Both the position numbers and the translations under genes were made by a program. A stretch of 64,000 nt of DNA, taken from Pseudosulfitobacter pseudonitzschiae. GTDB taxonomy: Bacteria > Pseudomonadota > Alphaproteobacteria > Rhodobacterales > Rhodobacteraceae. Positions 1 through 64,000 of this stretch are shown here, piece after piece; position 1 is the stretch's first letter; every line of letters starts with the position of its first letter. The notes beneath the pieces are model-generated. The model was not told the DNA's origin. It saw nothing but the letters and a program-made list of their open reading frames with translations, and ran no database searches. The stretch covers positions 310,001 to 374,000 of the forward strand of contig NZ_CP022416.1 in NCBI RefSeq assembly GCF_002222635.1. The letters run 5' to 3'.

Positions 1-70
1 CCTTTACAGACGTTACGAATCGCCCTAGTCACACGAGCGTGCTTGCTCCCGTTCGGAATTCTTTTCTGAG

Positions 71-1237
71 ATGCCTATTTCTCACACTTTATTTGAGAGG
101 CTAAAAGTTTTGTTCGATCTGCTAGCATTCACATTTACATTTGCAATTAGTGCTTTGCTTTGCGCAATTGCCATTCTGCGGCCTTCCCTGTTGATGCGCC
201 AGGACCATATGATCAGCGACCTGACTGCACGACAGGCGCAACACACGCGACCGACACCCAGAGTTGGAGGTGTGGCTATAGTTGTCGCGGTTTTTACAGG
301 CGGGCTGTTATTTGCCGATCGCTTCGAACTGGACCTGGTCCTCGCGTTGCTGTCGGGCGCGGTTGTGTTCCTGGTCGGGTTACGTGAAGATATCATGCGC
401 AATGTGAGCCCCCGCATGCGGTTATTGGCGGCGTTTATCTCGGCATCACTGGCTATACTGCTAAGCGGCGCACAGCTGCCAGGACTGGGAATCGAGGCGG
501 TGGATGTCGTTTTCCAATGGGCCATTGTGGCAATTGCGATAACGCTCTTGTGGTCGGCTGGAACCTGTCATGCACTTAATCTGATTGATGGCCTCAACGG
601 CCTGGCATCGCTCTACTGCGTCTGTGCAGCAGGCGCTATTTGCATTATTGCAGGATATACAGAAGACACCGACATCCAGATCGTTTCGGGCTTACTGATC
701 GCCGCGGTGCTCGGTTTTTTTGTATTCAACTGGCCACTCGGGCGTATATTTATGGGCGATGCAGGCGCCTACGGCATTGGGCATATCCTGGCCTGGCTTG
801 GTCTTATTCTGATTGCGCGCAACCCCGAAATTTCAGGCTTTGCTATACTTCTGGTACTATTCTGGCCGGTCTGTGAGACGCTTTTCTCAATGATCCGGCG
901 CCGTTTGAACAAATGCGCCACCGATCAACCGGATAGGCTGCATTTTCACCATCTTGTTGTGCGCGCGCTCCCGCTTATTTTCAATCGTGGAAAACGCCGG
1001 ATCTATGACAATTCATTGGCGACAATCGTTATTCTGCCCTTTCTGGTCTCACCTATCCTCATCGGGTTGCTGTTCTGGGACCATGCCGTCCAAGCCGCCA
1101 TTGGTCTGGTTTTCTTCATTGCATTATTTATAGTTACCTATGTTATCTCGATGAATTATTTTGTCAGCCTCCGGTTTCGCAAAGGCAACTCCGCGACCTC
1201 CCAGTCGCATGGTCGCAGAGGATGGGACGCGGCCTGA
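71..1237 (+). CDS. Undecaprenyl-phosphate glycosyl-1-phosphate transferase, WecA/WbpL type (GT family 4)
   Basis: A 388-residue polytopic inner-membrane protein of the MraY/WecA superfamily, which transfers a HexNAc-1-phosphate (or diNAcBac-type phosphate) from a UDP-sugar to undecaprenyl phosphate and so starts glycan repeat synthesis. Visible family marks are RPTPRVGG near residue 62, LREDI near residue 104 (position of the Mg-binding DD pair, here E-D), NLIDGLNGLA near residue 170, FMGDAGA near residue 227 and HFHHLVVR near residue 290. About ten or eleven hydrophobic segments are present. It stands upstream of the nonulosonate operon and is the only initiating transferase in the locus, so it probably primes that glycan. 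The sugar specificity cannot be read from sequence. Confidence 0.9.
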   Translation: MPISHTLFERLKVLFDLLAFTFTFAISALLCAIAILRPSLLMRQDHMISDLTARQAQHTRPTPRVGGVAIVVAVFTGGLLFADRFELDLVLALLSGAVVFLVGLREDIMRNVSPRMRLLAAFISASLAILLSGAQLPGLGIEAVDVVFQWAIVAIAITLLWSAGTCHALNLIDGLNGLASLYCVCAAGAICIIAGYTEDTDIQIVSGLLIAAVLGFFVFNWPLGRIFMGDAGAYGIGHILAWLGLILIARNPEISGFAILLVLFWPVCETLFSMIRRRLNKCATDQPDRLHFHHLVVRALPLIFNRGKRRIYDNSLATIVILPFLVSPILIGLLFWDHAVQAAIGLVFFIALFIVTYVISMNYFVSLRFRKGNSATSQSHGRRGWDAA

Positions 1238-1544
1238 TCCGGGCCGGTATGCACATAGAAAATCTGCGCGCCGTCCCGACGCCTGATTTTGATGCGCGCC
1301 CCGTGAGTGACTTTCCGCAGGCCTACAGCGTCCCGCCTTTAACCTGAAACATCATGTATCGCCAATGACCCGAGAGCACGAAGTGCGGCAGGGTATTGGT
1401 GATGCAAGTTTAAGGCGAGGCGCTTTAAACGATCACCTCAATTCGCTGGCGCTTGCGAGGTTGGCCTCAAATGCCGGCCGGTGCCTTTCCGAGCCGGAAA
1501 CCGCCATCGACTTCGGTGGGACGGGAATAAACATGCCTAATGTA
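1238..1544. other. Convergent intergenic gap, no gene recognised
   Basis: This 307-base stretch lies between the convergent ends of the WecA-like gene and the NusG-like gene. I see no conserved protein, no T-rich intrinsic terminator and no repeat. A short open frame runs from 1222 to 1347 but lacks a usable ribosome-binding site and was rejected. Confidence 0.5.
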
Positions 1545-2060
1545 TCAATACAGTTTTTCGACCTGATCGCGGGGCAGGGACGTTTTGACTTTGCGCCCCA
1601 TCAGATCAATAAGAATACCGATGCGTTCAGGTCCGGCCAGGGTATCGATCGTCGTGACCAGATCGGCAAAAGGGCCGGCAAGTACGCGGATGCGATCGCC
1701 AATGTCCAGGTCAATCGAGGGCGCAAGCAGATCGCTTTTGTCACAACGCTGTTTGAGACCCGCAATAAGTGCGCTCGGCAGCGGTTGCGGGCGGCGCGGA
1801 TCGCTCAGGATAAGCCGTGCGACACCGCGCGTGCTATTGATCGCACTCCAGCCAGGCACCGCCGGGTCAAAATTGACAAAAATATAGCCCGGGAAGAGCG
1901 GCTTACGCGATTGTCGCTGAACACCGGCTCTTTTTGCGACAGCAAGCATCTCCGGATTGAAGACCTCAATCCCCTGTCGCTGCAAATGAGCCCGCGCCCG
2001 CTCGAGACCCTGGGGGCGCAGCTGGGCCACAAACCAGAAACTATCGGAAATCTTGACCAT
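1545..2060 (-). CDS. NusG/RfaH-family transcription antitermination protein
   Basis: A 171-residue NusG paralogue that binds RNA polymerase and is expected to suppress pausing and termination on long surface-polysaccharide operons. The NGN domain begins at FWFVAQLRPQG and contains the typical RKPLFPGYIFV stretch near residue 57. A KOW-like region follows, with GDRIRVLAGPFADL near residue 125. The start at 2060 was chosen over an upstream in-frame ATG at 2192 because the homology begins there and GGAG lies just upstream. The gene is transcribed away from the pse operon across a 530-base divergent region. Specialised NusG paralogues beside glycan operons are a known arrangement (RfaH, UpxY). 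The target operon here is inferred from position only. Confidence 0.88.
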   Translation of the reverse strand: MVKISDSFWFVAQLRPQGLERARAHLQRQGIEVFNPEMLAVAKRAGVQRQSRKPLFPGYIFVNFDPAVPGWSAINSTRGVARLILSDPRRPQPLPSALIAGLKQRCDKSDLLAPSIDLDIGDRIRVLAGPFADLVTTIDTLAGPERIGILIDLMGRKVKTSLPRDQVEKLY

Positions 2061-2590
2061 ATCTGCTCCATTCTGAAACCCGGATGGAATTTGGTTGTTC
2101 TGTCGCGGGAATTTACCGCCGATACTAAAGAAACCGGTTTTTCTGCACCTGCATAGTCGATAGGGTTCGGCTTGTGAATGTATCGGATTCATTCAGTGAG
2201 ATTCTCGCAGGGAGCAGCGCACCCTGCGGTGCGGTAGCTATTGTAAAACTGGGCATAGATGTCGCTTCCGACAGATCGAACATATTGTTCGCGGTGTCCT
2301 CTTTTGTACGCGCCACAAGGGTCAGCTGATATGGATGCAAGGGGTCGCATTCTGGGACGCCAGCCAGCACCTGGCTTTTGGGGCCTGCGAGTTTGTGTTA
2401 TCGGGCGTTTGGACCGATGAAAAACGTTGTTGAGTACTTGCGTCTAAAACAGCTACTAATGAATTCTGGTATAGGCTTCGAGCCGCAATATCATCAAATA
2501 CCTATAGAGCTCTGACACCTGTTGCCATAATTTTTTATCGTGTGTAGGTCGCAGAAAAATTTAAATCACTTATCGTTGGAGACGAACAAA
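2061..2590. promoter_or_regulatory. Divergent control region between nusG-like and pseB, with hairpin and ops-like motif
   Basis: This region of 530 bases separates two divergent starts and holds no convincing gene. On the plus strand an inverted repeat GCAGGG/CCCTGC (2207-2212 and 2222-2227) is followed at once by TGCGGTAGC (2230-2238), which matches eight of the first nine bases of the E. coli ops element. Further on, an extended -10-like TGGTATAGG sits at 2467-2475, and the segment 2440-2590 is AT-rich compared with its surroundings. Promoter and ops assignments are tentative. Confidence 0.3.
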
Positions 2591-3595
2591 ATGTCGGTTT
2601 TAGAAGGCGCTACTATTCTCGTGACAGGCGGCACAGGGTCATTCGGGAACACATTTGTTCCAATGACACTCGCGAAATATAATCCTCGTAAAATCATAAT
2701 TCTATCTCGCGATGAGATGAAGCAATGGGACATGGCAAAAGGTTATGAAAACGATCCTCGTGTCCGTTTTTTCATCGGGGATGTGCGGGATCGAGAGCGC
2801 CTCTATCGGGCTCTCGATGGCGTTGATTATGTAGTACATGCCGCCGCGACTAAGATCGTGCCAACGGCTGAATATAATCCCTTTGAGTGCGTAAAGACTA
2901 ATGTGATTGGCGCAATGAACCTAATCGACGCTTGCATCGATAAGGGCGTTAAGCGTGTTGTTGCACTTTCTACTGATAAAGCCTCAAGCCCGGTCAACCT
3001 TTATGGGGCGACGAAGCTGACGTCGGACAAGCTGTTCGTCTCGGGTAACGCCTATTCGGGCGAGCATGGGACGCAGTTTGCTGTTGTACGCTATGGCAAT
3101 GTGATGGGCTCACGCGGATCTGTCATACCTTTTTTCAACTCTATCCGCGAACGTGGAGAACTACCGATCACTGACGATCGGATGACGCGCTTCATGATTA
3201 CTTTAGAGCAGGGGGTTGAGCTTGTATGGAAAGCATTTGATGACATGATCGGCGGCGAAATTTACGTCAAGAAGATCCCCTCGATGACCATCGGTGATAT
3301 TGGTCGTGCCGTTGCACCTGAGTGTCGGCAAAAGGTGGTGGGTGTCCGCCCTGGAGAGAAAATCCACGAGCAGATGATCGGTGCCGAGGACTCTCCCTAT
3401 ACATTTGAATACCCGGAGCATTACAAAATCCTGCCGCAGATCAACGATTGGGCATCGTCGGTTGAAAGGATTAAGGACGGCAAAAAAGTGCCCGACGGGT
3501 TCGTTTATTCTAGCGATAACAATACGGAATGGATGTCGACTGAAGCACTTACCGCATGGATAAGGGAAAACACCAACAAGATAGGGAAAATATAA
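2591..3595 (+). CDS. pseB: UDP-N-acetylglucosamine 4,6-dehydratase (inverting), PseB
   Basis: A 334-residue extended short-chain dehydrogenase that catalyses the first step of pseudaminic acid synthesis: C6 dehydration and C5 inversion of UDP-GlcNAc to a 4-keto-6-deoxy-L-arabino sugar. The NADP-binding TGGTGSFG lies at residues 12-19. The FlaA1-type catalytic set is visible as STDK (D129, K130) with Y138 and K142 in NLYGATK. Start 2591 is chosen because GGAG precedes it and homology begins there; an in-frame ATG at 2540 only adds an unrelated leader. It is the first gene of the operon and its TAA overlaps the pseC ATG by one base. Confidence 0.95.
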   Translation: MSVLEGATILVTGGTGSFGNTFVPMTLAKYNPRKIIILSRDEMKQWDMAKGYENDPRVRFFIGDVRDRERLYRALDGVDYVVHAAATKIVPTAEYNPFECVKTNVIGAMNLIDACIDKGVKRVVALSTDKASSPVNLYGATKLTSDKLFVSGNAYSGEHGTQFAVVRYGNVMGSRGSVIPFFNSIRERGELPITDDRMTRFMITLEQGVELVWKAFDDMIGGEIYVKKIPSMTIGDIGRAVAPECRQKVVGVRPGEKIHEQMIGAEDSPYTFEYPEHYKILPQINDWASSVERIKDGKKVPDGFVYSSDNNTEWMSTEALTAWIRENTNKIGKI

Positions 3596-4755
3596 TGATA
3601 CCCTATGGAAAACAGGATATCAGCGACGACGACATGGAGGCCGTGGCCCGAGTCTTGAGGTCTGACTTTCTCACCCAAGGTCCCATTGTACCCCAATTTG
3701 AGGCGGCGCTGGCAGAAATTTGTGGTGCGGCCTATGGGGTAGCTGTTAATTCAGCCACATCAGCTCTACATATCGCCGTCGCCTCGCTCGGCTTAGGTGA
3801 AGGCGATCTCATGTGGACCTCGCCGATCACGTTCGTCGCTTCGGCGAACTGCGGTCGCTATTGTGGTGCCGACGTCGATTTTGTCGATATTGATCCCGAA
3901 ACGTTTAACATGTGCCCGCAGGCCCTCGCCGCAAAACTAGAGCGGGCCATCGCATCAGGACGTCTCCCCAAGGTGATCGTGCCGGTTCACATGGGCGGCC
4001 AGTCCGCCGCGATGCGCGAGATCGCCGACCTGTGCCGACCGCACGGCATTCGCATCGTAGAAGACGCGAGCCATGCGGTTGGCGGCAGTTATGAGGACAG
4101 TCCGGTAGGGTCCTGCCAATACTCCGACATAACGATATTCAGTTTTCACCCTGTCAAGATTGTCACCACTGCCGAGGGCGGTATGGCGATGACGAATGAT
4201 GCCGCACTCGCGGGGAAGATGTCGCGCCTGCGCAGCCATGGGATCACTCGCGACGAAGGCGAAATGACCCATGCATCTGATGGACCCTGGTACTATCAGC
4301 AGATCGAGCTTGGCCTGAATTATCGGATGACCGAACTTCAGGCTGCATTGGGCCTGAGCCAGCTCAAACGACTGGCGGCCTTTGTGGACCGACGCAACGC
4401 GCTTGCAGACCGTTATGATCGCCTGCTGACGGATCTGCCCCTGCGCCTGCCGGGTCGTCAGGCCGCCACCCGGTCGGCCTTCCACCTCTACATCATCCGT
4501 CTGGACGACCCCGACCAGCACAGCACAGTGTTCGAGAATTTGCGCGCGCGCGGGATCGGGGTAAACCTGCATTATATCCCCGTCCATCTTCAGCCCTATT
4601 ATCGTCAGTTTGGTTTCGGCCCTGGCGACTTTCCCGCGGCCGAGGACTATTATGCCCGGGCAATCAGCATCCCCCTCTATGCGGGATTGACGGACGCGGA
4701 CCAGGACGTGGTGGTGGCTGCGTTAACGGATATTTTGACGTCAGAGCCAACATGA
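3595..4755 (+). CDS. pseC: UDP-4-amino-4,6-dideoxy-N-acetyl-altrosamine transaminase, PseC
   Basis: A 386-residue DegT/DnrJ/EryC1 PLP-dependent sugar aminotransferase. It converts the PseB 4-keto product to the 4-amino sugar using glutamate. The PLP-binding lysine is K188 in FHPVKIVTTAEGG; the AVNSATSALH phosphate-binding region lies near residue 44 and EDASHAVGG near residue 157. Length matches the family. It starts inside the TAATG junction with pseB, showing translational coupling, and overlaps the next gene by ATGA. Confidence 0.95.
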   Translation: MIPYGKQDISDDDMEAVARVLRSDFLTQGPIVPQFEAALAEICGAAYGVAVNSATSALHIAVASLGLGEGDLMWTSPITFVASANCGRYCGADVDFVDIDPETFNMCPQALAAKLERAIASGRLPKVIVPVHMGGQSAAMREIADLCRPHGIRIVEDASHAVGGSYEDSPVGSCQYSDITIFSFHPVKIVTTAEGGMAMTNDAALAGKMSRLRSHGITRDEGEMTHASDGPWYYQQIELGLNYRMTELQAALGLSQLKRLAAFVDRRNALADRYDRLLTDLPLRLPGRQAATRSAFHLYIIRLDDPDQHSTVFENLRARGIGVNLHYIPVHLQPYYRQFGFGPGDFPAAEDYYARAISIPLYAGLTDADQDVVVAALTDILTSEPT

Positions 4756-5606
4756 AAGTCGCGGTCGGCACGGTGCAGTTTGGTGCCGACTACGGTGCCT
4801 TCAATGCTACCGGGCAGGTCGGTGTGGCGGATGTAGCCGCTATTCTCGATCTAGCCACGGCTGCCGGTATCGATCTTCTTGATTGTGCGCGGGCTTATGG
4901 AACGGCAGAGGACGTTCTGGGCGCGAGCAATAGGATCGACCGCTTCCGGGTGGTAACTAAATGTCCATCTCTCTCTGGTGCCGCCGACCCGGTCGCGGCT
5001 TTGCGCGCGGCGTTCCACGCCTCCTGCACAGCGCTGGGGGTGACGCGGGTCGAGGGCTATCTGCTGCACAACATTGCCGACCTCGCTGGCCCCTATGGCC
5101 CGGCACTCTGGCACACCCTTGAGGGATTTCGTGAGCAGGGGCTCGTAGAACGCATCGGCGTTTCGGCCTATAATATCGCCGAAGCAAAGGCGGTCGCGGA
5201 AACCTATCCGATTACCTTGGTGCAGCTTCCCGCGAACGTTTTGATACCCTGGTATAAGACCGATCGTTTGCCTGAAAATATTGAAGTGCATGTACGGTCC
5301 GCGTTCCTGCAGGGTTTCCTTTTATGCACGCCCGAAACCCTCGCCCCTCGTTTTGCACCATGGCGGCAAACGCTGGTCTGCTTTCGCGAACAGGCCGCAG
5401 CGCAGGGCCTAAGTCCCGTCTCTGCCGCTCTTGCTCCGCTTTTACACAGCGATGCAATAGATCGGGTGGTGGTTGGCGTCGACAGCGCGTCGCATCTAGA
5501 GGAAATAATCAGATCGGTTCGAGATGCTGACGGTAAAACACCCGTTTTGGGGCCTTTTCCGAAGGTGACCGACGAGCTTATAGATCCAAGAAAATGGTTT
5601 CAGTGA
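4752..5606 (+). CDS. Aldo/keto reductase family protein in the pse operon
   Basis: A 284-residue TIM-barrel NAD(P)H oxidoreductase. The AKR pattern is present: VGTVQFGADYG at the start, DLLDCARAYGTAE carrying the catalytic D and Y, VVTKCPS carrying K, and GYLLHN carrying H. It overlaps pseC by ATGA, so it is co-translated with the pseudaminate genes. AKR genes of this type recur in surface sugar clusters, but the step is not established. Possible roles are tailoring of the nonulosonate or of another repeat sugar. The substrate is unknown. Confidence 0.85.
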   Translation: MKVAVGTVQFGADYGAFNATGQVGVADVAAILDLATAAGIDLLDCARAYGTAEDVLGASNRIDRFRVVTKCPSLSGAADPVAALRAAFHASCTALGVTRVEGYLLHNIADLAGPYGPALWHTLEGFREQGLVERIGVSAYNIAEAKAVAETYPITLVQLPANVLIPWYKTDRLPENIEVHVRSAFLQGFLLCTPETLAPRFAPWRQTLVCFREQAAAQGLSPVSAALAPLLHSDAIDRVVVGVDSASHLEEIIRSVRDADGKTPVLGPFPKVTDELIDPRKWFQ

Positions 5607-5615
5607 GGATTTGAA

Positions 5616-6191
5616 TTGGAAAACGTAAGTAATGTCGGGCAGCGATATGATGATTGTGGGCGAGTATATTTGCGCAGGCTCACACCGGAAGATGTGACTG
5701 ACATCTATATTGAGTGGTTTCGAGATAGCGTCGTAACCGAATTCCTCAACTCTCGGAACTTAAATCAGGCCGATGTCACGAGCTACATCGTCGAGGGTGC
5801 GGAGAAAAAGATACATTATATGTACGGTATCTTCGATGATGAAACGGATCGTCACATTGGCAACATCAAGGTTGGCCCGATACAGTGGGACAACCTTGTA
5901 TCTGACCTGGTCTGCGTGATCGGAGATAGGAATTACTGGGGGAAAGGCCTCGCCAAGGAAGCAATTCGCTTGGGCAACCGAGTAGCTTTCGATGTTCATG
6001 GTATGCGGAAGGTTTCTGGGGGCATTGCCTCCGGTAACATCGGATCTATCAAAGCCTATACTGGCGCGGACTGGGTCATCGAAGCCACGATGAGTGGGCA
6101 CCATCTAATTGATGGAAAACCGCAAGACCGCATCGTTGTCAGTTGTTTTAACCCGGAGTTTTTTCCCGACGCTCCAGTTAACAGCGAGTAA
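5616..6191 (+). CDS. GNAT-family N-acetyltransferase (RimJ/RimL-like)
   Basis: A 191-residue GNAT protein with a TTG start at 5616, preceded by GAGGAT at a proper distance. The N-terminal VYLRRLTPEDV, the central IGNIKVGPIQW strand and the acetyl-CoA loop NYWGKGLAKEAIR (near residue 108) followed by GIASGNIGSIKAY identify the fold. In pseudaminate clusters the PseH acetyltransferase acylates the 4-amino group. This protein could do that or add a further acyl group, because a second GNAT domain is fused to PseG downstream. Which of the two is PseH cannot be decided from sequence. Confidence 0.85.
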   Translation: MENVSNVGQRYDDCGRVYLRRLTPEDVTDIYIEWFRDSVVTEFLNSRNLNQADVTSYIVEGAEKKIHYMYGIFDDETDRHIGNIKVGPIQWDNLVSDLVCVIGDRNYWGKGLAKEAIRLGNRVAFDVHGMRKVSGGIASGNIGSIKAYTGADWVIEATMSGHHLIDGKPQDRIVVSCFNPEFFPDAPVNSE

Positions 6192-6197
6192 AGCTAA

Positions 6198-7532
6198 TTG
6201 ACGCGCATTACCTTCATTGAGAACCGGGGCAAGACCGCCTTTTGGATCCGTGTTGCCAAAGCACTGGCCGCGAACGGGCATGAGATCGGCTGGATTGTCC
6301 AAAATCCAGCCTATGCTCCGCCCAAGAAATCGGGGGGACAGGCAGTGCTACCTTTCCCACGCGGATCTGACCTGCGGCCTTTGGAAGGGCCGGTGCCGGA
6401 GGCGCTCTCGGGTGATCGGGGCCGCGCCTTTTTCCGGACCGGCACGGATCATTACGCCCACTACACCGCTGAAATTGCACGTGCCTTCGATATGCTGCGT
6501 CCCGAGGTGGTGATTGGCGAGCCGACGCTCTTTCATGAGATGATCGCTATCGCCGAAGCCCGCAAGCGCATGGTGCCCTATCTGCATCCGACGATGACAC
6601 GCTATCCCGGCGGACGCTTCGCCGTACTCGACGGGGACACCCAAAACCCGGTTATCGGCAGTGGCGACAAATGGGAGAACGCCGACCTTACGGCTGTGGC
6701 AGACGCCATAGCGACAGGACGAAGTTTGCCTAGCTACATGGCTAAACCCGTTGGCGTGCAGGCGCGGCGGCGGCAGATGCAACGGTTTGTGGCACATGCC
6801 AGAACCCTAAAAGGTCGATTAGCCGGTGAGCACTACAATACCCCTGCGCTGACCACTAAGCTTGCCCTCGAAAAAACCCTGCAATCGCAGCTCGTGCGCT
6901 GGAGGCGGATGCAACGGTTACCGGACCGCGGTCAGGGCCCCATAATTCTCTATCCATTGCAAATGCAGCCCGAGGCGAACATCGATGTATGGGGCAGACC
7001 ATGGAGCGATCAGACAGTCTTTGTAACGCGCCTTCTAGCGACGCTGCCGCCCGGTGGACAGGTTGCGGTCAAGGCTAATCCAAAATCAAAATATGAGGTA
7101 TCAGAGAGTCTGATGGACCTAGCGGCGGAACAGAACCGTGTCGTGCTGATGCCTCTTGACCAGAAAATGGATGCGGCCCAGGCGGCGACTACGGGATGTG
7201 TGACCGTGTCGGGGACAGTCGGGCTTGAGGCCGTGTTTGGGCGAGGTCGGACTCTTTCGCTGCGTCATCCTGTTCTGGAACACCATTTCCCCAGTTTTCA
7301 CGCGCCAACGCCTGAAGATGCGGTGGAACGCTTGTTAATTGACCCCAGCGCCGGACGTGGCGACGTTGGAACCGGCATTGCATTGCTGACCCAGCTCATC
7401 GCCGACAGCTTTGCGGGAACCGTCAGCGAACCCCTCTACGATCCGGACTGCTTACGGTCCGACAATATCACACGTGTCGTGCACGGTATCGAAACCGCAA
7501 TCGCCGCAACAGCTTCGAGGCAGTCACCATGA
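6198..7532 (+). CDS. Capsule-synthesis-like glycosyltransferase, candidate nonulosonate transferase
   Basis: A 444-residue protein with a TTG start six bases after the preceding stop. The C-terminal half has the look of the Capsule_synth family (KpsC/KpsS-like): PIILYPLQMQPE near residue 250, then VTVSGTVGLEAVFGRGRTLSLRHP near residues 335-358, resembling the nucleotide-sugar-binding end of GT-B enzymes. No signal peptide or membrane span is seen. KpsC/KpsS transfer CMP-Kdo, and this gene lies inside a nonulosonate operon without another obvious CMP-sugar transferase, so a role as the Pse-type transferase is plausible. That role is inference. Confidence 0.6.
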   Translation: MTRITFIENRGKTAFWIRVAKALAANGHEIGWIVQNPAYAPPKKSGGQAVLPFPRGSDLRPLEGPVPEALSGDRGRAFFRTGTDHYAHYTAEIARAFDMLRPEVVIGEPTLFHEMIAIAEARKRMVPYLHPTMTRYPGGRFAVLDGDTQNPVIGSGDKWENADLTAVADAIATGRSLPSYMAKPVGVQARRRQMQRFVAHARTLKGRLAGEHYNTPALTTKLALEKTLQSQLVRWRRMQRLPDRGQGPIILYPLQMQPEANIDVWGRPWSDQTVFVTRLLATLPPGGQVAVKANPKSKYEVSESLMDLAAEQNRVVLMPLDQKMDAAQAATTGCVTVSGTVGLEAVFGRGRTLSLRHPVLEHHFPSFHAPTPEDAVERLLIDPSAGRGDVGTGIALLTQLIADSFAGTVSEPLYDPDCLRSDNITRVVHGIETAIAATASRQSP

Positions 7533-9562
7533 CCACCGTCGCGATCATTCAAGCCCGGATGGGGTCAAGTAGACTGCCCGGAAAGGTTATGCGGACCGTT
7601 GCTGGTCACAGAGTAATAGACTTGGTCCTCGACCGTTTGGCGCGCGCGACCTGCATCGACAAAATCGTGCTCGCGACGACCGACAGACTTGTCGACGACG
7701 TCCTCGCTGCCCATGTTTCGGACCGGGGCTACATGGTTGTAAGAGGCAGCGAGACGGACGTCTTGTCGCGCTACGCAAGAGCTGCCGAGGCTGCCGGTGC
7801 CACGACCGTCATCCGGATAACGGGGGACTGCCCGCTCATCATGCCCGAAATTGTTGACGATGCAGTGGAACGTTTTCGGGCAGGACAGCCGCTTGACTAT
7901 CTCAACAACCTCGATCCCCCGACCTTCCCTGACGGCTTCGACGTAGAGATATTCACGGCCGAGGCCCTGCGGGCCGCCGATACTAGGGCAACCGAGGCTT
8001 TCGACCGGGAGCATGTAACGCCGTTCCTGCGCCGCGAGCCGGAGTTCCGCCGCGCGACCTTTTGCGGAAGCGAGGATCTTTCACGGATTAGGCTTACTGT
8101 GGACGAACCGGACGACCTGACAACGATCGAACGGGTGCTGATTGCTTTGGAACCGGATATCCATTTTGATCTTGCAGCATTGACCAATCTGATTCATCGA
8201 CGGCCCGAGATATTTACAGCAAACAACATGATAAAGCGAAACGAAGGAGCCAGTATGGGTCGCGGTCAGAAGCTCTGGAAAAGGGCTAAGCAGATCATTC
8301 CGGGCGGCAACATGCTCCTGTCGAAGCGGGCGGAAATGTTTCTGCCGGACCTTTGGCCCGCTTATTTCGACCGGACCGAAGGTGCCCGGGTCTGGGACCT
8401 TGACGGACGCGAGTTCATCGATGCAGGAATCATGGGCATTGGCACGAACACGCTGGGCTATTCGCACCCGGAGGTAGATGACGCGGTCCGCGACGTCGTG
8501 AACAAGGGTAACATGTCGACGCTTAACTGCCCTGAGGAAGTGGCGTTGGCCGAGCGGCTGATTGAGATCAACCCTTTCGCCGACATGGTTCGCTATGCCC
8601 GTTCGGGCGGCGAGGCCAACGCCATTGCGATCCGCATCGCACGGGCCGCATCGGGCCGCGACAACGTGGCGATCTGTGGATACCACGGCTGGCACGACTG
8701 GTATCTGTCGGCCAACCTCTCCGACGACGCCAACCTTGATGGACACCTCCTGCCGGGACTCGACCCCAAAGGGGTGCCGCGTAGCCTCGCGGCGAGCACA
8801 TTTCCTTTCCTTTACAATGATTTTGCGGCTCTCGAGGCGTTGGTTTCTGAAAAGAACATCGGCGTCATTAAGATGGAGGTATTCCGCAACGTTGAGCCGC
8901 ATGACGATTTTCTGCACAGGGTTCGCAAGCTGGCAACCGACAAGGGCATCGTCCTTGTTTTCGACGAATGCACCTCCGGCTTTCGTGAAACCTTCGGTGG
9001 TCTGCACATGAAATACGGCGTGCTTCCCGACATGGCCGTCTATGGCAAGACCATCGGCAACGGTTATGCTCTGTCGGCGGTGGTCGGGCGGCGCGCGGTC
9101 ATGGAGGCGGCGCAGTCAACGTTCATCAGCTCTACGTTCTGGACCGAACGAATTGGCCCTGCGGCCGCGCTCAAAACACTCGAGGTGATGGAGCGCGAGC
9201 GCAGTTGGGAGGGGATCACCGCCATCGGGAACGATTACCGCACCCGCCTAAACTTGGTAGCAGAGGCGCACGGTGTCGACATCGCGATCAGCGGTCTGCC
9301 ATCCCTCACAACCTGGTCGGTGAAATCCATGACGCCTGCGGCGCATAAGACCTATATCACACAAGAGATGCTAAAGGCCGGTTTCCTCGCGCCGCCGTCA
9401 TTTTACGCGAGCCTAGCACATACACCTCAGATCCTCGACGCGGCCTTTGCCGCCCTTGACCCGGTGTTCGCTCGGGTGGCGGAGTGCCGCGACCGCGGCG
9501 ACGACATTACGGGGCTTCTTGACGGACCCATCTGCCACACCGGCTTTAATAGGTTAAACTGA
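7529..9562 (+). CDS. Fusion: SpsF-type cytidylyltransferase plus class III aminotransferase (GSA aminomutase-like)
   Basis: A 677-residue two-domain enzyme. Residues 1 to about 235 are a SpsF/acylneuraminate-cytidylyltransferase-like domain (IIQARMGSSRLPGKV at the start, RITGDCPLI near residue 95). Residues from about 243 on are a class III PLP aminotransferase with WDLDGREFID, ARSGGEANAIAIR, CGYHGWHD and the PLP lysine K507 in YGKTIGNGYALS. The start overlaps the previous stop by ATGA. A strong Shine-Dalgarno AAGGAG (8244-8249) precedes an in-frame ATG at 8255, so a separate aminotransferase of about 435 residues could also be made. No canonical PseF is present, so the first domain may supply CMP activation of the nonulosonate. 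Confidence 0.88.
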   Translation: MTTVAIIQARMGSSRLPGKVMRTVAGHRVIDLVLDRLARATCIDKIVLATTDRLVDDVLAAHVSDRGYMVVRGSETDVLSRYARAAEAAGATTVIRITGDCPLIMPEIVDDAVERFRAGQPLDYLNNLDPPTFPDGFDVEIFTAEALRAADTRATEAFDREHVTPFLRREPEFRRATFCGSEDLSRIRLTVDEPDDLTTIERVLIALEPDIHFDLAALTNLIHRRPEIFTANNMIKRNEGASMGRGQKLWKRAKQIIPGGNMLLSKRAEMFLPDLWPAYFDRTEGARVWDLDGREFIDAGIMGIGTNTLGYSHPEVDDAVRDVVNKGNMSTLNCPEEVALAERLIEINPFADMVRYARSGGEANAIAIRIARAASGRDNVAICGYHGWHDWYLSANLSDDANLDGHLLPGLDPKGVPRSLAASTFPFLYNDFAALEALVSEKNIGVIKMEVFRNVEPHDDFLHRVRKLATDKGIVLVFDECTSGFRETFGGLHMKYGVLPDMAVYGKTIGNGYALSAVVGRRAVMEAAQSTFISSTFWTERIGPAAALKTLEVMERERSWEGITAIGNDYRTRLNLVAEAHGVDIAISGLPSLTTWSVKSMTPAAHKTYITQEMLKAGFLAPPSFYASLAHTPQILDAAFAALDPVFARVAECRDRGDDITGLLDGPICHTGFNRLN

Positions 9563-9574
9563 GGAGCCTACTAG

Positions 9575-11119
9575 ATGCCAAGCCATTTCGCTTTTCGTGT
9601 TGATGCCGGGCTTCACATCGGTAACGGCCACGTTATGCGTTGCCTGACACTTGCGGATTATTTGGCGGCTGAAGGACACCGGGCAACATTCCTAACCCGA
9701 GCTCACGACGGGCACATGATCGGCACGATCCAATCGCAGGGCTACGACGTCGAGATATTGCCTGAACCAGATGTTGTAGACTACGGCCCCCACAGCGCCA
9801 CTCCCGTCCATGCTGCCTGGCTGCGCGGCAACTGGCGCGACGATGCCCTTATGACTCGCGCGTGGATGGATGCGGTCCGGCCCGACTGGATGGTCGTCGA
9901 TCATTACGCCTTAGACGCGTTATGGCAGGAGGCTGCAGTGCCCTGTGGTATTCGGCTAGCCGTGATTGACGATCTTGCGGATCGACCGCACCGTGCCGAC
10001 CTACTTTTAGATCAGAATGCGGGCCGGGAGGATAATGATTATGATGGGTTGGTGCCTGCGGGCTGCACTCGGCTCATTGGCCCGCGCTACGCTCTGCTGC
10101 GGCCCGAATTCGCCGCCAGCCGCCCCAAGGCGCTGATCCGGCGCGAAGCCGCGACGATTCGCAATATACTGATAACGCTGGGAGGTGTCGATCAGGACAA
10201 CCTGACAGAGGACATTCTTGATGCGCTCGACAGAACAGAACTTTCGCCTGAAATATCGTTGACTGTCGTTTTAGGAGCAAACGCGCCTTGGACGAATGAG
10301 GTCCGCGCCAGAGCTGCCCGGATGGACCGGAACGTCGAGGTGATTTCAGGCGCGAACAATATGGCCGACCTGATGGCCTCCGCCGACTTATGCATCGGCG
10401 CAGCGGGCTCTACAGCCTGGGAACGCTGTGCTCTCGGTCTACCATCACTGCTGCTTGTTGCCGCAGAAAATCAGCGGGGGGCAGCCGAGGCAATCGTCGC
10501 GGACGGTGCCGCAATTAGACTTTTACTGACGAATGGGCTTAAGGACGCCATTGATGCTGCAATTCCACAGATTCTCAATCCGTTCTCGTATCGATCCGTT
10601 AGCGCAAACTGCGCTGAACTAGTGGATGCCGAAGGAGCAAAACGTGTAACAACATATCTCGCGGCATTTAAAATTGGATTGCGCAATGCTAACGCGTTGG
10701 ATGGAAAATTTATATGGCATTGTCGCAATGACGGCGAGGCATGGCGCCACTATCGAAATGCGACGCCAACGTCGTTGGCAACACATCTTAAGTGGTTTGA
10801 AACAGCTCTGAAGTCATCATCGAAAATCCTCATGGTCGTATTCGTTGGGGAACAGGATGTGGGTACGGTGCGGCTCGACATTGATGAAACTGGCACATAC
10901 GCAGAAATCGGGATCAGTCTGGCGCAAGGCGCGAGAGGAACTGGACTTGGCGGCGCAGTTATTGCCCGGACCATCCAGGAAAGCCGGAAGATAGGGCTGC
11001 ACAGCGTCTTTGCGCATGTGCGGCCCGAAAATATCGCCTCGCACCGCGCCTTTTTGAGTAGTGGATTTGAGGCGATTGGCGAGAAAAATGGCATGATCAT
11101 TTTATGCTATAATCTATGA
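9575..11119 (+). CDS. pseG: Fusion: PseG (UDP-sugar hydrolase) plus PseH-like GNAT acetyltransferase
   Basis: A 514-residue bifunctional protein. The N-terminal part (about 1-350) is PseG, a GT-B-fold hydrolase that removes UDP from UDP-2,4-diacetamido-2,4,6-trideoxy-altropyranose. FRVDAGLHIGNGHVMR near the start carries the expected catalytic H19, and GAAGSTAWERCALGLPSLLL near residue 273 is the nucleotide-binding end. The C-terminal part (about 365-514) is a GNAT domain with IGISLAQGARGTGLGGAVI and PENIASHRAFLSSGFE, as in PseH. The fusion places acetylation and UDP release, two consecutive steps, in one chain. A GAGG site precedes the ATG. Confidence 0.9.
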   Translation: MPSHFAFRVDAGLHIGNGHVMRCLTLADYLAAEGHRATFLTRAHDGHMIGTIQSQGYDVEILPEPDVVDYGPHSATPVHAAWLRGNWRDDALMTRAWMDAVRPDWMVVDHYALDALWQEAAVPCGIRLAVIDDLADRPHRADLLLDQNAGREDNDYDGLVPAGCTRLIGPRYALLRPEFAASRPKALIRREAATIRNILITLGGVDQDNLTEDILDALDRTELSPEISLTVVLGANAPWTNEVRARAARMDRNVEVISGANNMADLMASADLCIGAAGSTAWERCALGLPSLLLVAAENQRGAAEAIVADGAAIRLLLTNGLKDAIDAAIPQILNPFSYRSVSANCAELVDAEGAKRVTTYLAAFKIGLRNANALDGKFIWHCRNDGEAWRHYRNATPTSLATHLKWFETALKSSSKILMVVFVGEQDVGTVRLDIDETGTYAEIGISLAQGARGTGLGGAVIARTIQESRKIGLHSVFAHVRPENIASHRAFLSSGFEAIGEKNGMIILCYNL

Positions 11120-11136
11120 TTTATGAAGGACCTGTG

Positions 11137-12189
11137 ATGAAAATTGGACAGCGTAAAATCGGAATTGGTCACTCACCTTATGTGATTTGTGAAATGTCAG
11201 CTAACCATAACGGCGACCTGTCTAAGGCGCTTGAGATCATCACAAAGGCCGCCATGACGGGTGCCGATGCCGTCAAGCTCCAAACCTATCGGCCCGATAC
11301 GATCACTTTGGACGCCAATACTCCTGATTTTCAGATCGAAGGCGGCCTCTGGGACGGGCGTACGCTCTACGATCTTTATGAAGAGGCGCATACGCCTTGG
11401 GACTGGCACAGGCCGCTATTCGATCATGCACGCAAACTGGGGCTCACAGTCTTTTCATCCCCCTTTGATACAACCGCCGTCGACCTGCTCGAGGATCTGA
11501 ACGCCCCTGCTTACAAAGTAGCATCTTTCGAGGTCATAGATCTGCCGTTGATCAGGTATATTGCCGCGACTGGCAAACCGATGATCATGTCGACCGGCAT
11601 GGCCGATGACGTCGAGATCGCCGAGGCCGTCGAAGCTGCGCACGAGGGCGGCTGCACCGAACTCGCGTTGCTGCACTGCGTAAGCGGTTATCCCGCGCCA
11701 GCGGCCGATTACAATCTGGCGACTATCCTAGATATGGCCGCTCGCTTTGGCCTGCCCGTTGGATTGTCGGACCACACGATTGACAACACCACGGCCATCG
11801 CCTCGGTGGCCCTTGGTGCGTCAATCATTGAAAAGCATTTCACTCTTGATCGTGACGGCGGCGGGCCGGATGATAGTTTTTCACTCGAACCCGCGGAATT
11901 CACCGCGCTGTGCACTTCGGTGCGCACCGCCTGGGAGGCGATGGGTAAAGTCGATTACGGGCGCAAACCTAGCGAAAAGGCCAACGTCAAATTTCGCCGC
12001 TCGCTCTATTTCGTGAAGGATCTGGCTAAAGGCGACGTCGTGACTGCTGATGCAGTTCGTTCGGTTCGCCCCGGATACGGACTGCCGCCTAAGCATATCG
12101 ATGCCGTCATCGGCCGCCGCACCGCGCGCGATGTCGTGCGAAACACGGCCTGCACTGAAGATGCACTGGAAGGCGGGATCGGCCGGTGA
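11137..12189 (+). CDS. pseI: Pseudaminic acid synthase, PseI (NeuB family)
   Basis: A 350-residue sialic-acid-synthase-family enzyme condensing the PseG product with phosphoenolpyruvate to the nine-carbon nonulosonate. The TIM-barrel opens with ICEMSANHNGDL and contains GADAVKLQTY, KVASFEVIDLPLI, STGMA and HCVSGYPAP; a C-terminal SAF antifreeze-like domain has VRSVRPGYGLPPK. An in-frame ATG at 11116 overlaps the pseG stop, but the ATG at 11137 has GAAGGA six bases upstream and fits the family start, so it is preferred. It overlaps the polymerase gene by GTGA. Confidence 0.93.
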   Translation: MKIGQRKIGIGHSPYVICEMSANHNGDLSKALEIITKAAMTGADAVKLQTYRPDTITLDANTPDFQIEGGLWDGRTLYDLYEEAHTPWDWHRPLFDHARKLGLTVFSSPFDTTAVDLLEDLNAPAYKVASFEVIDLPLIRYIAATGKPMIMSTGMADDVEIAEAVEAAHEGGCTELALLHCVSGYPAPAADYNLATILDMAARFGLPVGLSDHTIDNTTAIASVALGASIIEKHFTLDRDGGGPDDSFSLEPAEFTALCTSVRTAWEAMGKVDYGRKPSEKANVKFRRSLYFVKDLAKGDVVTADAVRSVRPGYGLPPKHIDAVIGRRTARDVVRNTACTEDALEGGIGR

Positions 12190-13448
12190 TTTATCGGCCC
12201 GAGCGAGTGCTGATTGCTGGGTTTTGGCTTTTTGCAATCATCTTTTTTATTGCACCGCTCGAGGTGAAGGTCGATTTGCACGCTGGCGCTTTCGTCTTCA
12301 TCGGGCTTTCTTGCCTAGGTTTTGTCCTCGGCTGCCGCTTCGCCGATAGGTTAGCGTTGCGCCGACGGGGCAGGATCGTTTCTCGCGGCCACATAGCGCG
12401 GCGGGAACTGACACTCTACAATATAATGTTGACAATCGGGGTTTTGGGAAACGGGCTCCGGCTTCTTGACCGCTTCGTCTTCCGCAGTGTGGGCTCGCTA
12501 AGTGGGCTCGAGGCTAGGGAAGCTTTGATCGATACTGGTACGTCGACGGTCTCGCTCATCGCCGGAGTGCTGTATCCTTTCGGATACCTGCCGATCTTCA
12601 TCTATCTGGGCGCGCACTACATACCGCGCAGTCGGGTTCGTCTTCTGCTAGCGTTGGGATTATTTCTGATCCCAGCACTTGATGCGCTAGTCTTTTTTTC
12701 CCGGTCCTTCATGCTGGTAAGCCTGGCGATGATCTATTTCGGTTTGTCGGTTATGGTATTCCGCGGTCAGGTCTTATCGGCAAAGCTGCTGGTCCCGGCG
12801 ATCGTTGGAGTTATCGGAGTTGCATCGCTTTCCGCCCTCGTCTTTATCTGGCGCCTCGATGAAATGCAGTTCGACATCGTCGATTCCATCTTTCAGTCTG
12901 GCTATGGCTATACCATATCGCCCAACGCTGCCGCGGAAAGTATCCTTGCCGATTCTGGGCCTGTCAGTTCGCTACTGGCGTCATTTCTGCCGCTGGCCCA
13001 ATATTTCACCCATCCGATCTTTGAGTTTCAGATTCTCTGGGAAGGCGCCGCCGACCAGACCTACTCCTACGGTGCCTTGCTGTTTGCGCCCTACGTGAAG
13101 GCTCTGAGTATGTTTGGTGTCGCGACCGTTCCGGACCTCTTCGACCTGTTCCCCCGTGTCGGTATCTTTACGAGTTTTTTTGGTCCGCTCTGGGTCGATT
13201 TCGGCTGGTTTTCCCCTCTAGTGATGCTTGTCTTTGGGGTTTTGGCGCGTCTGCTGGGGCGGCAAGCCCAAAGAGGCGACATTGGCGCTTATCCACTTTA
13301 CGTCTACTTCTGCGTCATCCTGTTCTTTGCACCGGTGGTGAATTTCGCGATATCTGCCCAAGGGATGTATACGATTAATGCTTTCATTATTTTTTATATC
13401 CTATCCCGACATCTTCGTAGCTATGCAGTGGCAACATCATCAAAATGA
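12186..13448 (+). CDS. Oligosaccharide repeat-unit polymerase, Wzy-like
   Basis: A 420-residue integral membrane protein with about ten to twelve hydrophobic segments, starting with GTG inside the pseI stop (GTGA). Its hydropathy, its length and a larger loop before the last spans fit O-antigen/EPS polymerases that join lipid-linked repeats in the periplasm. Primary sequence is poorly conserved in this class, so the call rests on topology and on position between the nonulosonate synthesis genes and the flippase. An O-acyl transferase or ligase of the WaaL class is the main alternative. Confidence 0.72.
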   Translation: MIYRPERVLIAGFWLFAIIFFIAPLEVKVDLHAGAFVFIGLSCLGFVLGCRFADRLALRRRGRIVSRGHIARRELTLYNIMLTIGVLGNGLRLLDRFVFRSVGSLSGLEAREALIDTGTSTVSLIAGVLYPFGYLPIFIYLGAHYIPRSRVRLLLALGLFLIPALDALVFFSRSFMLVSLAMIYFGLSVMVFRGQVLSAKLLVPAIVGVIGVASLSALVFIWRLDEMQFDIVDSIFQSGYGYTISPNAAAESILADSGPVSSLLASFLPLAQYFTHPIFEFQILWEGAADQTYSYGALLFAPYVKALSMFGVATVPDLFDLFPRVGIFTSFFGPLWVDFGWFSPLVMLVFGVLARLLGRQAQRGDIGAYPLYVYFCVILFFAPVVNFAISAQGMYTINAFIIFYILSRHLRSYAVATSSK

Positions 13449-13747
13449 AACCATTAGTTCTAGAACTCGAATGCGCCATTTTGCGGGTCGCGCTCGTTCG
13501 TGATCGTGATCGTGATATTAGATGCGTTTGCGCTCATGATGTAGAACTGAAGTATCCCGACAATATTTCGCAAGGGCATAACGTCGTAATAGGTCAAAAC
13601 GTCTCAATAGGAGCTAAGAGCACCATTCGGCTGGGCGATTTGGTTCGTATTTCGCGCGATGTGATCATAGAGACGGCTGGACTGGATTTTCGTGGCGTCG
13701 GCCCCTCTTATTTGCATATCTTCCGGCCCATGATGGCAAACACTTGA
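13445..13747 (+). pseudogene. Truncated left-handed beta-helix (hexapeptide) acyltransferase
   Basis: A 100-residue product resembling the N-terminal half of a hexapeptide-repeat acetyltransferase: GHNVVIGQNVSIGAKSTIRLGD gives the first coils of the beta-helix and DVIIETAGLDF is followed in full-length relatives by further coils that carry the active site. Here the frame ends at HIFRPMMANT and the flippase TTG start overlaps the stop (TTGA). The missing half and the tight junction suggest a deletion that joined it to the next gene. Three tandem CGTGAT hexamers (13499-13516) encode an odd Arg-Asp run. It starts by ATGA overlap with the polymerase gene. A functional mini-protein is not excluded. 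Confidence 0.65.
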
Positions 13748-15018
13748 AACGTATTAGCGGAGCCATCGGATTTTTGGCCAGTTTTGGCCTGGCGCGCGGT
13801 GCCCTGTTCTTTGCCCCAGTCCTGATCGCTAATCTTTTGCCTGTCGATGAATACGGCAAGATAGAACTTGCACATTCGATCGCTGTCTTGGTTGCTCTTA
13901 TCATGGGGTTCGGACTGCCATCTTCAGTGCCACTTATCTTACTGAGGGGCGAGGTCACGGCACGGTGGGACACGATGCTGCTTCTGTGTGGACTGCTTTC
14001 CGCCCTGCTGATGGTCTCGGCGATCTTTGTCCTTATAGGAACGGGGGAAATGTTCGGACTACCGATCCTCGTGCTTCTGTTTGCTGCTATATTGATCCTG
14101 CAACAACTCTGGTCCGCAACCTTAAAATCAAAAGGTAGAAGCACAGGATCAGTATTTCTCGAGGCAGGTTTTTGGACCGTCATGGTGGCAGGAGCTGCCG
14201 CTGTTACTAGATTTGGACTTCCAAGCATAGCAATCAGTGTGGTTATGGCCCTGTATGGAGCTTTTCTGTGGCTCCACACCGCCAGGGATTTTCTGCGCAG
14301 TCGTGAAAAATCTCGAATTTTTGACCTGTTGGTGAACCTGCGGCTGGGCGGTCCCCTGATGTTCACTACCCTGCTGACGCTGTGTACAGTCTCGGCAGGC
14401 AGGCTTATCTTGGGGAGCGTTACAGATGTGACTACTGTCGGCGTCTATGCGGTACTCTACCGTTCAACGATGCTACCGCTCATTGGCCATCAGATATTGA
14501 ACATAGCGCTATTCCGGCGGCTGTTCACGTGGGACGATGAGGTGTTAATGCGACGTGTTGCGGTTTTGCCGGCCTGCGTCACGCTGGGCGTTATGGTCTT
14601 CTGGCTGCTGGCCGACCGATTTGGATTTCTGCTAGGGCAGAGGTTTGTCGACACCTATACGACCCACCGCATCGAAGGCGTTGTGATCCTCGGTCAGACA
14701 ATCTTATGGTCAGCAATAGCACAGAATGACCTTTTGGTGACCCGGTTTCAGATTGCGGGGCATGTGGCGCGTCGGATGTTCTTCGTTCTGCTCGTCTGTC
14801 TGCCCGGCCTCGCCATACTTACCGGATCGACGACATCGTCCGAAACTCTAAGGACATTCGTGTTCGGTTATTCGATCGTTATATTTTTGTATTACATCAT
14901 CCAGAGTGCCGTTATTGCCCGCCGCGGCCATCACTTCACCCTACTTTGGAGTACGGCCACAGTGGGATTTTTGGCAAGCATGGGCCTGATGCTTACTGTT
15001 GAATGGAGCGCTATATAA
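13744..15018 (+). CDS. Oligosaccharide flippase, Wzx-like (MOP superfamily)
   Basis: A 424-residue polytopic membrane protein with about twelve hydrophobic segments, starting with TTG in the overlap with the upstream truncated gene. The N-terminal ISGAIGFLASFGLARGALF and the VDEYGKIELA motif after the first helix are typical of polysaccharide biosynthesis flippases of the MOP fold. These move undecaprenyl-linked repeats across the inner membrane. Its position after the polymerase supports a Wzx/Wzy-dependent pathway. Confidence 0.85.
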   Translation: MKRISGAIGFLASFGLARGALFFAPVLIANLLPVDEYGKIELAHSIAVLVALIMGFGLPSSVPLILLRGEVTARWDTMLLLCGLLSALLMVSAIFVLIGTGEMFGLPILVLLFAAILILQQLWSATLKSKGRSTGSVFLEAGFWTVMVAGAAAVTRFGLPSIAISVVMALYGAFLWLHTARDFLRSREKSRIFDLLVNLRLGGPLMFTTLLTLCTVSAGRLILGSVTDVTTVGVYAVLYRSTMLPLIGHQILNIALFRRLFTWDDEVLMRRVAVLPACVTLGVMVFWLLADRFGFLLGQRFVDTYTTHRIEGVVILGQTILWSAIAQNDLLVTRFQIAGHVARRMFFVLLVCLPGLAILTGSTTSSETLRTFVFGYSIVIFLYYIIQSAVIARRGHHFTLLWSTATVGFLASMGLMLTVEWSAI

Positions 15019-15022
15019 CGAC

Positions 15023-16141
15023 ATGCAGATTGTTCATTTTGCCAAATTTTATCCACCTGAATATGGCGGCATCGAAAGCGTTACTGAGGCGCTGGCCGAG
15101 GATCACGCCGATGCTGGTCACCGGGTGGACGTCGTCTGCTTCACCCGAGAGGCTTCGGATGTTGCGACCTATGGCACTCTTACGGTCCGGCGTCTGGCCT
15201 GCCTTGGCAAATTATCTTCGCAGCCTCTATCTCTACGTTATGTCTTTGCCGCCGTCAGGAGAGCGTGGAGTGCGGATGTGGTGCATGTCCATACACCTAA
15301 TCTTTTGGCCTCTCTCGCAACGCTGTTCACGAGACGTTCGGCGAAGGTGGTGGTTCACTGGCATGCCGACATCGCCGGAAAGGGCATCCTCGGGGTACTA
15401 ACTCGACCACTAGAAACGCGAATGCTCGCACGTTGTGATGCGGTGGTCTGCACCTCGGCCGCCTACCTCGATACCTCGCCCGCGCTGCGCGAGTTCCGGT
15501 CCAAGTGTTCGGTTATACCGTTGGGAATTTCAGATGTGGTGTTGGTAAATACCGGTGCTTGGGGAGATGTTCGCGGAGAAATCATGGGGCCTTACATTCT
15601 CTTCGTCGGCCGCTTAGTGCCCTACAAAGGCCTAGACGACTTGTTGCGCGTAGTCGCAGCCATGACCTCGAAGGTTCGCTGCGTCATCGTAGGCGTCGGA
15701 CCCGAGCGGCCGCATTTGCAGGCGATGGCCGACGAACTGGGCGTTGCTGGCCAAGTCGATTTCCTCGGCAATGTAGATCATGCCCACCTCAACAGGCTCG
15801 TCTCGTGCGCTCGGGTTTTCTGTCTGACGTCGAACAACCGTCTAGAGGCGTTCGGCGTGGTGCTGCTCGAAGCGATGCGTGCGGGCTGCCCCGCAGTGTC
15901 GATGGATATTCCGGGTAGCGGAGTTTCGTGGGTCAACGAGGCGGGAACCGTTGTTCCGCAAGGCGATGTCGTAGCCTTCGCTAAAGCCGTTGATCGTATT
16001 GCCGACGATCCAGATGAACGTGCCGCACTCGGTGCGGCTGCACGGGAGCGCTTCATGACGAATTTCGTCCGCTCAAAGATGAGTGCAAGATTTCTCGCAC
16101 TCTACGAACAATTGATGAAAGACGGCGATTCACTTAGTTGA
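15023..16141 (+). CDS. Glycosyltransferase family 4 (GT-B, group 1)
   Basis: A 372-residue cytoplasmic retaining-type glycosyltransferase. The N-terminus FAKFYPPEYGGIE is the classic acceptor-side glycine loop, HVHTPNLLAS and VVHWHADI follow, YILFVGRLVPYKGLDDL opens the donor domain and LEAFGVVLLEAMRAGCP holds the EX7E motif. A TTG-initiated longer frame begins at 14999, but homology begins at ATG 15023, four bases after the flippase stop. It is the last gene of the operon and probably adds one sugar of the repeat. Confidence 0.9.
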   Translation: MQIVHFAKFYPPEYGGIESVTEALAEDHADAGHRVDVVCFTREASDVATYGTLTVRRLACLGKLSSQPLSLRYVFAAVRRAWSADVVHVHTPNLLASLATLFTRRSAKVVVHWHADIAGKGILGVLTRPLETRMLARCDAVVCTSAAYLDTSPALREFRSKCSVIPLGISDVVLVNTGAWGDVRGEIMGPYILFVGRLVPYKGLDDLLRVVAAMTSKVRCVIVGVGPERPHLQAMADELGVAGQVDFLGNVDHAHLNRLVSCARVFCLTSNNRLEAFGVVLLEAMRAGCPAVSMDIPGSGVSWVNEAGTVVPQGDVVAFAKAVDRIADDPDERAALGAAARERFMTNFVRSKMSARFLALYEQLMKDGDSLS

Positions 16142-16515
16142 TAGCCATCGTCACGGTCCCCGCCAGAGTCAGATCGCCGACCTCTTAACGTGAAATCATG
16201 TAACAGACGTGTAACGGGAATACCGCTCACCATTCAATACAGGTGGAAATGCCTTGGTAATGAAACTGCAACTGGGTGATCTTCAATCTTTGACGTTCAC
16301 TAGCCCCCCATTGGTGTAAGTGGTTTTCAGATGGCGCGAGCGTGTAATCGAGTGCGGTCATGTATCCGGCCTTGGTGTGCCGCGATGATGTGACCGCGGG
16401 TCAGTATAGCAATGCGCGGACCAGCAGCATATCAACAAACCGAGCCCGGTGGGTCTTGAACAAATGCTGTTTTCTCTGACCCGGATCTGATCGATCCTTT
16501 GCCCTTAATGGAAAC
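16142..16515. other. Intergenic region at the island edge, no gene recognised
   Basis: This region of 374 bases lies between the end of the glycan operon and the convergent integrase gene. I see no tRNA, no convincing coding sequence and no clear intrinsic terminator. If the downstream recombinase mobilised the island, an attachment site would be expected in or near this stretch, but no matching direct repeat was found by eye. Confidence 0.4.
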
Positions 16516-17430
16516 TCACGCCCACACATTGAACTCTGCGTACTCAAGATATCGCGCCAGAACATCCACGCTCTTCCACCCTCCTGCGCGCATGATGGCT
16601 GCCGTATCATGGCCGGCGGACAGCAGGTCTTGTGCAGCACCCACCCGCATCGAATGCCCGCTGAAGGCCATAGCGATGGAATGGTCGAAACCGACCTTTC
16701 TAGCGGACTCTCGGATCAGCCGCCGCACGACCATATCCGTCAATTCCCGGTTGATTGCTTTGCCTTGGTAGATCGGGCAGAACAGTGGCGCGATGTGCAG
16801 GCCTCGATATTCCAGCCAATCCTCGAGTAGCTTGGCTGACCTCCGCGACGTGAATGCAATGCGTCCGTTGCCATATTGATCGGTCTTGCTGCGACGGATA
16901 AGGACTTGAAGTGTCCCATCCGGTCGCCAGGCAATATCTTCTGTCCTCAGAGCGACAAGTTCGGACCGCCGCGTGAGTAAGTCATACCCGAGCGACAGCA
17001 TGGCCTTGTTGCGAAGACCCCAGGGGCTGTCGGGCTGCACCTCGAGAAATTTCTCAAGGTAATCGCGCGTCATGCCCTTCGCCTGTTTAGGACGATTGGG
17101 CCGTAAACGTCGCACCTTACGCAATGCAAGGTTGACGTCTTCATGTAACGTTGGGTCCGGTAGATCGAGCAGGCGATGTACTTTTCGGATGCCATACAGC
17201 CGCCGCTTCACGGTGCTTGGAGCGACGATCTGACCTTGAGCTTCCAAAAAGGCACAGACTGTTTCGACTGTAGCGGGAAACGGTATAAGTGCTTGTTGAT
17301 GGCACCAGGTTTCGAAGGCCTCGACATCAGAATAGTAACTTCGCATGGTCGACGGGGCGTAGGCACCTTCGAGGCGGTGAAATTGGACACGCCAATTGTG
17401 GGAAAAATGATGATCATTGAACGCCCTCAT
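16516..17430 (-). CDS. Tyrosine recombinase/integrase
   Basis: A 304-residue site-specific recombinase. The N-terminal SAM-like core-binding domain spans about 15-110. The catalytic domain has R154 in LLTRRSEL, K182 in RRSKTDQYG, H259 and R262 in GHSMR, W285 in AGGWKS and the nucleophile Y294 in LARYLEYAE, so the active site is complete. Its start at 17430 lies only 20 bases from a divergent XRE gene, and a palindrome fills the gap. Such recombinases occur on plasmids and integrative elements. It marks the left part of an accessory island between two polysaccharide loci. Confidence 0.92.
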   Translation of the reverse strand: MRAFNDHHFSHNWRVQFHRLEGAYAPSTMRSYYSDVEAFETWCHQQALIPFPATVETVCAFLEAQGQIVAPSTVKRRLYGIRKVHRLLDLPDPTLHEDVNLALRKVRRLRPNRPKQAKGMTRDYLEKFLEVQPDSPWGLRNKAMLSLGYDLLTRRSELVALRTEDIAWRPDGTLQVLIRRSKTDQYGNGRIAFTSRRSAKLLEDWLEYRGLHIAPLFCPIYQGKAINRELTDMVVRRLIRESARKVGFDHSIAMAFSGHSMRVGAAQDLLSAGHDTAAIMRAGGWKSVDVLARYLEYAEFNVWA

Positions 17431-17449
17431 GTGGCATATATTATGCCAC
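17431..17449. promoter_or_regulatory. Perfect 8-bp inverted repeat between integrase and XRE start codons
   Basis: GTGGCATA (17431-17438), a TAT spacer and TATGCCAC (17442-17449) form an exact dyad. It fills 19 of the 20 bases separating the divergent start codons at 17430 and 17451. The best guess is an operator for the adjacent XRE protein, controlling itself and the recombinase. Confidence 0.6.
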
Positions 17450-17450
17450 T

Positions 17451-17714
17451 ATGATAGAAATAGCAACTGGAATGCAGCTGAGGGCTGCTAGAAATGCACT
17501 TGGCTGGTCGATTGAAAAATTAGCCGAACAGTCAGGCATCTCTGTACGCACAATTATTCGCTATGAAGAGGTGTCAGGTGTTCCTGCCAACCGTTCAGGA
17601 AATTTGAGTCAGCTTGTTCAAAGCCTTGAATCCGCCGGCATTGAGTTTATCGGAGCGCCTGACGACGCCCCCGGCATCCGTATTCACGTGCCAAAGCCTG
17701 ACGAGAGCAAATGA
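17451..17714 (+). CDS. XRE-family helix-turn-helix regulator
   Basis: An 87-residue DNA-binding protein. The helix-turn-helix is plain in LRAARNALGWSIEKLAEQSG followed by ISVRTIIRYEE, with recognition helix around residues 29-39. The acidic and proline-containing tail ends at KPDESK. It is divergent from the integrase across a palindrome and overlaps the downstream VanZ-like frame by ATGA. An alternative start at 17472 (MQLRAARN) would leave more room for a leader. It probably represses the integrase and itself. Confidence 0.82.
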   Translation: MIEIATGMQLRAARNALGWSIEKLAEQSGISVRTIIRYEEVSGVPANRSGNLSQLVQSLESAGIEFIGAPDDAPGIRIHVPKPDESK

Positions 17715-18079
17715 ACACCATTGCAGCCACATTCGTTCAGAACCGACCCCCTTGGCTTCTGCTGTCCTTGGGCCTTGCCGCCACCATTGCCGCACTGACG
17801 TAGATGCCGCAGGCGTCAATGCCCGTTGGCCCGCAAGGCGTCGACAAGGTTTATCGTATGGTAGCTTTTGCCGCGCTTATCTTCCCTACAGCCCTGCTGC
17901 GGCCAAAGTGGTGCCTGCGCTTTGGATGTCTCGAAATCCTATACGGCGGGATCATCGAAGCCATCCAGCCGATCTTTGGTAGATCTGCCGACATGTCAGA
18001 TTTCTGGGCCGATGGGCTTGGCGTTGCGATGGGCATTTTTCTCGGCCTGGCGGCGCGGCGGATATTTTTCGAGCGTTGA
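17711..18079 (+). pseudogene. VanZ-like membrane protein interrupted by an in-frame TAG
   Basis: The frame opens at ATG 17711, overlapping the XRE stop by ATGA. It encodes a first hydrophobic segment (WLLLSLGLAATIAALT), meets TAG at 17801-17803 and continues in the same frame from ATG 17804 to 18079. The downstream part has VanZ features: DKVYRMVAFAALIF, LEILYGGIIEAIQ and DMSDFWADGLGVAMGI. A single base change (TTG to TAG) would explain the break, because related proteins have a leucine followed by a proline-rich loop at this point. The 91-residue part after TAG could be translated separately. Function of VanZ-like proteins here is unknown. Confidence 0.72.
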
Positions 18080-18202
18080 TCTGTTGTTCAACCAACGCTG
18101 ACGCACCTGGCAAACCTTGGGAACTACCTGCCGCTGAGAGCGCGCACAGCGGCAGAAGGTTCATGGCAAGTTGGAACCCTCACCTGTCGTCAATCGGTGC
18201 CC

Positions 18203-18469
18203 TCAGATATCGTCTATGATGTCCTTGGTTTTTTGGCTGAGCTCACGGATGTGTCGCCGCATCTCTTTGGCATCCGCCGTATAGAGCCCATGCTTCAGGG
18301 CATTGCTGTTGCCCTTGGGAGCACCTGAGCCGGCCGCACCTCCGTGCATGCGGCACCGAAGCTTGCCCGCAACAGCCGGCGCTCGGCACGGCGTTCCCTG
18401 GCGGGTTTTGGCACCACATCGGGGGCTACTGGTCATGGGAGCGGTATTTCGCGGATGATGACCGGCCAT
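18203..18469 (-). CDS. HGGxSTG-type small basic protein
   Basis: An 88-residue protein with CGAKTRQGTPCRAPAV, CRMHGGAAGSGAPKG and NSNALKHGLYT, the hallmark of the HGGxSTG domain group often found on mobile elements and prophages. The three cysteines and a histidine near residues 18-41 could bind a metal. It lies six bases after the end of the upstream gene on the same strand, so the two are likely one unit. Function is unknown; proximity to terminase-like genes in other genomes is the only hint. Confidence 0.7.
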   Translation of the reverse strand: MAGHHPRNTAPMTSSPRCGAKTRQGTPCRAPAVAGKLRCRMHGGAAGSGAPKGNSNALKHGLYTADAKEMRRHIRELSQKTKDIIDDI

Positions 18470-18474
18470 CAGCC

Positions 18475-19077
18475 TTACTCCGCCTTTGGCTTGCGCCGCC
18501 GATTTGGAACCTTCTCGGCGCTAACATCGAGGGGAACCTCCGCCTGATGAGCGATAGGGGTCGTTTTGCTATGGGAAGACGGGACGTGGCTACCAGCTTC
18601 GACGTTGCCGACAATAGCCTGACCACCAGCGGCGACATGGACATACTCGACGGTCACCTTTTGCTGGCCCTTGCCACGATGCTTGTCGAGGGCAGCAACC
18701 TGCTTGAGGTAGAGCGCCATAAGTTTGGTCGCATGCTTCAGGGCCAGATCTCTGCCCTGAAACGTCTGGTTTTGAAGCGCAGCCCGGCGCAGGCATTCGG
18801 TGGCTGCCTCATGGGTGCCGACCATCTGAATAGCCAGCATGCCCTCCAGCCCATCGACAGGTCTGAGATCTTCATAGAGTTCGATGGCGCGGGCTATCTT
18901 GGCCATCATGTCTTCTTCAGATGCGTTAGATAAGTGGAACACCATGTCCACCACTTCTCTCAGGCGCTGTTCGCGGATGCCATCAATGCTGGCAGTCACG
19001 CGTGTGCCGTCCGCAAGCAATTGCGTTGGGTTATTCTGGGGCTTCTTTGGAACGCTCTTGCCTGCTTTGTCAGCCAT
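18475..19077 (-). CDS. Conserved hypothetical protein paired with the HGGxSTG gene
   Basis: A 200-residue protein beginning MADKAGKSVPKK, with a lysine-rich N-terminus, a predicted helical centre (residues 30-130) containing AALQNQTFQGRDLALKHATKL, and a basic tail (RRRKPKAE). It has no signal peptide or membrane span. Start 19077 is preferred over 19104 because GAGGCG lies upstream and the protein gains a normal N-terminus. I do not recognise a named family. The repeated pairing in rhodobacterial islands and the helical nucleic-acid-protein look are consistent with a phage or plasmid role, which is inference. Confidence 0.6.
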   Translation of the reverse strand: MADKAGKSVPKKPQNNPTQLLADGTRVTASIDGIREQRLREVVDMVFHLSNASEEDMMAKIARAIELYEDLRPVDGLEGMLAIQMVGTHEAATECLRRAALQNQTFQGRDLALKHATKLMALYLKQVAALDKHRGKGQQKVTVEYVHVAAGGQAIVGNVEAGSHVPSSHSKTTPIAHQAEVPLDVSAEKVPNRRRKPKAE

Positions 19078-19217
19078 AGGGTCGCCTCGCTCACATTGCA
19101 CCATTTGGGATCAAATTACCATGGAACCTCCGACAGTCTATGGTCAGCCAGTTGCGCTTTTAGACCGTATATGGGGCGGGTTCATTTTTCTATGGGGGGC
19201 CTGAGCGCTGCTGCCGA

Positions 19218-19790
19218 TCAGAAAAGCGGCCCGCCATCCATCGGTGGTACCGAATTTAAGAACGTCGCGAGAAACTGGGTTGAGACGTCCCAGATGTCCA
19301 CCGCGTCCTGAGGCGTCTCGCAAAACCCTGTGTTCACATTGATTGCGATGGTGAACCCATCAACGTCGCTTTCCACGAACCGGGCTGGCATCAAGTCCCA
19401 GCTGAAATGCACGTGCGCGTCGAAGTGTGCGTCGGACAGGGCGCGGCTGAAATGATAAAAAAGCGGAAAGTAATTTTGAGCGTCTTCGACCATCTGATCC
19501 GTTGCAAAAGAAATTTCGACGTAGCCTGTCTTTCGGCAGCAAGATGCCTCCGTCACAAAGCCGCTTGAACAGCCAATCGTCATAAGACCTGTTTCGGGGG
19601 CGTTGATCGCCTCGACGAGGTGCTGCAAGGCCTCGTCACCTTTAAGTTCCGCCAGTTCCAGCATTGCCTCGGGATTGGCCTTCAGGTTGACGAACCCGAA
19701 GTTCCGCGCACCATCTTTGCGCAGCACACCTGCACAATACGGGATGGCTTTGGCGTCATGACTAACCGTCAGATCGTTATGATAATTCAT
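19218..19790 (-). CDS. Hypothetical protein, 190 residues
   Basis: An acidic soluble protein, with no signal peptide, that I do not recognise. It contains a Cys-rich patch (CSSGFVTEASCCRK near residue 74) and alternating aromatic and acidic stretches (YFPLFYHFSRALSD, DAHVHFSWDLMPARF) that suggest a compact alpha/beta fold. It is transcribed alone, 140 bases from its upstream neighbour. Coding likelihood is supported by length, start position and consistent codon use. Confidence 0.55.
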   Translation of the reverse strand: MNYHNDLTVSHDAKAIPYCAGVLRKDGARNFGFVNLKANPEAMLELAELKGDEALQHLVEAINAPETGLMTIGCSSGFVTEASCCRKTGYVEISFATDQMVEDAQNYFPLFYHFSRALSDAHFDAHVHFSWDLMPARFVESDVDGFTIAINVNTGFCETPQDAVDIWDVSTQFLATFLNSVPPMDGGPLF

Positions 19791-19964
19791 ACCAGAAGGC
19801 TCCGGGATTGGATTGGCAGTGCTTTAACGTCCATGACGTGGGTCAATTTTCACGGGGGCTAAGACAAGGCGAGATAATAGCCCAATATCAGATTACACTC
19901 TTTAAATGCTCTTTATGAGAGATCCGTTCGGATGCGGCGATTGTGCGTCTGAAACCCGCCACCC

Positions 19965-20258
19965 CTAATCGGGCCAGTCTCGGGAGGTGTGGATCACGCG
20001 GACAATTGCGACCGCCTCCACACCGTCGTGCAACATCAGCGCGTAGGCGATGACGTAGGGCAGGCCCGTCACCGACTTCTCGTAGGTGCCCGTCACCCGC
20101 CCGGCGCGTCCGGTCGGGATGTCGCCCAAGGCCAGTGCCGCGCGGTCCAAGGCGTTAGCGACACGGAGGGCCGCTGCGGGGTTCTCGGATGCAATATAGG
20201 CCAACTGATCGGTCAGGTCGGCAAGAGCATCGGTGGACCAGCGGACCGGTCGCCTCAC
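19965..20258 (-). CDS. ParE/RelE-superfamily toxin
   Basis: A 97-residue protein with the ParE-type pattern: VRWSTDALADLTDQLAYI at the N-terminus, NPAAALRVANALDRAALAL in the helix, then GRAGRVTGTYEKSVTGLPYVIAYAL and VRVIHTSRDWP at the end. ParE toxins act on gyrase; RelE relatives cut mRNA, and sequence alone does not decide. The gene overlaps the antitoxin stop by ATGA, the normal coupled order of antitoxin then toxin. It is probably a stabiliser of the island. Confidence 0.85.
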   Translation of the reverse strand: MRRPVRWSTDALADLTDQLAYIASENPAAALRVANALDRAALALGDIPTGRAGRVTGTYEKSVTGLPYVIAYALMLHDGVEAVAIVRVIHTSRDWPD

Positions 20259-20515
20259 GCCGCCCCGCCTGCTGCCGTATCGATCCTGCGCCGTATGGAT
20301 GCCATCGCATCGTCGTGGCTGACCGTCCGGCCGGCCTCCACGTCCGCCAGACCGCGCTCGATACCTTCGATGATCGCCAGCTCCCGGTCCACGTAGGTCT
20401 CGACCGCCGCAGCCGCAAGAAAGGACCGGCTGCGCTGCGTGCCTTCCGCAAGTCTCCCCAGCTTTTCTTTCAGCTGCGGATCAAGCCGGATCGTCATCGT
20501 CGTGCTGCCGGTCAT
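20255..20515 (-). CDS. Ribbon-helix-helix antitoxin (CopG/ParD-like)
   Basis: An 86-residue protein whose N-terminal MTIRLDPQLKEKLGRLA is a ribbon-helix-helix DNA-binding arm followed by TQRSRSFLAAAAVETYV; the C-terminal AGRTVSHDDAMASIRRRI is the usual toxin-binding tail. In-frame starts exist at 20515, 20533 and 20551. The first gives the family-typical N-terminus and is preferred, with moderate certainty. It is the first gene of a two-gene toxin-antitoxin operon and should repress it. Confidence 0.82.
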   Translation of the reverse strand: MTGSTTMTIRLDPQLKEKLGRLAEGTQRSRSFLAAAAVETYVDRELAIIEGIERGLADVEAGRTVSHDDAMASIRRRIDTAAGGAA

Positions 20516-20907
20516 CGCATCATTTCTCTGCATGTGTACATCTGAACACATACACTGTTTCGCGTGTTTGTGGAAGGCTCACCGTCCCAAGGGAAACCAG
20601 CAGCTTGAACGACGTTTTGCCAACGCCCCATGCAAAATCCTGTCCTGGCTGGGGTGCGTCAGTCAATCGATCAGGCTAGACGTGATCGGCGGAACTGCGT
20701 CCGGGTGCGTGCCAGTAAGTATTAACCAATCCACGACGGCGACATCATTGCCGTCGTGCCGGGACCCGCCAGAGAGTAGGCTGATACGACACGTCGTCAC
20801 GAATGAGACCGCGCGTCATGTCTTTTACTGTGCATGGGGTTGAATTCAAGTTTTAGCTTGCACCCTCCCCCTCCGACTCGAACGCCTGATAAAACTGACA
20901 CCGGCTC
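20516..20907. other. Gene-poor stretch at the right edge of the island, with an unassigned hairpin
   Basis: No convincing protein is seen in this segment. It holds a strong inverted repeat, ACGACGGC (20733-20740) and GCCGTCGT (20750-20757), with a nine-base loop and no T-tract, so it could be a factor-assisted terminator or a leftover of a mobile element. No tRNA or insertion-sequence end was found. Confidence 0.35.
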
Positions 20908-21081
20908 ATGCGGACGGCCTCCAGGGTGGTGCGGATGATCGCCAGAAAACGTGCCGTTGCGAACGCCAACATTGTTATCAGCCGCTATATTGATGTATGG
21001 AATGCACACAATATAGATGCCGTTCTCGCGGTCCAAAATGGCCATGTGCAAATGCAAAAATTACCAAAGAGAAATGAATAA
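20908..21081 (+). CDS. Small ORF ending directly at the gmd start, possible fragment of a NTF2/SnoaL-like protein
   Basis: A 57-residue frame runs from ATG 20908 to TAA 21079-21081, exactly adjacent to the gmd ATG at 21082. Its centre, ISRYIDVWNAHNIDAVLAV, resembles the first helix of SnoaL/NTF2-like proteins, but the rest of that fold is absent. It may be a remnant or a translated leader of gmd. No good Shine-Dalgarno is seen before 20908. Coding status is uncertain. Confidence 0.3.
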   Translation: MRTASRVVRMIARKRAVANANIVISRYIDVWNAHNIDAVLAVQNGHVQMQKLPKRNE

Positions 21082-22206
21082 ATGACGAAAAAGGCGCTAA
21101 TCACCGGTATTACCGGTCAGGACGGATCCTATCTTGCGGAGTTTCTGCTTGAAAAGGGTTACGAGGTGCATGGCATCAAGCGGCGTGCGTCGTCTCTGAA
21201 CACGCAGCGCATTGATCACATTTATCAAGATCCGCACGAATCCAATCCTAAGTTGGTCCTGCACTACGGCGACTTGACCGACAGTTCGAACCTCACGCGA
21301 ATCCTCAGCGAAGTACACCCTGACGAAGTTTATAATCTTGGCGCTCAAAGCCATGTGGCCGTCAGTTTTGAAGCCCCCGAATATACTGCGGACGTTGACG
21401 CAACCGGCGCGCTGCGGTTGCTGGAAGCTATCCGGTTTCTCGGACTGGAACAGACAACGCGGTTCTATCAGGCTTCAACCTCCGAACTATACGGTCTGGT
21501 GCAGGAGTCCCCACAGACAGAAACAACACCGTTTTATCCGCGAAGCCCCTATGCGGTGGCCAAGATGTACGCCTACTGGATCACCGTGAATTACCGCGAA
21601 GCCTATGGCATGTATGCCTGCAACGGCATTTTGTTTAATCATGAAAGCCCACGGCGCGGTGAAACATTCGTGACCCGCAAAATCACCCGCGGGTTGGCAA
21701 ATATCGCCCAGGGCCTCGAAAAATGCCTTTATATGGGCAACATCGATGCGCTCCGCGACTGGGGCCACGCGAAAGATTACGTGCGTATGCAGTGGATGAT
21801 GTTGCAACAAGACGCGCCCGATGACTTTGTGATCGCCACCGGTGTGCAGTATTCTGTACGCCAGTTCATCATCTGGTCTGCGGCCGAGTTGGGAATAACG
21901 CTTCGCTTTGAAGGGCAGGGGGTTCATGAGTGTGCAATCGTGGACAGCATCGAAGGAGACAATGCGCCTGCCGTAAAAGCCGGTGACGTGATTATGCGCG
22001 TCGATCCGCAGTATTTTCGCCCTGCCGAAGTCGAAACGCTGCTCGGCTCGCCCGCAAAGGCAAAGAAAAAGCTGGGTTGGGCGCCGCAGATCACTGTCCA
22101 GGAAATGTGCACAGAAATGGTTGCCAATGACCTCAAAGTCGCCCGCCGCCATGCCCTCTTGAAAGAACACGGGCTGGATTTGCCAATCTCGCTCGAGATC
22201 GGGTAA
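21082..22206 (+). CDS. gmd: GDP-mannose 4,6-dehydratase
   Basis: A 374-residue extended SDR converting GDP-D-mannose to GDP-4-keto-6-deoxy-D-mannose with bound [24 protein letters not shown] is the nucleotide-binding start, STSELYG and [15 protein letters not shown] carry the catalytic Ser/Thr, Tyr and Lys, and [17 protein letters not shown] is the GDP-binding signature. Length fits the family. A GAGA-type site lies upstream, and the stop overlaps the fcl ATG by one base (TAATG). Confidence 0.96.
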
Positions 22207-23180
22207 TGTCAATGCGCAAGATTTACGTGGCAGGCCATCGCGGCATGGTCGGTAGCGCACTTATGCGCCAATTGCAGGCGCGCAAGGATGCGGGCGAAGC
22301 GATAGAGATCATCACCCGCACCCATGCGGAACTTGATCTGACTTCTCAGGCCGCCGTGCAAGAGTTCATGGCAGCCGCGACCCCCGATGTGGTGATTTTG
22401 GCAGCGGCCAAGGTCGGTGGCATCCTGGCCAACAACACATACCCAGCAGACTTCATTTATGAAAACCTGATGATCGAATGCAACGTGATTCATCAGGCGT
22501 ATGCCGCCGGTGTCAAACAGCTGCTCCAACTTGGCTCCTCATGCATTTATCCCCGTGAGGCCGGCCAACCCATGGCCGAGGATGCGTTGCTGACAGGCCC
22601 CCTGGAGCCCACAAACGAGCCTTACGCCATAGCCAAGATTGCCGGCATCAAGCTTTGCGAGAGCTACAATCGCCAGCACGCAGTGGACTACCGCTCCGTG
22701 ATGCCCACGAACCTTTATGGTCCGGGCGACAACTTTCATCCACAAAACAGTCACGTGCTGCCGGCGTTGATACGGCGATTTCATGAGGCAACTCGCGATG
22801 GGCTGGACGAAGTAACAATCTGGGGCACCGGTACGCCCATGCGGGAATTTTTGCATGTGGACGACATGGCCAAAGCGTCCTTGTTTATCCTGGACTTGCC
22901 ACCGCAGATCTATGCCGCCAACACGCAAGAGATGTTGAGCCATATCAACGTAGGAACTGGCAGCGATGTCAGCATTGGCACACTGGCGCAGATGGTCGCG
23001 AATGTGACCGGCTTCAAAGGCAAGCTAAGCTTTGACACCTCCAAGCCCGACGGCACAATGCGCAAGCTGATGGATGTCTCGCGATTGGCAAAAATGGGCT
23101 GGCGCGCTGAAATCGAGCTTATGGACGGCCTACAAGAAACTTATAATTGGTTTCTTAAGCAAGAAACTCTACGCACCTGA
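22206..23180 (+). CDS. fcl: GDP-L-fucose synthase (epimerase/reductase)
   Basis: A 324-residue SDR that epimerises at C3 and C5 and reduces the Gmd product to GDP-L-fucose using NADPH. It has [14 protein letters not shown] at the N-terminus, [16 protein letters not shown], and [21 protein letters not shown] with the Y-x3-K pair. It is translationally coupled to gmd, as in fucose and colanic acid clusters. MSMRK offers a second start two codons in. Confidence 0.96.
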
Positions 23181-23235
23181 TGTGGTTCAATAACAATTTT
23201 ACTCTTCTCGCAAACTCACAACTAAGGTCTTTGTC

Positions 23236-24657
23236 ATGATACACCCCATTCTTCTATGTGGCGGCTCTGGTACGCGTCTTTGGCCACTTTCACGCAAATC
23301 CTACCCTAAACAATTTGCCAAGCTGATGAGCGAGGAAAGCCTGTTCCAGGCCTCCGCCCGGCGTCTGTCAGGTGACGGCTTTGCCGCCCCGGTTATCGTT
23401 ACGGGCGATCCATTTCGCTTTATAGTTACAGAACAATTGGCGCAGGTCGAACTCGCCGCTCAAGGCATTTTGATTGAGCCCGAAGGACGCAATACAGCAC
23501 CAGCAATCCTCGCTTCGGCTCTCTGGCTAGCGAAAACAGATCCGGAAGCGCTGATGCTGGTGGCTCCGTCCGATCACGTCATTCCCGATACCGCCGCTTT
23601 TATCGCCACCATTCAGGCTGCTGTGCCACGCGCACAAGCTGGAGATCTGGTGACTTTTGGCATAACACCCACGAGACCTGAAACGGGATATGGCTACCTG
23701 GAGCTGGCGGAGGGATCAAATGCCGGCGCGACAAGCCCCCAAGCGCTCGCCCGCTTTGTCGAGAAACCTGACGCCGTGCGCGCATCCGAGATGCTGGAAT
23801 CCGGATCTTTTCTTTGGAACGCGGGGATATTCCTGTTTACAGCACAAGCGATTGTTGCCGCCTTCGAGACCCACGCACCGGAGATGGTAGAGGCGGTTCA
23901 CGCGGCCCTCAGCGCCGCCACTGCAGATCTGGGCTTCACCCGCCTCGACCCGGTTGCCTGGGGCAAAGCCTGCAACATCTCGATCGATTACGCCATCATG
24001 GAGAAAGCAGATAACCTTTCCGTCATACCATTTGGCGGGGGCTGGTCGGATTTGGGCGGTTGGGATGCCGTGTGGCTGGAATCTCAGCCCGATGAACATG
24101 GAAATGTTTGTTCTGAAAACGCGACCTCAATCGATTGTTCGGACACTTTGCTGCGCTCGGAAACAGATGGTGTGCAGCTGGTGGGCATCGGCCTTGAAAA
24201 CATCATCGCCATCGCCATGGGCGACGCCGTACTTGTCGCTGACAAATCTCAGGCGCAGCGGGTAAAGGAAGCTGTCGACGCGCTGAAAACACAAGGTGTG
24301 GTTCAGGCTGTCCAACTGCCCAAAGATTATCGCCCTTGGGGTTGGTATGAGAGCCTCGTTGTCGGCGGACGGTTCCAGGTCAAGCGAATCGTCGTTAATC
24401 CTGGTGCGGCGCTTAGCTTGCAAAGCCACCATCATCGGTCAGAGCACTGGATCGTTGTAGAAGGTACCGCCAAAGTCACCGTTGACGACGCCGTCCAGTT
24501 GCTGAGCGAAAATCAATCCGTCTATATCCCCCTCGGGGCCATCCATCGTATGGAAAATCCCGGCAAGGTGCCGATGGTCCTGATCGAAGTGCAGACTGGC
24601 AGCTACCTGGGTGAGGATGATATAATTCGCTACCAAGATGTTTATGCGCGCAATTGA
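23236..24657 (+). CDS. manC: Bifunctional mannose-1-phosphate guanylyltransferase/mannose-6-phosphate isomerase
   Basis: A 473-residue type II enzyme. The N-terminal nucleotidyltransferase shows LCGGSGTRLWPLSRKSYPKQF and FVEKPD, with GWSDLGGWDAV later. The C-terminal cupin domain (about 360-470) has RPWGWYESL, HHHRSEHWIVVEGTA and GAIHRMENPG for the isomerase. It supplies GDP-mannose to Gmd, completing a GDP-L-fucose set on one strand. No phosphomannomutase gene is in the window. Confidence 0.95.
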   Translation: MIHPILLCGGSGTRLWPLSRKSYPKQFAKLMSEESLFQASARRLSGDGFAAPVIVTGDPFRFIVTEQLAQVELAAQGILIEPEGRNTAPAILASALWLAKTDPEALMLVAPSDHVIPDTAAFIATIQAAVPRAQAGDLVTFGITPTRPETGYGYLELAEGSNAGATSPQALARFVEKPDAVRASEMLESGSFLWNAGIFLFTAQAIVAAFETHAPEMVEAVHAALSAATADLGFTRLDPVAWGKACNISIDYAIMEKADNLSVIPFGGGWSDLGGWDAVWLESQPDEHGNVCSENATSIDCSDTLLRSETDGVQLVGIGLENIIAIAMGDAVLVADKSQAQRVKEAVDALKTQGVVQAVQLPKDYRPWGWYESLVVGGRFQVKRIVVNPGAALSLQSHHHRSEHWIVVEGTAKVTVDDAVQLLSENQSVYIPLGAIHRMENPGKVPMVLIEVQTGSYLGEDDIIRYQDVYARN

Positions 24658-24818
24658 GGTTAGCGGATTTGTTATTTGCATCTCGGAATCGCACGAAGCC
24701 TGCATAACGCAACCGAACCACCTGTTTCTTCGCCACGTTTCCTCGTGCCATAAAAGAAAACGTAGCCACCTACAGATTGTCTCGCGGCAGTACGTAGCAG
24801 GCGGTGGAGATACTCCGA

Positions 24819-24838
24819 AATTGGTGAGCCCACCAATT
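24819..24838. terminator. Hairpin between convergent manC and the export gene
   Basis: AATTGGTG (24819-24826) and CACCAATT (24831-24838) form an 8-bp stem with a four-base loop in the 237-base convergent gap. No T-run follows on either strand, so it is a weak or factor-assisted terminator candidate. Confidence 0.4.
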
Positions 24839-24894
24839 CCGGATACGCACGCCGTCAAGAAGCTCCGCCCCTCAACAGCTTTAGTCAGTTTATT

Positions 24895-26244
24895 TCAGTT
24901 TACAGCCGAAGCTACAGAGTTGAACAACGAAGGCGTGATTTGAGTGATCACGCGGTTCCAGCGTGTGATGGGCTGTTCCGCAATAAAAATGATATCATTT
25001 GGGCGCAACTCCATTCGAGTGGAGAGTGTTAGGTTCGAGGCATTGCGGGCGTCCAGATGCCACGCAGTGACAGCGCCAAAGTCGCGCGGATCGGCGGACC
25101 CACGCAGGATGTAGATTTGGCTGGGATTGGCCGTTTTGGTATCAAATCCACCTTCGGAATAGAGTGCGTCGGCCAATGTGGCTTGGCGACCAAAGGGCAA
25201 TGTGAAACGGCCCGGTTTACTAACTTCACCAGAGAGATATGCATAGTCGCGCCCCACAGCATCCAATTCAACACGAGCTTGGTAGTTAGCACGAACATCG
25301 CCCAGAGCAGCCCGGCGCATATTTACCTCTGTTTGCAGTTCGTTCAACGCGATAGCCCGGGATTGTTGGCGAAATTGGGAGATCGTGATTTGTTCCGCAA
25401 AGTACTCTTGTGCACGGTCGAGTTGGTATTCAGTATCAACAAAGACGCTATCATTGGCAACGAGGCGGATTTTCTGCAAATCCCCTTGGCGCAGATATTC
25501 GGTCAGCGGGATCTGATAGAGTACGCCATCACGGTAAATACGGATTGAAGCATAATCCAGATCCGCAGTTTGGATGCCGCCGGCGGCCGCGATGGCTTGG
25601 TCTAGCGTGAGAGGTGTCAGCGTGATGGGAGCAATAGTAGGGCTGCCCACGGCACCACCAATCGATACCCGCTTGGAGTTGAATTCAGCAATTTCTAGCG
25701 AAAACGTTGGGTCAATCTGGTTTTCCAACAGGCGTTGAAAGAGGGTGGCTTCGGCCTCTTCCAACGTCAGGCCCGCGACGGCCACCCGCCCGACCTCGGG
25801 GATTGCGATCGCACCGTCATCTTGCACGGTATAACCTTGGCGACGGTTTTGAGCCGCAAGCAATCCACTAAGTTCTTCAACCGTACTGCCACCAAGGCGC
25901 GTTGCAAGGAGCAGCACATCACCGATGCCAATGTCATAAGGCAGGCGGGGAGGGGAGGCTGGGACACGCAAAGCAAGCGCCCCTGGAGGGGTTTGTGGAC
26001 TGGTTGAAGGAACAGGAACAGTGCCTGCACCACTTCCTACATTGGGAGTGCCTACATTTTGAAAGAATACGGCTGGCAGTTGTTTGGGATTGTAGCTCGA
26101 GCGATTTGCGGCCAACACACTTTGTGCGTCGAGGGAGATTATGCGCACCTTGTCATCTGCACCCGATACCTTTGGCGAGATATAGGCAACCCCGCAGTTG
26201 GCGAGTACAGTCAGCCCTGCAATTGCGATAACTCGTCTAAACAT
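24895..26244 (-). CDS. Polysaccharide export outer-membrane lipoprotein, Wza-like
   Basis: A 449-residue lipoprotein with signal peptide and lipobox LANC (Cys about 17). The Poly_export motif YDIGIGDVLLLATR lies near residue 99, followed by the extension VQDDGAIAIPEVGRVAVAGLTLEEAE; SLBB-like repeats follow (FNSKRVSIGGAVGSP and YAYLSGEVSKPGRFTLPFG). The C-terminal ITRWNRVITQITPSL resembles the amphipathic Wza end. It should form the outer-membrane pore for an exopolysaccharide. It is the last gene of a yjbH-yjbF-wza minus-strand unit, preceded by AGAGGAAAAGC. Confidence 0.88.
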   Translation of the reverse strand: MFRRVIAIAGLTVLANCGVAYISPKVSGADDKVRIISLDAQSVLAANRSSYNPKQLPAVFFQNVGTPNVGSGAGTVPVPSTSPQTPPGALALRVPASPPRLPYDIGIGDVLLLATRLGGSTVEELSGLLAAQNRRQGYTVQDDGAIAIPEVGRVAVAGLTLEEAEATLFQRLLENQIDPTFSLEIAEFNSKRVSIGGAVGSPTIAPITLTPLTLDQAIAAAGGIQTADLDYASIRIYRDGVLYQIPLTEYLRQGDLQKIRLVANDSVFVDTEYQLDRAQEYFAEQITISQFRQQSRAIALNELQTEVNMRRAALGDVRANYQARVELDAVGRDYAYLSGEVSKPGRFTLPFGRQATLADALYSEGGFDTKTANPSQIYILRGSADPRDFGAVTAWHLDARNASNLTLSTRMELRPNDIIFIAEQPITRWNRVITQITPSLFNSVASAVN

Positions 26245-26343
26245 GCTTTTCCTCTGAACTATTTAGATCGCTTGTCCGGCAAATAAGCGTTGCAGGCACG
26301 ACCACAGTGATTGGTTTCGTGTTTGCTGTAGGAAATACGCAGA

Positions 26344-26961
26344 TCACGAGGCAGATTCCAACCGTATATATCCCTGTTCGGGGCTGATCCACTGACGTGA
26401 GGCGGTGACTTGCCCACCTTGTATTTGATAGGTGTTTTTAAACTGCAGGCCCTCGCCATAGCAAGTCTCGACAATCACCTTTGCGCCCGAGTAATCGCAG
26501 ATAAAGTTGCGCATCACGATCTGGCCCTCACCGTCTAGATAGTGATGAATGCGCACGGCCCCATCAGCACGCGATTGCAGGCTCGCCAGTACATCGCCCA
26601 CGTCTGCGCCCATCAGGTCAAAGCCAAGACCGCGCGTGCCAACCAGAATACCAGACTTATAGCTAACCGAGACGCCATCAGGAGTAAAATACGTCACCAC
26701 ATCACGGTTACGCTGTCGTTCAATTAGAACAGATGCCAAGGGCTTATTTTCAAGTACTGCTATTTTCAAGGGCACATTCCCAAAGCGTGCGCGCACTTCC
26801 GGCGTAATGCGACTGCGGATTTGCGCTGCTGTCGGCCCTGCAGCAGGAGCGCGGCCAAACAGATTTTGCACAAAAGGCGTCAACACATTATTTTGGTCTG
26901 GCGCAGAACTGCAGGCGGTCAGTAGAGCGCTAAAACTTAAAGCCACAAGACTAAGTCTCAT
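26344..26961 (-). CDS. yjbF: YjbF-family outer-membrane lipoprotein
   Basis: A 205-residue lipoprotein with lipobox LLTAC after a short signal peptide and a C-terminal body with FGNVPLKIAVLENK, YFTPDGVSVSYKSGILVGTRG and FICDYSGAKVIVETC. This pattern fits YjbF of the E. coli yjbEFGH exopolysaccharide operon, related to GfcB of group 4 capsule loci. Start 26961 is preferred over 26967 or 26985: GGAG lies six bases upstream of it, and it directly follows the yjbH stop (TGAGGATG). Confidence 0.85.
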   Translation of the reverse strand: MRLSLVALSFSALLTACSSAPDQNNVLTPFVQNLFGRAPAAGPTAAQIRSRITPEVRARFGNVPLKIAVLENKPLASVLIERQRNRDVVTYFTPDGVSVSYKSGILVGTRGLGFDLMGADVGDVLASLQSRADGAVRIHHYLDGEGQIVMRNFICDYSGAKVIVETCYGEGLQFKNTYQIQGGQVTASRQWISPEQGYIRLESAS

Positions 26962-26963
26962 CC

Positions 26964-29111
26964 TCATCTCCAGAATCTTCCCCAACTGTCTTTGAGTTGC
27001 GGATTATGGTAGCTGCGCACGCTATCATAAAGCCTACCATCCACATTAAGACGCGCGCCGCCATCACGTGTCAGCGGCTGCAGAACCGTTTTGTAGGTTT
27101 GTCTAACAGGCTTACCCAAGAAATGTTCAAGCGGCACTGTAATGCGGATTCCTTTGTCAAAGGACCCCTCGCCAAAGTCATCAAATGAGACATCCGTCAA
27201 AGTTGCGTAGGCGCCTACGCTCCACCCATTGGCAAACGTTCGATCAAACGAAAAGGTAACGCCATAATCACCTGCCAGATAACGACCGGCATCGATCTGG
27301 CCATGATAGCCATTGCCAAAGTCATAGTAAGTCGACAGGTGGCCCGTCACGCTAGAATAATCGCGAAAGCCAAAGCCCTGGTCGAAGTCACGCTGTTTGA
27401 CAACATTAACCTCTGCTCCGAGTGCCAGACGGCTGTCAACTGGCTTCCAGAGAATCTCGCCTGACAGGCCGCCATACTCACGCTCAAGATAGCCAAACGT
27501 AACGCGGCCATAAAGATCTTTACCTGGGCGGAAATAGTGTGCCAGCGTGAGATTGGTCAGTGCTGTTTTACCTTCGCGCGCATAAATGAATCCTTCGGAG
27601 CGAACCTTTTGGATTTTAGAATCCGAAGGGCGTGTGCTGTCGCCAACATTGCCGACAATACGATGCTGTAAGGTACCTGATACGACCCAACCCGGCGCGA
27701 TGTCATAGTTAGCCTGCAGTTTCAGGCCCGCGTCCACGCGCACAGGTTCCTGCGGGTCAAAGTAGCTGGTACTGATATAAGGTCCCAGTGACCAACTGAA
27801 CTTCGGATAGAGCGCACCGTTATAAGTGACGCCCGCAAGGCTACCTGCGGCGTCTGTGACTTGTGCTCGCGCATAGCTGCGCCACGTCGCATCTGGCGCG
27901 TTCTCAAGGTCTTCCATATCGGAACGGGTCAGCGTAGTGGCTGAGAGCGGCATGCCGTTTTCAACCGGAATGATCGTGAAGGTTTCCACTGAAGCGGGAA
28001 GCGTCTGTGTGAGAATACGCGCAGTACGCCCGATAGCCTCCGGGCTTGCAATATATCTGTCATTGCGGATGTGGACAGTCACTTGTGTGCCGTTGAGTTT
28101 CATTGCTTCAAGCGTCATGCCGTCGGCAGCCAGCAAACTTGCGGTTTGATTGCGCAGCGTTTTGTGGGTTTCCGGCTCCTGAAACCAGCCCAAATCTGCA
28201 GGTCCGCTTCGCCGCTTGACTGGCAAAGGAGCCGCACCCGTACCGCCGTAGACGGCAGGCTTGCGTGGATTTGAAATCAGATTGAAGGAAATGCCAAGTT
28301 CAGAGCCGTAAAGATAGTGCACTTGCATATGCACGTTGTCACGTAACTTGTAATTTATGCCGAAGTTAAAAGGAGATTTGCGGTCGAAAGCCCCATTGTC
28401 TACAATGCGTGTATAAGCATCAGATGAGTATTCTGCCTTTAAACTCAGCTTATCAGTTGCGGCCCAAGAGACCCCGCCAAAGAAAGCGGCATCTCCGCGA
28501 AACCACTTGGCACTCTCGACCTGACCACCCGTCCCCGTAAAGCCGCTAGGGCGTGTTTCGAATCGCTTGTCCAAAGCGCCCAGCGGATTGGTAAATCCAT
28601 TATAGCTGCCCAACCGTCCCCAGCCCAAACCACCGGTGAGCGTCAGCCGCGGCGCAACTGTTTTGGTCGCAACAATATATTCACTAGAATAAACACCCGT
28701 TCCGACGAGGTCCCTCAGTCCGATGGCCACTGCTGGCCGGTAGCGGGTCTCGTCCCAAATACGGTAACGCAGGTCGAAGGAGCGGTCAAAAAGTGCGCCA
28801 CTCGATGGATTGCCAGAGTGGTTCTCGATCTTACTGTAGCGAAAACTTCCCGACAGCCGTGGCGTAAACTGAAAGGTCAGTGTGTTACGTGTAGAACCTG
28901 CAAAATGGCTCACAGTGCCGGCTAGTTCTGCATCCTCGGCACTTTGGGCTGTTGGCATATCAATCAGACCAGGATTGCCGTAAGTATTATAGGAGTAGTT
29001 CACTTGCGCCTGGGCTGCTGCAGACAACAACATGACCCAAACCGCACCATACACCACGACTGAACGCACTACGTGCAAATTTCTGCTTCCGAACATTTGC
29101 ACGTCCCGCAT
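26964..29111 (-). CDS. yjbH: YjbH-family outer-membrane beta-barrel exopolysaccharide protein
   Basis: A 715-residue protein with an N-terminal signal peptide ending near AAAQAQ and a long body rich in alternating aromatic beta-strands. Typical YjbH points are SYNTYGNPGLIDMPTAQSA near the mature start and the closing YHNPQLKDSWGRFWR. YjbH/GfcD proteins are predicted outer-membrane barrels of exopolysaccharide secretion systems. GAGG nine bases before ATG 29111 supports that start; 29096 is the alternative. It leads the minus-strand yjbH-yjbF-wza unit. Confidence 0.9.
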   Translation of the reverse strand: MRDVQMFGSRNLHVVRSVVVYGAVWVMLLSAAAQAQVNYSYNTYGNPGLIDMPTAQSAEDAELAGTVSHFAGSTRNTLTFQFTPRLSGSFRYSKIENHSGNPSSGALFDRSFDLRYRIWDETRYRPAVAIGLRDLVGTGVYSSEYIVATKTVAPRLTLTGGLGWGRLGSYNGFTNPLGALDKRFETRPSGFTGTGGQVESAKWFRGDAAFFGGVSWAATDKLSLKAEYSSDAYTRIVDNGAFDRKSPFNFGINYKLRDNVHMQVHYLYGSELGISFNLISNPRKPAVYGGTGAAPLPVKRRSGPADLGWFQEPETHKTLRNQTASLLAADGMTLEAMKLNGTQVTVHIRNDRYIASPEAIGRTARILTQTLPASVETFTIIPVENGMPLSATTLTRSDMEDLENAPDATWRSYARAQVTDAAGSLAGVTYNGALYPKFSWSLGPYISTSYFDPQEPVRVDAGLKLQANYDIAPGWVVSGTLQHRIVGNVGDSTRPSDSKIQKVRSEGFIYAREGKTALTNLTLAHYFRPGKDLYGRVTFGYLEREYGGLSGEILWKPVDSRLALGAEVNVVKQRDFDQGFGFRDYSSVTGHLSTYYDFGNGYHGQIDAGRYLAGDYGVTFSFDRTFANGWSVGAYATLTDVSFDDFGEGSFDKGIRITVPLEHFLGKPVRQTYKTVLQPLTRDGGARLNVDGRLYDSVRSYHNPQLKDSWGRFWR

Positions 29112-29466
29112 GAACTAATACCTCAACCATTCCATCGAAAATTTAACGTCCCTGTAGCACGTCAACCACATCCGTTTGAAAGCAGGTCCTACATCTCCAG
29201 TGGATGAAACTGCGAATGTGATCGATCTGCCGCAGTTAAACACAGTATTCCAACCAGGGTTAAGTGCTCATTTAGTTTGACCGTCGGAGTCCGCCGATGG
29301 GCCGACTCCGCTACAGTTGGCCTTGCCTTTAATTTCAACCAGAGTTAAGCATCAAAAGAAAAAACTATGTTTGCTAACGAGCTTCCTTTGTGGGTGCTGC
29401 AAGATAAACCCGTGATGAAAGCTGGTTATTTTTAACCTTATCGCCGACAAACTAGGAGCCCCTCTG
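29112..29466. promoter_or_regulatory. Divergent yjbH/yjbE-like control region with direct repeats and hairpins
   Basis: This gene-free region of 355 bases holds several ordered signals: the direct repeat CAACCAGGGTTAAG (29251-29264) and CAACCAGAGTTAAG (29336-29349), 13 of 14 bases alike and 85 bases apart; a hairpin CGGAGTC/GACTCCG (29285-29310) between them; and the dyad GGTTA-TTTT-TAACC (29424-29437) close to the yjbE-like start. The spacing suggests a regulator binding both sides of a looped region. Confidence 0.5.
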
Positions 29467-29778
29467 ATGAAAAAACTTTTTGCCTTGATGACCGCTACCC
29501 TGATGCTTCCAGCAGGAGCCTTCGCTCAGGATTTAACTGGATATACGGCTGCAGAGACACGCATTTGCACTATAGCACAGATCCAATCCGGTGAGGGCGT
29601 CTGCTCGCAGCTTGAAATGCCTGAGCCACCTCAGGACGTGAGGGTGCGCGTATATCGTCGCACAGTCGCTACTAACGAAGGTCTGGGTGGCTTCAACACA
29701 GGCGCAGGTGCGGCTGTTGTTCTGGCGGTTGTCGCTGCTGCTGCTTTGGCTGGCAGCAGCACGAACGGCACGAACTAA
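29467..29778 (+). CDS. Small secreted YjbE-like protein
   Basis: A 103-residue protein with a clear signal peptide (MKKLFALMTATLMLPAGAFA, cleavage after AFA). The mature part has two cysteines (CTIAQ and GVCSQ) and the C-terminus is Gly/Ala-rich and hydrophobic (GAGAAVVLAVVAAAALAG) with a polar STNGTN tail. E. coli YjbE has a similar signal peptide and Gly/Ala/Thr tail and sits in the same operon family. The divergent position next to yjbH supports the link, although sequence similarity is low. AGGAG lies nine bases before ATG. Confidence 0.6.
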   Translation: MKKLFALMTATLMLPAGAFAQDLTGYTAAETRICTIAQIQSGEGVCSQLEMPEPPQDVRVRVYRRTVATNEGLGGFNTGAGAAVVLAVVAAAALAGSSTNGTN

Positions 29779-29811
29779 TAGCCTTCCTTTCTTGTTTGAA
29801 CGGCACTTTGC

Positions 29812-29840
29812 AAAGGCCACGTCTCCATGGCGTGGCCTTT
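29812..29840 (+). terminator. Intrinsic-type hairpin after the YjbE-like gene
   Basis: AAAGGCCACG (29812-29821) pairs perfectly with CGTGGCCTTT (29831-29840) across a nine-base loop, 33 bases after the stop. The stem ends in TTT and is followed by GTTGTTGG, which gives a weak T-tract. A second small dyad, CGTGG/CCACG, lies at 29915-29930. Confidence 0.65.
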
Positions 29841-29970
29841 GTTGTTGGAGTAATTATGCGGCTCTGATGAACTGGATATCCTCTTCCTAAAGCGCCCCGC
29901 CGAAATGCTTAAATCGTGGAGATTACCACGTGTATGATAATCTGGTTCACCCCGATTGGGAGGTTGGATT

Positions 29971-30258
29971 ATGACAGCACCTTTGCATGATGCACTTCAG
30001 GCGCAGGGCTACCAACCATACTGTGGAAGATCGTGCAGTAGCATTGCGCTTGAGGCTATCACCAGCCAGCAGGGGCTCGATGCAGGCAGGATCAACCGGC
30101 CAATGCCGGAGACGAACGGCATCAGCGGTACTGAACACTTCAAATTGAGTGCTGCAGGTGAAGTTTGGCATAGCGGCGCACCCACCACTGATTCTCTTCC
30201 GCCGTCAGACGGCCGCCGCTGGCGACCTACGGTGGACTTGAGCCGAACGCCATGTTGA
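29971..30258 (+). CDS. Hypothetical protein, 95 residues
   Basis: A short ORF from ATG 29971, preceded by GGGAGG at an ideal seven-base distance, which is the main evidence that it is translated. The product has three cysteines within residues 18-22 (YCGRSC), a polar centre and a basic, proline-rich end (DGRRWRPTVDLSR). It has no signal peptide or known motif, and I do not recognise it. It is followed by an inverted repeat (30251-30298) overlapping its end. Confidence 0.45.
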   Translation: MTAPLHDALQAQGYQPYCGRSCSSIALEAITSQQGLDAGRINRPMPETNGISGTEHFKLSAAGEVWHSGAPTTDSLPPSDGRRWRPTVDLSRTPC

Positions 30259-30298
30259 GTAAATGGTGCCAGAAACAGGAAACGGGCTGCTCAACATG
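30251..30298. repeat. 9-bp perfect inverted repeat before the antiporter gene
   Basis: CATGTTGAG (30251-30259) and CTCAACATG (30290-30298) form an exact dyad with a 30-base spacer, just upstream of the preferred antiporter start. It could act in the mRNA leader or be a regulator site. Confidence 0.4.
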
Positions 30299-30316
30299 AC
30301 TGCAGGATTCGCCGAT

Positions 30317-32143
30317 ATGCAGATTACACCAATCGAGGCCATTGCCCTTGTCGGCATTTTGGGCGTCGGGGCACAATGGTTGGCTTGGCGACTTCGGCTC
30401 CCGTCGATCGTGTTGATGCTGCTGGCGGGTTTGCTGGTGGGGCCCGCATTTGGCTGGTTCATTCCCGAGCGGGATCTGGGCGAAATCTATAAGCCGCTGA
30501 TATCCATTGCCGTCGCGCTTATCCTGTTCGAAGGCGGCTTGACGCTGGAGTTCCATCGTCTTGGAGAAGGCCGGAATGCAGTGCGCCGGTTGGTTTATAT
30601 CGGTGCGCCGTTGGGTTGGCTGCTGGCGACGTTGGCCATGCTGCTGACTATGGGTTTGCCTTGGCAGGTGGCCGCGGTCTTTGGTGGCGTTCTGGTCGTC
30701 ACGGGCCCCACGGTCATTGCGCCGATGCTCAGACAGGCCAAGCTGCGCCGCAGTCCCGCACAACTGCTGCAATGGGAAGCGATCATAAACGATCCTATCG
30801 GCGTGCTGATCGCAGTTCTGGCGCTGGAAATCGTTCTGGTTGTGCAAGGGGGGCTGAGCACGGGCGAGGCGGTATGGGTTCTGGCAACCGGCATAGGATT
30901 TGCAGCGGCCGTCGGCGTGCTTGCGGGTTTGGGCGTCGCACGGCTGTTCCAGCGGGGGCTTGCACCGGAATACATGAAGGTGCCGCTGTTGTTCGTCATG
31001 GTCATTGCGGTTTTTGCCATGACGGATGCCCTCTTGCATGAATCCGGTCTGCTTGCCGTCACATTGATGGGAATGGTGATGGCAAACGCAAAGCTTGCCT
31101 CCCACTCCGAACTGCACCGCTTCAAGGAGAACGCCGCCTTGCTCTTGGTGTCCGGCGTCTTCATCTTGATGGCCGCAAGCCTGAATTTTGCATCCCTGGC
31201 AACGCTCAATTGGAAGGCCGCGCTATTTGTTGTCGCTGTAATTCTGGTGGTTCGGCCCGCGCAGGTGCTTTTGCCTTTGTTGGGCTCGTCAACGCCGTGG
31301 CGCGAGCGGATTCTTGTGGCGTCGACAGGGCCGCGTGGCGTTGTGATGGTCGCAGTGTCCGGCCTGTTCGGCGACAAGCTGGTCGAGGCAGGCATCCCCG
31401 AAGGGACATTGCTGGCCCCGCTGGCTTTCGTTCTTGTCCTGACCACGGTGATCCTGCACGGCTTCACACTGGCACCCGTTGCCCGTGCTTTGGGTCTCAG
31501 CGGCGGGGATAAACCCGGCGTCTTGATCCTTGGCGGATCGGCCTTCGGAATAGCGCTGGCACAGGCGCTTCAGAAGATCGAAGTTACCCCCCTGATCGTC
31601 GATCCGAACTTTCGAAACATCACCGCGGCGCGGCAGCAGAGTATTGCGGCATTCCATGGGGACATTCTGGGAGAGGCCGCAGAACACCATGTGGAATTGA
31701 TCGGCTATGATGTCCTGCTGGCTGCATCCGACAACGACGCCTACAACACGCTGGTGGCGACCGATCTTGGTCAAGAGCTTGGGCGCACCAACGTCTGGCA
31801 GGTGCAACGCGCCAAGGAAAACATGAGCCGCCACGCCTTGCCACCCCAACTGGGCGGGCAGGCGATCAACGGCGAACTCAGCCACGGCGAGTTTCAGCGC
31901 CGCATGGCAGGCGGCTGGCGAGTGCGGGTGACGCATTTGACCGAAAAATATGATCTGGATACATGGCGCCAAGACAACCCGAAGGCGCTGATTTTGATGC
32001 AGCGCACAGCGCGCGGCGATGTCACATTTCTTGGCCCTGAACAGGAATTGGACCGCACGAGGGATTGCACAGTTTTGGCTCTGACACCGCCAGCAGAAAC
32101 CAATGAGTCCGCTGACACCCTGCGCAGTCAATCAGATATCTGA
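30317..32143 (+). CDS. CPA1-type cation:proton antiporter with C-terminal RCK/TrkA-N domain
   Basis: A 608-residue inner-membrane protein. About twelve transmembrane spans (residues 1-390) carry the NhaP-like features LLAGLLVGP, LILFEGGLTLEF and TGPTVIAPML, followed by a cytoplasmic nucleotide-binding domain with VLILGGSAFGIALAQAL and AASDNDAYNTLVATDLG. It should exchange Na+ or K+ for protons and be gated by the RCK domain. Start 30317 is chosen because family members begin near MQITPIEAIAL and AGGA lies nine bases upstream; ATGs at 30263 and 30296 are in frame. It is transcribed alone. Confidence 0.88.
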   Translation: MQITPIEAIALVGILGVGAQWLAWRLRLPSIVLMLLAGLLVGPAFGWFIPERDLGEIYKPLISIAVALILFEGGLTLEFHRLGEGRNAVRRLVYIGAPLGWLLATLAMLLTMGLPWQVAAVFGGVLVVTGPTVIAPMLRQAKLRRSPAQLLQWEAIINDPIGVLIAVLALEIVLVVQGGLSTGEAVWVLATGIGFAAAVGVLAGLGVARLFQRGLAPEYMKVPLLFVMVIAVFAMTDALLHESGLLAVTLMGMVMANAKLASHSELHRFKENAALLLVSGVFILMAASLNFASLATLNWKAALFVVAVILVVRPAQVLLPLLGSSTPWRERILVASTGPRGVVMVAVSGLFGDKLVEAGIPEGTLLAPLAFVLVLTTVILHGFTLAPVARALGLSGGDKPGVLILGGSAFGIALAQALQKIEVTPLIVDPNFRNITAARQQSIAAFHGDILGEAAEHHVELIGYDVLLAASDNDAYNTLVATDLGQELGRTNVWQVQRAKENMSRHALPPQLGGQAINGELSHGEFQRRMAGGWRVRVTHLTEKYDLDTWRQDNPKALILMQRTARGDVTFLGPEQELDRTRDCTVLALTPPAETNESADTLRSQSDI

Positions 32144-32381
32144 CCTGCCCTGCGTGACCCGATAGTTTAGAGCCTGTTCCAAAAAACCGCGTCCGGCTTG
32201 CCTGGTTGTCGTGGAAGGGTCTCTTTGTGCTTTGAAACTGTCTGCCGAAACTCCGTCAATTTCACGCAGAGGTGCAGGGCCCCGTCCACACCAACACCCC
32301 CGCGCCAAAACTGAGACAAATAGTTCAAGAAACCGTCGCAGAACTGTCGCACACCCGCCCGATAAAGCGCCGGAACCCGGA

Positions 32382-32394
32382 CCCTGACTCAGGG
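32382..32394. promoter_or_regulatory. CCCTGA-C-TCAGGG palindrome before the ABC operon
   Basis: An exact 6-bp dyad with one central base, 27 bases before the first start codon of the peptide-type ABC operon. The 277-base gap upstream of the operon has no gene. It is a possible operator. Confidence 0.3.
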
Positions 32395-32420
32395 GGCCGT
32401 CATCAGCAAAGGTATGCTTT

Positions 32421-34049
32421 ATGCTCATTCATCGCCGCCACGCACTTGGACTTATTGGGGCCGCTGCGGGCTCTTTGGCAATGCCCCGTCTGTCCTTCGC
32501 ACAAAACCAGCGCCGCACCATCACCATTGCGGTGCAAAAGATCACCAACAACAACACGATGGATGTATGGAACGAACAATCCAACGTCGGCGAACGGGTG
32601 TTTTTCCCGAACCTTTGGGAAGGTCTGATCAACCGCGACTGGATGGGCGATCAGGGCGGTGTGCCCGGACTGGCGACAAGCTGGAAGCGGCTGGATGACA
32701 AAACGATCGAACTTAAGCTGCGCGAAGGTGTGAAATTTCACAACGGCGACGAAATGACCGCCGACGATGTGGTGTTTTCATTCTCGGACGAACGCGTCTT
32801 TGCAGGCACGCAACCCGATGGCGGCGCAACGCTTTATGCGGAAAACTTCAAACCCAAAACCGACAAAGAACTGCCCGCTGGTGTCCCCGGTGTTGGCCGT
32901 CGTCTGTGGCCCGCCCTTCGCGGTGTCGAGGCGATAGACAAATACACCGTGCGCTTTCACAACGCATCGCCCGACGTCACCCTCGAAGGCCGGATGATCG
33001 CCTTCGGGTCGCAAATTGCCAGCCGTCGTGCGTGGGACGAAGCGGCGACCTATGCGGATTGGGCAAATGCTCCGGTCACCACCGGCGCTTACAAGGTTCA
33101 GGAATATCGCCCAGATGTTTCGTTGACGCTGGTCGCACACGATGACTATTGGGGCGGGCGCCCGCCGCTGGCGGAAATCCGGTTCCTCGAAGTGCCCGAA
33201 GTGGCCAGCCGCGTGAACGGTCTGCTGTCCGGTGAATATGACTTTGCCTGCGACCTGCCACCCGACCAGCTTGACGCCGTGCGCAACACCGCAGGGCTCG
33301 AGGTGCAAGGTTCGACAATTCTGAACCACCGCATTCAGGTTTTTGACAAGGTGCATCCGGTTCTGGAAGATCCGCTGATCCGCCGCGCCATGACCCATTC
33401 CATCGACCGCCAATTGATCGTCAACGCATTGTGGGACGGTCAAACCGTCGTGCCCGCAGGGCTTCAGTTCGAATTCTACGATGATATGTTCATCAAGGGC
33501 TGGACTGCCCCCGAATTCAATCTGGAAATGGCGCGCGATCTGGTGAAACAGTCGGGCTATCAGGGCGATGCGATCCCCTTCCGCGTACTGAACAACTATT
33601 ACATCAATCAGGTCTCGAACGCGCAGATCATGGTCGAGATGTGGAAACAGGCCGGTCTGAACGTCGAAATCCAGATGGTCGAGAACTGGGGGCAGGTGTT
33701 GGAAGACAACGACACCCGCGGCATCCGCGACTGGTCGAATTCGGCCACGTTCAACGATCCGGTATCGTCGATTGTCGCCCAGCACGGTCCCAACGGGTTG
33801 CAGCAGCAGCGCGACGAATGGTCCAACGTCGAGATGAACGAGTTGTCGAACTTCATGCAAAAATCGACAGACCGTGCCGCCCGCAAAAAGGCCTTTGCCC
33901 GTATGCTGGAAATCTCGGAGCGTGAAGACCCCGCATTTCAGGTGCTGCACCAGAACTGCGTGTTCACCGGCATGAAATCCGAACTGAACTGGAAGGCGGC
34001 ACCCGCCTTTGCGATGGATTTCCGGACCAACAACTGGAACGCCTCCTAA
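32421..34049 (+). CDS. ABC transporter periplasmic binding protein, oligopeptide family 5, Tat-exported
   Basis: A 542-residue solute-binding protein with an N-terminal twin-arginine leader (HRRHALGLIGAAAG, cleavage near SFAQ). The SBP_bac_5 fold shows in LWEGLINRD, LKLREGVKFHNGDEMTADDVVFSF, VTTGAYKVQEYRPD and the C-terminal FNDPVSSIVAQHGPNG. Family members bind peptides, opines, nickel or glycosides, so the ligand is open. The downstream phosphodiesterase, phosphatase and isomerase genes argue for a phosphodiester sugar rather than a peptide. AAAGG lies eight bases before ATG. Confidence 0.9.
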   Translation: MLIHRRHALGLIGAAAGSLAMPRLSFAQNQRRTITIAVQKITNNNTMDVWNEQSNVGERVFFPNLWEGLINRDWMGDQGGVPGLATSWKRLDDKTIELKLREGVKFHNGDEMTADDVVFSFSDERVFAGTQPDGGATLYAENFKPKTDKELPAGVPGVGRRLWPALRGVEAIDKYTVRFHNASPDVTLEGRMIAFGSQIASRRAWDEAATYADWANAPVTTGAYKVQEYRPDVSLTLVAHDDYWGGRPPLAEIRFLEVPEVASRVNGLLSGEYDFACDLPPDQLDAVRNTAGLEVQGSTILNHRIQVFDKVHPVLEDPLIRRAMTHSIDRQLIVNALWDGQTVVPAGLQFEFYDDMFIKGWTAPEFNLEMARDLVKQSGYQGDAIPFRVLNNYYINQVSNAQIMVEMWKQAGLNVEIQMVENWGQVLEDNDTRGIRDWSNSATFNDPVSSIVAQHGPNGLQQQRDEWSNVEMNELSNFMQKSTDRAARKKAFARMLEISEREDPAFQVLHQNCVFTGMKSELNWKAAPAFAMDFRTNNWNAS

Positions 34050-34065
34050 CCCAAGCCTGACACCG

Positions 34066-34092
34066 ATGGCGCGGCGCATTGTGCCGCGCCAT
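34066..34092 (+). terminator. Hairpin between binding-protein and ATPase genes
   Basis: ATGGCGCGGC (34066-34075) and GCCGCGCCAT (34083-34092) form a perfect 10-bp GC-rich stem with a seven-base loop. It lies in the only sizeable gap of the operon. It probably protects or partly terminates the transcript so that the binding protein is made in excess. Confidence 0.6.
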
Positions 34093-34112
34093 TCGGTATT
34101 TGAAAGCGTGAT

Positions 34113-35105
34113 ATGTCTTTTGTTTCCATACGCGACCTGAAAGTTGCCTTTGACGGCGTTCAGGTCTTGCACGGTATCGACCTTGATGTTGCAGCAGGCG
34201 AGGCACTGGGGCTGGTGGGTGAATCCGGTTGCGGCAAATCAGTGACGTGGCTTGCCGCCTTGGGCCTGTTGCCGGGCAAGGCTACAGTGACCGGATCGGT
34301 GACCGTTCAGGGCCAGCAGCTGATCGGGGCCAACCGCACCGCCGTCGAAGCGGTGCGCGGGGGCCGGATCGCGATGATCTTTCAAGACCCTTCGTCGTCG
34401 CTGAACCCCGTCCGCACAGTGGGCCGCCAGATTTGCGAAAGCCTGCGTCTGCATCGCGGCATGGACCGCAGCGCCGCCCATACAGAAGCAGTACGGCTGC
34501 TGGACATGGTCGGAATTCCCGATGCGCGCAAACGGGTGGACCTGTACCCGCATGAATTTTCCGGTGGGCAATGCCAGCGCGTGATGATCGCAATGGCACT
34601 GGCGGGTGCCCCCGATCTGCTGATCGCGGACGAGCCGACAACAGCGCTGGACGCCACCATTCAGGCGCAGATTCTTGATCTGCTGGCGATGCTGCGGCGC
34701 GAAACCGGCATGGCGATGGTGTTCATCAGCCATGACCTCGGTGCGGTCGGTGCGATCTGTGACCGCGTCCATGTGATGTATGCAGGCCAGATCGTTGAAA
34801 GCGGCGCAATCGGTCCGATGTTCGACACGCCACGCCACCCCTATACCCGTGGGCTGTTCGATGCGATTCCGCGATTGGACGGCACGCGCAACCGGCTGAT
34901 CCCGATCCACGGCACCGTGCCCGACCCGCGCCACATGCCCAGCGGGTGCGCCTTTGCCCCACGCTGCCCCAAGGCGTCGGCATTCTGCAACAGCGCCGAA
35001 CCTGCGCTGAAACCACAAAAAGACGACAGGCAACTGGCCTGTTTCTATCCTGTCACCGCGTCCCCCGCCGGTGCTGATACCCCCACCGAAAGGTTGCCGG
35101 CATGA
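34113..35105 (+). CDS. ABC transporter ATPase, DppD/OppD type
   Basis: A 330-residue nucleotide-binding subunit. Walker A is GESGCGKSVTW near residue 37, the signature is FSGGQCQRVMIAM near residue 150 (with F for the usual L), and Walker B with the D-loop is LLIADEPTTALD near residue 171. The C-terminal oligopeptide-ABC domain has MPSGCAFAPRCPKASAFC, whose cysteines bind an Fe-S cluster in relatives. It overlaps the next ATPase by ATGA. Confidence 0.93.
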   Translation: MSFVSIRDLKVAFDGVQVLHGIDLDVAAGEALGLVGESGCGKSVTWLAALGLLPGKATVTGSVTVQGQQLIGANRTAVEAVRGGRIAMIFQDPSSSLNPVRTVGRQICESLRLHRGMDRSAAHTEAVRLLDMVGIPDARKRVDLYPHEFSGGQCQRVMIAMALAGAPDLLIADEPTTALDATIQAQILDLLAMLRRETGMAMVFISHDLGAVGAICDRVHVMYAGQIVESGAIGPMFDTPRHPYTRGLFDAIPRLDGTRNRLIPIHGTVPDPRHMPSGCAFAPRCPKASAFCNSAEPALKPQKDDRQLACFYPVTASPAGADTPTERLPA

Positions 35106-36085
35106 ACGCTTTGCTACAGGCACGCGGGCTGGTCCGTTGCTATGAAGGCCAGAAAACCCTGTTCAAACAGGCCACTTCGGTGCGGGCGGTCGATGGTGTC
35201 GACCTGACATTGCAGGCGGGCGAAACATTGGGAATCGTGGGCGAAAGCGGCTCGGGCAAATCCACGTTGGGCCGGATGCTGTTGGGCATTGATGCGCCAA
35301 CGGCAGGGCAGGTCACCTTTGACGGGCAACCAATGCCCGACCTGCAAAGCGCTGCATGGCGTGCCCTGCGCGCACAGATGCAGTTTATCTATCAGGATCC
35401 CCTCGCGGCGCTGGACCGGCGGCTGACCATCGCCCGCCAGATCGGAGAACCGCTGGAGATTCACGGGCTTGCCAAAGGGGCCGAACTGCACGAACGGGTC
35501 GCGGACCTGATGGCGCAGGTGGGTCTGCGTCAGGATCAGGGCGCACGGTATCCGCACGAGCTTTCTGGCGGGCAGCGCCAGCGGGTGATCATTGCCCGTG
35601 CATTGGCCACGTCTCCACGGCTGCTGGTCTGCGACGAGCCTGTGTCGGCGCTGGATGTGTCTATTCAGGCGCAGGTGGTGAACCTGCTGCGCGATCTTCA
35701 GGAAAGCCACGGCATCGCCATGGTGTTCATCAGCCACGACCTGAAAGTCGTGCGCAACATCTGTGACCGTGTCGCGGTCATGTACCTTGGCCGCATCGTG
35801 GAAGAGGCCTCCTCGGACGAGATTTTCGCCCGTCCCGCGCATCCCTATACTCAGGCGTTGGTGTCGTCGGTGCCAGTGCCGGGCAAACGGCTTGAGGGGC
35901 GTATCCTATTGAAGGGCGAACCGCCAAACCCCGCACAGCGCCCCTCAGGTTGCGCGTTCCATCCGCGTTGCACAGCAGCCGTGCCCGCATGTGCCGCAAC
36001 TGTTCCATTGCTTCAGCCCGTGGCACCAGCGCGACGTGCGGCCTGTCATCTGCTGGCCACGCCCTGTGCGGAACAGGCGGCGTGA
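35102..36085 (+). CDS. ABC transporter ATPase, DppF/OppF type
   Basis: A 327-residue partner ATPase. Walker A is GESGSGKSTLGRMLLG, the signature is LSGGQRQRVIIARAL and Walker B is LLVCDEPVSALD; the C-terminal PSGCAFHPRC is again of oligopeptide type. A heterodimer with the preceding ATPase is expected. It begins in the ATGA overlap. Confidence 0.93.
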   Translation: MNALLQARGLVRCYEGQKTLFKQATSVRAVDGVDLTLQAGETLGIVGESGSGKSTLGRMLLGIDAPTAGQVTFDGQPMPDLQSAAWRALRAQMQFIYQDPLAALDRRLTIARQIGEPLEIHGLAKGAELHERVADLMAQVGLRQDQGARYPHELSGGQRQRVIIARALATSPRLLVCDEPVSALDVSIQAQVVNLLRDLQESHGIAMVFISHDLKVVRNICDRVAVMYLGRIVEEASSDEIFARPAHPYTQALVSSVPVPGKRLEGRILLKGEPPNPAQRPSGCAFHPRCTAAVPACAATVPLLQPVAPARRAACHLLATPCAEQAA

Positions 36086-36116
36086 TGGCCCGCCGTATGA
36101 ACCGGAAAGCTCCGAC

Positions 36117-37046
36117 ATGCTAAGCTATTTTCTGACCCGCCTGTTTCGTGCGGCGCTGACCATCCTTCTGGTGATGACCTTTGCCTTTGTCGTTTTGCGG
36201 CTGTCGGGTGATCCCGCGTCGATCCTGCTGGGGCCGGATGCTCCAACCGACAGCATAGATGCGTTCCGCGCCGAATGGGGCTTGGACGATCCGTTGTGGA
36301 AACAGTATTTCGCCTATTTGCGTTCCATTGCCCAACTGGATTTCGGCGTGTCCATGCGTGACCGGTCTTCGGCAATTGAACTGGTGCTGCAACGGGTGCC
36401 CGCTACGCTGGCGTTAACGGTGCCGACGCTGATCATCCAGCTGGGTATCGGCATTCCCGCAGGTGTCTATGCGGCGCTGCACCGTGAATCGGTGGCCGAT
36501 CGCGGGGTGATCATGCTGTCGATCTTCGGCTTTACCATCCCGTCCTTTGTCATGGGGCTGGTGCTGGTGCTGATCTTTGCCGTCACGCTGGGCTGGCTGC
36601 CGTCGGGCGGTCAGGACAGTTGGCACCATGCGATCCTGCCCATCGCCACCATGTCCGTCGGCGGGATCGGTATCCTTGCGCGGTTCTCACGTTCGGCGAT
36701 GATCGAGGTCATGGGACAGCCCTATATCCGCACGGCGATGGCCAAGGGGCTGAGCTGGCGCGATGTGGTCTGGAAACACGCGCTGCCCAATGCCTCGGTG
36801 CCGATTGTCACCATTGTCGGCTTTATGGTCGGGTCGCTGATCGCGGGGGCCGTGGTGGTCGAAAGCATCTTCTCGTGGCCCGGCATCGGCAGACTGCTGA
36901 TCGTGTCGGTGTCGAACAGGGATCTGGCGGTGGTGCAATGCCTGCTGCTGATGATCGCCTCGACGATGGTCATCGCAAACCTGTGTGTCGATTTCGCCTA
37001 TGGCCTGCTGGACCCGCGTCTGCGGTCCAAAGCCACAGCGCACTAA
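36117..37046 (+). CDS. ABC transporter permease, DppB/OppB type
   Basis: A 309-residue membrane protein with six predicted spans. N-terminal YFLTRLFRAALTILLVMTFAF and the LGPDAPTDSIDAFRAEWGLDDPLW stretch after the first helix are typical of DppB. The coupling helix with RTAMAKGLSWRDVVWKHALPN lies near residue 205. Start 36117 is set by homology (MLSYFLTR) and a GGAAAG site; a longer frame reading back into the ATPase gene is not real. Confidence 0.92.
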   Translation: MLSYFLTRLFRAALTILLVMTFAFVVLRLSGDPASILLGPDAPTDSIDAFRAEWGLDDPLWKQYFAYLRSIAQLDFGVSMRDRSSAIELVLQRVPATLALTVPTLIIQLGIGIPAGVYAALHRESVADRGVIMLSIFGFTIPSFVMGLVLVLIFAVTLGWLPSGGQDSWHHAILPIATMSVGGIGILARFSRSAMIEVMGQPYIRTAMAKGLSWRDVVWKHALPNASVPIVTIVGFMVGSLIAGAVVVESIFSWPGIGRLLIVSVSNRDLAVVQCLLLMIASTMVIANLCVDFAYGLLDPRLRSKATAH

Positions 37047-37056
37047 GGAGACGGAT

Positions 37057-37923
37057 ATGACCGCACAGGCAACCGACATCGCATCCGCACCCCGCATGAT
37101 CAGACGGCTGCGGTTCAAGGCACCCTTGCTGGTCATGTTCGGGCTGGCGTGGCTGGGGCTGATGGTGATCACGGCAGTGTTTGCCGATGTCATCCGCCCC
37201 TATGACGTGACGCAAATGGACCTGTCCGCCCGACTGGTCGGCCCGCTGACCCAAGGCCACCTGTTGGGCACCGACGAATTGGGCCGTGATGTGCTGTCAC
37301 GCCTGATCCAGTCGATCCGCGTGTCGCTGGTCATCGCCTTTGGCGCGACGCTGTTGTCGGCGTTCTTTGGCACCACATTGGGGTTTCTGGCGGCACAGTT
37401 CCGCGGTGTGGTCGAACATCTGATCCTCGTGCTGGCCGATTTTCAGGCGGCATTGCCCTTTCTGATCCTGTCGCTGGCGGTGCTGGCGTTTTTCGGGTCG
37501 TCCATGACGCTGCTGGTCGGCCTGATGGGGTTTTACGGGTGGGAACGCTATGCCCGCATTGCGCGCGGTCTGGCGATCTCAGCGGGCGCGCAGGGTTATG
37601 CCTCGGCGGTGGTTCAACTGGGGGCAAAACCGTCGCGGGTCTATCTGCGGCACATCCTGCCCAATGTCGCCTCGACACTGATCGTGTCGATGACCCTGAC
37701 CTTTCCCGAAATCATCCTGATGGAAAGCGGTCTGTCCTTTCTGGGTCTGGGCGTTCAGCCCCCCGAAAGCTCGCTGGGCAATATGGTGGGCTTTGGCCGC
37801 GAATATCTGACCCGCGCGCCTTGGATCATGCTGGGGCCTGCCTTTGTCATCATGATGACTACGTTGTCGATCTCGCTGGTCGGGGACTGGCTGCGCGACA
37901 AACTTGACCCGACAATCCGTTAA
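37057..37923 (+). CDS. ABC transporter permease, DppC/OppC type
   Basis: A 288-residue partner permease with six spans. It contains GTDELGRDVLSRLIQSIRVSL near residue 68 (hallmark of DppC) and the coupling segment near VYLRHILPNVASTLIVS. AAGGAG five bases before ATG 37057 fixes the start. The TAA is followed after 15 bases by the phosphodiesterase gene. Confidence 0.92.
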   Translation: MTAQATDIASAPRMIRRLRFKAPLLVMFGLAWLGLMVITAVFADVIRPYDVTQMDLSARLVGPLTQGHLLGTDELGRDVLSRLIQSIRVSLVIAFGATLLSAFFGTTLGFLAAQFRGVVEHLILVLADFQAALPFLILSLAVLAFFGSSMTLLVGLMGFYGWERYARIARGLAISAGAQGYASAVVQLGAKPSRVYLRHILPNVASTLIVSMTLTFPEIILMESGLSFLGLGVQPPESSLGNMVGFGREYLTRAPWIMLGPAFVIMMTTLSISLVGDWLRDKLDPTIR

Positions 37924-37938
37924 CAAAGGACGTTTTGC

Positions 37939-38697
37939 GTGACCAAAATCATCGCCCACCGTGGTGCCCGCAATTTGTGGGCAGAAAATTCGCTTCAGGG
38001 GTTTCGCAACGTGCTGGCGCTTGGCGTTGGTGCAGTGGAATTCGATCTGCACCTTGGTGCAGGCGGCGAGGTTCTGGTGATCCACGATGCGACGCTGGAC
38101 CGCACCACAACGGGCACAGGGCCGGTGCGTGCATTGACAGACAACAGTCGCCACGCCGTGCGGCTGATCGGCCCCGATGGAGAAATCGACGAGGGTGTTC
38201 CGCTGTTGTCCGAAGTTCTAGACATTCTTGCGCCCGTTGCTGGTTTGCAAATCTATCCTGAAATCAAGGCAGATGAAAACGGCTACTATGATCCGACACT
38301 AGTTGCAGCCACGGTCGGGATGTTGCGTGCCTACGAGCTGGAAAGCCGTACGGTACTGCATAGTTTCGACACCGGTGTGCTGCGTTTGATCCGTGATACC
38401 GCGCCGGAATTCGCGCGCATGGTTTCAGTGAACGAAGATTGGATCAACCGTCAGGGCGGCGTGCAGACGTTCATTGCCGGATTGGGCGACCTTATTGGTG
38501 TCATGGCCGTACATCACGACCTGTTGGCACGTGAATTCGACAGCATCACGGCACGGCTGCCGTTGCAAAGGCTTGGCGTCTGGACGTTGAACGACCCCGA
38601 CCAGATTACGCGTTGGTTGCGCCGCGGGGTGGGATACCTGACCACAGATGACCCGCGACTGGCCCAAGAGATCATGGCACGGGAGATGGCGGCATGA
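37939..38697 (+). CDS. Glycerophosphodiester phosphodiesterase family enzyme (GDPD)
   Basis: A 252-residue TIM-barrel phosphodiesterase with a GTG start after AAAGGA. The catalytic and metal residues are in place: AHRGARNLWAENS at the start, EFDLHLGAGGEVLVIHDATLDRTTTGTG near residue 36, and YPEIKADE near residue 108. There is no signal peptide, so it acts in the cytoplasm on an imported phosphodiester. In the acc operon of Agrobacterium a GDPD-type enzyme (AccF) cuts agrocinopine in the same gene order. The true substrate here is unknown. Confidence 0.9.
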   Translation: MTKIIAHRGARNLWAENSLQGFRNVLALGVGAVEFDLHLGAGGEVLVIHDATLDRTTTGTGPVRALTDNSRHAVRLIGPDGEIDEGVPLLSEVLDILAPVAGLQIYPEIKADENGYYDPTLVAATVGMLRAYELESRTVLHSFDTGVLRLIRDTAPEFARMVSVNEDWINRQGGVQTFIAGLGDLIGVMAVHHDLLAREFDSITARLPLQRLGVWTLNDPDQITRWLRRGVGYLTTDDPRLAQEIMAREMAA

Positions 38698-39383
38698 GCA
38701 ATGTGGATCTGGTTATTTTCGACTGCGACGGAGTTCTGATCGACAGCGAGACGATAGGTGCCACCGCATTGGCCGGCGCGATCACCGATGCGGGCGTGCC
38801 AATGGCAGCGCTGGCGGCCGAACGCATGTTTTCGGGCGCGGGTTACGGCGAAACCTGTGCGTTGATAGAACGTTTGGGGCTGGCATCCGCGCCTGTCATC
38901 ATGGATGCCGATGCACGTATGTCGGCATTGTTCGACGATGGCGTGTCGCCGGTGCAGGGGATGCACAGTGTTCTGGCATCCCTGCAGGTTCCGATGTGCG
39001 TGGCCTCCAACAGCAGCGTGGCGCGGCTGGGCAACAGCCTTGGCCGCACGCCGCTTGCAGCCTTTTTCGGGCCGCATATCTACAGCGCCGACCATGTGCA
39101 GCACAGCAAGCCGGCGCCGGATCTGGCGTTGCATTGTCTGGCGCAGATGAAAACCGCCGCAGAACGCGCTGTGTTCGTCGACGACAATACCCACGGCATC
39201 CGGTGCGCACGGGCGGCTGGCGTGATGGCCATCGGCTTTGTCGGGCCAACCGACCACCGTGCGGGCCATGCCGACAGGCTGCGGGCGGCGGGGGCCGATC
39301 ATGTGGCTCACGGCGCCCGCGCCCTACAAGAGCTGCTGGCCCGGTTGACACAGCGCACCGTCGAAGACGTTGCCACAATCTGA
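38694..39383 (+). CDS. HAD-superfamily phosphatase (subfamily IA)
   Basis: A 229-residue phosphatase, overlapping the GDPD gene by ATGA. Motif I is FDCDGVLIDSE (D10 and D12), motif II ASNSS, the lysine motif QHSKPAPDL and motif IV FVDDN. A small alpha-helical cap fits beta-phosphoglucomutase-like and sugar-phosphate phosphatases. It would remove phosphate from the sugar phosphate released by the preceding enzyme. In the acc operon AccG plays this part with another fold. Confidence 0.88.
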   Translation: MSNVDLVIFDCDGVLIDSETIGATALAGAITDAGVPMAALAAERMFSGAGYGETCALIERLGLASAPVIMDADARMSALFDDGVSPVQGMHSVLASLQVPMCVASNSSVARLGNSLGRTPLAAFFGPHIYSADHVQHSKPAPDLALHCLAQMKTAAERAVFVDDNTHGIRCARAAGVMAIGFVGPTDHRAGHADRLRAAGADHVAHGARALQELLARLTQRTVEDVATI

Positions 39384-39417
39384 CTTTCCCCTTTCCCCAA
39401 CCCTCAAGGAATACACC

Positions 39418-40242
39418 ATGACCGACCTTCCGCTGCTGGGTGTCGCCATTCCGACGACCACGCTCGAGACGCTTCAGGATTTCATCCTGTCCGAAAACCG
39501 CGATCTGGAAATTCAGGATTTCTGCGATGCCGACCTGCTGAACGGCGACTGGAAAACGGTCGCTGACCACGCCCGCACCCTGCTGACGGGCTATACCGGA
39601 CGATTGGGCATCCACGGCCCGTTCTGGGGGCTGAACATCGCCAGCCCCGACACCGAAATGCGCGCGCTGAACCGGCGCAAGCATTTGCAGGGCATAGAAG
39701 TTTGCGAACATCTGGGGGCCACGCAGATGGTCATCCACAGCCCCTATACCACATGGAGCTATAACAATCTCGACAACGCGCCCGAGCGCAAGGAATACGA
39801 CCGGCTGTTGGAAAACTGCCATGACACGATGGACGAAGTGGTAAAACGCGCCGAAGATTGCGGCGTGACAATGGTGATCGAGAACATCGAGGACATCGAC
39901 CCCGATATCCGCTGCGCGCTGGCCGACAGCTTTAGTTCGCCCGCGATGGCCGTGTCGATCGACACCGGTCACGCGCATTACGCCCACGGCACCAACGGTG
40001 CGGCTCCGGTTGACTACTACGTGCGCCGCGCGGCCAACCGGTTGCAGCACATCCACCTGCAAGATGCCGACGGCTATGCCGACCGTCATTGGGCGATCGG
40101 AGAGGGAACCATTCGCTGGGAATCCGTCTTTCGTGCCCTGGGCGAGTTTGACAGCAACCCGCGCCTGATACTGGAACTGCGCGACAAGGCAGGCATTTTG
40201 CCATCCGTCGCCTATCTGCAATCGCTGGGGCTTGCCCGCTGA
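39418..40242 (+). CDS. Sugar phosphate isomerase/epimerase-like TIM-barrel protein
   Basis: A 274-residue AP-endonuclease-2/xylose-isomerase-like barrel. Metal and substrate positions include HGPFWGLNI, VIHSPYTTW, MVIENIEDI, SIDTGHAHY, HIHLQDADG and LILELRDK. Start 39418 follows AAGGAAT; the frame upstream to 39370 is a shadow of the previous gene. It is the last gene of the operon and would isomerise or epimerise the freed sugar. Exact reaction unknown. Confidence 0.83.
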   Translation: MTDLPLLGVAIPTTTLETLQDFILSENRDLEIQDFCDADLLNGDWKTVADHARTLLTGYTGRLGIHGPFWGLNIASPDTEMRALNRRKHLQGIEVCEHLGATQMVIHSPYTTWSYNNLDNAPERKEYDRLLENCHDTMDEVVKRAEDCGVTMVIENIEDIDPDIRCALADSFSSPAMAVSIDTGHAHYAHGTNGAAPVDYYVRRAANRLQHIHLQDADGYADRHWAIGEGTIRWESVFRALGEFDSNPRLILELRDKAGILPSVAYLQSLGLAR

Positions 40243-40250
40243 TAGCAGAC

Positions 40251-40286
40251 AGCTGAACCCTTGGGCAATGGCTCAGGGGTTCAGCT
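40251..40286. terminator. Strong bidirectional hairpin overlapping the thiX stop codon
   Basis: The left arm (40251-40266, AGCTGAACCCTTGGGC) pairs with 40271-40286 over 16 positions, 14 Watson-Crick and two G-T, around an AATG loop. The thiX stop (40273-40275) is inside the right arm. It separates two convergent operons that end only 30 bases apart. There is no T-run. Confidence 0.7.
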
Positions 40287-41028
40287 CCGCCGCACCCGTG
40301 GCATAGCGCGTCAGACGGTCGGCCAGATGGCCCACAGTGATGTGCAGCGCCACGGTCAGCACTGCCAACACGATCAGGCTGGCAAACATCAGGTCGATCT
40401 TGGCGCGGCCATTGGCCAGCAGCATCAAATAACCCAACCCTTTCGACGCGCCCACCCATTCACCGATCACCGCCCCGATCGGCGCATAGACTGCCGCCAG
40501 CTTCAGCCCTGTGCCCAGACCGGGCAGGGCGTTGGGAATTTGCACGTGACGCATGAACCTGTATTTGCCCGCGCCCATCGTCACCGCCAGATCGCGCAGG
40601 CCCTGATCAACACGCGTCAGCCCGTCGTGAAATGCTGCCGTGACCGGAAAATAGATGATCAGCACCGCCATCACGACCTTGGACCCCATGCCGTAACCGA
40701 ACCAAAGCGTCAGCAGTGGCGCCAGCGCAAAGACAGGGACCGCTTGGGTAAAGACCAGAACGGGCAGCAACAACCGCTCAGCCGTTTTTGACAGCGCCAG
40801 TTGGATCGCGGTAACCACGCCCAGCAGCGTGCCCAGCACCAGACCCAGCAGCACTTCGATGGCGGTGACACTGGCGTTTTCGGCAATGACCGCACGGCTG
40901 TGGTATGCCGCCTGTGCCACCCGCCACGGCGCTGGCAGGATAAAGTGCGGCGCACCCGTCAGCATCACCAGCCCCTGCCACGACGCCAACCCCAGCAGCA
41001 CCGCCAGTGCTATGTCGCGCGCCCTCAT
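40273..41028 (-). CDS. thiX: ABC permease for thiamine pyrimidine precursors, ThiX
   Basis: A 251-residue inner-membrane permease with about six spans, of the nitrate/taurine/NMT1 class. HFILPAPWRVAQA near the N-terminus and the coupling motif MGAGKYRFMRHVQIPNALP near residue 155 are typical. It is the last gene of a ten-gene thiamine operon and forms the HMP-type importer with ThiZ and ThiY. Start overlaps the ThiZ stop by ATGA. Confidence 0.88.
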   Translation of the reverse strand: MRARDIALAVLLGLASWQGLVMLTGAPHFILPAPWRVAQAAYHSRAVIAENASVTAIEVLLGLVLGTLLGVVTAIQLALSKTAERLLLPVLVFTQAVPVFALAPLLTLWFGYGMGSKVVMAVLIIYFPVTAAFHDGLTRVDQGLRDLAVTMGAGKYRFMRHVQIPNALPGLGTGLKLAAVYAPIGAVIGEWVGASKGLGYLMLLANGRAKIDLMFASLIVLAVLTVALHITVGHLADRLTRYATGAAELNP

Positions 41029-41747
41029 GCCGCCGCCCGCAGGTGCGCCAGCAGACGGGTCTGACAGTCAAAGGTGCGTGGGTCGTCAATGGCCCGCAGA
41101 GCAGGGGTGTCGGGCACCGGCCAGATGCTGGTCTGTCGTGCAGTCATGACAATAATCTGGTCCGCCAGGCGGGTCGCCTCGGACGGGTCGTGGGTGACCA
41201 GCAGCACGGTACGGCCCTGCAAAACCTCGGCGGCCAGTTCCTGCATATCGGCGCGGGTGCCTGCGTCCAGCGCCGAAAACGGCTCGTCCAGCAAAACCAG
41301 CGGACGGTTTTCGAACAGCGTGCGGGCCAGCGCGGTGCGCTGGCGCATGCCGCCCGACAGCATGTGGGGCCGCTTGTCCGCATGGGACAGCAACCCGACA
41401 CGGTCCAACAGCCTGCGCGCCCGCGCCACATCCGCCTGCGCCCCGCGCAGACGTGCACCGATCAACACGTTTTCCAGCGCAGACAGCCACGGCAACAACA
41501 GGTCCGACTGCGCCATATAGCTGATACGCCCCTGCAAAGGCTTGCCATCGGTCGCCGTCACCGTACCGGTAAACCGCCCGCCCGTTTCCAACCCCGGTAT
41601 CAGCCGCAGGACGGTGGATTTTCCCACACCCGATCGCCCCAACAAACAGGTCCACCGCCCAGCGGGCAGGGTGATATCGGCGTCAAACAACAGGTGCCCA
41701 TTAATGCGGTGCTGGCCTGCGACCCTGATGCCAAAAGGTGCGGTCAT
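41025..41747 (-). CDS. thiZ: ABC ATPase for thiamine pyrimidine precursors, ThiZ
   Basis: A 240-residue ATPase. Walker A is LLGRSGVGKSTVLRLI, the signature MLSGGMRQRTALARTL (GG-M in place of GG-Q) and Walker B LVLLDEPFSALD. It powers ThiX. ATGA overlaps on both sides show translational coupling with tenA and thiX. Confidence 0.9.
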   Translation of the reverse strand: MTAPFGIRVAGQHRINGHLLFDADITLPAGRWTCLLGRSGVGKSTVLRLIPGLETGGRFTGTVTATDGKPLQGRISYMAQSDLLLPWLSALENVLIGARLRGAQADVARARRLLDRVGLLSHADKRPHMLSGGMRQRTALARTLFENRPLVLLDEPFSALDAGTRADMQELAAEVLQGRTVLLVTHDPSEATRLADQIIVMTARQTSIWPVPDTPALRAIDDPRTFDCQTRLLAHLRAAA

Positions 41748-42427
41748 GGGCCGGTCAGCCCCATCTGCCAGAACCCGACCTCTAGCGTGGTCGCCTTGGT
41801 AAAGCGGTCTTGTATGGCCTGTCTGCGCGGCGCGCTTGCCAGATCCCCGACACGCCGCGCCACTGCGGTGTCGATCATCGTGCCGACAGTGGTGCAGACC
41901 TGCTGGTAACCGGCATCGGCATAGGTATCGATCCAGTCAGCGTAGGGCGTATCGGCCGCGCGTTCCTGCGCCAGCCGCAGGCCGATCTCGCCATAGCCCA
42001 TCACGCAGGGCGCAAGTGCTGCCATCAGATCAAGAAAATCGCCCTGTGCGCCCGCGTCCATGACATAGCGGGTATAGGCCAGATTCTCGACTGCCTCGGG
42101 CGCGGTGAACAGGGCGTGTTCGTCGATGCCTGCGGCGGCACAGGTTTGCACATGCAACGACATCTCATGGTTGACCAGCGCATCGACAGTGCCCGCGCAC
42201 ACCTTCATTTCCCCAAGCGTTTCCGACTTGATCACACCCAGCGACCACGCCCGCGAGAAATGTACCAAAAACACGTAATCCTGTACCAGATAGCGCAGGA
42301 ACGCAGCGCGCGGCAGCGTGCCGTCGCTCAACCCCTGCACAAAGGCGTGGCGGGTATAATCGGCCCAGACACCCGCCGCACCCGCCCGCCACAGCGCAAA
42401 GGTTTTACCATAGTCAGGGGCCGTCAT
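41744..42427 (-). CDS. tenA: TenA-family thiaminase II / aminopyrimidine aminohydrolase
   Basis: A 227-residue all-helical enzyme that recovers HMP from degraded thiamine (aminomethylpyrimidine hydrolysis). The substrate pocket shows FLRYLVQDYVFLVHFSRAW and the nucleophile cysteine lies in ALAPCVMGYGEIG, so this is the TenA_C form. It sits between the genes for the importer parts ThiY and ThiZ, as expected for salvage of imported base-degraded thiamine. Confidence 0.92.
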   Translation of the reverse strand: MTAPDYGKTFALWRAGAAGVWADYTRHAFVQGLSDGTLPRAAFLRYLVQDYVFLVHFSRAWSLGVIKSETLGEMKVCAGTVDALVNHEMSLHVQTCAAAGIDEHALFTAPEAVENLAYTRYVMDAGAQGDFLDLMAALAPCVMGYGEIGLRLAQERAADTPYADWIDTYADAGYQQVCTTVGTMIDTAVARRVGDLASAPRRQAIQDRFTKATTLEVGFWQMGLTGP

Positions 42428-43362
42428 GGCGCAGTCACGTCGATGGTGATGCCGGACACCGGTGTCTGGTCGGGGACCAGTTGCGCGGCGTGCAGGAACG
42501 CCTCGAACGTGGCATAGCGGCCCACATCCATCGCCGCAGGGCGCAGCGCGAAACGGGGTATCGTGTCAGCCCAGGCGCGGGCATTCAATTCGTCGCGCAA
42601 TTCGGCGGATGTGGCTGCGAACACCTGCCAGCTTTCGTCGGGATGGTTGATAATGTACTGCGTCGCCTTTTCGGTCGCAGCCAGAAAGCGGGCGATCATA
42701 TCCGTATCCATCGTGTCGGAATTGGCCACATAGATCAGCTCGTCATAGGCGGGCAGGCCGTGTTCCTCGACGAAAAAGCATTTACCTTCAACGCCTTCTA
42801 TCTGCATCTGGTTCAGTTCAAAATTGCGATAGGCACCGATGACCGCATCGACCTGACCGGACATCAGCGACGGCGACAACGACCAGTTCACGTTGACCAT
42901 CTCGACCGCATCCACAGGCAGGCCGTTGTGGCGCAGGATCGCGCCCATCATCGCCTCTTCGACGCCACCCACGGAAAAGCCCACCTTTTTGCCCGCCAAA
43001 TCGGCAGGCGTCTTGATCGGACCATCGGCCAGCGTCAGCAGGCAGTTCAACGGCGTGGCAATCAACGTGCCGACACGCAGCAAAGGCAGACCTTCGTGGA
43101 TGTGCAGGTGCAGTTGCGGCTGGTACGAAACCGCCAGATCGGCCTTGCCTGCGGCGACCATCTTGGGCGGGTCGGACGGATCGGCGGGGGCGATGATGTT
43201 TACGTTCAGGTCTTGCGCGGCAAAGTACCCCATCTCTTGCGCCACGATGATCGGCCCGTGATCAGGGTTCACAAACCAGTCCAGCATCAGGGTCACATCG
43301 TCGGCAGCCATCAGCGGGGCAGCGGTCAGGGACAGTGCGGTCGTCAAAGCGGTCAGTTTCAT
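42424..43362 (-). CDS. thiY: Periplasmic binding protein for thiamine pyrimidine precursor, ThiY (NMT1/THI5-like)
   Basis: A 312-residue protein with signal peptide (cleavage near LMAADD). The NMT1 features are VTLMLDWFVNPDHGPIIVAQ, LNVNIIAPADPSDPPKMVAAGKADL and CFFVEEHGLPAYDELIYVA. ThiY of Bacillus binds formylaminopyrimidine, and the neighbouring TenA and ThiXZ support that ligand class. Start 43362 is chosen by the signal peptide and ATGA overlap with thiF; a longer frame lacks support. Confidence 0.9.
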   Translation of the reverse strand: MKLTALTTALSLTAAPLMAADDVTLMLDWFVNPDHGPIIVAQEMGYFAAQDLNVNIIAPADPSDPPKMVAAGKADLAVSYQPQLHLHIHEGLPLLRVGTLIATPLNCLLTLADGPIKTPADLAGKKVGFSVGGVEEAMMGAILRHNGLPVDAVEMVNVNWSLSPSLMSGQVDAVIGAYRNFELNQMQIEGVEGKCFFVEEHGLPAYDELIYVANSDTMDTDMIARFLAATEKATQYIINHPDESWQVFAATSAELRDELNARAWADTIPRFALRPAAMDVGRYATFEAFLHAAQLVPDQTPVSGITIDVTAP

Positions 43363-44354
43363 TTGTTGTGTCTTTCTGTCGGGGGCGTGTCGCCCGTTGC
43401 AATCAGGGAAATCTCTCCGGCCCAATGGGACCGAAGATGCGCCGCCGCTTGCCAGGCGCGCAGGCCCGAGCGGCAGGCGAAAACGGCGCGTTGGCCGTCC
43501 GGGGGCGTGGCGAGGTGTTGACGGTACTCTGCGACGGTGGTGCGCAGGGCTGCGGGTGTGACGGGCACGGGTGCGTCGACCCTATCGCGCAGTTCGACGA
43601 CGAAATCCTGCGCGGTCAAATCGCTTGGCGCGATAAAGGTCGGGCCGCCTTCAGGCTCCGGGGTTCCGTCGAAGCGAAAGCCGCTGGCGCGAAACCCCTG
43701 CATGTCGAAATGCATCAGCTGGCCCAGCGGTGACGGCCGTTGCCCGATCAGAATACCCAAGGCCATCTGCGCCATCGCCGCGCCGACCAGACCCACGACC
43801 GGCCCCATCACCCCCGCTGTGGCACAGGTTGCGGCACGGTCAGGCAGATCGGGAAACACGGCGCGCAGGGACGGGGCAGAGCCGCAGAACCCGCCCACAT
43901 AACCTGTAAACCCCAACACCGAGGCGCTGACCAGCGGCACACCCTGCGCATGGCAGGTGTCGGACAGAATATAGCTGGCGGCGAAGCTGTCGGCGCAGTC
44001 CAGAACAAGGGTCGAACGCGCGACAAGTTCTGCGGCATTCGCCGGATCAAGCGAGCAGGGCAGGGGCACCACGTCGCAATTGCCATTCAATCGCCGCAGG
44101 GTTTGCGCGGCCACATCAGCCTTGGTTCGACCCACGTCGTTTTCACGGAACAGGGTTTGCCGATGCAGGTTGGACAGCGCCACCACGTCACCATCCACAA
44201 GGGTCAGATGCCCCACACCCGCACCTGCCAGATATTGCAGGACAGGGGCGGCCAGCCCGCCCGCTCCCACCACCAACACGCGCGCGGCGGCGATGGCGCG
44301 TTGACCGGTTTCGCCCACTTCAGGCAGTTGCGTCTGGCGTGCATAGCGGTTCAT
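43359..44354 (-). CDS. thiF: ThiF/MoeB-type sulfur-carrier adenylyltransferase fused to a rhodanese-like domain
   Basis: A 331-residue E1-like enzyme that adenylates the ThiS C-terminal glycine. RVLVVGAGGLAAPVLQYLAGAG holds the nucleotide loop, TLVDGDVVALSNLHRQTLF the Mg region, and TCATAGVMGPVVG keeps the sulfide-linking cysteine. The two zinc CxxC motifs of ThiF/MoeB are gone: the first reads PSLRAVFP and the second is absent. The C-terminal 80 residues form a rhodanese-like domain with the cysteine loop FACRSGLRA. Start 44354 follows the ATGA overlap with thiE. Confidence 0.88.
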   Translation of the reverse strand: MNRYARQTQLPEVGETGQRAIAAARVLVVGAGGLAAPVLQYLAGAGVGHLTLVDGDVVALSNLHRQTLFRENDVGRTKADVAAQTLRRLNGNCDVVPLPCSLDPANAAELVARSTLVLDCADSFAASYILSDTCHAQGVPLVSASVLGFTGYVGGFCGSAPSLRAVFPDLPDRAATCATAGVMGPVVGLVGAAMAQMALGILIGQRPSPLGQLMHFDMQGFRASGFRFDGTPEPEGGPTFIAPSDLTAQDFVVELRDRVDAPVPVTPAALRTTVAEYRQHLATPPDGQRAVFACRSGLRAWQAAAHLRSHWAGEISLIATGDTPPTERHNK

Positions 44355-44947
44355 CTGGTCACCGCCAGCCACGCAGCAACGCGGTCTTCGGGGCTGTCGT
44401 TCAGGGTAATGTCGGTAACCGCAGACACTACATCGGCCCCAGCATCAAAGGCACCTGTGGCACGTTCAACCGACATGCCGCCGATGGCGACCAACGGCGT
44501 ACCCCCGATCAGATTGCGCCATGTGGTCAGTTTGGCCGTGCCCTGCTGATGCCATTTCATCTGTTTCAGGATTGTCGGATAAATCGGCCCAAGCGCGATG
44601 TAATCAGGCTCTAGCAAAATCGCACGGGCCAGTTCCGCCCGGTCATGGGTGCTGATACCCAGACGCAAACCCGCCGTGCGGATCGCGCCCAAGTCGGCGT
44701 CGTCCAGATCCTCCTGACCCAGATGCAGCCAGTCGCAACCGGTTTCGATGGCGATGCGCCAGTGATCGTTCAGCACCAGTGTGCAACCATGCTCGACACA
44801 GACGACCTGCGCGCGGCGTACATGCGCGCGGATCATGTCGGGGCTGGCGTCCTTGATGCGCAACTGCACCAGTTTGATGCCAAGTGGCACCAGCCGTTCG
44901 ATCCAGTCGGCGCGGTCGAAAATCGGGTAGAAACGGTCGAGGGTCAT
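44351..44947 (-). CDS. thiE: Thiamine phosphate synthase, ThiE
   Basis: A 198-residue TIM-barrel enzyme joining HMP-pyrophosphate and thiazole phosphate. [46 protein letters not shown] and PLVAIGGMS are the recognised stretches. It overlaps thiG and thiF by ATGA. Confidence 0.93.
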
Positions 44948-45717
44948 TGTAGAAACGCCTTGCCGATCACGGGGGTTGACGGAGCAGCCATATCGCGCGG
45001 CTCCATCGGGTCTGCGGCAAATGCCAACCGGCCCGCGCGGATCGCGGTTGCAAAGGCCTCGGCCATCATCGCGGGATCACCCGCCTTGGCCACGGCCGTG
45101 TTCAACAGCACCGCGTCAAAGCCCAGTTCCATCGCCCGCGCCGCCTGCGACGGCAGGCCCAGCCCCGCATCAATCACCAGCGGCACATCGGGAAAATGCG
45201 CCCGCATCGCGCGCAGCCCGAAGATATTGTTCAGCCCCAGACCCGAGCCGATGGGCGCGCCCCACGGCATCAGCACCTCACAGCCTGCCTGCAACAGACG
45301 GTCGGCGACGACCAGATCCTCGGTGGTGTAGGGGAACACCTGAAAGCCGTCTTCGGACAGGATGCGCGCCGCTTCGACCAGACCAAAAACATCCGGTTGC
45401 AGGGTGTCTTCCTCTCCGATCACTTCCAGTTTGATCCATTTGGTGTCGAAAACCTCGCGGGCCATGTGGGCGGTGGTCACGGCCTCTTTCACGCTGTGGC
45501 AACCGGCGGTGTTGGGCAGCACATGCACGCCCAGATCGCGGATCATCTGCCAGAAATCCTGCCCCGCACGGTCCTGCCCGCTTTCGCGGCGCAACGACAC
45601 CGTGGCAACGCCGGCGCCACTGCGCCGGAAGGCATCGGCCAGAATCGCAGGCGACGGATATTGGGCGGTGCCCAGCATCAAGCCGCCCGACAGGGACGTG
45701 CCGTAAAAATCACGCAT
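44944..45717 (-). CDS. thiG: Thiazole synthase, ThiG
   Basis: A 257-residue TIM-barrel that forms the thiazole ring from dehydroglycine, deoxyxylulose phosphate and ThiS-thiocarboxylate. Catalytic lysine lies in [16 protein letters not shown], and [29 protein letters not shown] and [13 protein letters not shown] mark the fold. It begins three bases after the thiS stop. Confidence 0.95.
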
Positions 45718-45720
45718 CGC

Positions 45721-45918
45721 TCAGCCCCCCTGCATCGGGGCCAAAACCTCGATCTGGTCGCCATCGTTCAGGATGCGGGCGGCGCGAGCTGTGGCGGGAA
45801 CAAAGCTGCCGTTGACGGCGGTTGCGATCTTGGCCCCACCAAACCCCTGAGCGTCCAGCAGGTCGGCCAACGTCACCGGCGGCGTGTCGAGCGGTTCACC
45901 ATTAAGTTGCAGTTTCAT
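45721..45918 (-). CDS. thiS: Sulfur carrier protein ThiS
   Basis: A 65-residue ubiquitin-like protein ending in the required Gly-Gly (APMQGG). MKLQLNGEP starts the beta-grasp and ATAVNGSFVPATAR is conserved. The gene overlaps the thiO end by 17 bases. Confidence 0.95.
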   Translation of the reverse strand: MKLQLNGEPLDTPPVTLADLLDAQGFGGAKIATAVNGSFVPATARAARILNDGDQIEVLAPMQGG

Positions 45919-46897
45919 CCATCACCTCGGGAGTTATGTTGTCAAAAATCAGGGTGGCGACCATGCGGGCCAGCGCCGGAGCCAGCAAAAACCCGTGCCT
46001 ATACAAGCCGTTGGCGCGGATCAGATTGCCGTTGCGCCGGATGCGGGGCAGGTTGTCGGCAAAGGCGGGGCGGCTGTCCACGCCGATCTCGATCACTTCG
46101 GCCTCGGCAAAGGCAGGGGTCAGCGCATAGGCGGCGCTAAGCAGTTCCAGCAGGGCGCGGGCCGTGATATGGGGGCCTGCGCGGCCTTCAACCATTGTGG
46201 CACCCAGCATGAACACTCCGTCACCGCGCGGCACGACATAGAGCGGCACGCGCGGATGCAGCAGGCGCACAGGGCGCGACAACGTCACCTCGGGGCACGA
46301 CAGCACCAGCATTTCACCTTTGACGCCGCGCAGGTCGGGAATTTGTGCGCGGGCCTGAAAGCCGCGGCAATCTATGGTCAGGCCGTGACGTGCCAGCGCT
46401 TCGGGATCGGCGTCGGCCTGTTCGAAGACAGCGCCATCGCGCTCCAGTCCAACCCGCAATTGTTGCAGGGCGGCGCGAGGGGCCAGATGGGCCTCGGATT
46501 CAAACAGCAGAGCTTTGGCGAAGCGACCTGCCAAATCGGGCTCAAGCTCCGCAATCTCTTGCGATTCCAGCCTGCGGAAATTGCGGGTGCGCCGGGCAAA
46601 ACGGGCCAGATCACCCGTGTCGCGTGCGGGCGACACCACAAGCGATCCACGCCGATGGACGGCTCGGGTTTGTGCGGCCCACCAATCTGCGGCTTCCTGC
46701 CCCAGCCGCACCACCGGCTCTTCGGCACTCTCGCCCTCGCAGAACGGAGCCAGCATACCACCTGCCCACCACGAACAGGCTTGCGGGCCAAGGGTGGCAC
46801 AACGGTCCAGCACGGTAACTTGCGCACCGCGATCCAGCAGGGCGCGCGCCACACACAGGCCCGCCACGCCTGCGCCGATGACAGTAACGCGGTGCAT
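45902..46897 (-). CDS. thiO: Glycine oxidase, ThiO
   Basis: A 331-residue FAD-dependent oxidase producing dehydroglycine from glycine and oxygen for ThiG. VTVIGAGVAGLCVARALLDRG is the FAD-binding start, CSWWAGGMLAPFCEGES the substrate region and FMLGATMVEGRAG near the C-terminus. ATG 46897 (MHRVTVIGAG) shares one base with the thiD stop. A GTG at 46906 is less likely. Use of ThiO rather than ThiH shows an oxygen-dependent route. Confidence 0.93.
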   Translation of the reverse strand: MHRVTVIGAGVAGLCVARALLDRGAQVTVLDRCATLGPQACSWWAGGMLAPFCEGESAEEPVVRLGQEAADWWAAQTRAVHRRGSLVVSPARDTGDLARFARRTRNFRRLESQEIAELEPDLAGRFAKALLFESEAHLAPRAALQQLRVGLERDGAVFEQADADPEALARHGLTIDCRGFQARAQIPDLRGVKGEMLVLSCPEVTLSRPVRLLHPRVPLYVVPRGDGVFMLGATMVEGRAGPHITARALLELLSAAYALTPAFAEAEVIEIGVDSRPAFADNLPRIRRNGNLIRANGLYRHGFLLAPALARMVATLIFDNITPEVMDETAT

Positions 46898-47703
46898 CAC
46901 CACCACCTGTGAAAATGATGGACGGGGCCGTGACCCGCGCCGATGTTCAAACGGTCAGCGGCGGCAATGGCCCCTTGCAAATAGTGGTGCGCGGCAGTGA
47001 CCGCATCGGGCAGGTTTTCCCCCAAAGCCAGTTGTGCCGCGATCGCCGCTGAATAGGTGCAGCCGGTGCCATGCGTGTTGCGCGTGGCTAGGCGGGGGGC
47101 GCGCAGTGTGGCGACAACGCCGCTTGCATCGACCAGAACATCGGTACAGGTCGGCCCGCTGGCGTGGCCACCTTTCATCAACACCGCGCGCGGCCCCAAC
47201 GCCAGAAGTCGCATAGCCTGATCCGCCATTTCATCGGGCGAGATGGCAGAGGCATCGCCCACCAGCCGCGCAGCTTCGGGCAGGTTGGGGGTCAGCAATG
47301 TGGCCAGCGGCAATATCCGGCGCGTCATCGCGTCCACGGCGCTGTCATGCAGCAATGCGTGGCCGGTCTTGGCGATCATTACGGGATCAACCACGATCGG
47401 GCCGGCAAAACCGGCAAGCCCGTCGGCTGTTGCCTCGATGATTGCAGCGCTGGACAGCATCCCCAGCTTGATCGCGCGCACATCCAGATCGGATAGAACC
47501 GCATGGATTTGCGCGGCGACCACATCGGCGGGCACCTCCTGCACTGCAGTCACGGCGGTGGTGTTTTGCGCGGTGATGGCCGTCAGCACGCTGGCGGCAA
47601 AGACACCATGTGCGGACATCGTTTTGGTGTCGGCCTGAATACCGGCACCGCCGCCGCTGTCCGAACCGGCGATGGTCAACGCAATGGGGGGTCTGCTTGG
47701 CAC
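46897..47703 (-). CDS. thiD: Hydroxymethylpyrimidine/phosphomethylpyrimidine kinase, ThiD
   Basis: A ribokinase-fold enzyme of 268 residues performing two phosphorylations of HMP. ALTIAGSDSGGGAGIQADTK, TAITAQNT, KLGMLSS and VLMKGGHA are present, along with TRNTHGTGCTYSAAIAA for ATP binding. GTG at 47703 has GGAG eight bases upstream; the in-frame GTG at 47709 is too close to it. It is the first gene of the operon, about 60 bases after a TPP riboswitch. Confidence 0.94.
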   Translation of the reverse strand: MPSRPPIALTIAGSDSGGGAGIQADTKTMSAHGVFAASVLTAITAQNTTAVTAVQEVPADVVAAQIHAVLSDLDVRAIKLGMLSSAAIIEATADGLAGFAGPIVVDPVMIAKTGHALLHDSAVDAMTRRILPLATLLTPNLPEAARLVGDASAISPDEMADQAMRLLALGPRAVLMKGGHASGPTCTDVLVDASGVVATLRAPRLATRNTHGTGCTYSAAIAAQLALGENLPDAVTAAHHYLQGAIAAADRLNIGAGHGPVHHFHRWW

Positions 47704-47765
47704 TGGCACAACTCCAACATGTTTGGGCGTACCAGCGTAGAAAAAGAGCCTGCGCGATTTGTGCG

Positions 47766-47855
47766 CAACCTACCCGTTCCCTACGCCGGTATAACCCGGA
47801 TCAGGTTCGACGGGTCGGTGCATGCACCTCTCAGCCCAGAAGGGCCCCCCGACGG
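47766..47855 (-). ncRNA. TPP (THI-element) riboswitch
   Basis: Read on the minus strand, the segment has the conserved CTGAGA (47834-47829), then the ACCTGATC core (47806-47799), followed by the GGGTTATACCGGCG-AGGGAA arm and a closing helix with GGGCCC-TTCTGGG. This is the classic TPP aptamer. It precedes thiD, so thiamine pyrophosphate should switch off the operon by sequestering the ribosome-binding site or by termination. Confidence 0.93.
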
Positions 47856-48094
47856 ATAATATGTCTGGCATCCAGCCACACGCGGGCGGTTCGGATGCTA
47901 TTCCCCTATAGGGCTAGTCCGGAAGACTGCGGATCACAACCCGTTTTTCGCAGGATTCGGGTTTGGCTACTTATTGCCAGTCTTTCAGACGCTATGGAAC
48001 GCGGGGCAGGGCCAATGTGTTTTCCCATCAGACGAGACAGGCAGTGGCCCCGTGGCCAGAGCCTGTTCAGGACACTTCAAAAAGGGAATATGAA
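47856..48094. promoter_or_regulatory. Divergent promoter region of the thi operon and pfpI-like gene
   Basis: This region is 239 bases long and has no gene. It must hold the minus-strand promoter of the riboswitch transcript and the plus-strand promoter of the PfpI gene, but no clear -35/-10 pair stands out. AACCCG and CGGGTT (about 47938-47963) form a small dyad. Confidence 0.35.
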
Positions 48095-48658
48095 ATGACC
48101 AATATGACCGACGCAAAAATTCTGATCATGGCCACCAATGGCTTTGAACAATCCGAACTGCAAACCCCGCTGAAAGAGTTGCGCGATGCCGGTGCAACCG
48201 TCGATATCGCCACGCCGGATGGCAAGGCCATCAAGGGGTGGAACGAATCCGACTGGGGCGAAAGTGTCGAGGCGGATCTGAAGATTTCCGACGTGGACGT
48301 AGACGACTACATTTGTCTGGTTCTGCCCGGTGGCCAGATCAACCCCGACATCCTGCGCACCGACGAAAAAGCCGTGCATACGGTGCGCGACTTTGTGGCC
48401 AAGGACAAAATTGTCGCAGCGATCTGCCACGCGCCCTGGTTGCTGATCGAGGCGGGCGTGGTCAAAGGCCGCGAAATGACTTCGTATCATTCGATCCGCA
48501 CCGATCTGAAAAACGCTGGGGCCAATGTGGTCGATAAAGAGGTGGCGATTTCCAACGGCATCATCACCTCGCGCAGCCCCGAGGATCTGCCTGCCTTCGT
48601 GGCGAAGATCATCGAAGAGGTGAAAGAAGGCGAACACACCCGCAACGTCGCGGCATAA
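48095..48658 (+). CDS. DJ-1/PfpI family protein (type 1 glutamine amidotransferase fold)
   Basis: A 187-residue protein with ILIMATNGFEQSEL at the start (glutamate of the catalytic site) and the nucleophile elbow VAAICHAPWLLIEAG, followed by GREMTSYHSIRTDLKNAG. This matches PfpI/YhbO/YajL relatives, described as proteases, deglycases or glyoxalase-like stress proteins; the true activity is debated. Start 48095 follows AAAGGGA. It is monocistronic, with a strong terminator 30 bases after the stop. Confidence 0.9.
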   Translation: MTNMTDAKILIMATNGFEQSELQTPLKELRDAGATVDIATPDGKAIKGWNESDWGESVEADLKISDVDVDDYICLVLPGGQINPDILRTDEKAVHTVRDFVAKDKIVAAICHAPWLLIEAGVVKGREMTSYHSIRTDLKNAGANVVDKEVAISNGIITSRSPEDLPAFVAKIIEEVKEGEHTRNVAA

Positions 48659-48688
48659 CCGCAGCGCACCTGTGTGGCTCGTATATCC

Positions 48689-48722
48689 CGCCCCCATGCC
48701 AGCCCTGGTGTGGGGGCGTTTT
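48689..48722 (+). terminator. Intrinsic terminator between pfpI-like gene and sensor kinase gene
   Basis: CGCCCCCA (48689-48696) pairs with TGGGGGCG (48711-48718), with an inner CCAG/CTGG extension, followed by TTTT. It serves the plus-strand gene and may also act on the convergent kinase transcript. Confidence 0.85.
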
Positions 48723-48730
48723 GGTGCGCG

Positions 48731-51235
48731 CTAATCTGCTGTCGGGGGCAAAAGCCGTGCCAGCACCTGTTCCAGCGCCAAGGCGCTGACCGGTTTTTCC
48801 AACCGCGCAAAGCGATCCCTGTCAGCGGGGTCGATGCTGTCAGCGCGGGGCAGTTGCGTGGACATTGCGACGGCACGGGTCTGCGGATGCCGCTCCAGTG
48901 CCAACCGGATCAGATCCCAACCGCTGTGCTGGGCGTCCAGTTTCAGATCGCTAAGCACCAGATCGGGCGGGGGCGGACCGGTCAGCAACGCCCGCCCGCT
49001 GGCATAGTCGGTCGCTGTTGTCACGTCAAAGCCGTGTGCGCGCAGGGCCGTGGCGGCAGCGGTCAGCGCCTTTGGGTCGTCATCAATCACCACCGCGTAA
49101 CCTGCGTGGCGGGCGGAAAGTGCGGCGGCTTCGGCAATAGGGGGAAACAACAGGGTAACGGTGGTGCCCGCGTCAGGCTGCGATGCGATGTGCAGACTGC
49201 CGCCGGACTGGTGCACAAATCCGTCAACCATCGACAGCCCCAACCCCGTGCCGCTGCCATCGCGGCGCGCGGTAAAGAACGGCTCGGTCGCGTATCGCAA
49301 CGTTTCTGCGGGCATCCCGTGGCCGTCATCGGCCACGCTCAGCGCGATCTGGTCATCATCGGTTCGGGCCACCGAAATCTCGATATGGCCCGAGTCGCTG
49401 ATCGCTTGTCCTGCGTTGACACACAGATTGAGGATCGCGCTTTCCAGCTGTCCGGGGTCGATCATCGCCCAGATCGGCCCATCGGGGGTGGTGACGGACA
49501 AAACAGCGGTTTCAGGCAGGGCGATTTCCAGCAGATCGCGCATGGCGTTCAGCAGATCGACAATATCGGTGCGCTGCGGTTCCAGATGCTGTTTGCGTGC
49601 AAAGGCCAGCAGCCGTTCGGTCAGGGTAACGCCCAGATCAACCGCGTCTTCGATCCGCGCGCGCAACCGCCTGGCGGTTTCGGGGTCGGCGCGTTCCAAC
49701 AGGTGCAGATTGCCCGAGATTGTGGACAGGATGTTGCCAAAATCGTGGGCCACCTCGCCTGTGACCTTGCCCAACGTCTCGACCCGCTGGATTTCTGCCA
49801 GCCGCGCATCGACCAGCCGCCGTTCGGTCACTTCGGAAAACAGCCAGACTGCACCCCCATCGGGAAAGGGCGAGCGGCGCAGTTCCAGAACGTGTCCCGC
49901 AGCGCTTTCGTATTCCAGATAGCCCGCCGCCGTCATCGCCGTATCGCGCAGGGCAAAGGGCGATTGCGCCAACAGATCGTCCACCGTTTCAGGCGCCTGT
50001 GCCGTGTCGGGCAGGCGCAGCAAATCGCGGGTGCGCAAGTTTTGCGCCAATATCCTGCCTGACGCGGCAGTGATCACAACCCCGTCGGTGATATTTTCGA
50101 AGACCCGCGAAAACAACGTGTTCTGCCGCCGGATCAGCCGCGAATTGCGGTCCAGCCGCAGCGCATTGGCGCGAAAGATACGAAAGGCCGAGAACAGCTG
50201 GCCAATCTCGTCGTCGCTTTCCAACCTGCGTTCCAGCCGCGTGGCGCGGTCGCCAGCCGCCAGCCGTCGCATGGCCTGAGCGATGCGGTGCAGGTTCATC
50301 ACCACATAGCGCGAAACAAACACCGCCGAGACCACGGCGACCACCAGACTGATCGCCATCAGCGCCAGCATCACCCATTGCGCCACAGCCAGACGGGCGC
50401 GGGTGTCGGCCTGCGATGCCTCAAGCCGCTGACGGGCGGCGGTGACCTTTTGCGCGGCCAACTGGTTGATGCGCTCTGCCTCGGTGCGGATGCGGAACAG
50501 GGCGTTTTCAGCATCAAGCGAGATGGCGAGGTTGCGATAAACCAGATTGAACAGCGTATCGTCGCGAGTGATCGTGCGGTCGATTTCCTGCACGTTGTCC
50601 GCGACCAACGGCGTGGCGACGGCCAGAATATCGGCGCGAATTTTGGTATAGCGCTGGCGGAATTCCCCGATCGAAATCAGCGTGGTTGCCCGCGCGGTTC
50701 CCACGGCCTCCATCGCCAGTTGTTGCAGCGCCGACCATGCTTGCCGCTGATAGGTGGTGGCGACGCGCGTCGTGGTCCATTGCCGGTAACGACGCAACAG
50801 CCGTTCCAGATCGGCGTCGATGGCGTCAATATCGCGGCCAATCCGGTTTTGCTGGGGGATGATGTCCACCAGATCATCAACCGCCGCCCGCATACGGGCC
50901 ACTGACAGACCCAGTTCGGCGTCGCCCTGCGCCATAGTCTCAAGCCGCGCAATCGCCGCATAGATTTCGTCGGTTTCGGTGGAAATGCCAAAGGGCGGGT
51001 TCAGCGACAGCAGGAAGGGCGCGGATTTTGACAGGGTCGCAGCGCTTTGCGACAGCTCCAACGCGCGGGACACTTCAGCCAGTGACACGCTGTGCAGCAG
51101 TTCGATCTGGCGATCGGCGCGGGCCAGCGTGTAAAAGGCGATGACACCGATCACTGTGGCCACCACCGACAGCAGGCCAATCGCGCAGAACAGCCGCGTG
51201 CGAATGCTCAGCCGCGACAGACCCCGCGCGGTCAT
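48731..51235 (-). CDS. Hybrid sensor histidine kinase, TorS-like, with C-terminal receiver
   Basis: An 834-residue inner-membrane kinase. The first span is near residues 14-34 and the second near 288-310, framing a helical periplasmic sensor of about 250 residues as in TorS-type sensors. HAMP follows (AQAMRRLAAGDRATRL), then a PAS-like part, the DHp domain with H497 in GEVAHDFGN, the ATPase with ILNLCVNAGQAI and GTGLGLSMV, and a receiver with D763 in VLSDLKLD. No HPt domain is seen, so the receiver may act as a brake. It overlaps its regulator gene by ATGA. The signal is not known. Confidence 0.9.
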   Translation of the reverse strand: MTARGLSRLSIRTRLFCAIGLLSVVATVIGVIAFYTLARADRQIELLHSVSLAEVSRALELSQSAATLSKSAPFLLSLNPPFGISTETDEIYAAIARLETMAQGDAELGLSVARMRAAVDDLVDIIPQQNRIGRDIDAIDADLERLLRRYRQWTTTRVATTYQRQAWSALQQLAMEAVGTARATTLISIGEFRQRYTKIRADILAVATPLVADNVQEIDRTITRDDTLFNLVYRNLAISLDAENALFRIRTEAERINQLAAQKVTAARQRLEASQADTRARLAVAQWVMLALMAISLVVAVVSAVFVSRYVVMNLHRIAQAMRRLAAGDRATRLERRLESDDEIGQLFSAFRIFRANALRLDRNSRLIRRQNTLFSRVFENITDGVVITAASGRILAQNLRTRDLLRLPDTAQAPETVDDLLAQSPFALRDTAMTAAGYLEYESAAGHVLELRRSPFPDGGAVWLFSEVTERRLVDARLAEIQRVETLGKVTGEVAHDFGNILSTISGNLHLLERADPETARRLRARIEDAVDLGVTLTERLLAFARKQHLEPQRTDIVDLLNAMRDLLEIALPETAVLSVTTPDGPIWAMIDPGQLESAILNLCVNAGQAISDSGHIEISVARTDDDQIALSVADDGHGMPAETLRYATEPFFTARRDGSGTGLGLSMVDGFVHQSGGSLHIASQPDAGTTVTLLFPPIAEAAALSARHAGYAVVIDDDPKALTAAATALRAHGFDVTTATDYASGRALLTGPPPPDLVLSDLKLDAQHSGWDLIRLALERHPQTRAVAMSTQLPRADSIDPADRDRFARLEKPVSALALEQVLARLLPPTAD

Positions 51236-51957
51236 GCCCCGCGCCCGTCCAGCACAAAGATATAGCCCTGTGCACGGCGGGTTTGCAGATGCACGGGCTT
51301 GGACGGGATCGGTTCGATCTTGCGGCGCAACCGCAGGATCAGCACGTCGATGGTGCGGTCCAGATAGCGTTCGGAATCGCTGCCCAATTCGTCCAGCAAT
51401 TCGGGGCGCGGGATGATCCGGCCAGGATTGCGCACAAAGTAATCCAACAGCCGGTATTCCGCATTGGTCAGCGGAATTTCATTGCCCGCTGCGTCCTGCA
51501 GTTCGCGTTTTTGCAAATCCACCCGCTTGTCACCAAAGCCGATCTCGTGGCCGGTGGCGGGCGGTGTCACCGCGCCGTGGCCATAGCGGCGCAGCACAGC
51601 ACGAATGCGGGCGACCAGTTCGCGCGGGTTGAACGGTTTTATCAGATAGTCGTCAGCGCCGGTTTCCAGGCCGATGATCTTGTCGATCTCGTCGCCGACT
51701 CCGGTCAGCATGACGATGGGCAGGTTGTATTTCTCGCGGATATGTATGGCCAGCATCAGCCCGCTTTCGCCGCGCAGTCGCAGGTCGATCAAAGCCAGTT
51801 CTATCGCGGGCGGATCACCCAGCGCATGAAACGCAGCACTGTCGGCACAGGTCACCGCACGATAACCGCTCTGCTCGAGCAGAGCGGAAAGCGTCTGGCG
51901 GACCTGCGCATCGTCATCGACAATGGCGATCGTGGGCTGCGGGTTGGCACGGGTCAT
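51232..51957 (-). CDS. OmpR-family response regulator
   Basis: A 241-residue regulator. The receiver has IVDDDAQ, phosphoacceptor D58 in LALIDLRLRG and the switch lysine in YLIKPFNPREL. The winged-helix output domain (about 135-235) ends with RRKIEPIPSKPVHLQTRRAQGYIF. It is the first gene of the pair with the kinase and is divergent from phnD. It probably binds the repeat pair in the shared control region. Confidence 0.92.
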   Translation of the reverse strand: MTRANPQPTIAIVDDDAQVRQTLSALLEQSGYRAVTCADSAAFHALGDPPAIELALIDLRLRGESGLMLAIHIREKYNLPIVMLTGVGDEIDKIIGLETGADDYLIKPFNPRELVARIRAVLRRYGHGAVTPPATGHEIGFGDKRVDLQKRELQDAAGNEIPLTNAEYRLLDYFVRNPGRIIPRPELLDELGSDSERYLDRTIDVLILRLRRKIEPIPSKPVHLQTRRAQGYIFVLDGRGA

Positions 51958-52211
51958 GTCACAGCTATGTCATGGCACAGACGCACCCGCCAAGCGTTCA
52001 GAACGGTCATGTTGTGAAAAACACGCCAAACGGGTCCGTATTGTAATTCTGTTAACATTGCACCGGCCTGGGGTAACTCTGTTAGTCACTTGGACGGTGG
52101 TTAGGGCGGGGCATTGCCGACTAGCATCTGCCCATGTCGACCACATCGGGGCCAGCGGAGGGGCTGTTCCCTGACCTGCTGTTCGACAGATGTATTTACG
52201 GGAGGAACAAA
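51958..52211. promoter_or_regulatory. Divergent region with two TAAnTCTGTTA repeats
   Basis: Between the regulator gene and phnD, TAATTCTGTTA (52044-52054) and TAACTCTGTTA (52074-52084) are direct repeats differing at one base and separated by exactly 30 bases, about three helix turns. They are good candidates for binding sites of the adjacent OmpR-type regulator. No gene is present. Confidence 0.5.
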
Positions 52212-53192
52212 ATGCATATCACGAAATCCCTGTTGGGAACCGCCGTTGCCGTGGCCATGAGCAGCACCGCTGCCTTTGCGCAGGAAGACTGCACCGAGCG
52301 TGGCGCGCTGGACGTCATCTATTGTGACGCCAACGGCGATCTGGTCGCCGATGCGCCCACCGATCCGGCCAAACTGAACGATCCGTCGACGCTGGTCTTT
52401 GCTTATACGCCTGTCGAAGACCCCGCCGTTTACGCCGACATCTGGGAGCCGTTCATCACCCATCTGGAAGAGGCCACAGGTCGCGACGTACAATTCTTTG
52501 CAGTTCAGTCCAATTCGGCCGAGGTCGAGGCCATGCGGTCGGGTCGTCTGCACATTGCCGGTTTCTCGACCGGTCCCACACCCTTTGCCGTGAACCTTGC
52601 CGGTGCGGTGCCGTTTGCGATCATGGGCGCGGATGACGGGCAGTTCGGGTATAAATTGCAGGTGTTCACACAGGCAGATTCCGACATCAAGGAAATGGCC
52701 GACCTGAAGGGCAAGCGCATCGCGCATACATCGCCCACATCGAATTCGGGCAATCAGGCGCCGCGCGCTTTGTTCCCCGGTCTGGGCGTGATCCCCGACA
52801 CGGATTACGAAGTGACCTATTCCGGCTCGCATGACCAGTCGATGCTGGGCGTGGTCGCAGGCGACTATGACGCGGCCCCCGTGGCCTCTGAGGTGGTCGA
52901 GCGTATGGCCGAGCGCGGTCTGTACGAACCCGAAGACGTGCGCCTGATCTGGGAAAGCGATCCGTTCCCCACAACGTCATTCACCGTGGCACATGATCTG
53001 GACCCCGAACTGGCCGAAAAGATCAAACAAGCCTTCTTCAGCTTCCAGTTCGAAGGCACCAAGCTGGGTGAAGAGTTTCAGGGCGTGAGCAAGTTCATCC
53101 CGATCACCTACAAGAAACAGTGGGCTGTGATCCGTGAAATCCAGTCCAGCAATGGCGTGGAATACACGCCCCAAGGCCTCGCTGCCAACTAA
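52212..53192 (+). CDS. phnD: Phosphonate/phosphite-type ABC binding protein, PhnD
   Basis: A 326-residue periplasmic protein with signal peptide (cleavage after AAFAQ). PhnD features are LVFAYTPVEDP, WEPFITHLEEATGRDVQFFAVQSNSAEVEAMRSGRLHIAGF in pieces from residue 75 on, and AHTSPTSNSGNQAPRALF near residue 175. GGAGG seven bases before ATG 52212 fixes the start; the frame upstream to 52134 is not supported. Ligand could be phosphonate, phosphite or phosphate ester. No C-P lyase or phosphonatase gene is nearby. Confidence 0.9.
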   Translation: MHITKSLLGTAVAVAMSSTAAFAQEDCTERGALDVIYCDANGDLVADAPTDPAKLNDPSTLVFAYTPVEDPAVYADIWEPFITHLEEATGRDVQFFAVQSNSAEVEAMRSGRLHIAGFSTGPTPFAVNLAGAVPFAIMGADDGQFGYKLQVFTQADSDIKEMADLKGKRIAHTSPTSNSGNQAPRALFPGLGVIPDTDYEVTYSGSHDQSMLGVVAGDYDAAPVASEVVERMAERGLYEPEDVRLIWESDPFPTTSFTVAHDLDPELAEKIKQAFFSFQFEGTKLGEEFQGVSKFIPITYKKQWAVIREIQSSNGVEYTPQGLAAN

Positions 53193-53202
53193 GCGTCAAA
53201 CA

Positions 53203-53238
53203 GGACACGGGCCAGCCACACAGGCGTGGCCCGTGTCC
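53203..53238 (+). terminator. Hairpin between phnD and phnC
   Basis: GGACACGGGCCA (53203-53214) and TGGCCCGTGTCC (53227-53238) make a perfect 12-bp stem with a 12-base loop followed by CTTT. It probably gives partial termination or mRNA protection so that PhnD exceeds the membrane parts. Confidence 0.7.
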
Positions 53239-53274
53239 CTTTGCGCCTGTCCCCCAGTCCCGTGAGAGGTCAAA

Positions 53275-54048
53275 ATGCTGAAAATCGAAAAACTGGTCAA
53301 ACGCTACAACGGCGGCGATCCTGTGTTGAAGGATCTTGATCTGGAGATTGGCGGCCAAGAGGTCGTGTCAATCATCGGGTCGTCCGGTGCAGGCAAAAGC
53401 ACGCTGTTGCGGTGCATCAACCGTCTGGTCGAACCCACATCGGGCACGATCACGCTGAACGGCACCGATCTGACCAAACTGAAGAAATCCGAACTGCGCC
53501 TTGCCCGACGTCGCATCGGCATGGTGTTCCAAAGTTTCAATCTGGTGGACCGTCTGACAGTGATGGAAAACGTCCAGTCGGGGCGTCTGGGCTATATCTC
53601 CACATGGGCCGCACTGACACGCCGTTACCCCAAGGCGGACATCCGCCACGCCTATGAGCTGATGGAGCGGGTCGGGATTGCCCATTACGCCAACAAACGC
53701 GCGGATGAACTGTCGGGCGGTGAACGCCAGCGGGTCGGCGTGGTGCGCGCGCTGATGCAACAGCCGGAAATTTTGCTGGCGGACGAGCCCACTGCGTCAC
53801 TGGACCCCAAAACGTCGGAACAGATAATGGCGCTGCTGCGCGATCTGGCGAACGAGCTGGAACTGCCGGTTGTCATCAACATCCACAACGTGACCGAGGC
53901 CAAGCAATACACCGACCGTATCGTTGGCATGCGCTATGGGCGGATCATTTTTGACGACACTCCCGACGCGCTGGACGCCGACGCGATGGACGAGATCTAC
54001 GCCGGTGTGCCCGCCGAGGACCGCCAAGCACAGGGGGCCGCCGCATGA
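53275..54048 (+). CDS. phnC: Phosphonate-type ABC ATPase, PhnC
   Basis: A 257-residue ATPase. Walker A is IGSSGAGKSTLLRCIN, the family motif MVFQSFNLVDRLTVMENV, signature LSGGERQRVGVVRAL and Walker B LLADEPTASLD. GAGAGG precedes ATG. It overlaps the permease gene by ATGA. Confidence 0.93.
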   Translation: MLKIEKLVKRYNGGDPVLKDLDLEIGGQEVVSIIGSSGAGKSTLLRCINRLVEPTSGTITLNGTDLTKLKKSELRLARRRIGMVFQSFNLVDRLTVMENVQSGRLGYISTWAALTRRYPKADIRHAYELMERVGIAHYANKRADELSGGERQRVGVVRALMQQPEILLADEPTASLDPKTSEQIMALLRDLANELELPVVINIHNVTEAKQYTDRIVGMRYGRIIFDDTPDALDADAMDEIYAGVPAEDRQAQGAAA

Positions 54049-54839
54049 GTGATTTCCCCGACACGTGGCGCAAGCCGCCCTTTATCCGCAACACGTTGCT
54101 GCGGCGCGGGCTGTGGATTGCGATACTGGCCTATGTCGTGTTCACCATGGCCACGCTGCCCATCGACTGGGAGCGCGTGGTCGCAGGCATGGACCGCGCC
54201 GCCAAGATTTTCAGCGGGGCCTTTCCACCCAGCTTTGCCCGCGCCGACCTGCTGATCGACGGCTTTATGGAAAGCCTTAAAATTGCACTGCTGGCTACGG
54301 TGGCCGGTGTGGCGCTATCAATCCCCATTGCCTTTTGTGCTGCACGCAACATCGCGCCGATGCCGGTCTATTATCTGGGCCGGGCAACGATCATCATCGC
54401 GCGCAGCTTTCATCCCGTCATTGTCGCCATCATCTTTGTCAAAGCGGTCGGCTTCGGCCCCTTTGCCGGAGTGCTGACACTGACAGTCTATTCCGTCGGT
54501 TTTGTCGCCAAGCTGTTGGCCGAACGTATCGAGGAAATCGACTTTGGTCAGGTCGAGGCGATGCGCGCTGCCGGCGCACCGTTTTTCAGCACGCTGGTCT
54601 ATGCCATTGCGCCGCAAATTCTGGCGCGCCAGATCGGTCTGTCCATCTATCAGCTGGACAGCAACCTGCGGGCGTCTGCAGTGGTCGGTCTGGTGGGGGC
54701 GGGGGGCATTGGCGCAACGCTGGCCAACGCCTTTGGCCGCTATGATTACGATTTTGCGCTGGCCATCACGATGGTTATCGTCGGCGTCATTCTGGTGTCC
54801 GAGGCGATCAGCGGCGTGATACGGGAGAAAGTGGCATGA
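54045..54839 (+). CDS. phnE: Phosphonate-type ABC permease, PhnE (first copy)
   Basis: A 264-residue permease with about six spans. The PhnE pattern DFGQVEAMRAAGAPFFSTLVYAIAPQIL gives the coupling helix, and SIYQLDSNLRASAVVGLVGAGGIG is the conserved end. It is followed by a second PhnE-type gene with an ATGA overlap. The two may form a heterodimeric channel. Confidence 0.92.
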   Translation: MSDFPDTWRKPPFIRNTLLRRGLWIAILAYVVFTMATLPIDWERVVAGMDRAAKIFSGAFPPSFARADLLIDGFMESLKIALLATVAGVALSIPIAFCAARNIAPMPVYYLGRATIIIARSFHPVIVAIIFVKAVGFGPFAGVLTLTVYSVGFVAKLLAERIEEIDFGQVEAMRAAGAPFFSTLVYAIAPQILARQIGLSIYQLDSNLRASAVVGLVGAGGIGATLANAFGRYDYDFALAITMVIVGVILVSEAISGVIREKVA

Positions 54840-55636
54840 GCAGCACCACACCGTTGGACCACTGGTCGCGCTATACCCCGAAACAACGCATCAAACGCTA
54901 TGCCGTGTTGCTGTTGACCCTGCTGGTGGTTGCGTGGGCCCTGCAAAGCATCGACGTAATCTGGGAATGGGTCTGGGATTCACCAGCGCAGATGGCCGAT
55001 TTGTTCGGGCGCATGGTGCCGCCTGATCCGCAAAACCTGCCGTCGATCATGTGGGCAATGTGGGAAACCGTAAACATCGCCACGATTGCCACCCTGTTTG
55101 CGGTCATCATCTCTCTGCCCGTCGCCTATATCGCGGCCAAAAACACCACGCCCAACGTTGCCACCCTGTGGCTGGGCCGGTTCATTCTGGTGTCGTCGCG
55201 GTCGGTCAACACGATCATCTGGGCGCTGCTGTTTGTCGCCATCTTTGGCCCCGGTATCATTGCGGGCATCGTGGCGATCATGTTCCGGTCGGTCGGGTTC
55301 ATGGGCAAACTGCTGGGCGAGGCGATCGAGGAAATCGACACGCGCCCCGTCGAAGCGTTGCAAGCCAGCGGCGCGTCACGGTTCAAAGTGGTGCTTTACG
55401 CCATTGTCCCGCAGGTCATGCCGACGTTCTTTGCCGTCTCGATCCTGCGCTGGGACATCAACCTGCGCGAATCCACGGTGCTGGGACTGGTTGGTGCGGG
55501 CGGGATCGGGATTATCCTGCAAGGGGCCATCGACACATTCAACTGGCCCGAAGTGTCGACGGTGCTGTTGGCAATCCTTGCCTTTGTCATTCTGGGCGAG
55601 GTGGTGTCGATGTACCTGCGCAAACGCATCTTGTAA
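54836..55636 (+). CDS. phnE: Phosphonate-type ABC permease, PhnE (second copy)
   Basis: A 266-residue permease similar to its neighbour: IDTRPVEALQASGASRFKVVLYAIVPQVMP is the coupling helix and SILRWDINLRESTVLGLVGAGGIG the conserved end. It closes the phnDCEE operon and is followed by a strong terminator. Confidence 0.92.
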   Translation: MSSTTPLDHWSRYTPKQRIKRYAVLLLTLLVVAWALQSIDVIWEWVWDSPAQMADLFGRMVPPDPQNLPSIMWAMWETVNIATIATLFAVIISLPVAYIAAKNTTPNVATLWLGRFILVSSRSVNTIIWALLFVAIFGPGIIAGIVAIMFRSVGFMGKLLGEAIEEIDTRPVEALQASGASRFKVVLYAIVPQVMPTFFAVSILRWDINLRESTVLGLVGAGGIGIILQGAIDTFNWPEVSTVLLAILAFVILGEVVSMYLRKRIL

Positions 55637-55682
55637 TTTTGCAGAAACGGTCGGGCCCACATCCCGCCCCTGCAAAACCTTG

Positions 55683-55715
55683 CGCCCTGCGGGTCCTTCC
55701 CTCGCAGGGCGTTTT
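55683..55715 (+). terminator. Intrinsic terminator of the phn operon
   Basis: CGCCCTGCG (55683-55691) and CGCAGGGCG (55703-55711) form a perfect 9-bp stem with an 11-base loop, followed by TTTT, 47 bases after the last stop codon. Confidence 0.9.
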
Positions 55716-55838
55716 GGGTGGCTTGCTGATTGCCAACACCTTGTCAGTGCACGAAAACCCCGCGATCCTATACTGCATCGCCGTTGAAAACCGGCAATGG
55801 ATATGCGGCTGGGGTTCCGCAAATTATAATAGGCAACT

Positions 55839-55849
55839 AAAATACTCAG
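55839..55849 (+). promoter_or_regulatory. AAAATACTCAG motif upstream of the siderophore operon
   Basis: The element at 55839-55849 is nearly the same as AAAATACTAAG at 60859-60869 upstream of the TonB receptor (10 of 11 bases). Both lie 60-75 bases before the first start of an iron-uptake unit, so a common iron-responsive site or promoter element is likely. Confidence 0.4.
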
Positions 55850-55910
55850 GATTGTAATGGCCTGCGCTCCGATCTAGGTTCGCGACCGAATCGCACGGTG
55901 GAGCCAACGG

Positions 55911-56969
55911 ATGTCCTTGCAAAATACCCTGACAAAAACGGTCCGGCCTGACGGGCAGGGCTGGCTTGCCACCTCTGACAGTGACGCTTTCTTTGATCTG
56001 GTGATGGATGCCTGCAAATTGTGGGAACTGCCCGTCGCACAGCAGAGCCGCACGCATCTGGTGGTTACATCAGACATTGGAGAGATCAATTTTGCCCGCG
56101 CCGATGCAGGAGTCGCGATTTCGATCGTCTCTGACACGGATGCGAACCTGTTTATGCTGCGCGAAACCGTGGCGGCACAGATCGACTATTTTGCGCCCAC
56201 GCTGGCCGATTGTCTGACGTGGGACGCAGCACCGGACACCGGCACGATGCCGCCCAATTTCAGGTTGGCCAAAGTGGTGTCACTTGCTCCGCTGGGCGTG
56301 CATTTCTGGCGACTGACTGTCATGGGCGACGACCTTGGTGCCTTTTCGCACACGGGGTTGCATTTGCGGCTGGCCTTGCCCGAACGCGGGGGCAGGGCGC
56401 AATGGCCCGTTCTGAACGACCGCGGGCGCGTGCGCTGGCCGGACAAAAGCGCCCTGCATGTTGCGGTTTATACAATCCGGTCGTTTGATCCGGTGTCCGG
56501 CGGTCTGGTTATCGACGTGTTCCGCCATGCGGGCGGCACCAGCAGCGACTGGCTGGAACAGGCGGTTCCGGGTGCGATGGTGGGGCTGATGGGGCCGGGC
56601 GGCGGATGGGTTCCTGACGCACCGCATCTGGTGATTGCGGGCGACGAAACAGCGATCCCTGCGATCGCCCGCATTTTGGACGCAATGCCCGGCACCACCA
56701 CAGGCACGGCGCTGATCGAGGTTGCAGAAACCTGCGATTATCCGCTGCCCGACTGTCCCGCGGGGATGGATTTGCACCTGCTCAGCCGTGCGCGCGGTGA
56801 CACACTGGAAACGGCGATGGCCGGTGTTGATCTGGGCGCGGCCGACCACCGCTATGTCTGGTTTGCTGCCGAAAAGGACCGCGCCACCGCAATGCGGCAA
56901 CACCTGCGCGAGACGCAAGGCGTGGGGCGGCACGAATCCTATATCTCTGCCTATTGGCAACGGGGCTGA
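55911..56969 (+). CDS. Siderophore-interacting protein (ferric-siderophore reductase), with DUF2218 domain
   Basis: A 352-residue cytoplasmic flavoprotein. Residues about 5-95 are a DUF2218-type N-terminal domain (ATSDSDAFFDLVMDACKLW and LFMLRETVAAQIDYFAP). Residues about 105-350 are the SIP/ViuB reductase: HVAVYTIRSFDP for FAD, FRHAGGTSSDWLEQAVPGAMVGLMGPGG, LVIAGDETAIPAIARIL for NAD(P)H, and HESYISAYWQRG at the end. It would release iron by reduction after import. GGAG precedes the start. Confidence 0.9.
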   Translation: MSLQNTLTKTVRPDGQGWLATSDSDAFFDLVMDACKLWELPVAQQSRTHLVVTSDIGEINFARADAGVAISIVSDTDANLFMLRETVAAQIDYFAPTLADCLTWDAAPDTGTMPPNFRLAKVVSLAPLGVHFWRLTVMGDDLGAFSHTGLHLRLALPERGGRAQWPVLNDRGRVRWPDKSALHVAVYTIRSFDPVSGGLVIDVFRHAGGTSSDWLEQAVPGAMVGLMGPGGGWVPDAPHLVIAGDETAIPAIARILDAMPGTTTGTALIEVAETCDYPLPDCPAGMDLHLLSRARGDTLETAMAGVDLGAADHRYVWFAAEKDRATAMRQHLRETQGVGRHESYISAYWQRG

Positions 56970-57012
56970 CCCTTCGAGACCATTCTTCAACCCACCCAGA
57001 AAAGGAACCGCC

Positions 57013-57984
57013 ATGAAACACTTGCTGGCGATTGCATTTACCGCCCTTTTGGCCACGGCCACTTTTGCACAAGAGTATCCGGCGACCATTTCACACGCAT
57101 TCGGCACCACCACGCTAAAGGCTAAGCCGGTGCGGATCGCCTCTGTTGGCTGGGCCAATCATGAAGTGCCGCTGGCGCTGGGGATCGTTCCGGTCGGGTT
57201 CGCGCGCGCGAACTGGGGGGACGACGATGGCGACGGGCTTTTGCCGTGGGTCAGTGCGCGGCTGTCCGAACTGGGCGCCGATGTGCCGGCCCTGTTCGAC
57301 GAGGGCGACGGGATCGACTTTGAGGCGGTTGCGGAAACCAATCCCGATGTGATCCTTGCGGCCTATTCCGGCATCACCCGCGCCGATTATGACACCCTCA
57401 GCCGTATCGCGCCGGTCATCGCCTATCCCGAAGCGGCGTGGACAACGACATGGCGCGAGATGATCCACCAGAACGCGGCGGGCATCGGCATGGCAACCGA
57501 AGGCGACGCACTGGTTGCCGATCTTGAGGCGCAGATTGCAACCGCCGTGGCGAAACACCCCGAACTGAGTGGCAAGCGCGGCATGTTCGTCACCCATCTG
57601 GACCTGCGCGATCTCAGCACCATCGGCTTTTACGCCGCTGCTGACCAACGCGTGCAATTTCTGGAAGACCTTGGCATGTCCACGCCGCAAGCGGTGAAAG
57701 AGGCCAGCGAAGCGGGCAAATATTCAGGGCGGGTCAGCGCAGAGCGTGTCGATATGTTCGATGATGTGGACGTGGTGGTGACCTATGGCGATCAGGCGCG
57801 CATGGACGAACTGGCGAAAAACCCGCTGATTGCCAGATTTCCGGCAGTGGCGCGCAACGCTGTGGTGTTGCTGGCCAATGACCCGATGGGAACGGCTGCA
57901 AACCCCACACCACTGTCGATCCCCTATGTTCTGGACGACTATCTGACGCTTTTGTCCCAAGCGGCAACACGCGACACACAATGA
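57013..57984 (+). CDS. Iron-siderophore ABC binding protein (FepB/FatB-like)
   Basis: A 323-residue periplasmic protein with signal peptide (cleavage near ATFAQ). The class III binding-protein pattern shows in RIASVGWANHEVPLALGIVPVG, ETNPDVILAAYSGITRADYDTLSRIAPVIAYP and the closing LSIPYVLDDYLTLLSQA. AAAGGAACC precedes ATG 57013. It overlaps the first permease gene by ATGA and binds the ferric chelate delivered by the TonB receptor. Confidence 0.92.
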   Translation: MKHLLAIAFTALLATATFAQEYPATISHAFGTTTLKAKPVRIASVGWANHEVPLALGIVPVGFARANWGDDDGDGLLPWVSARLSELGADVPALFDEGDGIDFEAVAETNPDVILAAYSGITRADYDTLSRIAPVIAYPEAAWTTTWREMIHQNAAGIGMATEGDALVADLEAQIATAVAKHPELSGKRGMFVTHLDLRDLSTIGFYAAADQRVQFLEDLGMSTPQAVKEASEAGKYSGRVSAERVDMFDDVDVVVTYGDQARMDELAKNPLIARFPAVARNAVVLLANDPMGTAANPTPLSIPYVLDDYLTLLSQAATRDTQ

Positions 57985-58982
57985 CCTTTGACCGCCGTCA
58001 TAGCGCATACAAGGTGACGCTGGCCTTGATGCTGTTGGCGTTGACGGCGGGGATATCGCTGGCTGTGGGCACCAGACCTGTAGCGTGGCCCGAAATTTGG
58101 GCAGGTGTCACCGGACACGTTGATAGCATCGGCGCGGCAGCGGTTGCGGTGCGGATGCCACGCACCGCGCTGGCCTTGTTGGCGGGCGGTGCGCTGGGTG
58201 TGGCGGGGGCGGTGATGCAAGGTGTCACGCGCAACCCGTTGGCCGATCCGGGGATTTTGGGTGTGAACGCCGGGGCGGCGCTGTTTGTGGTGGTGGGCAT
58301 CGCATGGTTCGACGTCAGCGGCGCGGTGACCTTTTTGTGGTTGGGCGTGGCAGGGGCGGGCTGTGCTGCCGTGTTTGTCTATGCCATCGGATCAACGGGA
58401 CAGGGCGGGGCGACACCGCTCAAGCTGACCCTGGCAGGTACTGCGACCTCGATTGCGGCCTCGGCATTTATCGTGGCGCTGGTGCTACCACGCAACGACA
58501 TCTCGGGCAGCGTGCAGGCGTGGCAGGTTGGCGGCGTCGGCGGTGCAAATTTCGAAACCCTGCTGCCCGCACTGCCGTTTCTGGCGGTCGGGCTGTTGCT
58601 AAGCCTTGCGGCAGGGCGGGTGCTGAATGCGCTGGCACTGGGCGAAGAACTGGCCGCAGGGCTGGGGCAGAATGTGGCAACAGGGCGGATCACATCAGCT
58701 GCGGGCGCAATCTTGCTGTGTGGTGCGGCGACAGCCCTGTGTGGGCCAATCGGATTTGTCGGGCTGGTTGTGCCCCATGCCTGCCGCATGTTCGGTGGCA
58801 TCGACCACCGCATCCTGCTGCCGCTCAGCGCGATCGGGGGCGCGGTGTTGCTGGGCTGCGCCGATGTGCTGGGGCGGGTGATTGCGCGGCCCAATGAACT
58901 GGACGTGGGCGTGGTGACGGCCTTTGTCGGGGCACCGTTCTTTATCTGGACGGTCCGCCGTCAAAGGATGCGTGGCCTGTGA
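57981..58982 (+). CDS. Iron-siderophore ABC permease, FecCD family (first)
   Basis: A 333-residue permease with about nine or ten spans. RMPRTALALLAGGALGVAGAVMQGVTRNPLADPGILGVNAGAAL (in pieces from residue 55) and GPIGFVGLVVPHACRM near residue 255 are FecCD marks. It pairs with the next gene as FepD/FepG-like halves and overlaps it by GTGA. Confidence 0.93.
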   Translation: MTFDRRHSAYKVTLALMLLALTAGISLAVGTRPVAWPEIWAGVTGHVDSIGAAAVAVRMPRTALALLAGGALGVAGAVMQGVTRNPLADPGILGVNAGAALFVVVGIAWFDVSGAVTFLWLGVAGAGCAAVFVYAIGSTGQGGATPLKLTLAGTATSIAASAFIVALVLPRNDISGSVQAWQVGGVGGANFETLLPALPFLAVGLLLSLAAGRVLNALALGEELAAGLGQNVATGRITSAAGAILLCGAATALCGPIGFVGLVVPHACRMFGGIDHRILLPLSAIGGAVLLGCADVLGRVIARPNELDVGVVTAFVGAPFFIWTVRRQRMRGL

Positions 58983-60025
58983 CCCTGTCGCCTGCCTGTT
59001 CCTCGCCCGCTGCGGCGCGGCGCGCGCGTTATCGTGGCAACTGCCGTGCGCTTTTGGCAGTGTCGGTGCTTGTGATCCTCGTGGCATTTCTGGTCGGTCT
59101 GACACTGACCTGCGGGCAAAGCTGTCTTGCACCCGGTCAGGTGCTGTCGGCGCTGACGGGGGCGGATGCAGGTGGCGCGGATTTTGTGGTGAACGATCTG
59201 CGGTTGCCGCGTGCGTTGATGTCGCTGGTGGTCGGGCTGTGCTTTGGGCTGGGCGGTGTGGCGTTTCAGGTGATGCTGCGCAACCCGCTGGCCAGCCCCG
59301 ACATCATCGGCATCAGCGCCGGTGCCGGCGCTGCGGCGGTGTTTGCCATTGTCGTCCTGTCGCTTGAAGGTTGGGCGGTCTCGGTTGTTGCGGTTGCGTC
59401 AGGGTTGTTGATTGCAACGGTGATCTGGGGCCTGTCGTCGGGGCGTGGTGCGGCGGGCGCACGGCTGATCCTTGTGGGGATAGGTGTTTCGGCAATGTTG
59501 AACAGCATCACGTCCTACATCCTGCTTGGTGCCCCTGCATGGGATCGCGCCGAAGCGATGCGCTGGCTGACGGGCAGCGTGAACGGGGCGCAGTTGGTGC
59601 AAATCTGGCCGGTGCTTGCCGCGCTGTTGGTGTTCGGTGGTTTGCTGGCGCTGTCTGCGCGCGATCTTGATCTGTTGCGGCTGGGCGACGACGCCGCGCG
59701 GGCGTTAGGGGTGCGGGCTGATGCCACGCGGTTCAAGGTCACGCTGGCGGCGGTCGGGCTGGTGGCCTTTGCGACCTCTGCGGCGGGGCCCGTGGCCTTT
59801 GTGGCCTTTCTGTCGGGGCCAATTGCGGCACGGCTGACGGGGGGCACCCGTGGCATTTTGCCCGCTGCGGGGCTGACGGGTGCGGTTCTGGTGCTGGCGG
59901 GTGACTATGCGGGGCAATTCCTGCTGCCGGCGCGTCTGCCTGTCGGCGTGGTCACTGGAGCCATCGGAGCGCCCTTTTTGCTTTTTCTCATTGTCAGAAC
60001 CAACCGGAACAGGGGAACGATATGA
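58979..60025 (+). CDS. Iron-siderophore ABC permease, FecCD family (second)
   Basis: A 348-residue permease starting with GTG inside the preceding stop. LRLPRALMSLVVGLCFGLGGVAFQ, MLRNPLASPDIIGISAGAGA and SAAGPVAFVAFLSGPIAARLTGG are conserved. A longer basic N-terminus (SSPAAARRARYRG) precedes the first span. Confidence 0.93.
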   Translation: MTLSPACSSPAAARRARYRGNCRALLAVSVLVILVAFLVGLTLTCGQSCLAPGQVLSALTGADAGGADFVVNDLRLPRALMSLVVGLCFGLGGVAFQVMLRNPLASPDIIGISAGAGAAAVFAIVVLSLEGWAVSVVAVASGLLIATVIWGLSSGRGAAGARLILVGIGVSAMLNSITSYILLGAPAWDRAEAMRWLTGSVNGAQLVQIWPVLAALLVFGGLLALSARDLDLLRLGDDAARALGVRADATRFKVTLAAVGLVAFATSAAGPVAFVAFLSGPIAARLTGGTRGILPAAGLTGAVLVLAGDYAGQFLLPARLPVGVVTGAIGAPFLLFLIVRTNRNRGTI

Positions 60026-60852
60026 CCGTTGCACGCCTCCTGCGCGCACAGGATCTGTCTGCGGGGTACGACGCGCGGGTGATCCTGAACAACATCTCGC
60101 TGGAAATTCCTGCGGGGCGGATCACTGCCATTGTCGGGGGCAATGCGTCCGGCAAATCCACGTTGCTGCGCACGCTGGCGCGTATCCTCAAACCCAAGGG
60201 CGGCGCAGTGCTGCTGGATGATCGCGTGATACATGACATGGCGTCGAACACCGTGGCGCGGATCATGGGGCTGTTGCCGCAATCGCCCATCGCCCCCGAA
60301 GGCATCACCGTTGCCGATCTGGTGGGCCGTGGGCGGCATCCACATCACGGGTTATTCTCGCGTTGGGGCGTTGCCGACGACCGCGCGGTGGCCGACGCAC
60401 TAAAGGCCACGGGCATCACCGCACTGGCCGACCGCGAGTTGGACACGCTGTCGGGCGGGCAACGGCAACGCGCGTGGATCGCGATGGCGCTGGCTCAGCA
60501 AACCGACCTGCTGTTGCTGGACGAACCGACAACCTTTCTGGACGTGTCGCATCAGATCGACGTGCTGGACCTGCTGGTTGACATGAACCTGTCGCGCGGC
60601 ACCACCGTTGTCATGGTGCTGCATGATCTGAACCTTGCTGTGCGGTACGCCGACCACCTGATCGCCGTGGCAAACGGTGCCATCCACTGCAAAGGTGCGC
60701 CCGCCGACGTGCTGACCGAAGCAACTGTTAAAACAGTGTTCGGGCTGGAGTGTCGCATTGTCACCGATCCGGTGTCAGGCACTCCGACGATGGTGCCCAT
60801 CGGGCGACACAAAAGCGGTGATATCGGGCAGGAATCCCAATTCTCAAAATAG
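60022..60852 (+). CDS. Iron-siderophore ABC ATPase (FepC/FecE-like)
   Basis: A 276-residue ATPase. Walker A is VGGNASGKSTLLRTLAR, the FepC-like loop LPQSPIAPEGITVADLVGRGR, signature LSGGQRQRAWIAMALAQ and Walker B LLLLDEPTTFLD. ATGA overlaps with the permease gene. It ends the first iron transcription unit. Confidence 0.94.
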   Translation: MTVARLLRAQDLSAGYDARVILNNISLEIPAGRITAIVGGNASGKSTLLRTLARILKPKGGAVLLDDRVIHDMASNTVARIMGLLPQSPIAPEGITVADLVGRGRHPHHGLFSRWGVADDRAVADALKATGITALADRELDTLSGGQRQRAWIAMALAQQTDLLLLDEPTTFLDVSHQIDVLDLLVDMNLSRGTTVVMVLHDLNLAVRYADHLIAVANGAIHCKGAPADVLTEATVKTVFGLECRIVTDPVSGTPTMVPIGRHKSGDIGQESQFSK

Positions 60853-60869
60853 TATACAAAAATACTAAG
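60851..60869 (+). promoter_or_regulatory. AGTAT/ATACT dyad with shared AAAATACTAAG motif before the TonB receptor
   Basis: AGTAT (60851-60855) and ATACT (60862-60866) form a small dyad that includes AAAATACTAAG (60859-60869), the element also found before the reductase gene. It begins inside the last codon of the ATPase gene. A candidate iron-regulator site. Confidence 0.4.
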
Positions 60870-60942
60870 TTATGAGTCGCAGCCCGCGCAGGGGCATGCT
60901 AACGGGTTAACCAAGTAAATCACTCAACTACTGGAGAGCACT

Positions 60943-63021
60943 GTGCCGTCCCTGAACCATGCCCCGAGACCCCTGCGTTTGAGATCCCTCAAATCGATCC
61001 TTTTGTGCTGTACGGCCCTGTTGCCCGGTGCGGCGCTGGCTCAGGATGCGGTACAATTGCCCGATCTGGTTCTTGAGGCCACGGGCGGAGACGACACCGA
61101 AACCGTGGTGGCCAGCGAACTGAGCGCAGGCGGCAAGATACAGGGCGACATCCTGAATATCCCTGCATCGGTGTCGGTCATCACAAGCAAGGAAATCGAA
61201 CAGCGCAATGCAACGTCCATCGAACAGGTGCTGAACTATACTGCGGGTGCGGTCACCGACAGCTATGGCGCGGACGACCGGTTTGATTACTTCTCGATCC
61301 GCGGGTTCGAAGCCTATACCTATCGTGACGGCCTGATGTTGGGGAAAAACTTTGGCGGCAACCGCGAAGAGCCGTTCGCCTTCGAGCGGATCGAGGTGTT
61401 CAAGGGCGCAAACTCTGCCACCTTCGGCGTCTCTGATCCGGGTGGCTCGGTGAATTATGTCACCAAGACACCGCGCGGCGAGCGGTTCGGGTCTGCCTAT
61501 ACCGCGTTGGGGTCTTTTGGCACTGCCGAGGTCGGTCTGGATTTTGGCGATACGTTGAATGCCGACGGCACGCTGTCCTACCGCTTTACCGGACTGCTGC
61601 GCGAGGGCGAGCGTGAATATCCCTATTCACGGAACGACGAAACCTTTGCGATGTTCGGCATCAGCTGGCGCCCGACAGACCGAACCGAACTGACCTTTAT
61701 TCTGGACCATCTTGACCGCGACGACGTGCCGGGCAGTGGTGGATTTCCGGTGGGGTATGACTTCGACCGCAGTGAAACATTCTTTGGCGAGCCGGATTAT
61801 AACTATCGTGGCACCGACCGCACCAACGCGACGGTGAAGGCACGGCATGATTTCGGCAACGGGCTAAGCTTTGGCAGCACCATTCGGTTCAGCGATGCCT
61901 ACGACGACTTTGGTTATGCCTATGTCTCGGGCTCCAGCGGCACGACCGTCAACCGCGCATTCTTTGCCAGCGAAAGCACCGACCAGTCGTTCATTGGCGA
62001 CGCGCACCTGTCCTATAGCACGCAGTTTGGCGGTGTGGTCAGCACCACACTGTTCGGCGTCGAGGTGTCGCAGTCGGATGCGACGAACAGGCGCTTTTTT
62101 GGTCCGGCCCCGTCGATGGATGTGAACAACCCGATTTTTTCCGGAGCGCCTGCAAGCGTGCCGCTTTATGCTGATTCCGCAACCGAGACAGACGGCAAGG
62201 CCGTCTTCCTGCAACAGGATCTGGATTGGAACGACCGCGTGATCGCCTCGTTCGGGCTGCGCCATGACTGGATTGACATCACCCAGACCGACAATATGGC
62301 AAGCACCGTGCAACAGGGTGAAATCAGCGAGACAACAGGGCGGTTCGGTCTGACCTACAAGCTGAATCCCAATGTATCGCTGTACGGAAGCTATGCGCAA
62401 TCGGCGGTGCCAGCGGGGCTGGGCGTTGTGCCGGAAACCGGCGAGCAGTTCGAGCTGGGGGCCAAATGGCGTCCTGCGGGGACCAATACCTTTTTGACGG
62501 CGGCGGTCTATGATCTGTCCAAAACCAACATCACACGGACAAACCCGATCACTAACCTGCCCGAGCCGATTGGGGAAGTTCGGGTGCGCGGGTTGGATCT
62601 GGAAGCAAAATCCGAATTTGGCGCCTTCGAAATTGTTGCCTCGTACAGCTATCTTGACCCCGAGATTGTCGAGAACGGCACCAATGGCAACGTCGGTAAT
62701 ATGCCTGCGCGCGTGCCCAACCAAATCGCGTCGGTCTGGGTCAATCACACTTGGGAAAATGTCGGACGCGGCGACCTGACGGTGGGGCTTGGCGGGCGTT
62801 TCAATGACGGTTATTTCTATGACGATGCGAACGTCGCGGGCCATTCAGGCAGTTTCTTTGTGGTCGATGCTGCGGTCACCTATGACCTGACCCCGCAGAC
62901 CTCGTTGGCGATAAACGTTAACAACCTGCTGAATGAAAAGCACGTGGCCTTTGGCGGGTTCTATGCCGACTTCTACAGCCCCGGCCGCGAGATTCAGGCC
63001 AAGCTGCGCCACAGCTGGTAG
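60943..63021 (+). CDS. TonB-dependent siderophore receptor
   Basis: A 692-residue outer-membrane receptor with GTG start after GGAGAG. The signal peptide has a long basic lead (RPLRLRSLKS) and ends near ALAQ; a TonB-box-like LPDLVLEA follows at once. The plug has IPASVSVITSKEIEQRNATSIEQVLNYT and FSIRGFEAYTYRDGL, and the barrel ends in IQAKLRHSW with the terminal aromatic. It resembles FhuA/FoxA-type hydroxamate receptors, but the ligand cannot be fixed. Confidence 0.93.
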   Translation: MPSLNHAPRPLRLRSLKSILLCCTALLPGAALAQDAVQLPDLVLEATGGDDTETVVASELSAGGKIQGDILNIPASVSVITSKEIEQRNATSIEQVLNYTAGAVTDSYGADDRFDYFSIRGFEAYTYRDGLMLGKNFGGNREEPFAFERIEVFKGANSATFGVSDPGGSVNYVTKTPRGERFGSAYTALGSFGTAEVGLDFGDTLNADGTLSYRFTGLLREGEREYPYSRNDETFAMFGISWRPTDRTELTFILDHLDRDDVPGSGGFPVGYDFDRSETFFGEPDYNYRGTDRTNATVKARHDFGNGLSFGSTIRFSDAYDDFGYAYVSGSSGTTVNRAFFASESTDQSFIGDAHLSYSTQFGGVVSTTLFGVEVSQSDATNRRFFGPAPSMDVNNPIFSGAPASVPLYADSATETDGKAVFLQQDLDWNDRVIASFGLRHDWIDITQTDNMASTVQQGEISETTGRFGLTYKLNPNVSLYGSYAQSAVPAGLGVVPETGEQFELGAKWRPAGTNTFLTAAVYDLSKTNITRTNPITNLPEPIGEVRVRGLDLEAKSEFGAFEIVASYSYLDPEIVENGTNGNVGNMPARVPNQIASVWVNHTWENVGRGDLTVGLGGRFNDGYFYDDANVAGHSGSFFVVDAAVTYDLTPQTSLAINVNNLLNEKHVAFGGFYADFYSPGREIQAKLRHSW

Positions 63022-63080
63022 ACAAACGCGGATCAAATGACCTGACATCCGAAACCGGCAGGCAAATGTTTGCTTAAATC

Positions 63081-63116
63081 GTTCCGGGAACCGCCGGCAC
63101 AGGTGGTTCCCGGAAC
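63081..63116 (+). terminator. 12-bp perfect hairpin after the TonB receptor
   Basis: GTTCCGGGAACC (63081-63092) and GGTTCCCGGAAC (63105-63116) pair fully across a 12-base loop, 60 bases after the stop. No T-run follows. Each arm is itself nearly palindromic (GTTCC-G-GGAAC), so it could also be a paired operator for the exporter gene. Confidence 0.55.
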
Positions 63117-63193
63117 ACTTCGGGGCAGCCCCTCTCGACAGACGTGGCTGCAAAGACGTACCAAGGCAGGGTGCTTACAAGAGGCCCTCTTCC

Positions 63194-64000
63194 GTGCCAG
63201 ATCGCATTTCGCCATTGATATTGTTCCGCAACCAAACGTTTCGGTCCCTTTGGATTGCTGCGCTGGCCTCGAACTTCGGGGGACTTGTTCAGGCCGTCGG
63301 GGCGGCATGGTTGATGACGTCCCTGTCGGATTCGCAAAATATGGTTGCCTTGGTGCAGGGATCGGTTGCCTTGCCGATCATGATATTCTCGCTTCTTGCG
63401 GGGGTCTTCGCAGATAATTTCGACCGGCGGCGCGTCATGCTGATCGCGCAGGCGTTCATGTTTGTCGTCTCAGTGATCCTTACCTTTATGGCGTTCGAAG
63501 GCTGGCTTTCGCCGTGGTTGCTGCTGGCATTCACGTTCCTGATTGGCTGTGGCACCGCGCTGCACAACCCGTCGTGGCAGGCTACGATGGGTGATATTGT
63601 ATCGCGCGAAGAATTGCCTTCGGCCGTGTCGCTGAACAGCATGGGCTTCAACCTGATGCGCAGTGTCGGTCCGGCGGCGGGTGGGGCCATTGTGGCACTT
63701 GCGGGGGCCGCGGCAGCCTTTGCGGTTAATGCGCTAAGCTATGTGGCCATTCTGACTGCGTTGCTGCGGTGGAAAGCCCCGATACGCGATACCCGACTCC
63801 CCCGCGAACCGATGGGCAGCGCCTTTTCCGCAGGGCTGCGATATGTTGCGATGTCTCCGAACCTGCTGCGGGTGATTTTGCGCGGATTCTGGTTCGGCCT
63901 TGCCGCCATTGCCTTGCTTGCTCTGTTGCCTGTTGTTGTGCGCGAAACTCTTGAAGCAACGGCATTTATTTATGGGGTCATGCTGGGGTGCTTTGGCATG
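63194..64000 (+). CDS. MFS_3/EntS-type transporter, partial (cut by window end)
   Basis: An open frame from GTG 63194, with GAGG nine bases upstream, runs to the window end without a stop (269 codons). It shows several spans and the MFS motif A region ADNFDRRRVMLIAQ, plus HNPSWQATMGDIVSREELPSAVSLNSM and FNLMRSVGPAAGG, which are typical of the MFS_3 (EntS-like) group. EntS exports enterobactin, so after a siderophore uptake operon a siderophore exporter is likely. The C-terminal part is outside the window. Confidence 0.85.
   Translation, partial: MPDRISPLILFRNQTFRSLWIAALASNFGGLVQAVGAAWLMTSLSDSQNMVALVQGSVALPIMIFSLLAGVFADNFDRRRVMLIAQAFMFVVSVILTFMAFEGWLSPWLLLAFTFLIGCGTALHNPSWQATMGDIVSREELPSAVSLNSMGFNLMRSVGPAAGGAIVALAGAAAAFAVNALSYVAILTALLRWKAPIRDTRLPREPMGSAFSAGLRYVAMSPNLLRVILRGFWFGLAAIALLALLPVVVRETLEATAFIYGVMLGCFGM

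What the first reader, a model, noticed from the sequence alone, without database searches (positions are those of the whole stretch)
32421..40242. acc-like operon: peptide-type importer plus phosphodiesterase, phosphatase and sugar isomerase
Eight same-strand genes encode a family 5 binding protein, two Dpp-type ATPases, two permeases, a signal-less GDPD enzyme, a HAD phosphatase and a sugar isomerase. In Agrobacterium the accABCDEFG operon has a family 5 binding protein with ABC parts, a GDPD-like AccF and a phosphatase AccG for agrocinopine, a sugar phosphodiester. The same logic here (import, split the diester, remove phosphate, isomerise the sugar) suggests a marine bacterium using opine-like or glycerophosphoglycoside compounds. 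The HAD phosphatase and isomerase differ from AccG, so the substrate is probably new.
Basis: partly seen in the sequence, partly recalled or inferred. Interest (0 to 1): 0.7.

Follow-up and report, generated by a model that had tools for sequence, protein, structure and literature searches.

The report
AccA-type phosphodiester uptake operon
A marine bacterium carries an eight-gene operon that most likely imports an unknown small phosphate diester with a relative of Agrobacterium's opine-binding protein and breaks it down inside the cell, and similar systems occur in soil and marine relatives under peptide-transporter names.

Summary
The eight same-strand genes at 32421-40242 are real. AccA is the binding protein's nearest solved relative by far (E 2e-81; next 3e-28). 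Four AccA residues that touch the phosphate (N54, Y375, Y376, S419) are kept in 80 of 80 orthologous loci; sugar contacts change (E510 to F in 80 of 80). In a class-wide set, 24 of 28 binding proteins with this clamp lie within 7.5 kb of a phosphoesterase gene, against 1 of 5 without it and 2 of 22 generic family 5 proteins. The phosphoesterase type varies. So phosphodiester import is well supported; opine use is not: the GDPD is 22% identical to the AccF homologue, the AccG position holds another phosphatase family, and the pocket does not match pyranose-2-phosphate. The 'sugar isomerase' keeps nine endonuclease IV metal ligands (30 of 30), hinting at a phosphoester hydrolase, but its predicted fold matches epimerase-like proteins best, so its function is open. 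A sister GDPD-HAD pair stands beside a UgpB-like importer and a pentulose kinase, pointing to a glycerol, polyol or sugar diester. New variant of a known kind; no ligand or activity was tested.

The parts
32421..34049 (+). Family 5 solute-binding protein of the AccA group; RR pair at residues 5-6 suggests a twin-arginine leader (motif recalled)
   Evidence: Pfam SBP_bac_5; AccA best in PDB by sequence and by Foldseek (model pLDDT only 66.8); N55, Y393, Y394, S439 and hinge N302 = AccA N54, Y375, Y376, S419, N284; R5 R6 invariant in 21 sequences
34113..35105 (+). ABC ATPase, Opp/Dpp type
   Evidence: Pfam ABC_tran, oligo_HPY
35102..36085 (+). ABC ATPase, Opp/Dpp type
   Evidence: Pfam ABC_tran, oligo_HPY
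36114..37046 (+). ABC permease 1
   Evidence: Pfam BPD_transp_1
37057..37923 (+). ABC permease 2
   Evidence: Pfam BPD_transp_1, OppC_N
37939..38697 (+). GDPD-family phosphodiesterase without a leader, so presumably cytoplasmic
   Evidence: Pfam GDPD over cut-off; HRG, ENS, E-x-D and HD motifs invariant in the window and 8 relatives
38694..39383 (+). HAD-IA phosphatase
   Evidence: Pfam HAD_2; DxD motif FDCDGVLIDSE; in the 80-locus survey seen only where GDPD is present (31 of 61 vs 0 of 19)
39418..40242 (+). AP_endonuc_2 TIM barrel, annotated in relatives as sugar phosphate isomerase/epimerase; candidate phosphoester hydrolase
   Evidence: Pfam; nine endonuclease IV metal ligands kept; AlphaFold2 pLDDT 90.8; nearest folds 3wqo, 3ayv, then epimerases

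Best explanation
It is an uptake and breakdown operon for a small phosphodiester. The periplasmic AccA-type protein grips the ligand mainly by its phosphate (N55, Y393, Y394, S439) and by a hinge asparagine; the organic part sits in a pocket that differs from AccA's. The Opp-type ABC transporter brings the intact diester in. The GDPD splits it into an alcohol and a phosphomonoester, and the HAD phosphatase removes the phosphate from the monoester. The TIM barrel either cleaves the same or a related phosphoester or processes the freed sugar or polyol. The most likely ligand class is a glycerol, polyol or sugar diester. Shown by computation: kinship, conserved clamp, association with phosphoesterase genes. 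Inferred: every enzymatic step, the direction of transport and the ligand.
For: AccA is the nearest solved protein by sequence (E 2.3e-81; the first non-AccA-like chain 2.9e-28) and by fold (ranks 1-11 all AccA). Clamp residues as given in PMC4526662 section 8: N54, Y375, Y376, S419 in 80 of 80 loci, N284 in 79 of 80; E. coli OppA, DppA and NikA each lack the set. Phosphoesterase within 7.5 kb: 24 of 28 clamp-positive SBPs (22 of 28 by profile alone, 2 more in L205 by Pfam), 1 of 5 clamp-negative, 2 of 22 generic family 5 SBPs, none of which has the clamp. All 80 orthologous loci carry at least one of GDPD, TIM, TIM2 or PehA. The GDPDs beside AccA-type importers are of different lineages (identities near 20%), as expected if the type of ligand rather than one inherited enzyme is the constant. 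A sister GDPD and HAD occur in R. johnstonii pRL9 with a UgpB-like SBP and an FGGY pentulose kinase.
Against: No ligand, binding or activity is known. Four clamp-positive SBPs of 28 (L185, two in L194, and L211 on a 5.3 kb contig) have no phosphoesterase found nearby, and one counted case (L186) has it only at 7.2 kb. Clamp-negative L195 and, outside that set, L038 and L138 have one. Loci without a profile hit were looked at with Pfam (L185, L194, L205), the control regions were not. The 28 and the 22 were not matched for genus and share ancestry; independent-pair tests on the SBP tree do not reach significance. The SBP model is of low confidence. HAD is missing from 49 of 80 loci.
Confidence: 0.7

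Rival explanations
1. A true agrocinopine-like system: the ligand is a pyranose-2-phosphate diester, as in Agrobacterium.
For: AccA-type SBP, same gene order as the acc-type operon L136; hinge N284 kept.
Against: E510, one of four residues that anchor the sugar OH1, is F in 80 of 80 orthologues; M372, E434, W178 and W423 are changed. The GDPD is not close to the AccF homologue (22%) and no AccG-type gene is in the operon.
Confidence: 0.12
2. An ordinary glycerophosphodiester scavenging system like UgpBAEC-UgpQ, with an Opp-type importer in place of Ugp; TIM is a sugar or polyol epimerase acting after dephosphorylation.
For: GDPD family; sister GDPD and HAD beside a UgpB-like SBP with SDR and pentulose kinase; the TIM model matches epimerase-like proteins and epimerases best.
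Against: TIM keeps nine metal ligands, of which the D-tagatose 3-epimerase aligned lacks counterparts of three (H107, D222, H224); 0 of 9 loci with TIM as the only enzyme found have HAD.
Confidence: 0.35
3. A peptide or nickel importer whose neighbours GDPD, HAD and TIM are unrelated passengers.
For: Characterised family 5 SBPs mostly carry peptides or nickel (names).
Against: Clamp and phosphoesterase association; the same gene set in distant genera.
Confidence: 0.05

Closest known systems
Agrobacterium acc operon (AccA-AccG)
   Same: SBP family, transporter type, gene order SBP-ATPase-ATPase-permease-permease-GDPD-phosphatase; phosphate-contacting residues
   Different: 35% SBP identity to AccA; GDPD 22% to the AccF homologue; HAD instead of inositol-monophosphatase type; extra TIM barrel; changed sugar pocket; no regulator gene inside the operon
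UgpBAEC-UgpQ
   Same: importer plus cytoplasmic GDPD (Ugp recalled)
   Different: Ugp is a CUT1 (carbohydrate) importer (PMC12718374, passages), here a family 5 importer; HAD and TIM added. A mixed case (UgpB-like SBP with a sister GDPD and HAD) exists on pRL9
Endonuclease IV / CbiR
   Same: AP_endonuc_2 superfamily; nine metal ligands of E. coli Nfo kept; CbiR is the top NCBIfam hit, below cut-off
   Different: 27% identity to Nfo; Endo IV is not among the 50 listed folds; function not tested
Xanthosan system AvrBs2-XanT-XanP (PMC12807533, passages read)
   Same: a sugar phosphodiester taken up as food and split by a phosphodiesterase
   Different: TonB-dependent transporter and 2H phosphoesterase; different protein families

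Membership tests
AccA-type binding proteins | closest to AccA by sequence and fold among solved proteins | tested here: met
AccA-type binding proteins | phosphate contacts N54, Y375, Y376, S419 | tested here: met
AccA-type binding proteins | pyranose-side contacts and gate E510, W178, W423, M372, E434 | tested here: not met
   changed throughout the 80 orthologous loci
AccA-type binding proteins | binds pyranose-2-phosphate | not testable with these tools
   needs a binding assay
acc operon | GDPD close to AccF | tested here: not met
   22% identity to the L136 homologue; nearer to pRL9 and Deinococcus GDPDs, 38% (tree weakly supported)
acc operon | AccG-type (inositol monophosphatase family) phosphatase | tested here: not met
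   HAD instead
GDPD phosphodiesterases | family profile and conserved motifs | tested here: met
Endonuclease IV-like metallohydrolases | nine ligands of the three-metal site | tested here: met
   30 of 30 TIM sequences; eight aligned with Nfo, the ninth (H69); metal role of the positions recalled
Endonuclease IV-like metallohydrolases | fold nearest to Endo IV | tested here: not met
   listed top folds are 3wqo, 3ayv/3ayt, then epimerases
Sugar isomerases/epimerases of AP_endonuc_2 | over a curated family cut-off | tested here: not met
   below the cut-off of all seven NCBIfam models matched
Sugar isomerases/epimerases of AP_endonuc_2 | isomerase activity | not testable with these tools
   needs an assay

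The most novel reading that the evidence does not exclude
The AccA group is a third family of organophosphate importers beside the Phn and Ugp types, recognisable by an N-Y-Y-S phosphate clamp and hidden under peptide/nickel names across Alphaproteobacteria, and its partner TIM barrels (TIM and TIM2, only remotely alike) are two new small-molecule phosphodiesterase families of the endonuclease IV superfamily mislabelled as sugar isomerases.
Probability: 0.4. Interest if true: 0.75.

Novelty: new variant of a known kind. Interest (0 to 1): 0.52.

Why it matters
Phosphodiesters are an important and poorly tracked part of organic phosphorus in soil and sea. If the clamp reading holds, a set of importers now called peptide or nickel transporters can be re-read from sequence as phosphodiester importers, each next to the enzyme that opens its ligand, which makes their ligands testable. 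It would also show that Agrobacterium's opine uptake shares a root with a wider nutrient system found in marine bacteria and root symbionts. The TIM barrel would test whether a common 'sugar isomerase' label hides phosphoesterases.

Tried and rejected
First I took TIM as a stand-in for GDPD because it was present in 11 of 12 loci lacking GDPD and PehA and in 18 of 68 others (Fisher 3e-5). A later search found a second AP_endonuc_2-like protein (TIM2) in 33 of 80 loci, never together with TIM. With TIM2 counted, most GDPD loci have a TIM-type gene too (49 of 61), so that test no longer shows replacement of GDPD. Also, 5 of the 9 genomes whose importer locus has TIM alone hold a 42-43% identical GDPD elsewhere (the two inspected lie near SorC-type and HAD genes, one also near UgpB, UgpA and UgpE homologues); the other 4 (L106, L117, L131, L134) have only weak GDPD matches, best E 1e-6 to 1e-11. 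I lowered the claim to an open question.

Pho box: no good site upstream of the window SBP (9 of 14 letters, as in shuffles); in 81 upstream stretches 10 score 11 or more against 1.8 expected (single-base shuffles, gene starts estimated). Not used as evidence.

Phylogeny: fewest changes on the SBP tree were GDPD 6, TIM 8, TIM2 10, HAD 14, PehA 2; independent-pair sign tests had median p 0.25 (TIM vs TIM2; GDPD vs HAD) and 0.625 (GDPD vs TIM) (quick tree).

The count over all 64 rows (55 clamp-positive, 51 with phosphoesterase; 9 negative, 3 with) is partly circular because some of those loci trained the profiles; I rely on L184-L213 and the control. HAD hits were not counted as phosphoesterases. 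Gene calls in loci are open frames found by my script, not annotations, and enzyme presence is by score thresholds.

Paper searches (nine of ten allowed) listed no title or abstract start that describes AccA-type importers as phosphodiester importers outside agrobacteria, or this operon. I saw listings only for most; PMC10745273 (opine genes in grapevine gall bacteria) was listed and not opened. Most subscription papers are not held.
Full report
What is there. Eight genes lie on the + strand with short gaps or 4-base overlaps, and Pfam confirms each domain. The GDPD starts at a GTG with no leader. The SBP has an RR pair at residues 5-6 that is invariant in 21 aligned sequences, consistent with a twin-arginine leader (motif recalled). 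The window lies in a 428 kb contig of a 5.1 Mb genome; the nearest named locus is Sulfitobacter sp. 20_GPM-1509m, 97% identical over the SBP.

AccA kinship. Against all PDB chains the SBP's seven best distinct sequences are AccA entries or (8cke) an entry named only as a substrate-binding protein that aligns in the same way (E 2.3e-81 to 6.7e-78); the next is at 2.9e-28. Foldseek with the predicted model ranks AccA chains 1 to 11 (to E 2.0e-36), then falls to 2.5e-28, although the model is poor (pLDDT 66.8). The 2015 AccA paper (PMC4526662; outline, passages and sections 8, 12 and 15 read) lists the contacts: N54 and S419 touch sugar and phosphate, Y375 and Y376 hold the phosphate, N284 and E510 help anchor the sugar OH1. 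Residue 504, given there as Glu, is Trp in the chain by my offset of 28; the other twelve checked positions match.

What is kept and what is changed. In the window SBP N54, N284, Y375, Y376 and S419 are kept, and over 80 orthologous loci they read N 80, N 79, Y 80, Y 80, S 80. E510 is F in 80 of 80, M372 is L in 80, E434 is Q in 79, and W178 and W423 are W in none. So the phosphate grip is AccA's but the sugar pocket is not. E. coli OppA, DppA and NikA lack the set.

Does the clamp predict a phosphoester? A search of 385 genomes of the class listed 36 places in 26 genomes. I fetched 30 regions holding 33 of these SBPs, leaving out the two of the own genome and one already held (L154, which has the clamp and TIM 33 bases away), and scored profiles of phosphoesterases. 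Of 28 SBPs with all four clamp residues, 24 have a phosphoesterase gene within 7.5 kb on either strand (22 by profile, two in L205 by a Pfam Metallophos match; L186 only at 7.2 kb). Of 5 without the clamp, 1 has. As a control I took 20 of the family 5 matches listed; the 20 regions hold 22 SBPs, none with the clamp, 2 with a metallophosphoesterase nearby. Controls were not re-checked with Pfam. The partner varies: GDPD, alkaline-phosphatase-type, calcineurin-like, type I phosphodiesterase. The first set was chosen by similarity to the window SBP and the control by PF00496 score in mostly the same family, so they are not matched.

The orthologous group. The one scan of named genomes returned 80 loci, its limit. 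Where the contig allows, the five importer genes stand together; within the fetched stretch are GDPD in 61, HAD in 31, TIM in 29, PehA in 7 and a calcineurin-like enzyme in 2, and TIM2, a second AP_endonuc_2-like protein, in 33. All 80 have at least one of GDPD, TIM, TIM2, PehA. HAD occurs in 31 of 61 loci with GDPD and 0 of 19 without. In the order, 16 of 292 genomes have an SBP match at E 1e-60 or better, ten of them (own genome included) at 67% identity or more, so the operon is patchy.

Not an acc operon by descent. A plasmid of Agrobacterium leguminum (L136) carries the acc-type operon: SBP 76% identical to AccA, then ATPase, ATPase, permease, permease, GDPD, inositol-monophosphatase-family gene. 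The window has the same order up to GDPD, but its GDPD is 22% identical to that one and 38% identical to the GDPD of R. johnstonii pRL9. GDPDs beside AccA-type importers fall in at least three groups with identities near 20% between groups. Repeated partnership with different phosphodiesterases fits a common type of ligand rather than one inherited pathway.

Ligand class. On pRL9 the sister GDPD and a HAD 42% identical to the window's stand behind a UgpB-like SBP (E 1e-102, below the equivalog cut-off), with an SDR and an FGGY pentulose kinase over its cut-off. A SorC-type sugar-binding regulator is near 35 of 80 loci of the group, four of them by weak matches of 26-27%. This points to a glycerol, polyol or sugar diester. 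It is inference. Marine organophosphate importers known to me from a paper are of the Phn and CUT1 (UgpB) types (PMC12718374, abstract and passages; PMC10132767, passages); the passages do not mention the AccA type.

The TIM barrel. In relatives it is annotated as sugar phosphate isomerase/epimerase or, in Marinibacterium, endonuclease IV. Against E. coli Nfo it keeps H109, E145, D179, H182, H216, D229, H231 and E261 and H69 (where H216 and E261 of Nfo are not in register); metal roles are recalled. In the window these are H66, H107, E155, D182, H185, H213, D222, H224 and E253 counted from the ATG at 39418. All nine are invariant in 30 of 30 TIM sequences, and TIM2 has the same nine (one in 32 of 33). 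The D-tagatose 3-epimerase aligned lacks counterparts of three. CbiR, named a phosphodiesterase by NCBI (PMC7733943, passages), is the top NCBIfam hit for TIM and TIM2, below cut-off. TIM relatives of 45-49% sit near phosphonate-type importer genes in L047, L050, L149 and L150 and near a DUF1045 gene in L151; others do not: L049 and L051 (41-44%) lie with sugar-type importers, L152 and L153 (59-60%) with neither. Against a hydrolase: the confident model (pLDDT 90.8) matches 3wqo and TTHB071 (3ayv, 3ayt) first and then epimerases; Endo IV is not among the 50 listed. TTHB071 is described in one passage only as similar to AP endonucleases (PMC3084264). I give a phosphoester hydrolase about even odds.

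Verdict. The AccA link is strong, the phosphodiester logic is well supported, the opine reading is not, and the isomerase label is open.

Noticed in passing
L042 (own genome, C1:1500302-1519735): A second, distant AccA-type SBP (four clamp residues kept, N284 is L) lies with two calcineurin-like phosphoesterases and a HAD gene.
   Followed up: partly
L149 (own genome, C6:66000-85500): A TIM paralogue (45%) lies between two phosphonate-type importers, with an MFS gene and an amidohydrolase-3 gene. A similar set is in L150.
   Followed up: partly
L057:17502-18416 and 32 other loci: TIM2, a CbiR-like protein with no PDB relative at E 0.001, never co-occurs with TIM in 80 loci.
   Followed up: partly
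L054:2427-11990 (R. johnstonii pRL9): UgpB-like importer, GDPD, HAD, SDR, FGGY pentulose kinase and a sugar-binding regulator in one cluster: looks like use of a glycerophospho-pentitol or similar.
   Followed up: partly
L027 and L138: AccA-type SBPs beside an alkaline-phosphatase-family gene and C-P lyase genes (Mesorhizobium pMLa), and beside a PEP-mutase-family gene (Bradyrhizobium p184): possible phosphonate-ester uptake.
   Followed up: no
window 40273-44372, - strand: Next to the operon, an ABC permease and ATPase with genes that read like TenA, a THI5-type binding protein and ThiF: probably thiamine precursor uptake (only the permease was scanned). In R. sophoriradicis L023 thiamine synthesis genes also follow the operon; probably coincidence.
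   Followed up: no
upstream of SBP in L106, L117, L121, L122, L133, L135: Sites resembling a Pho box (11-13 of 14 letters) in several loci, not in the window.
   Followed up: partly
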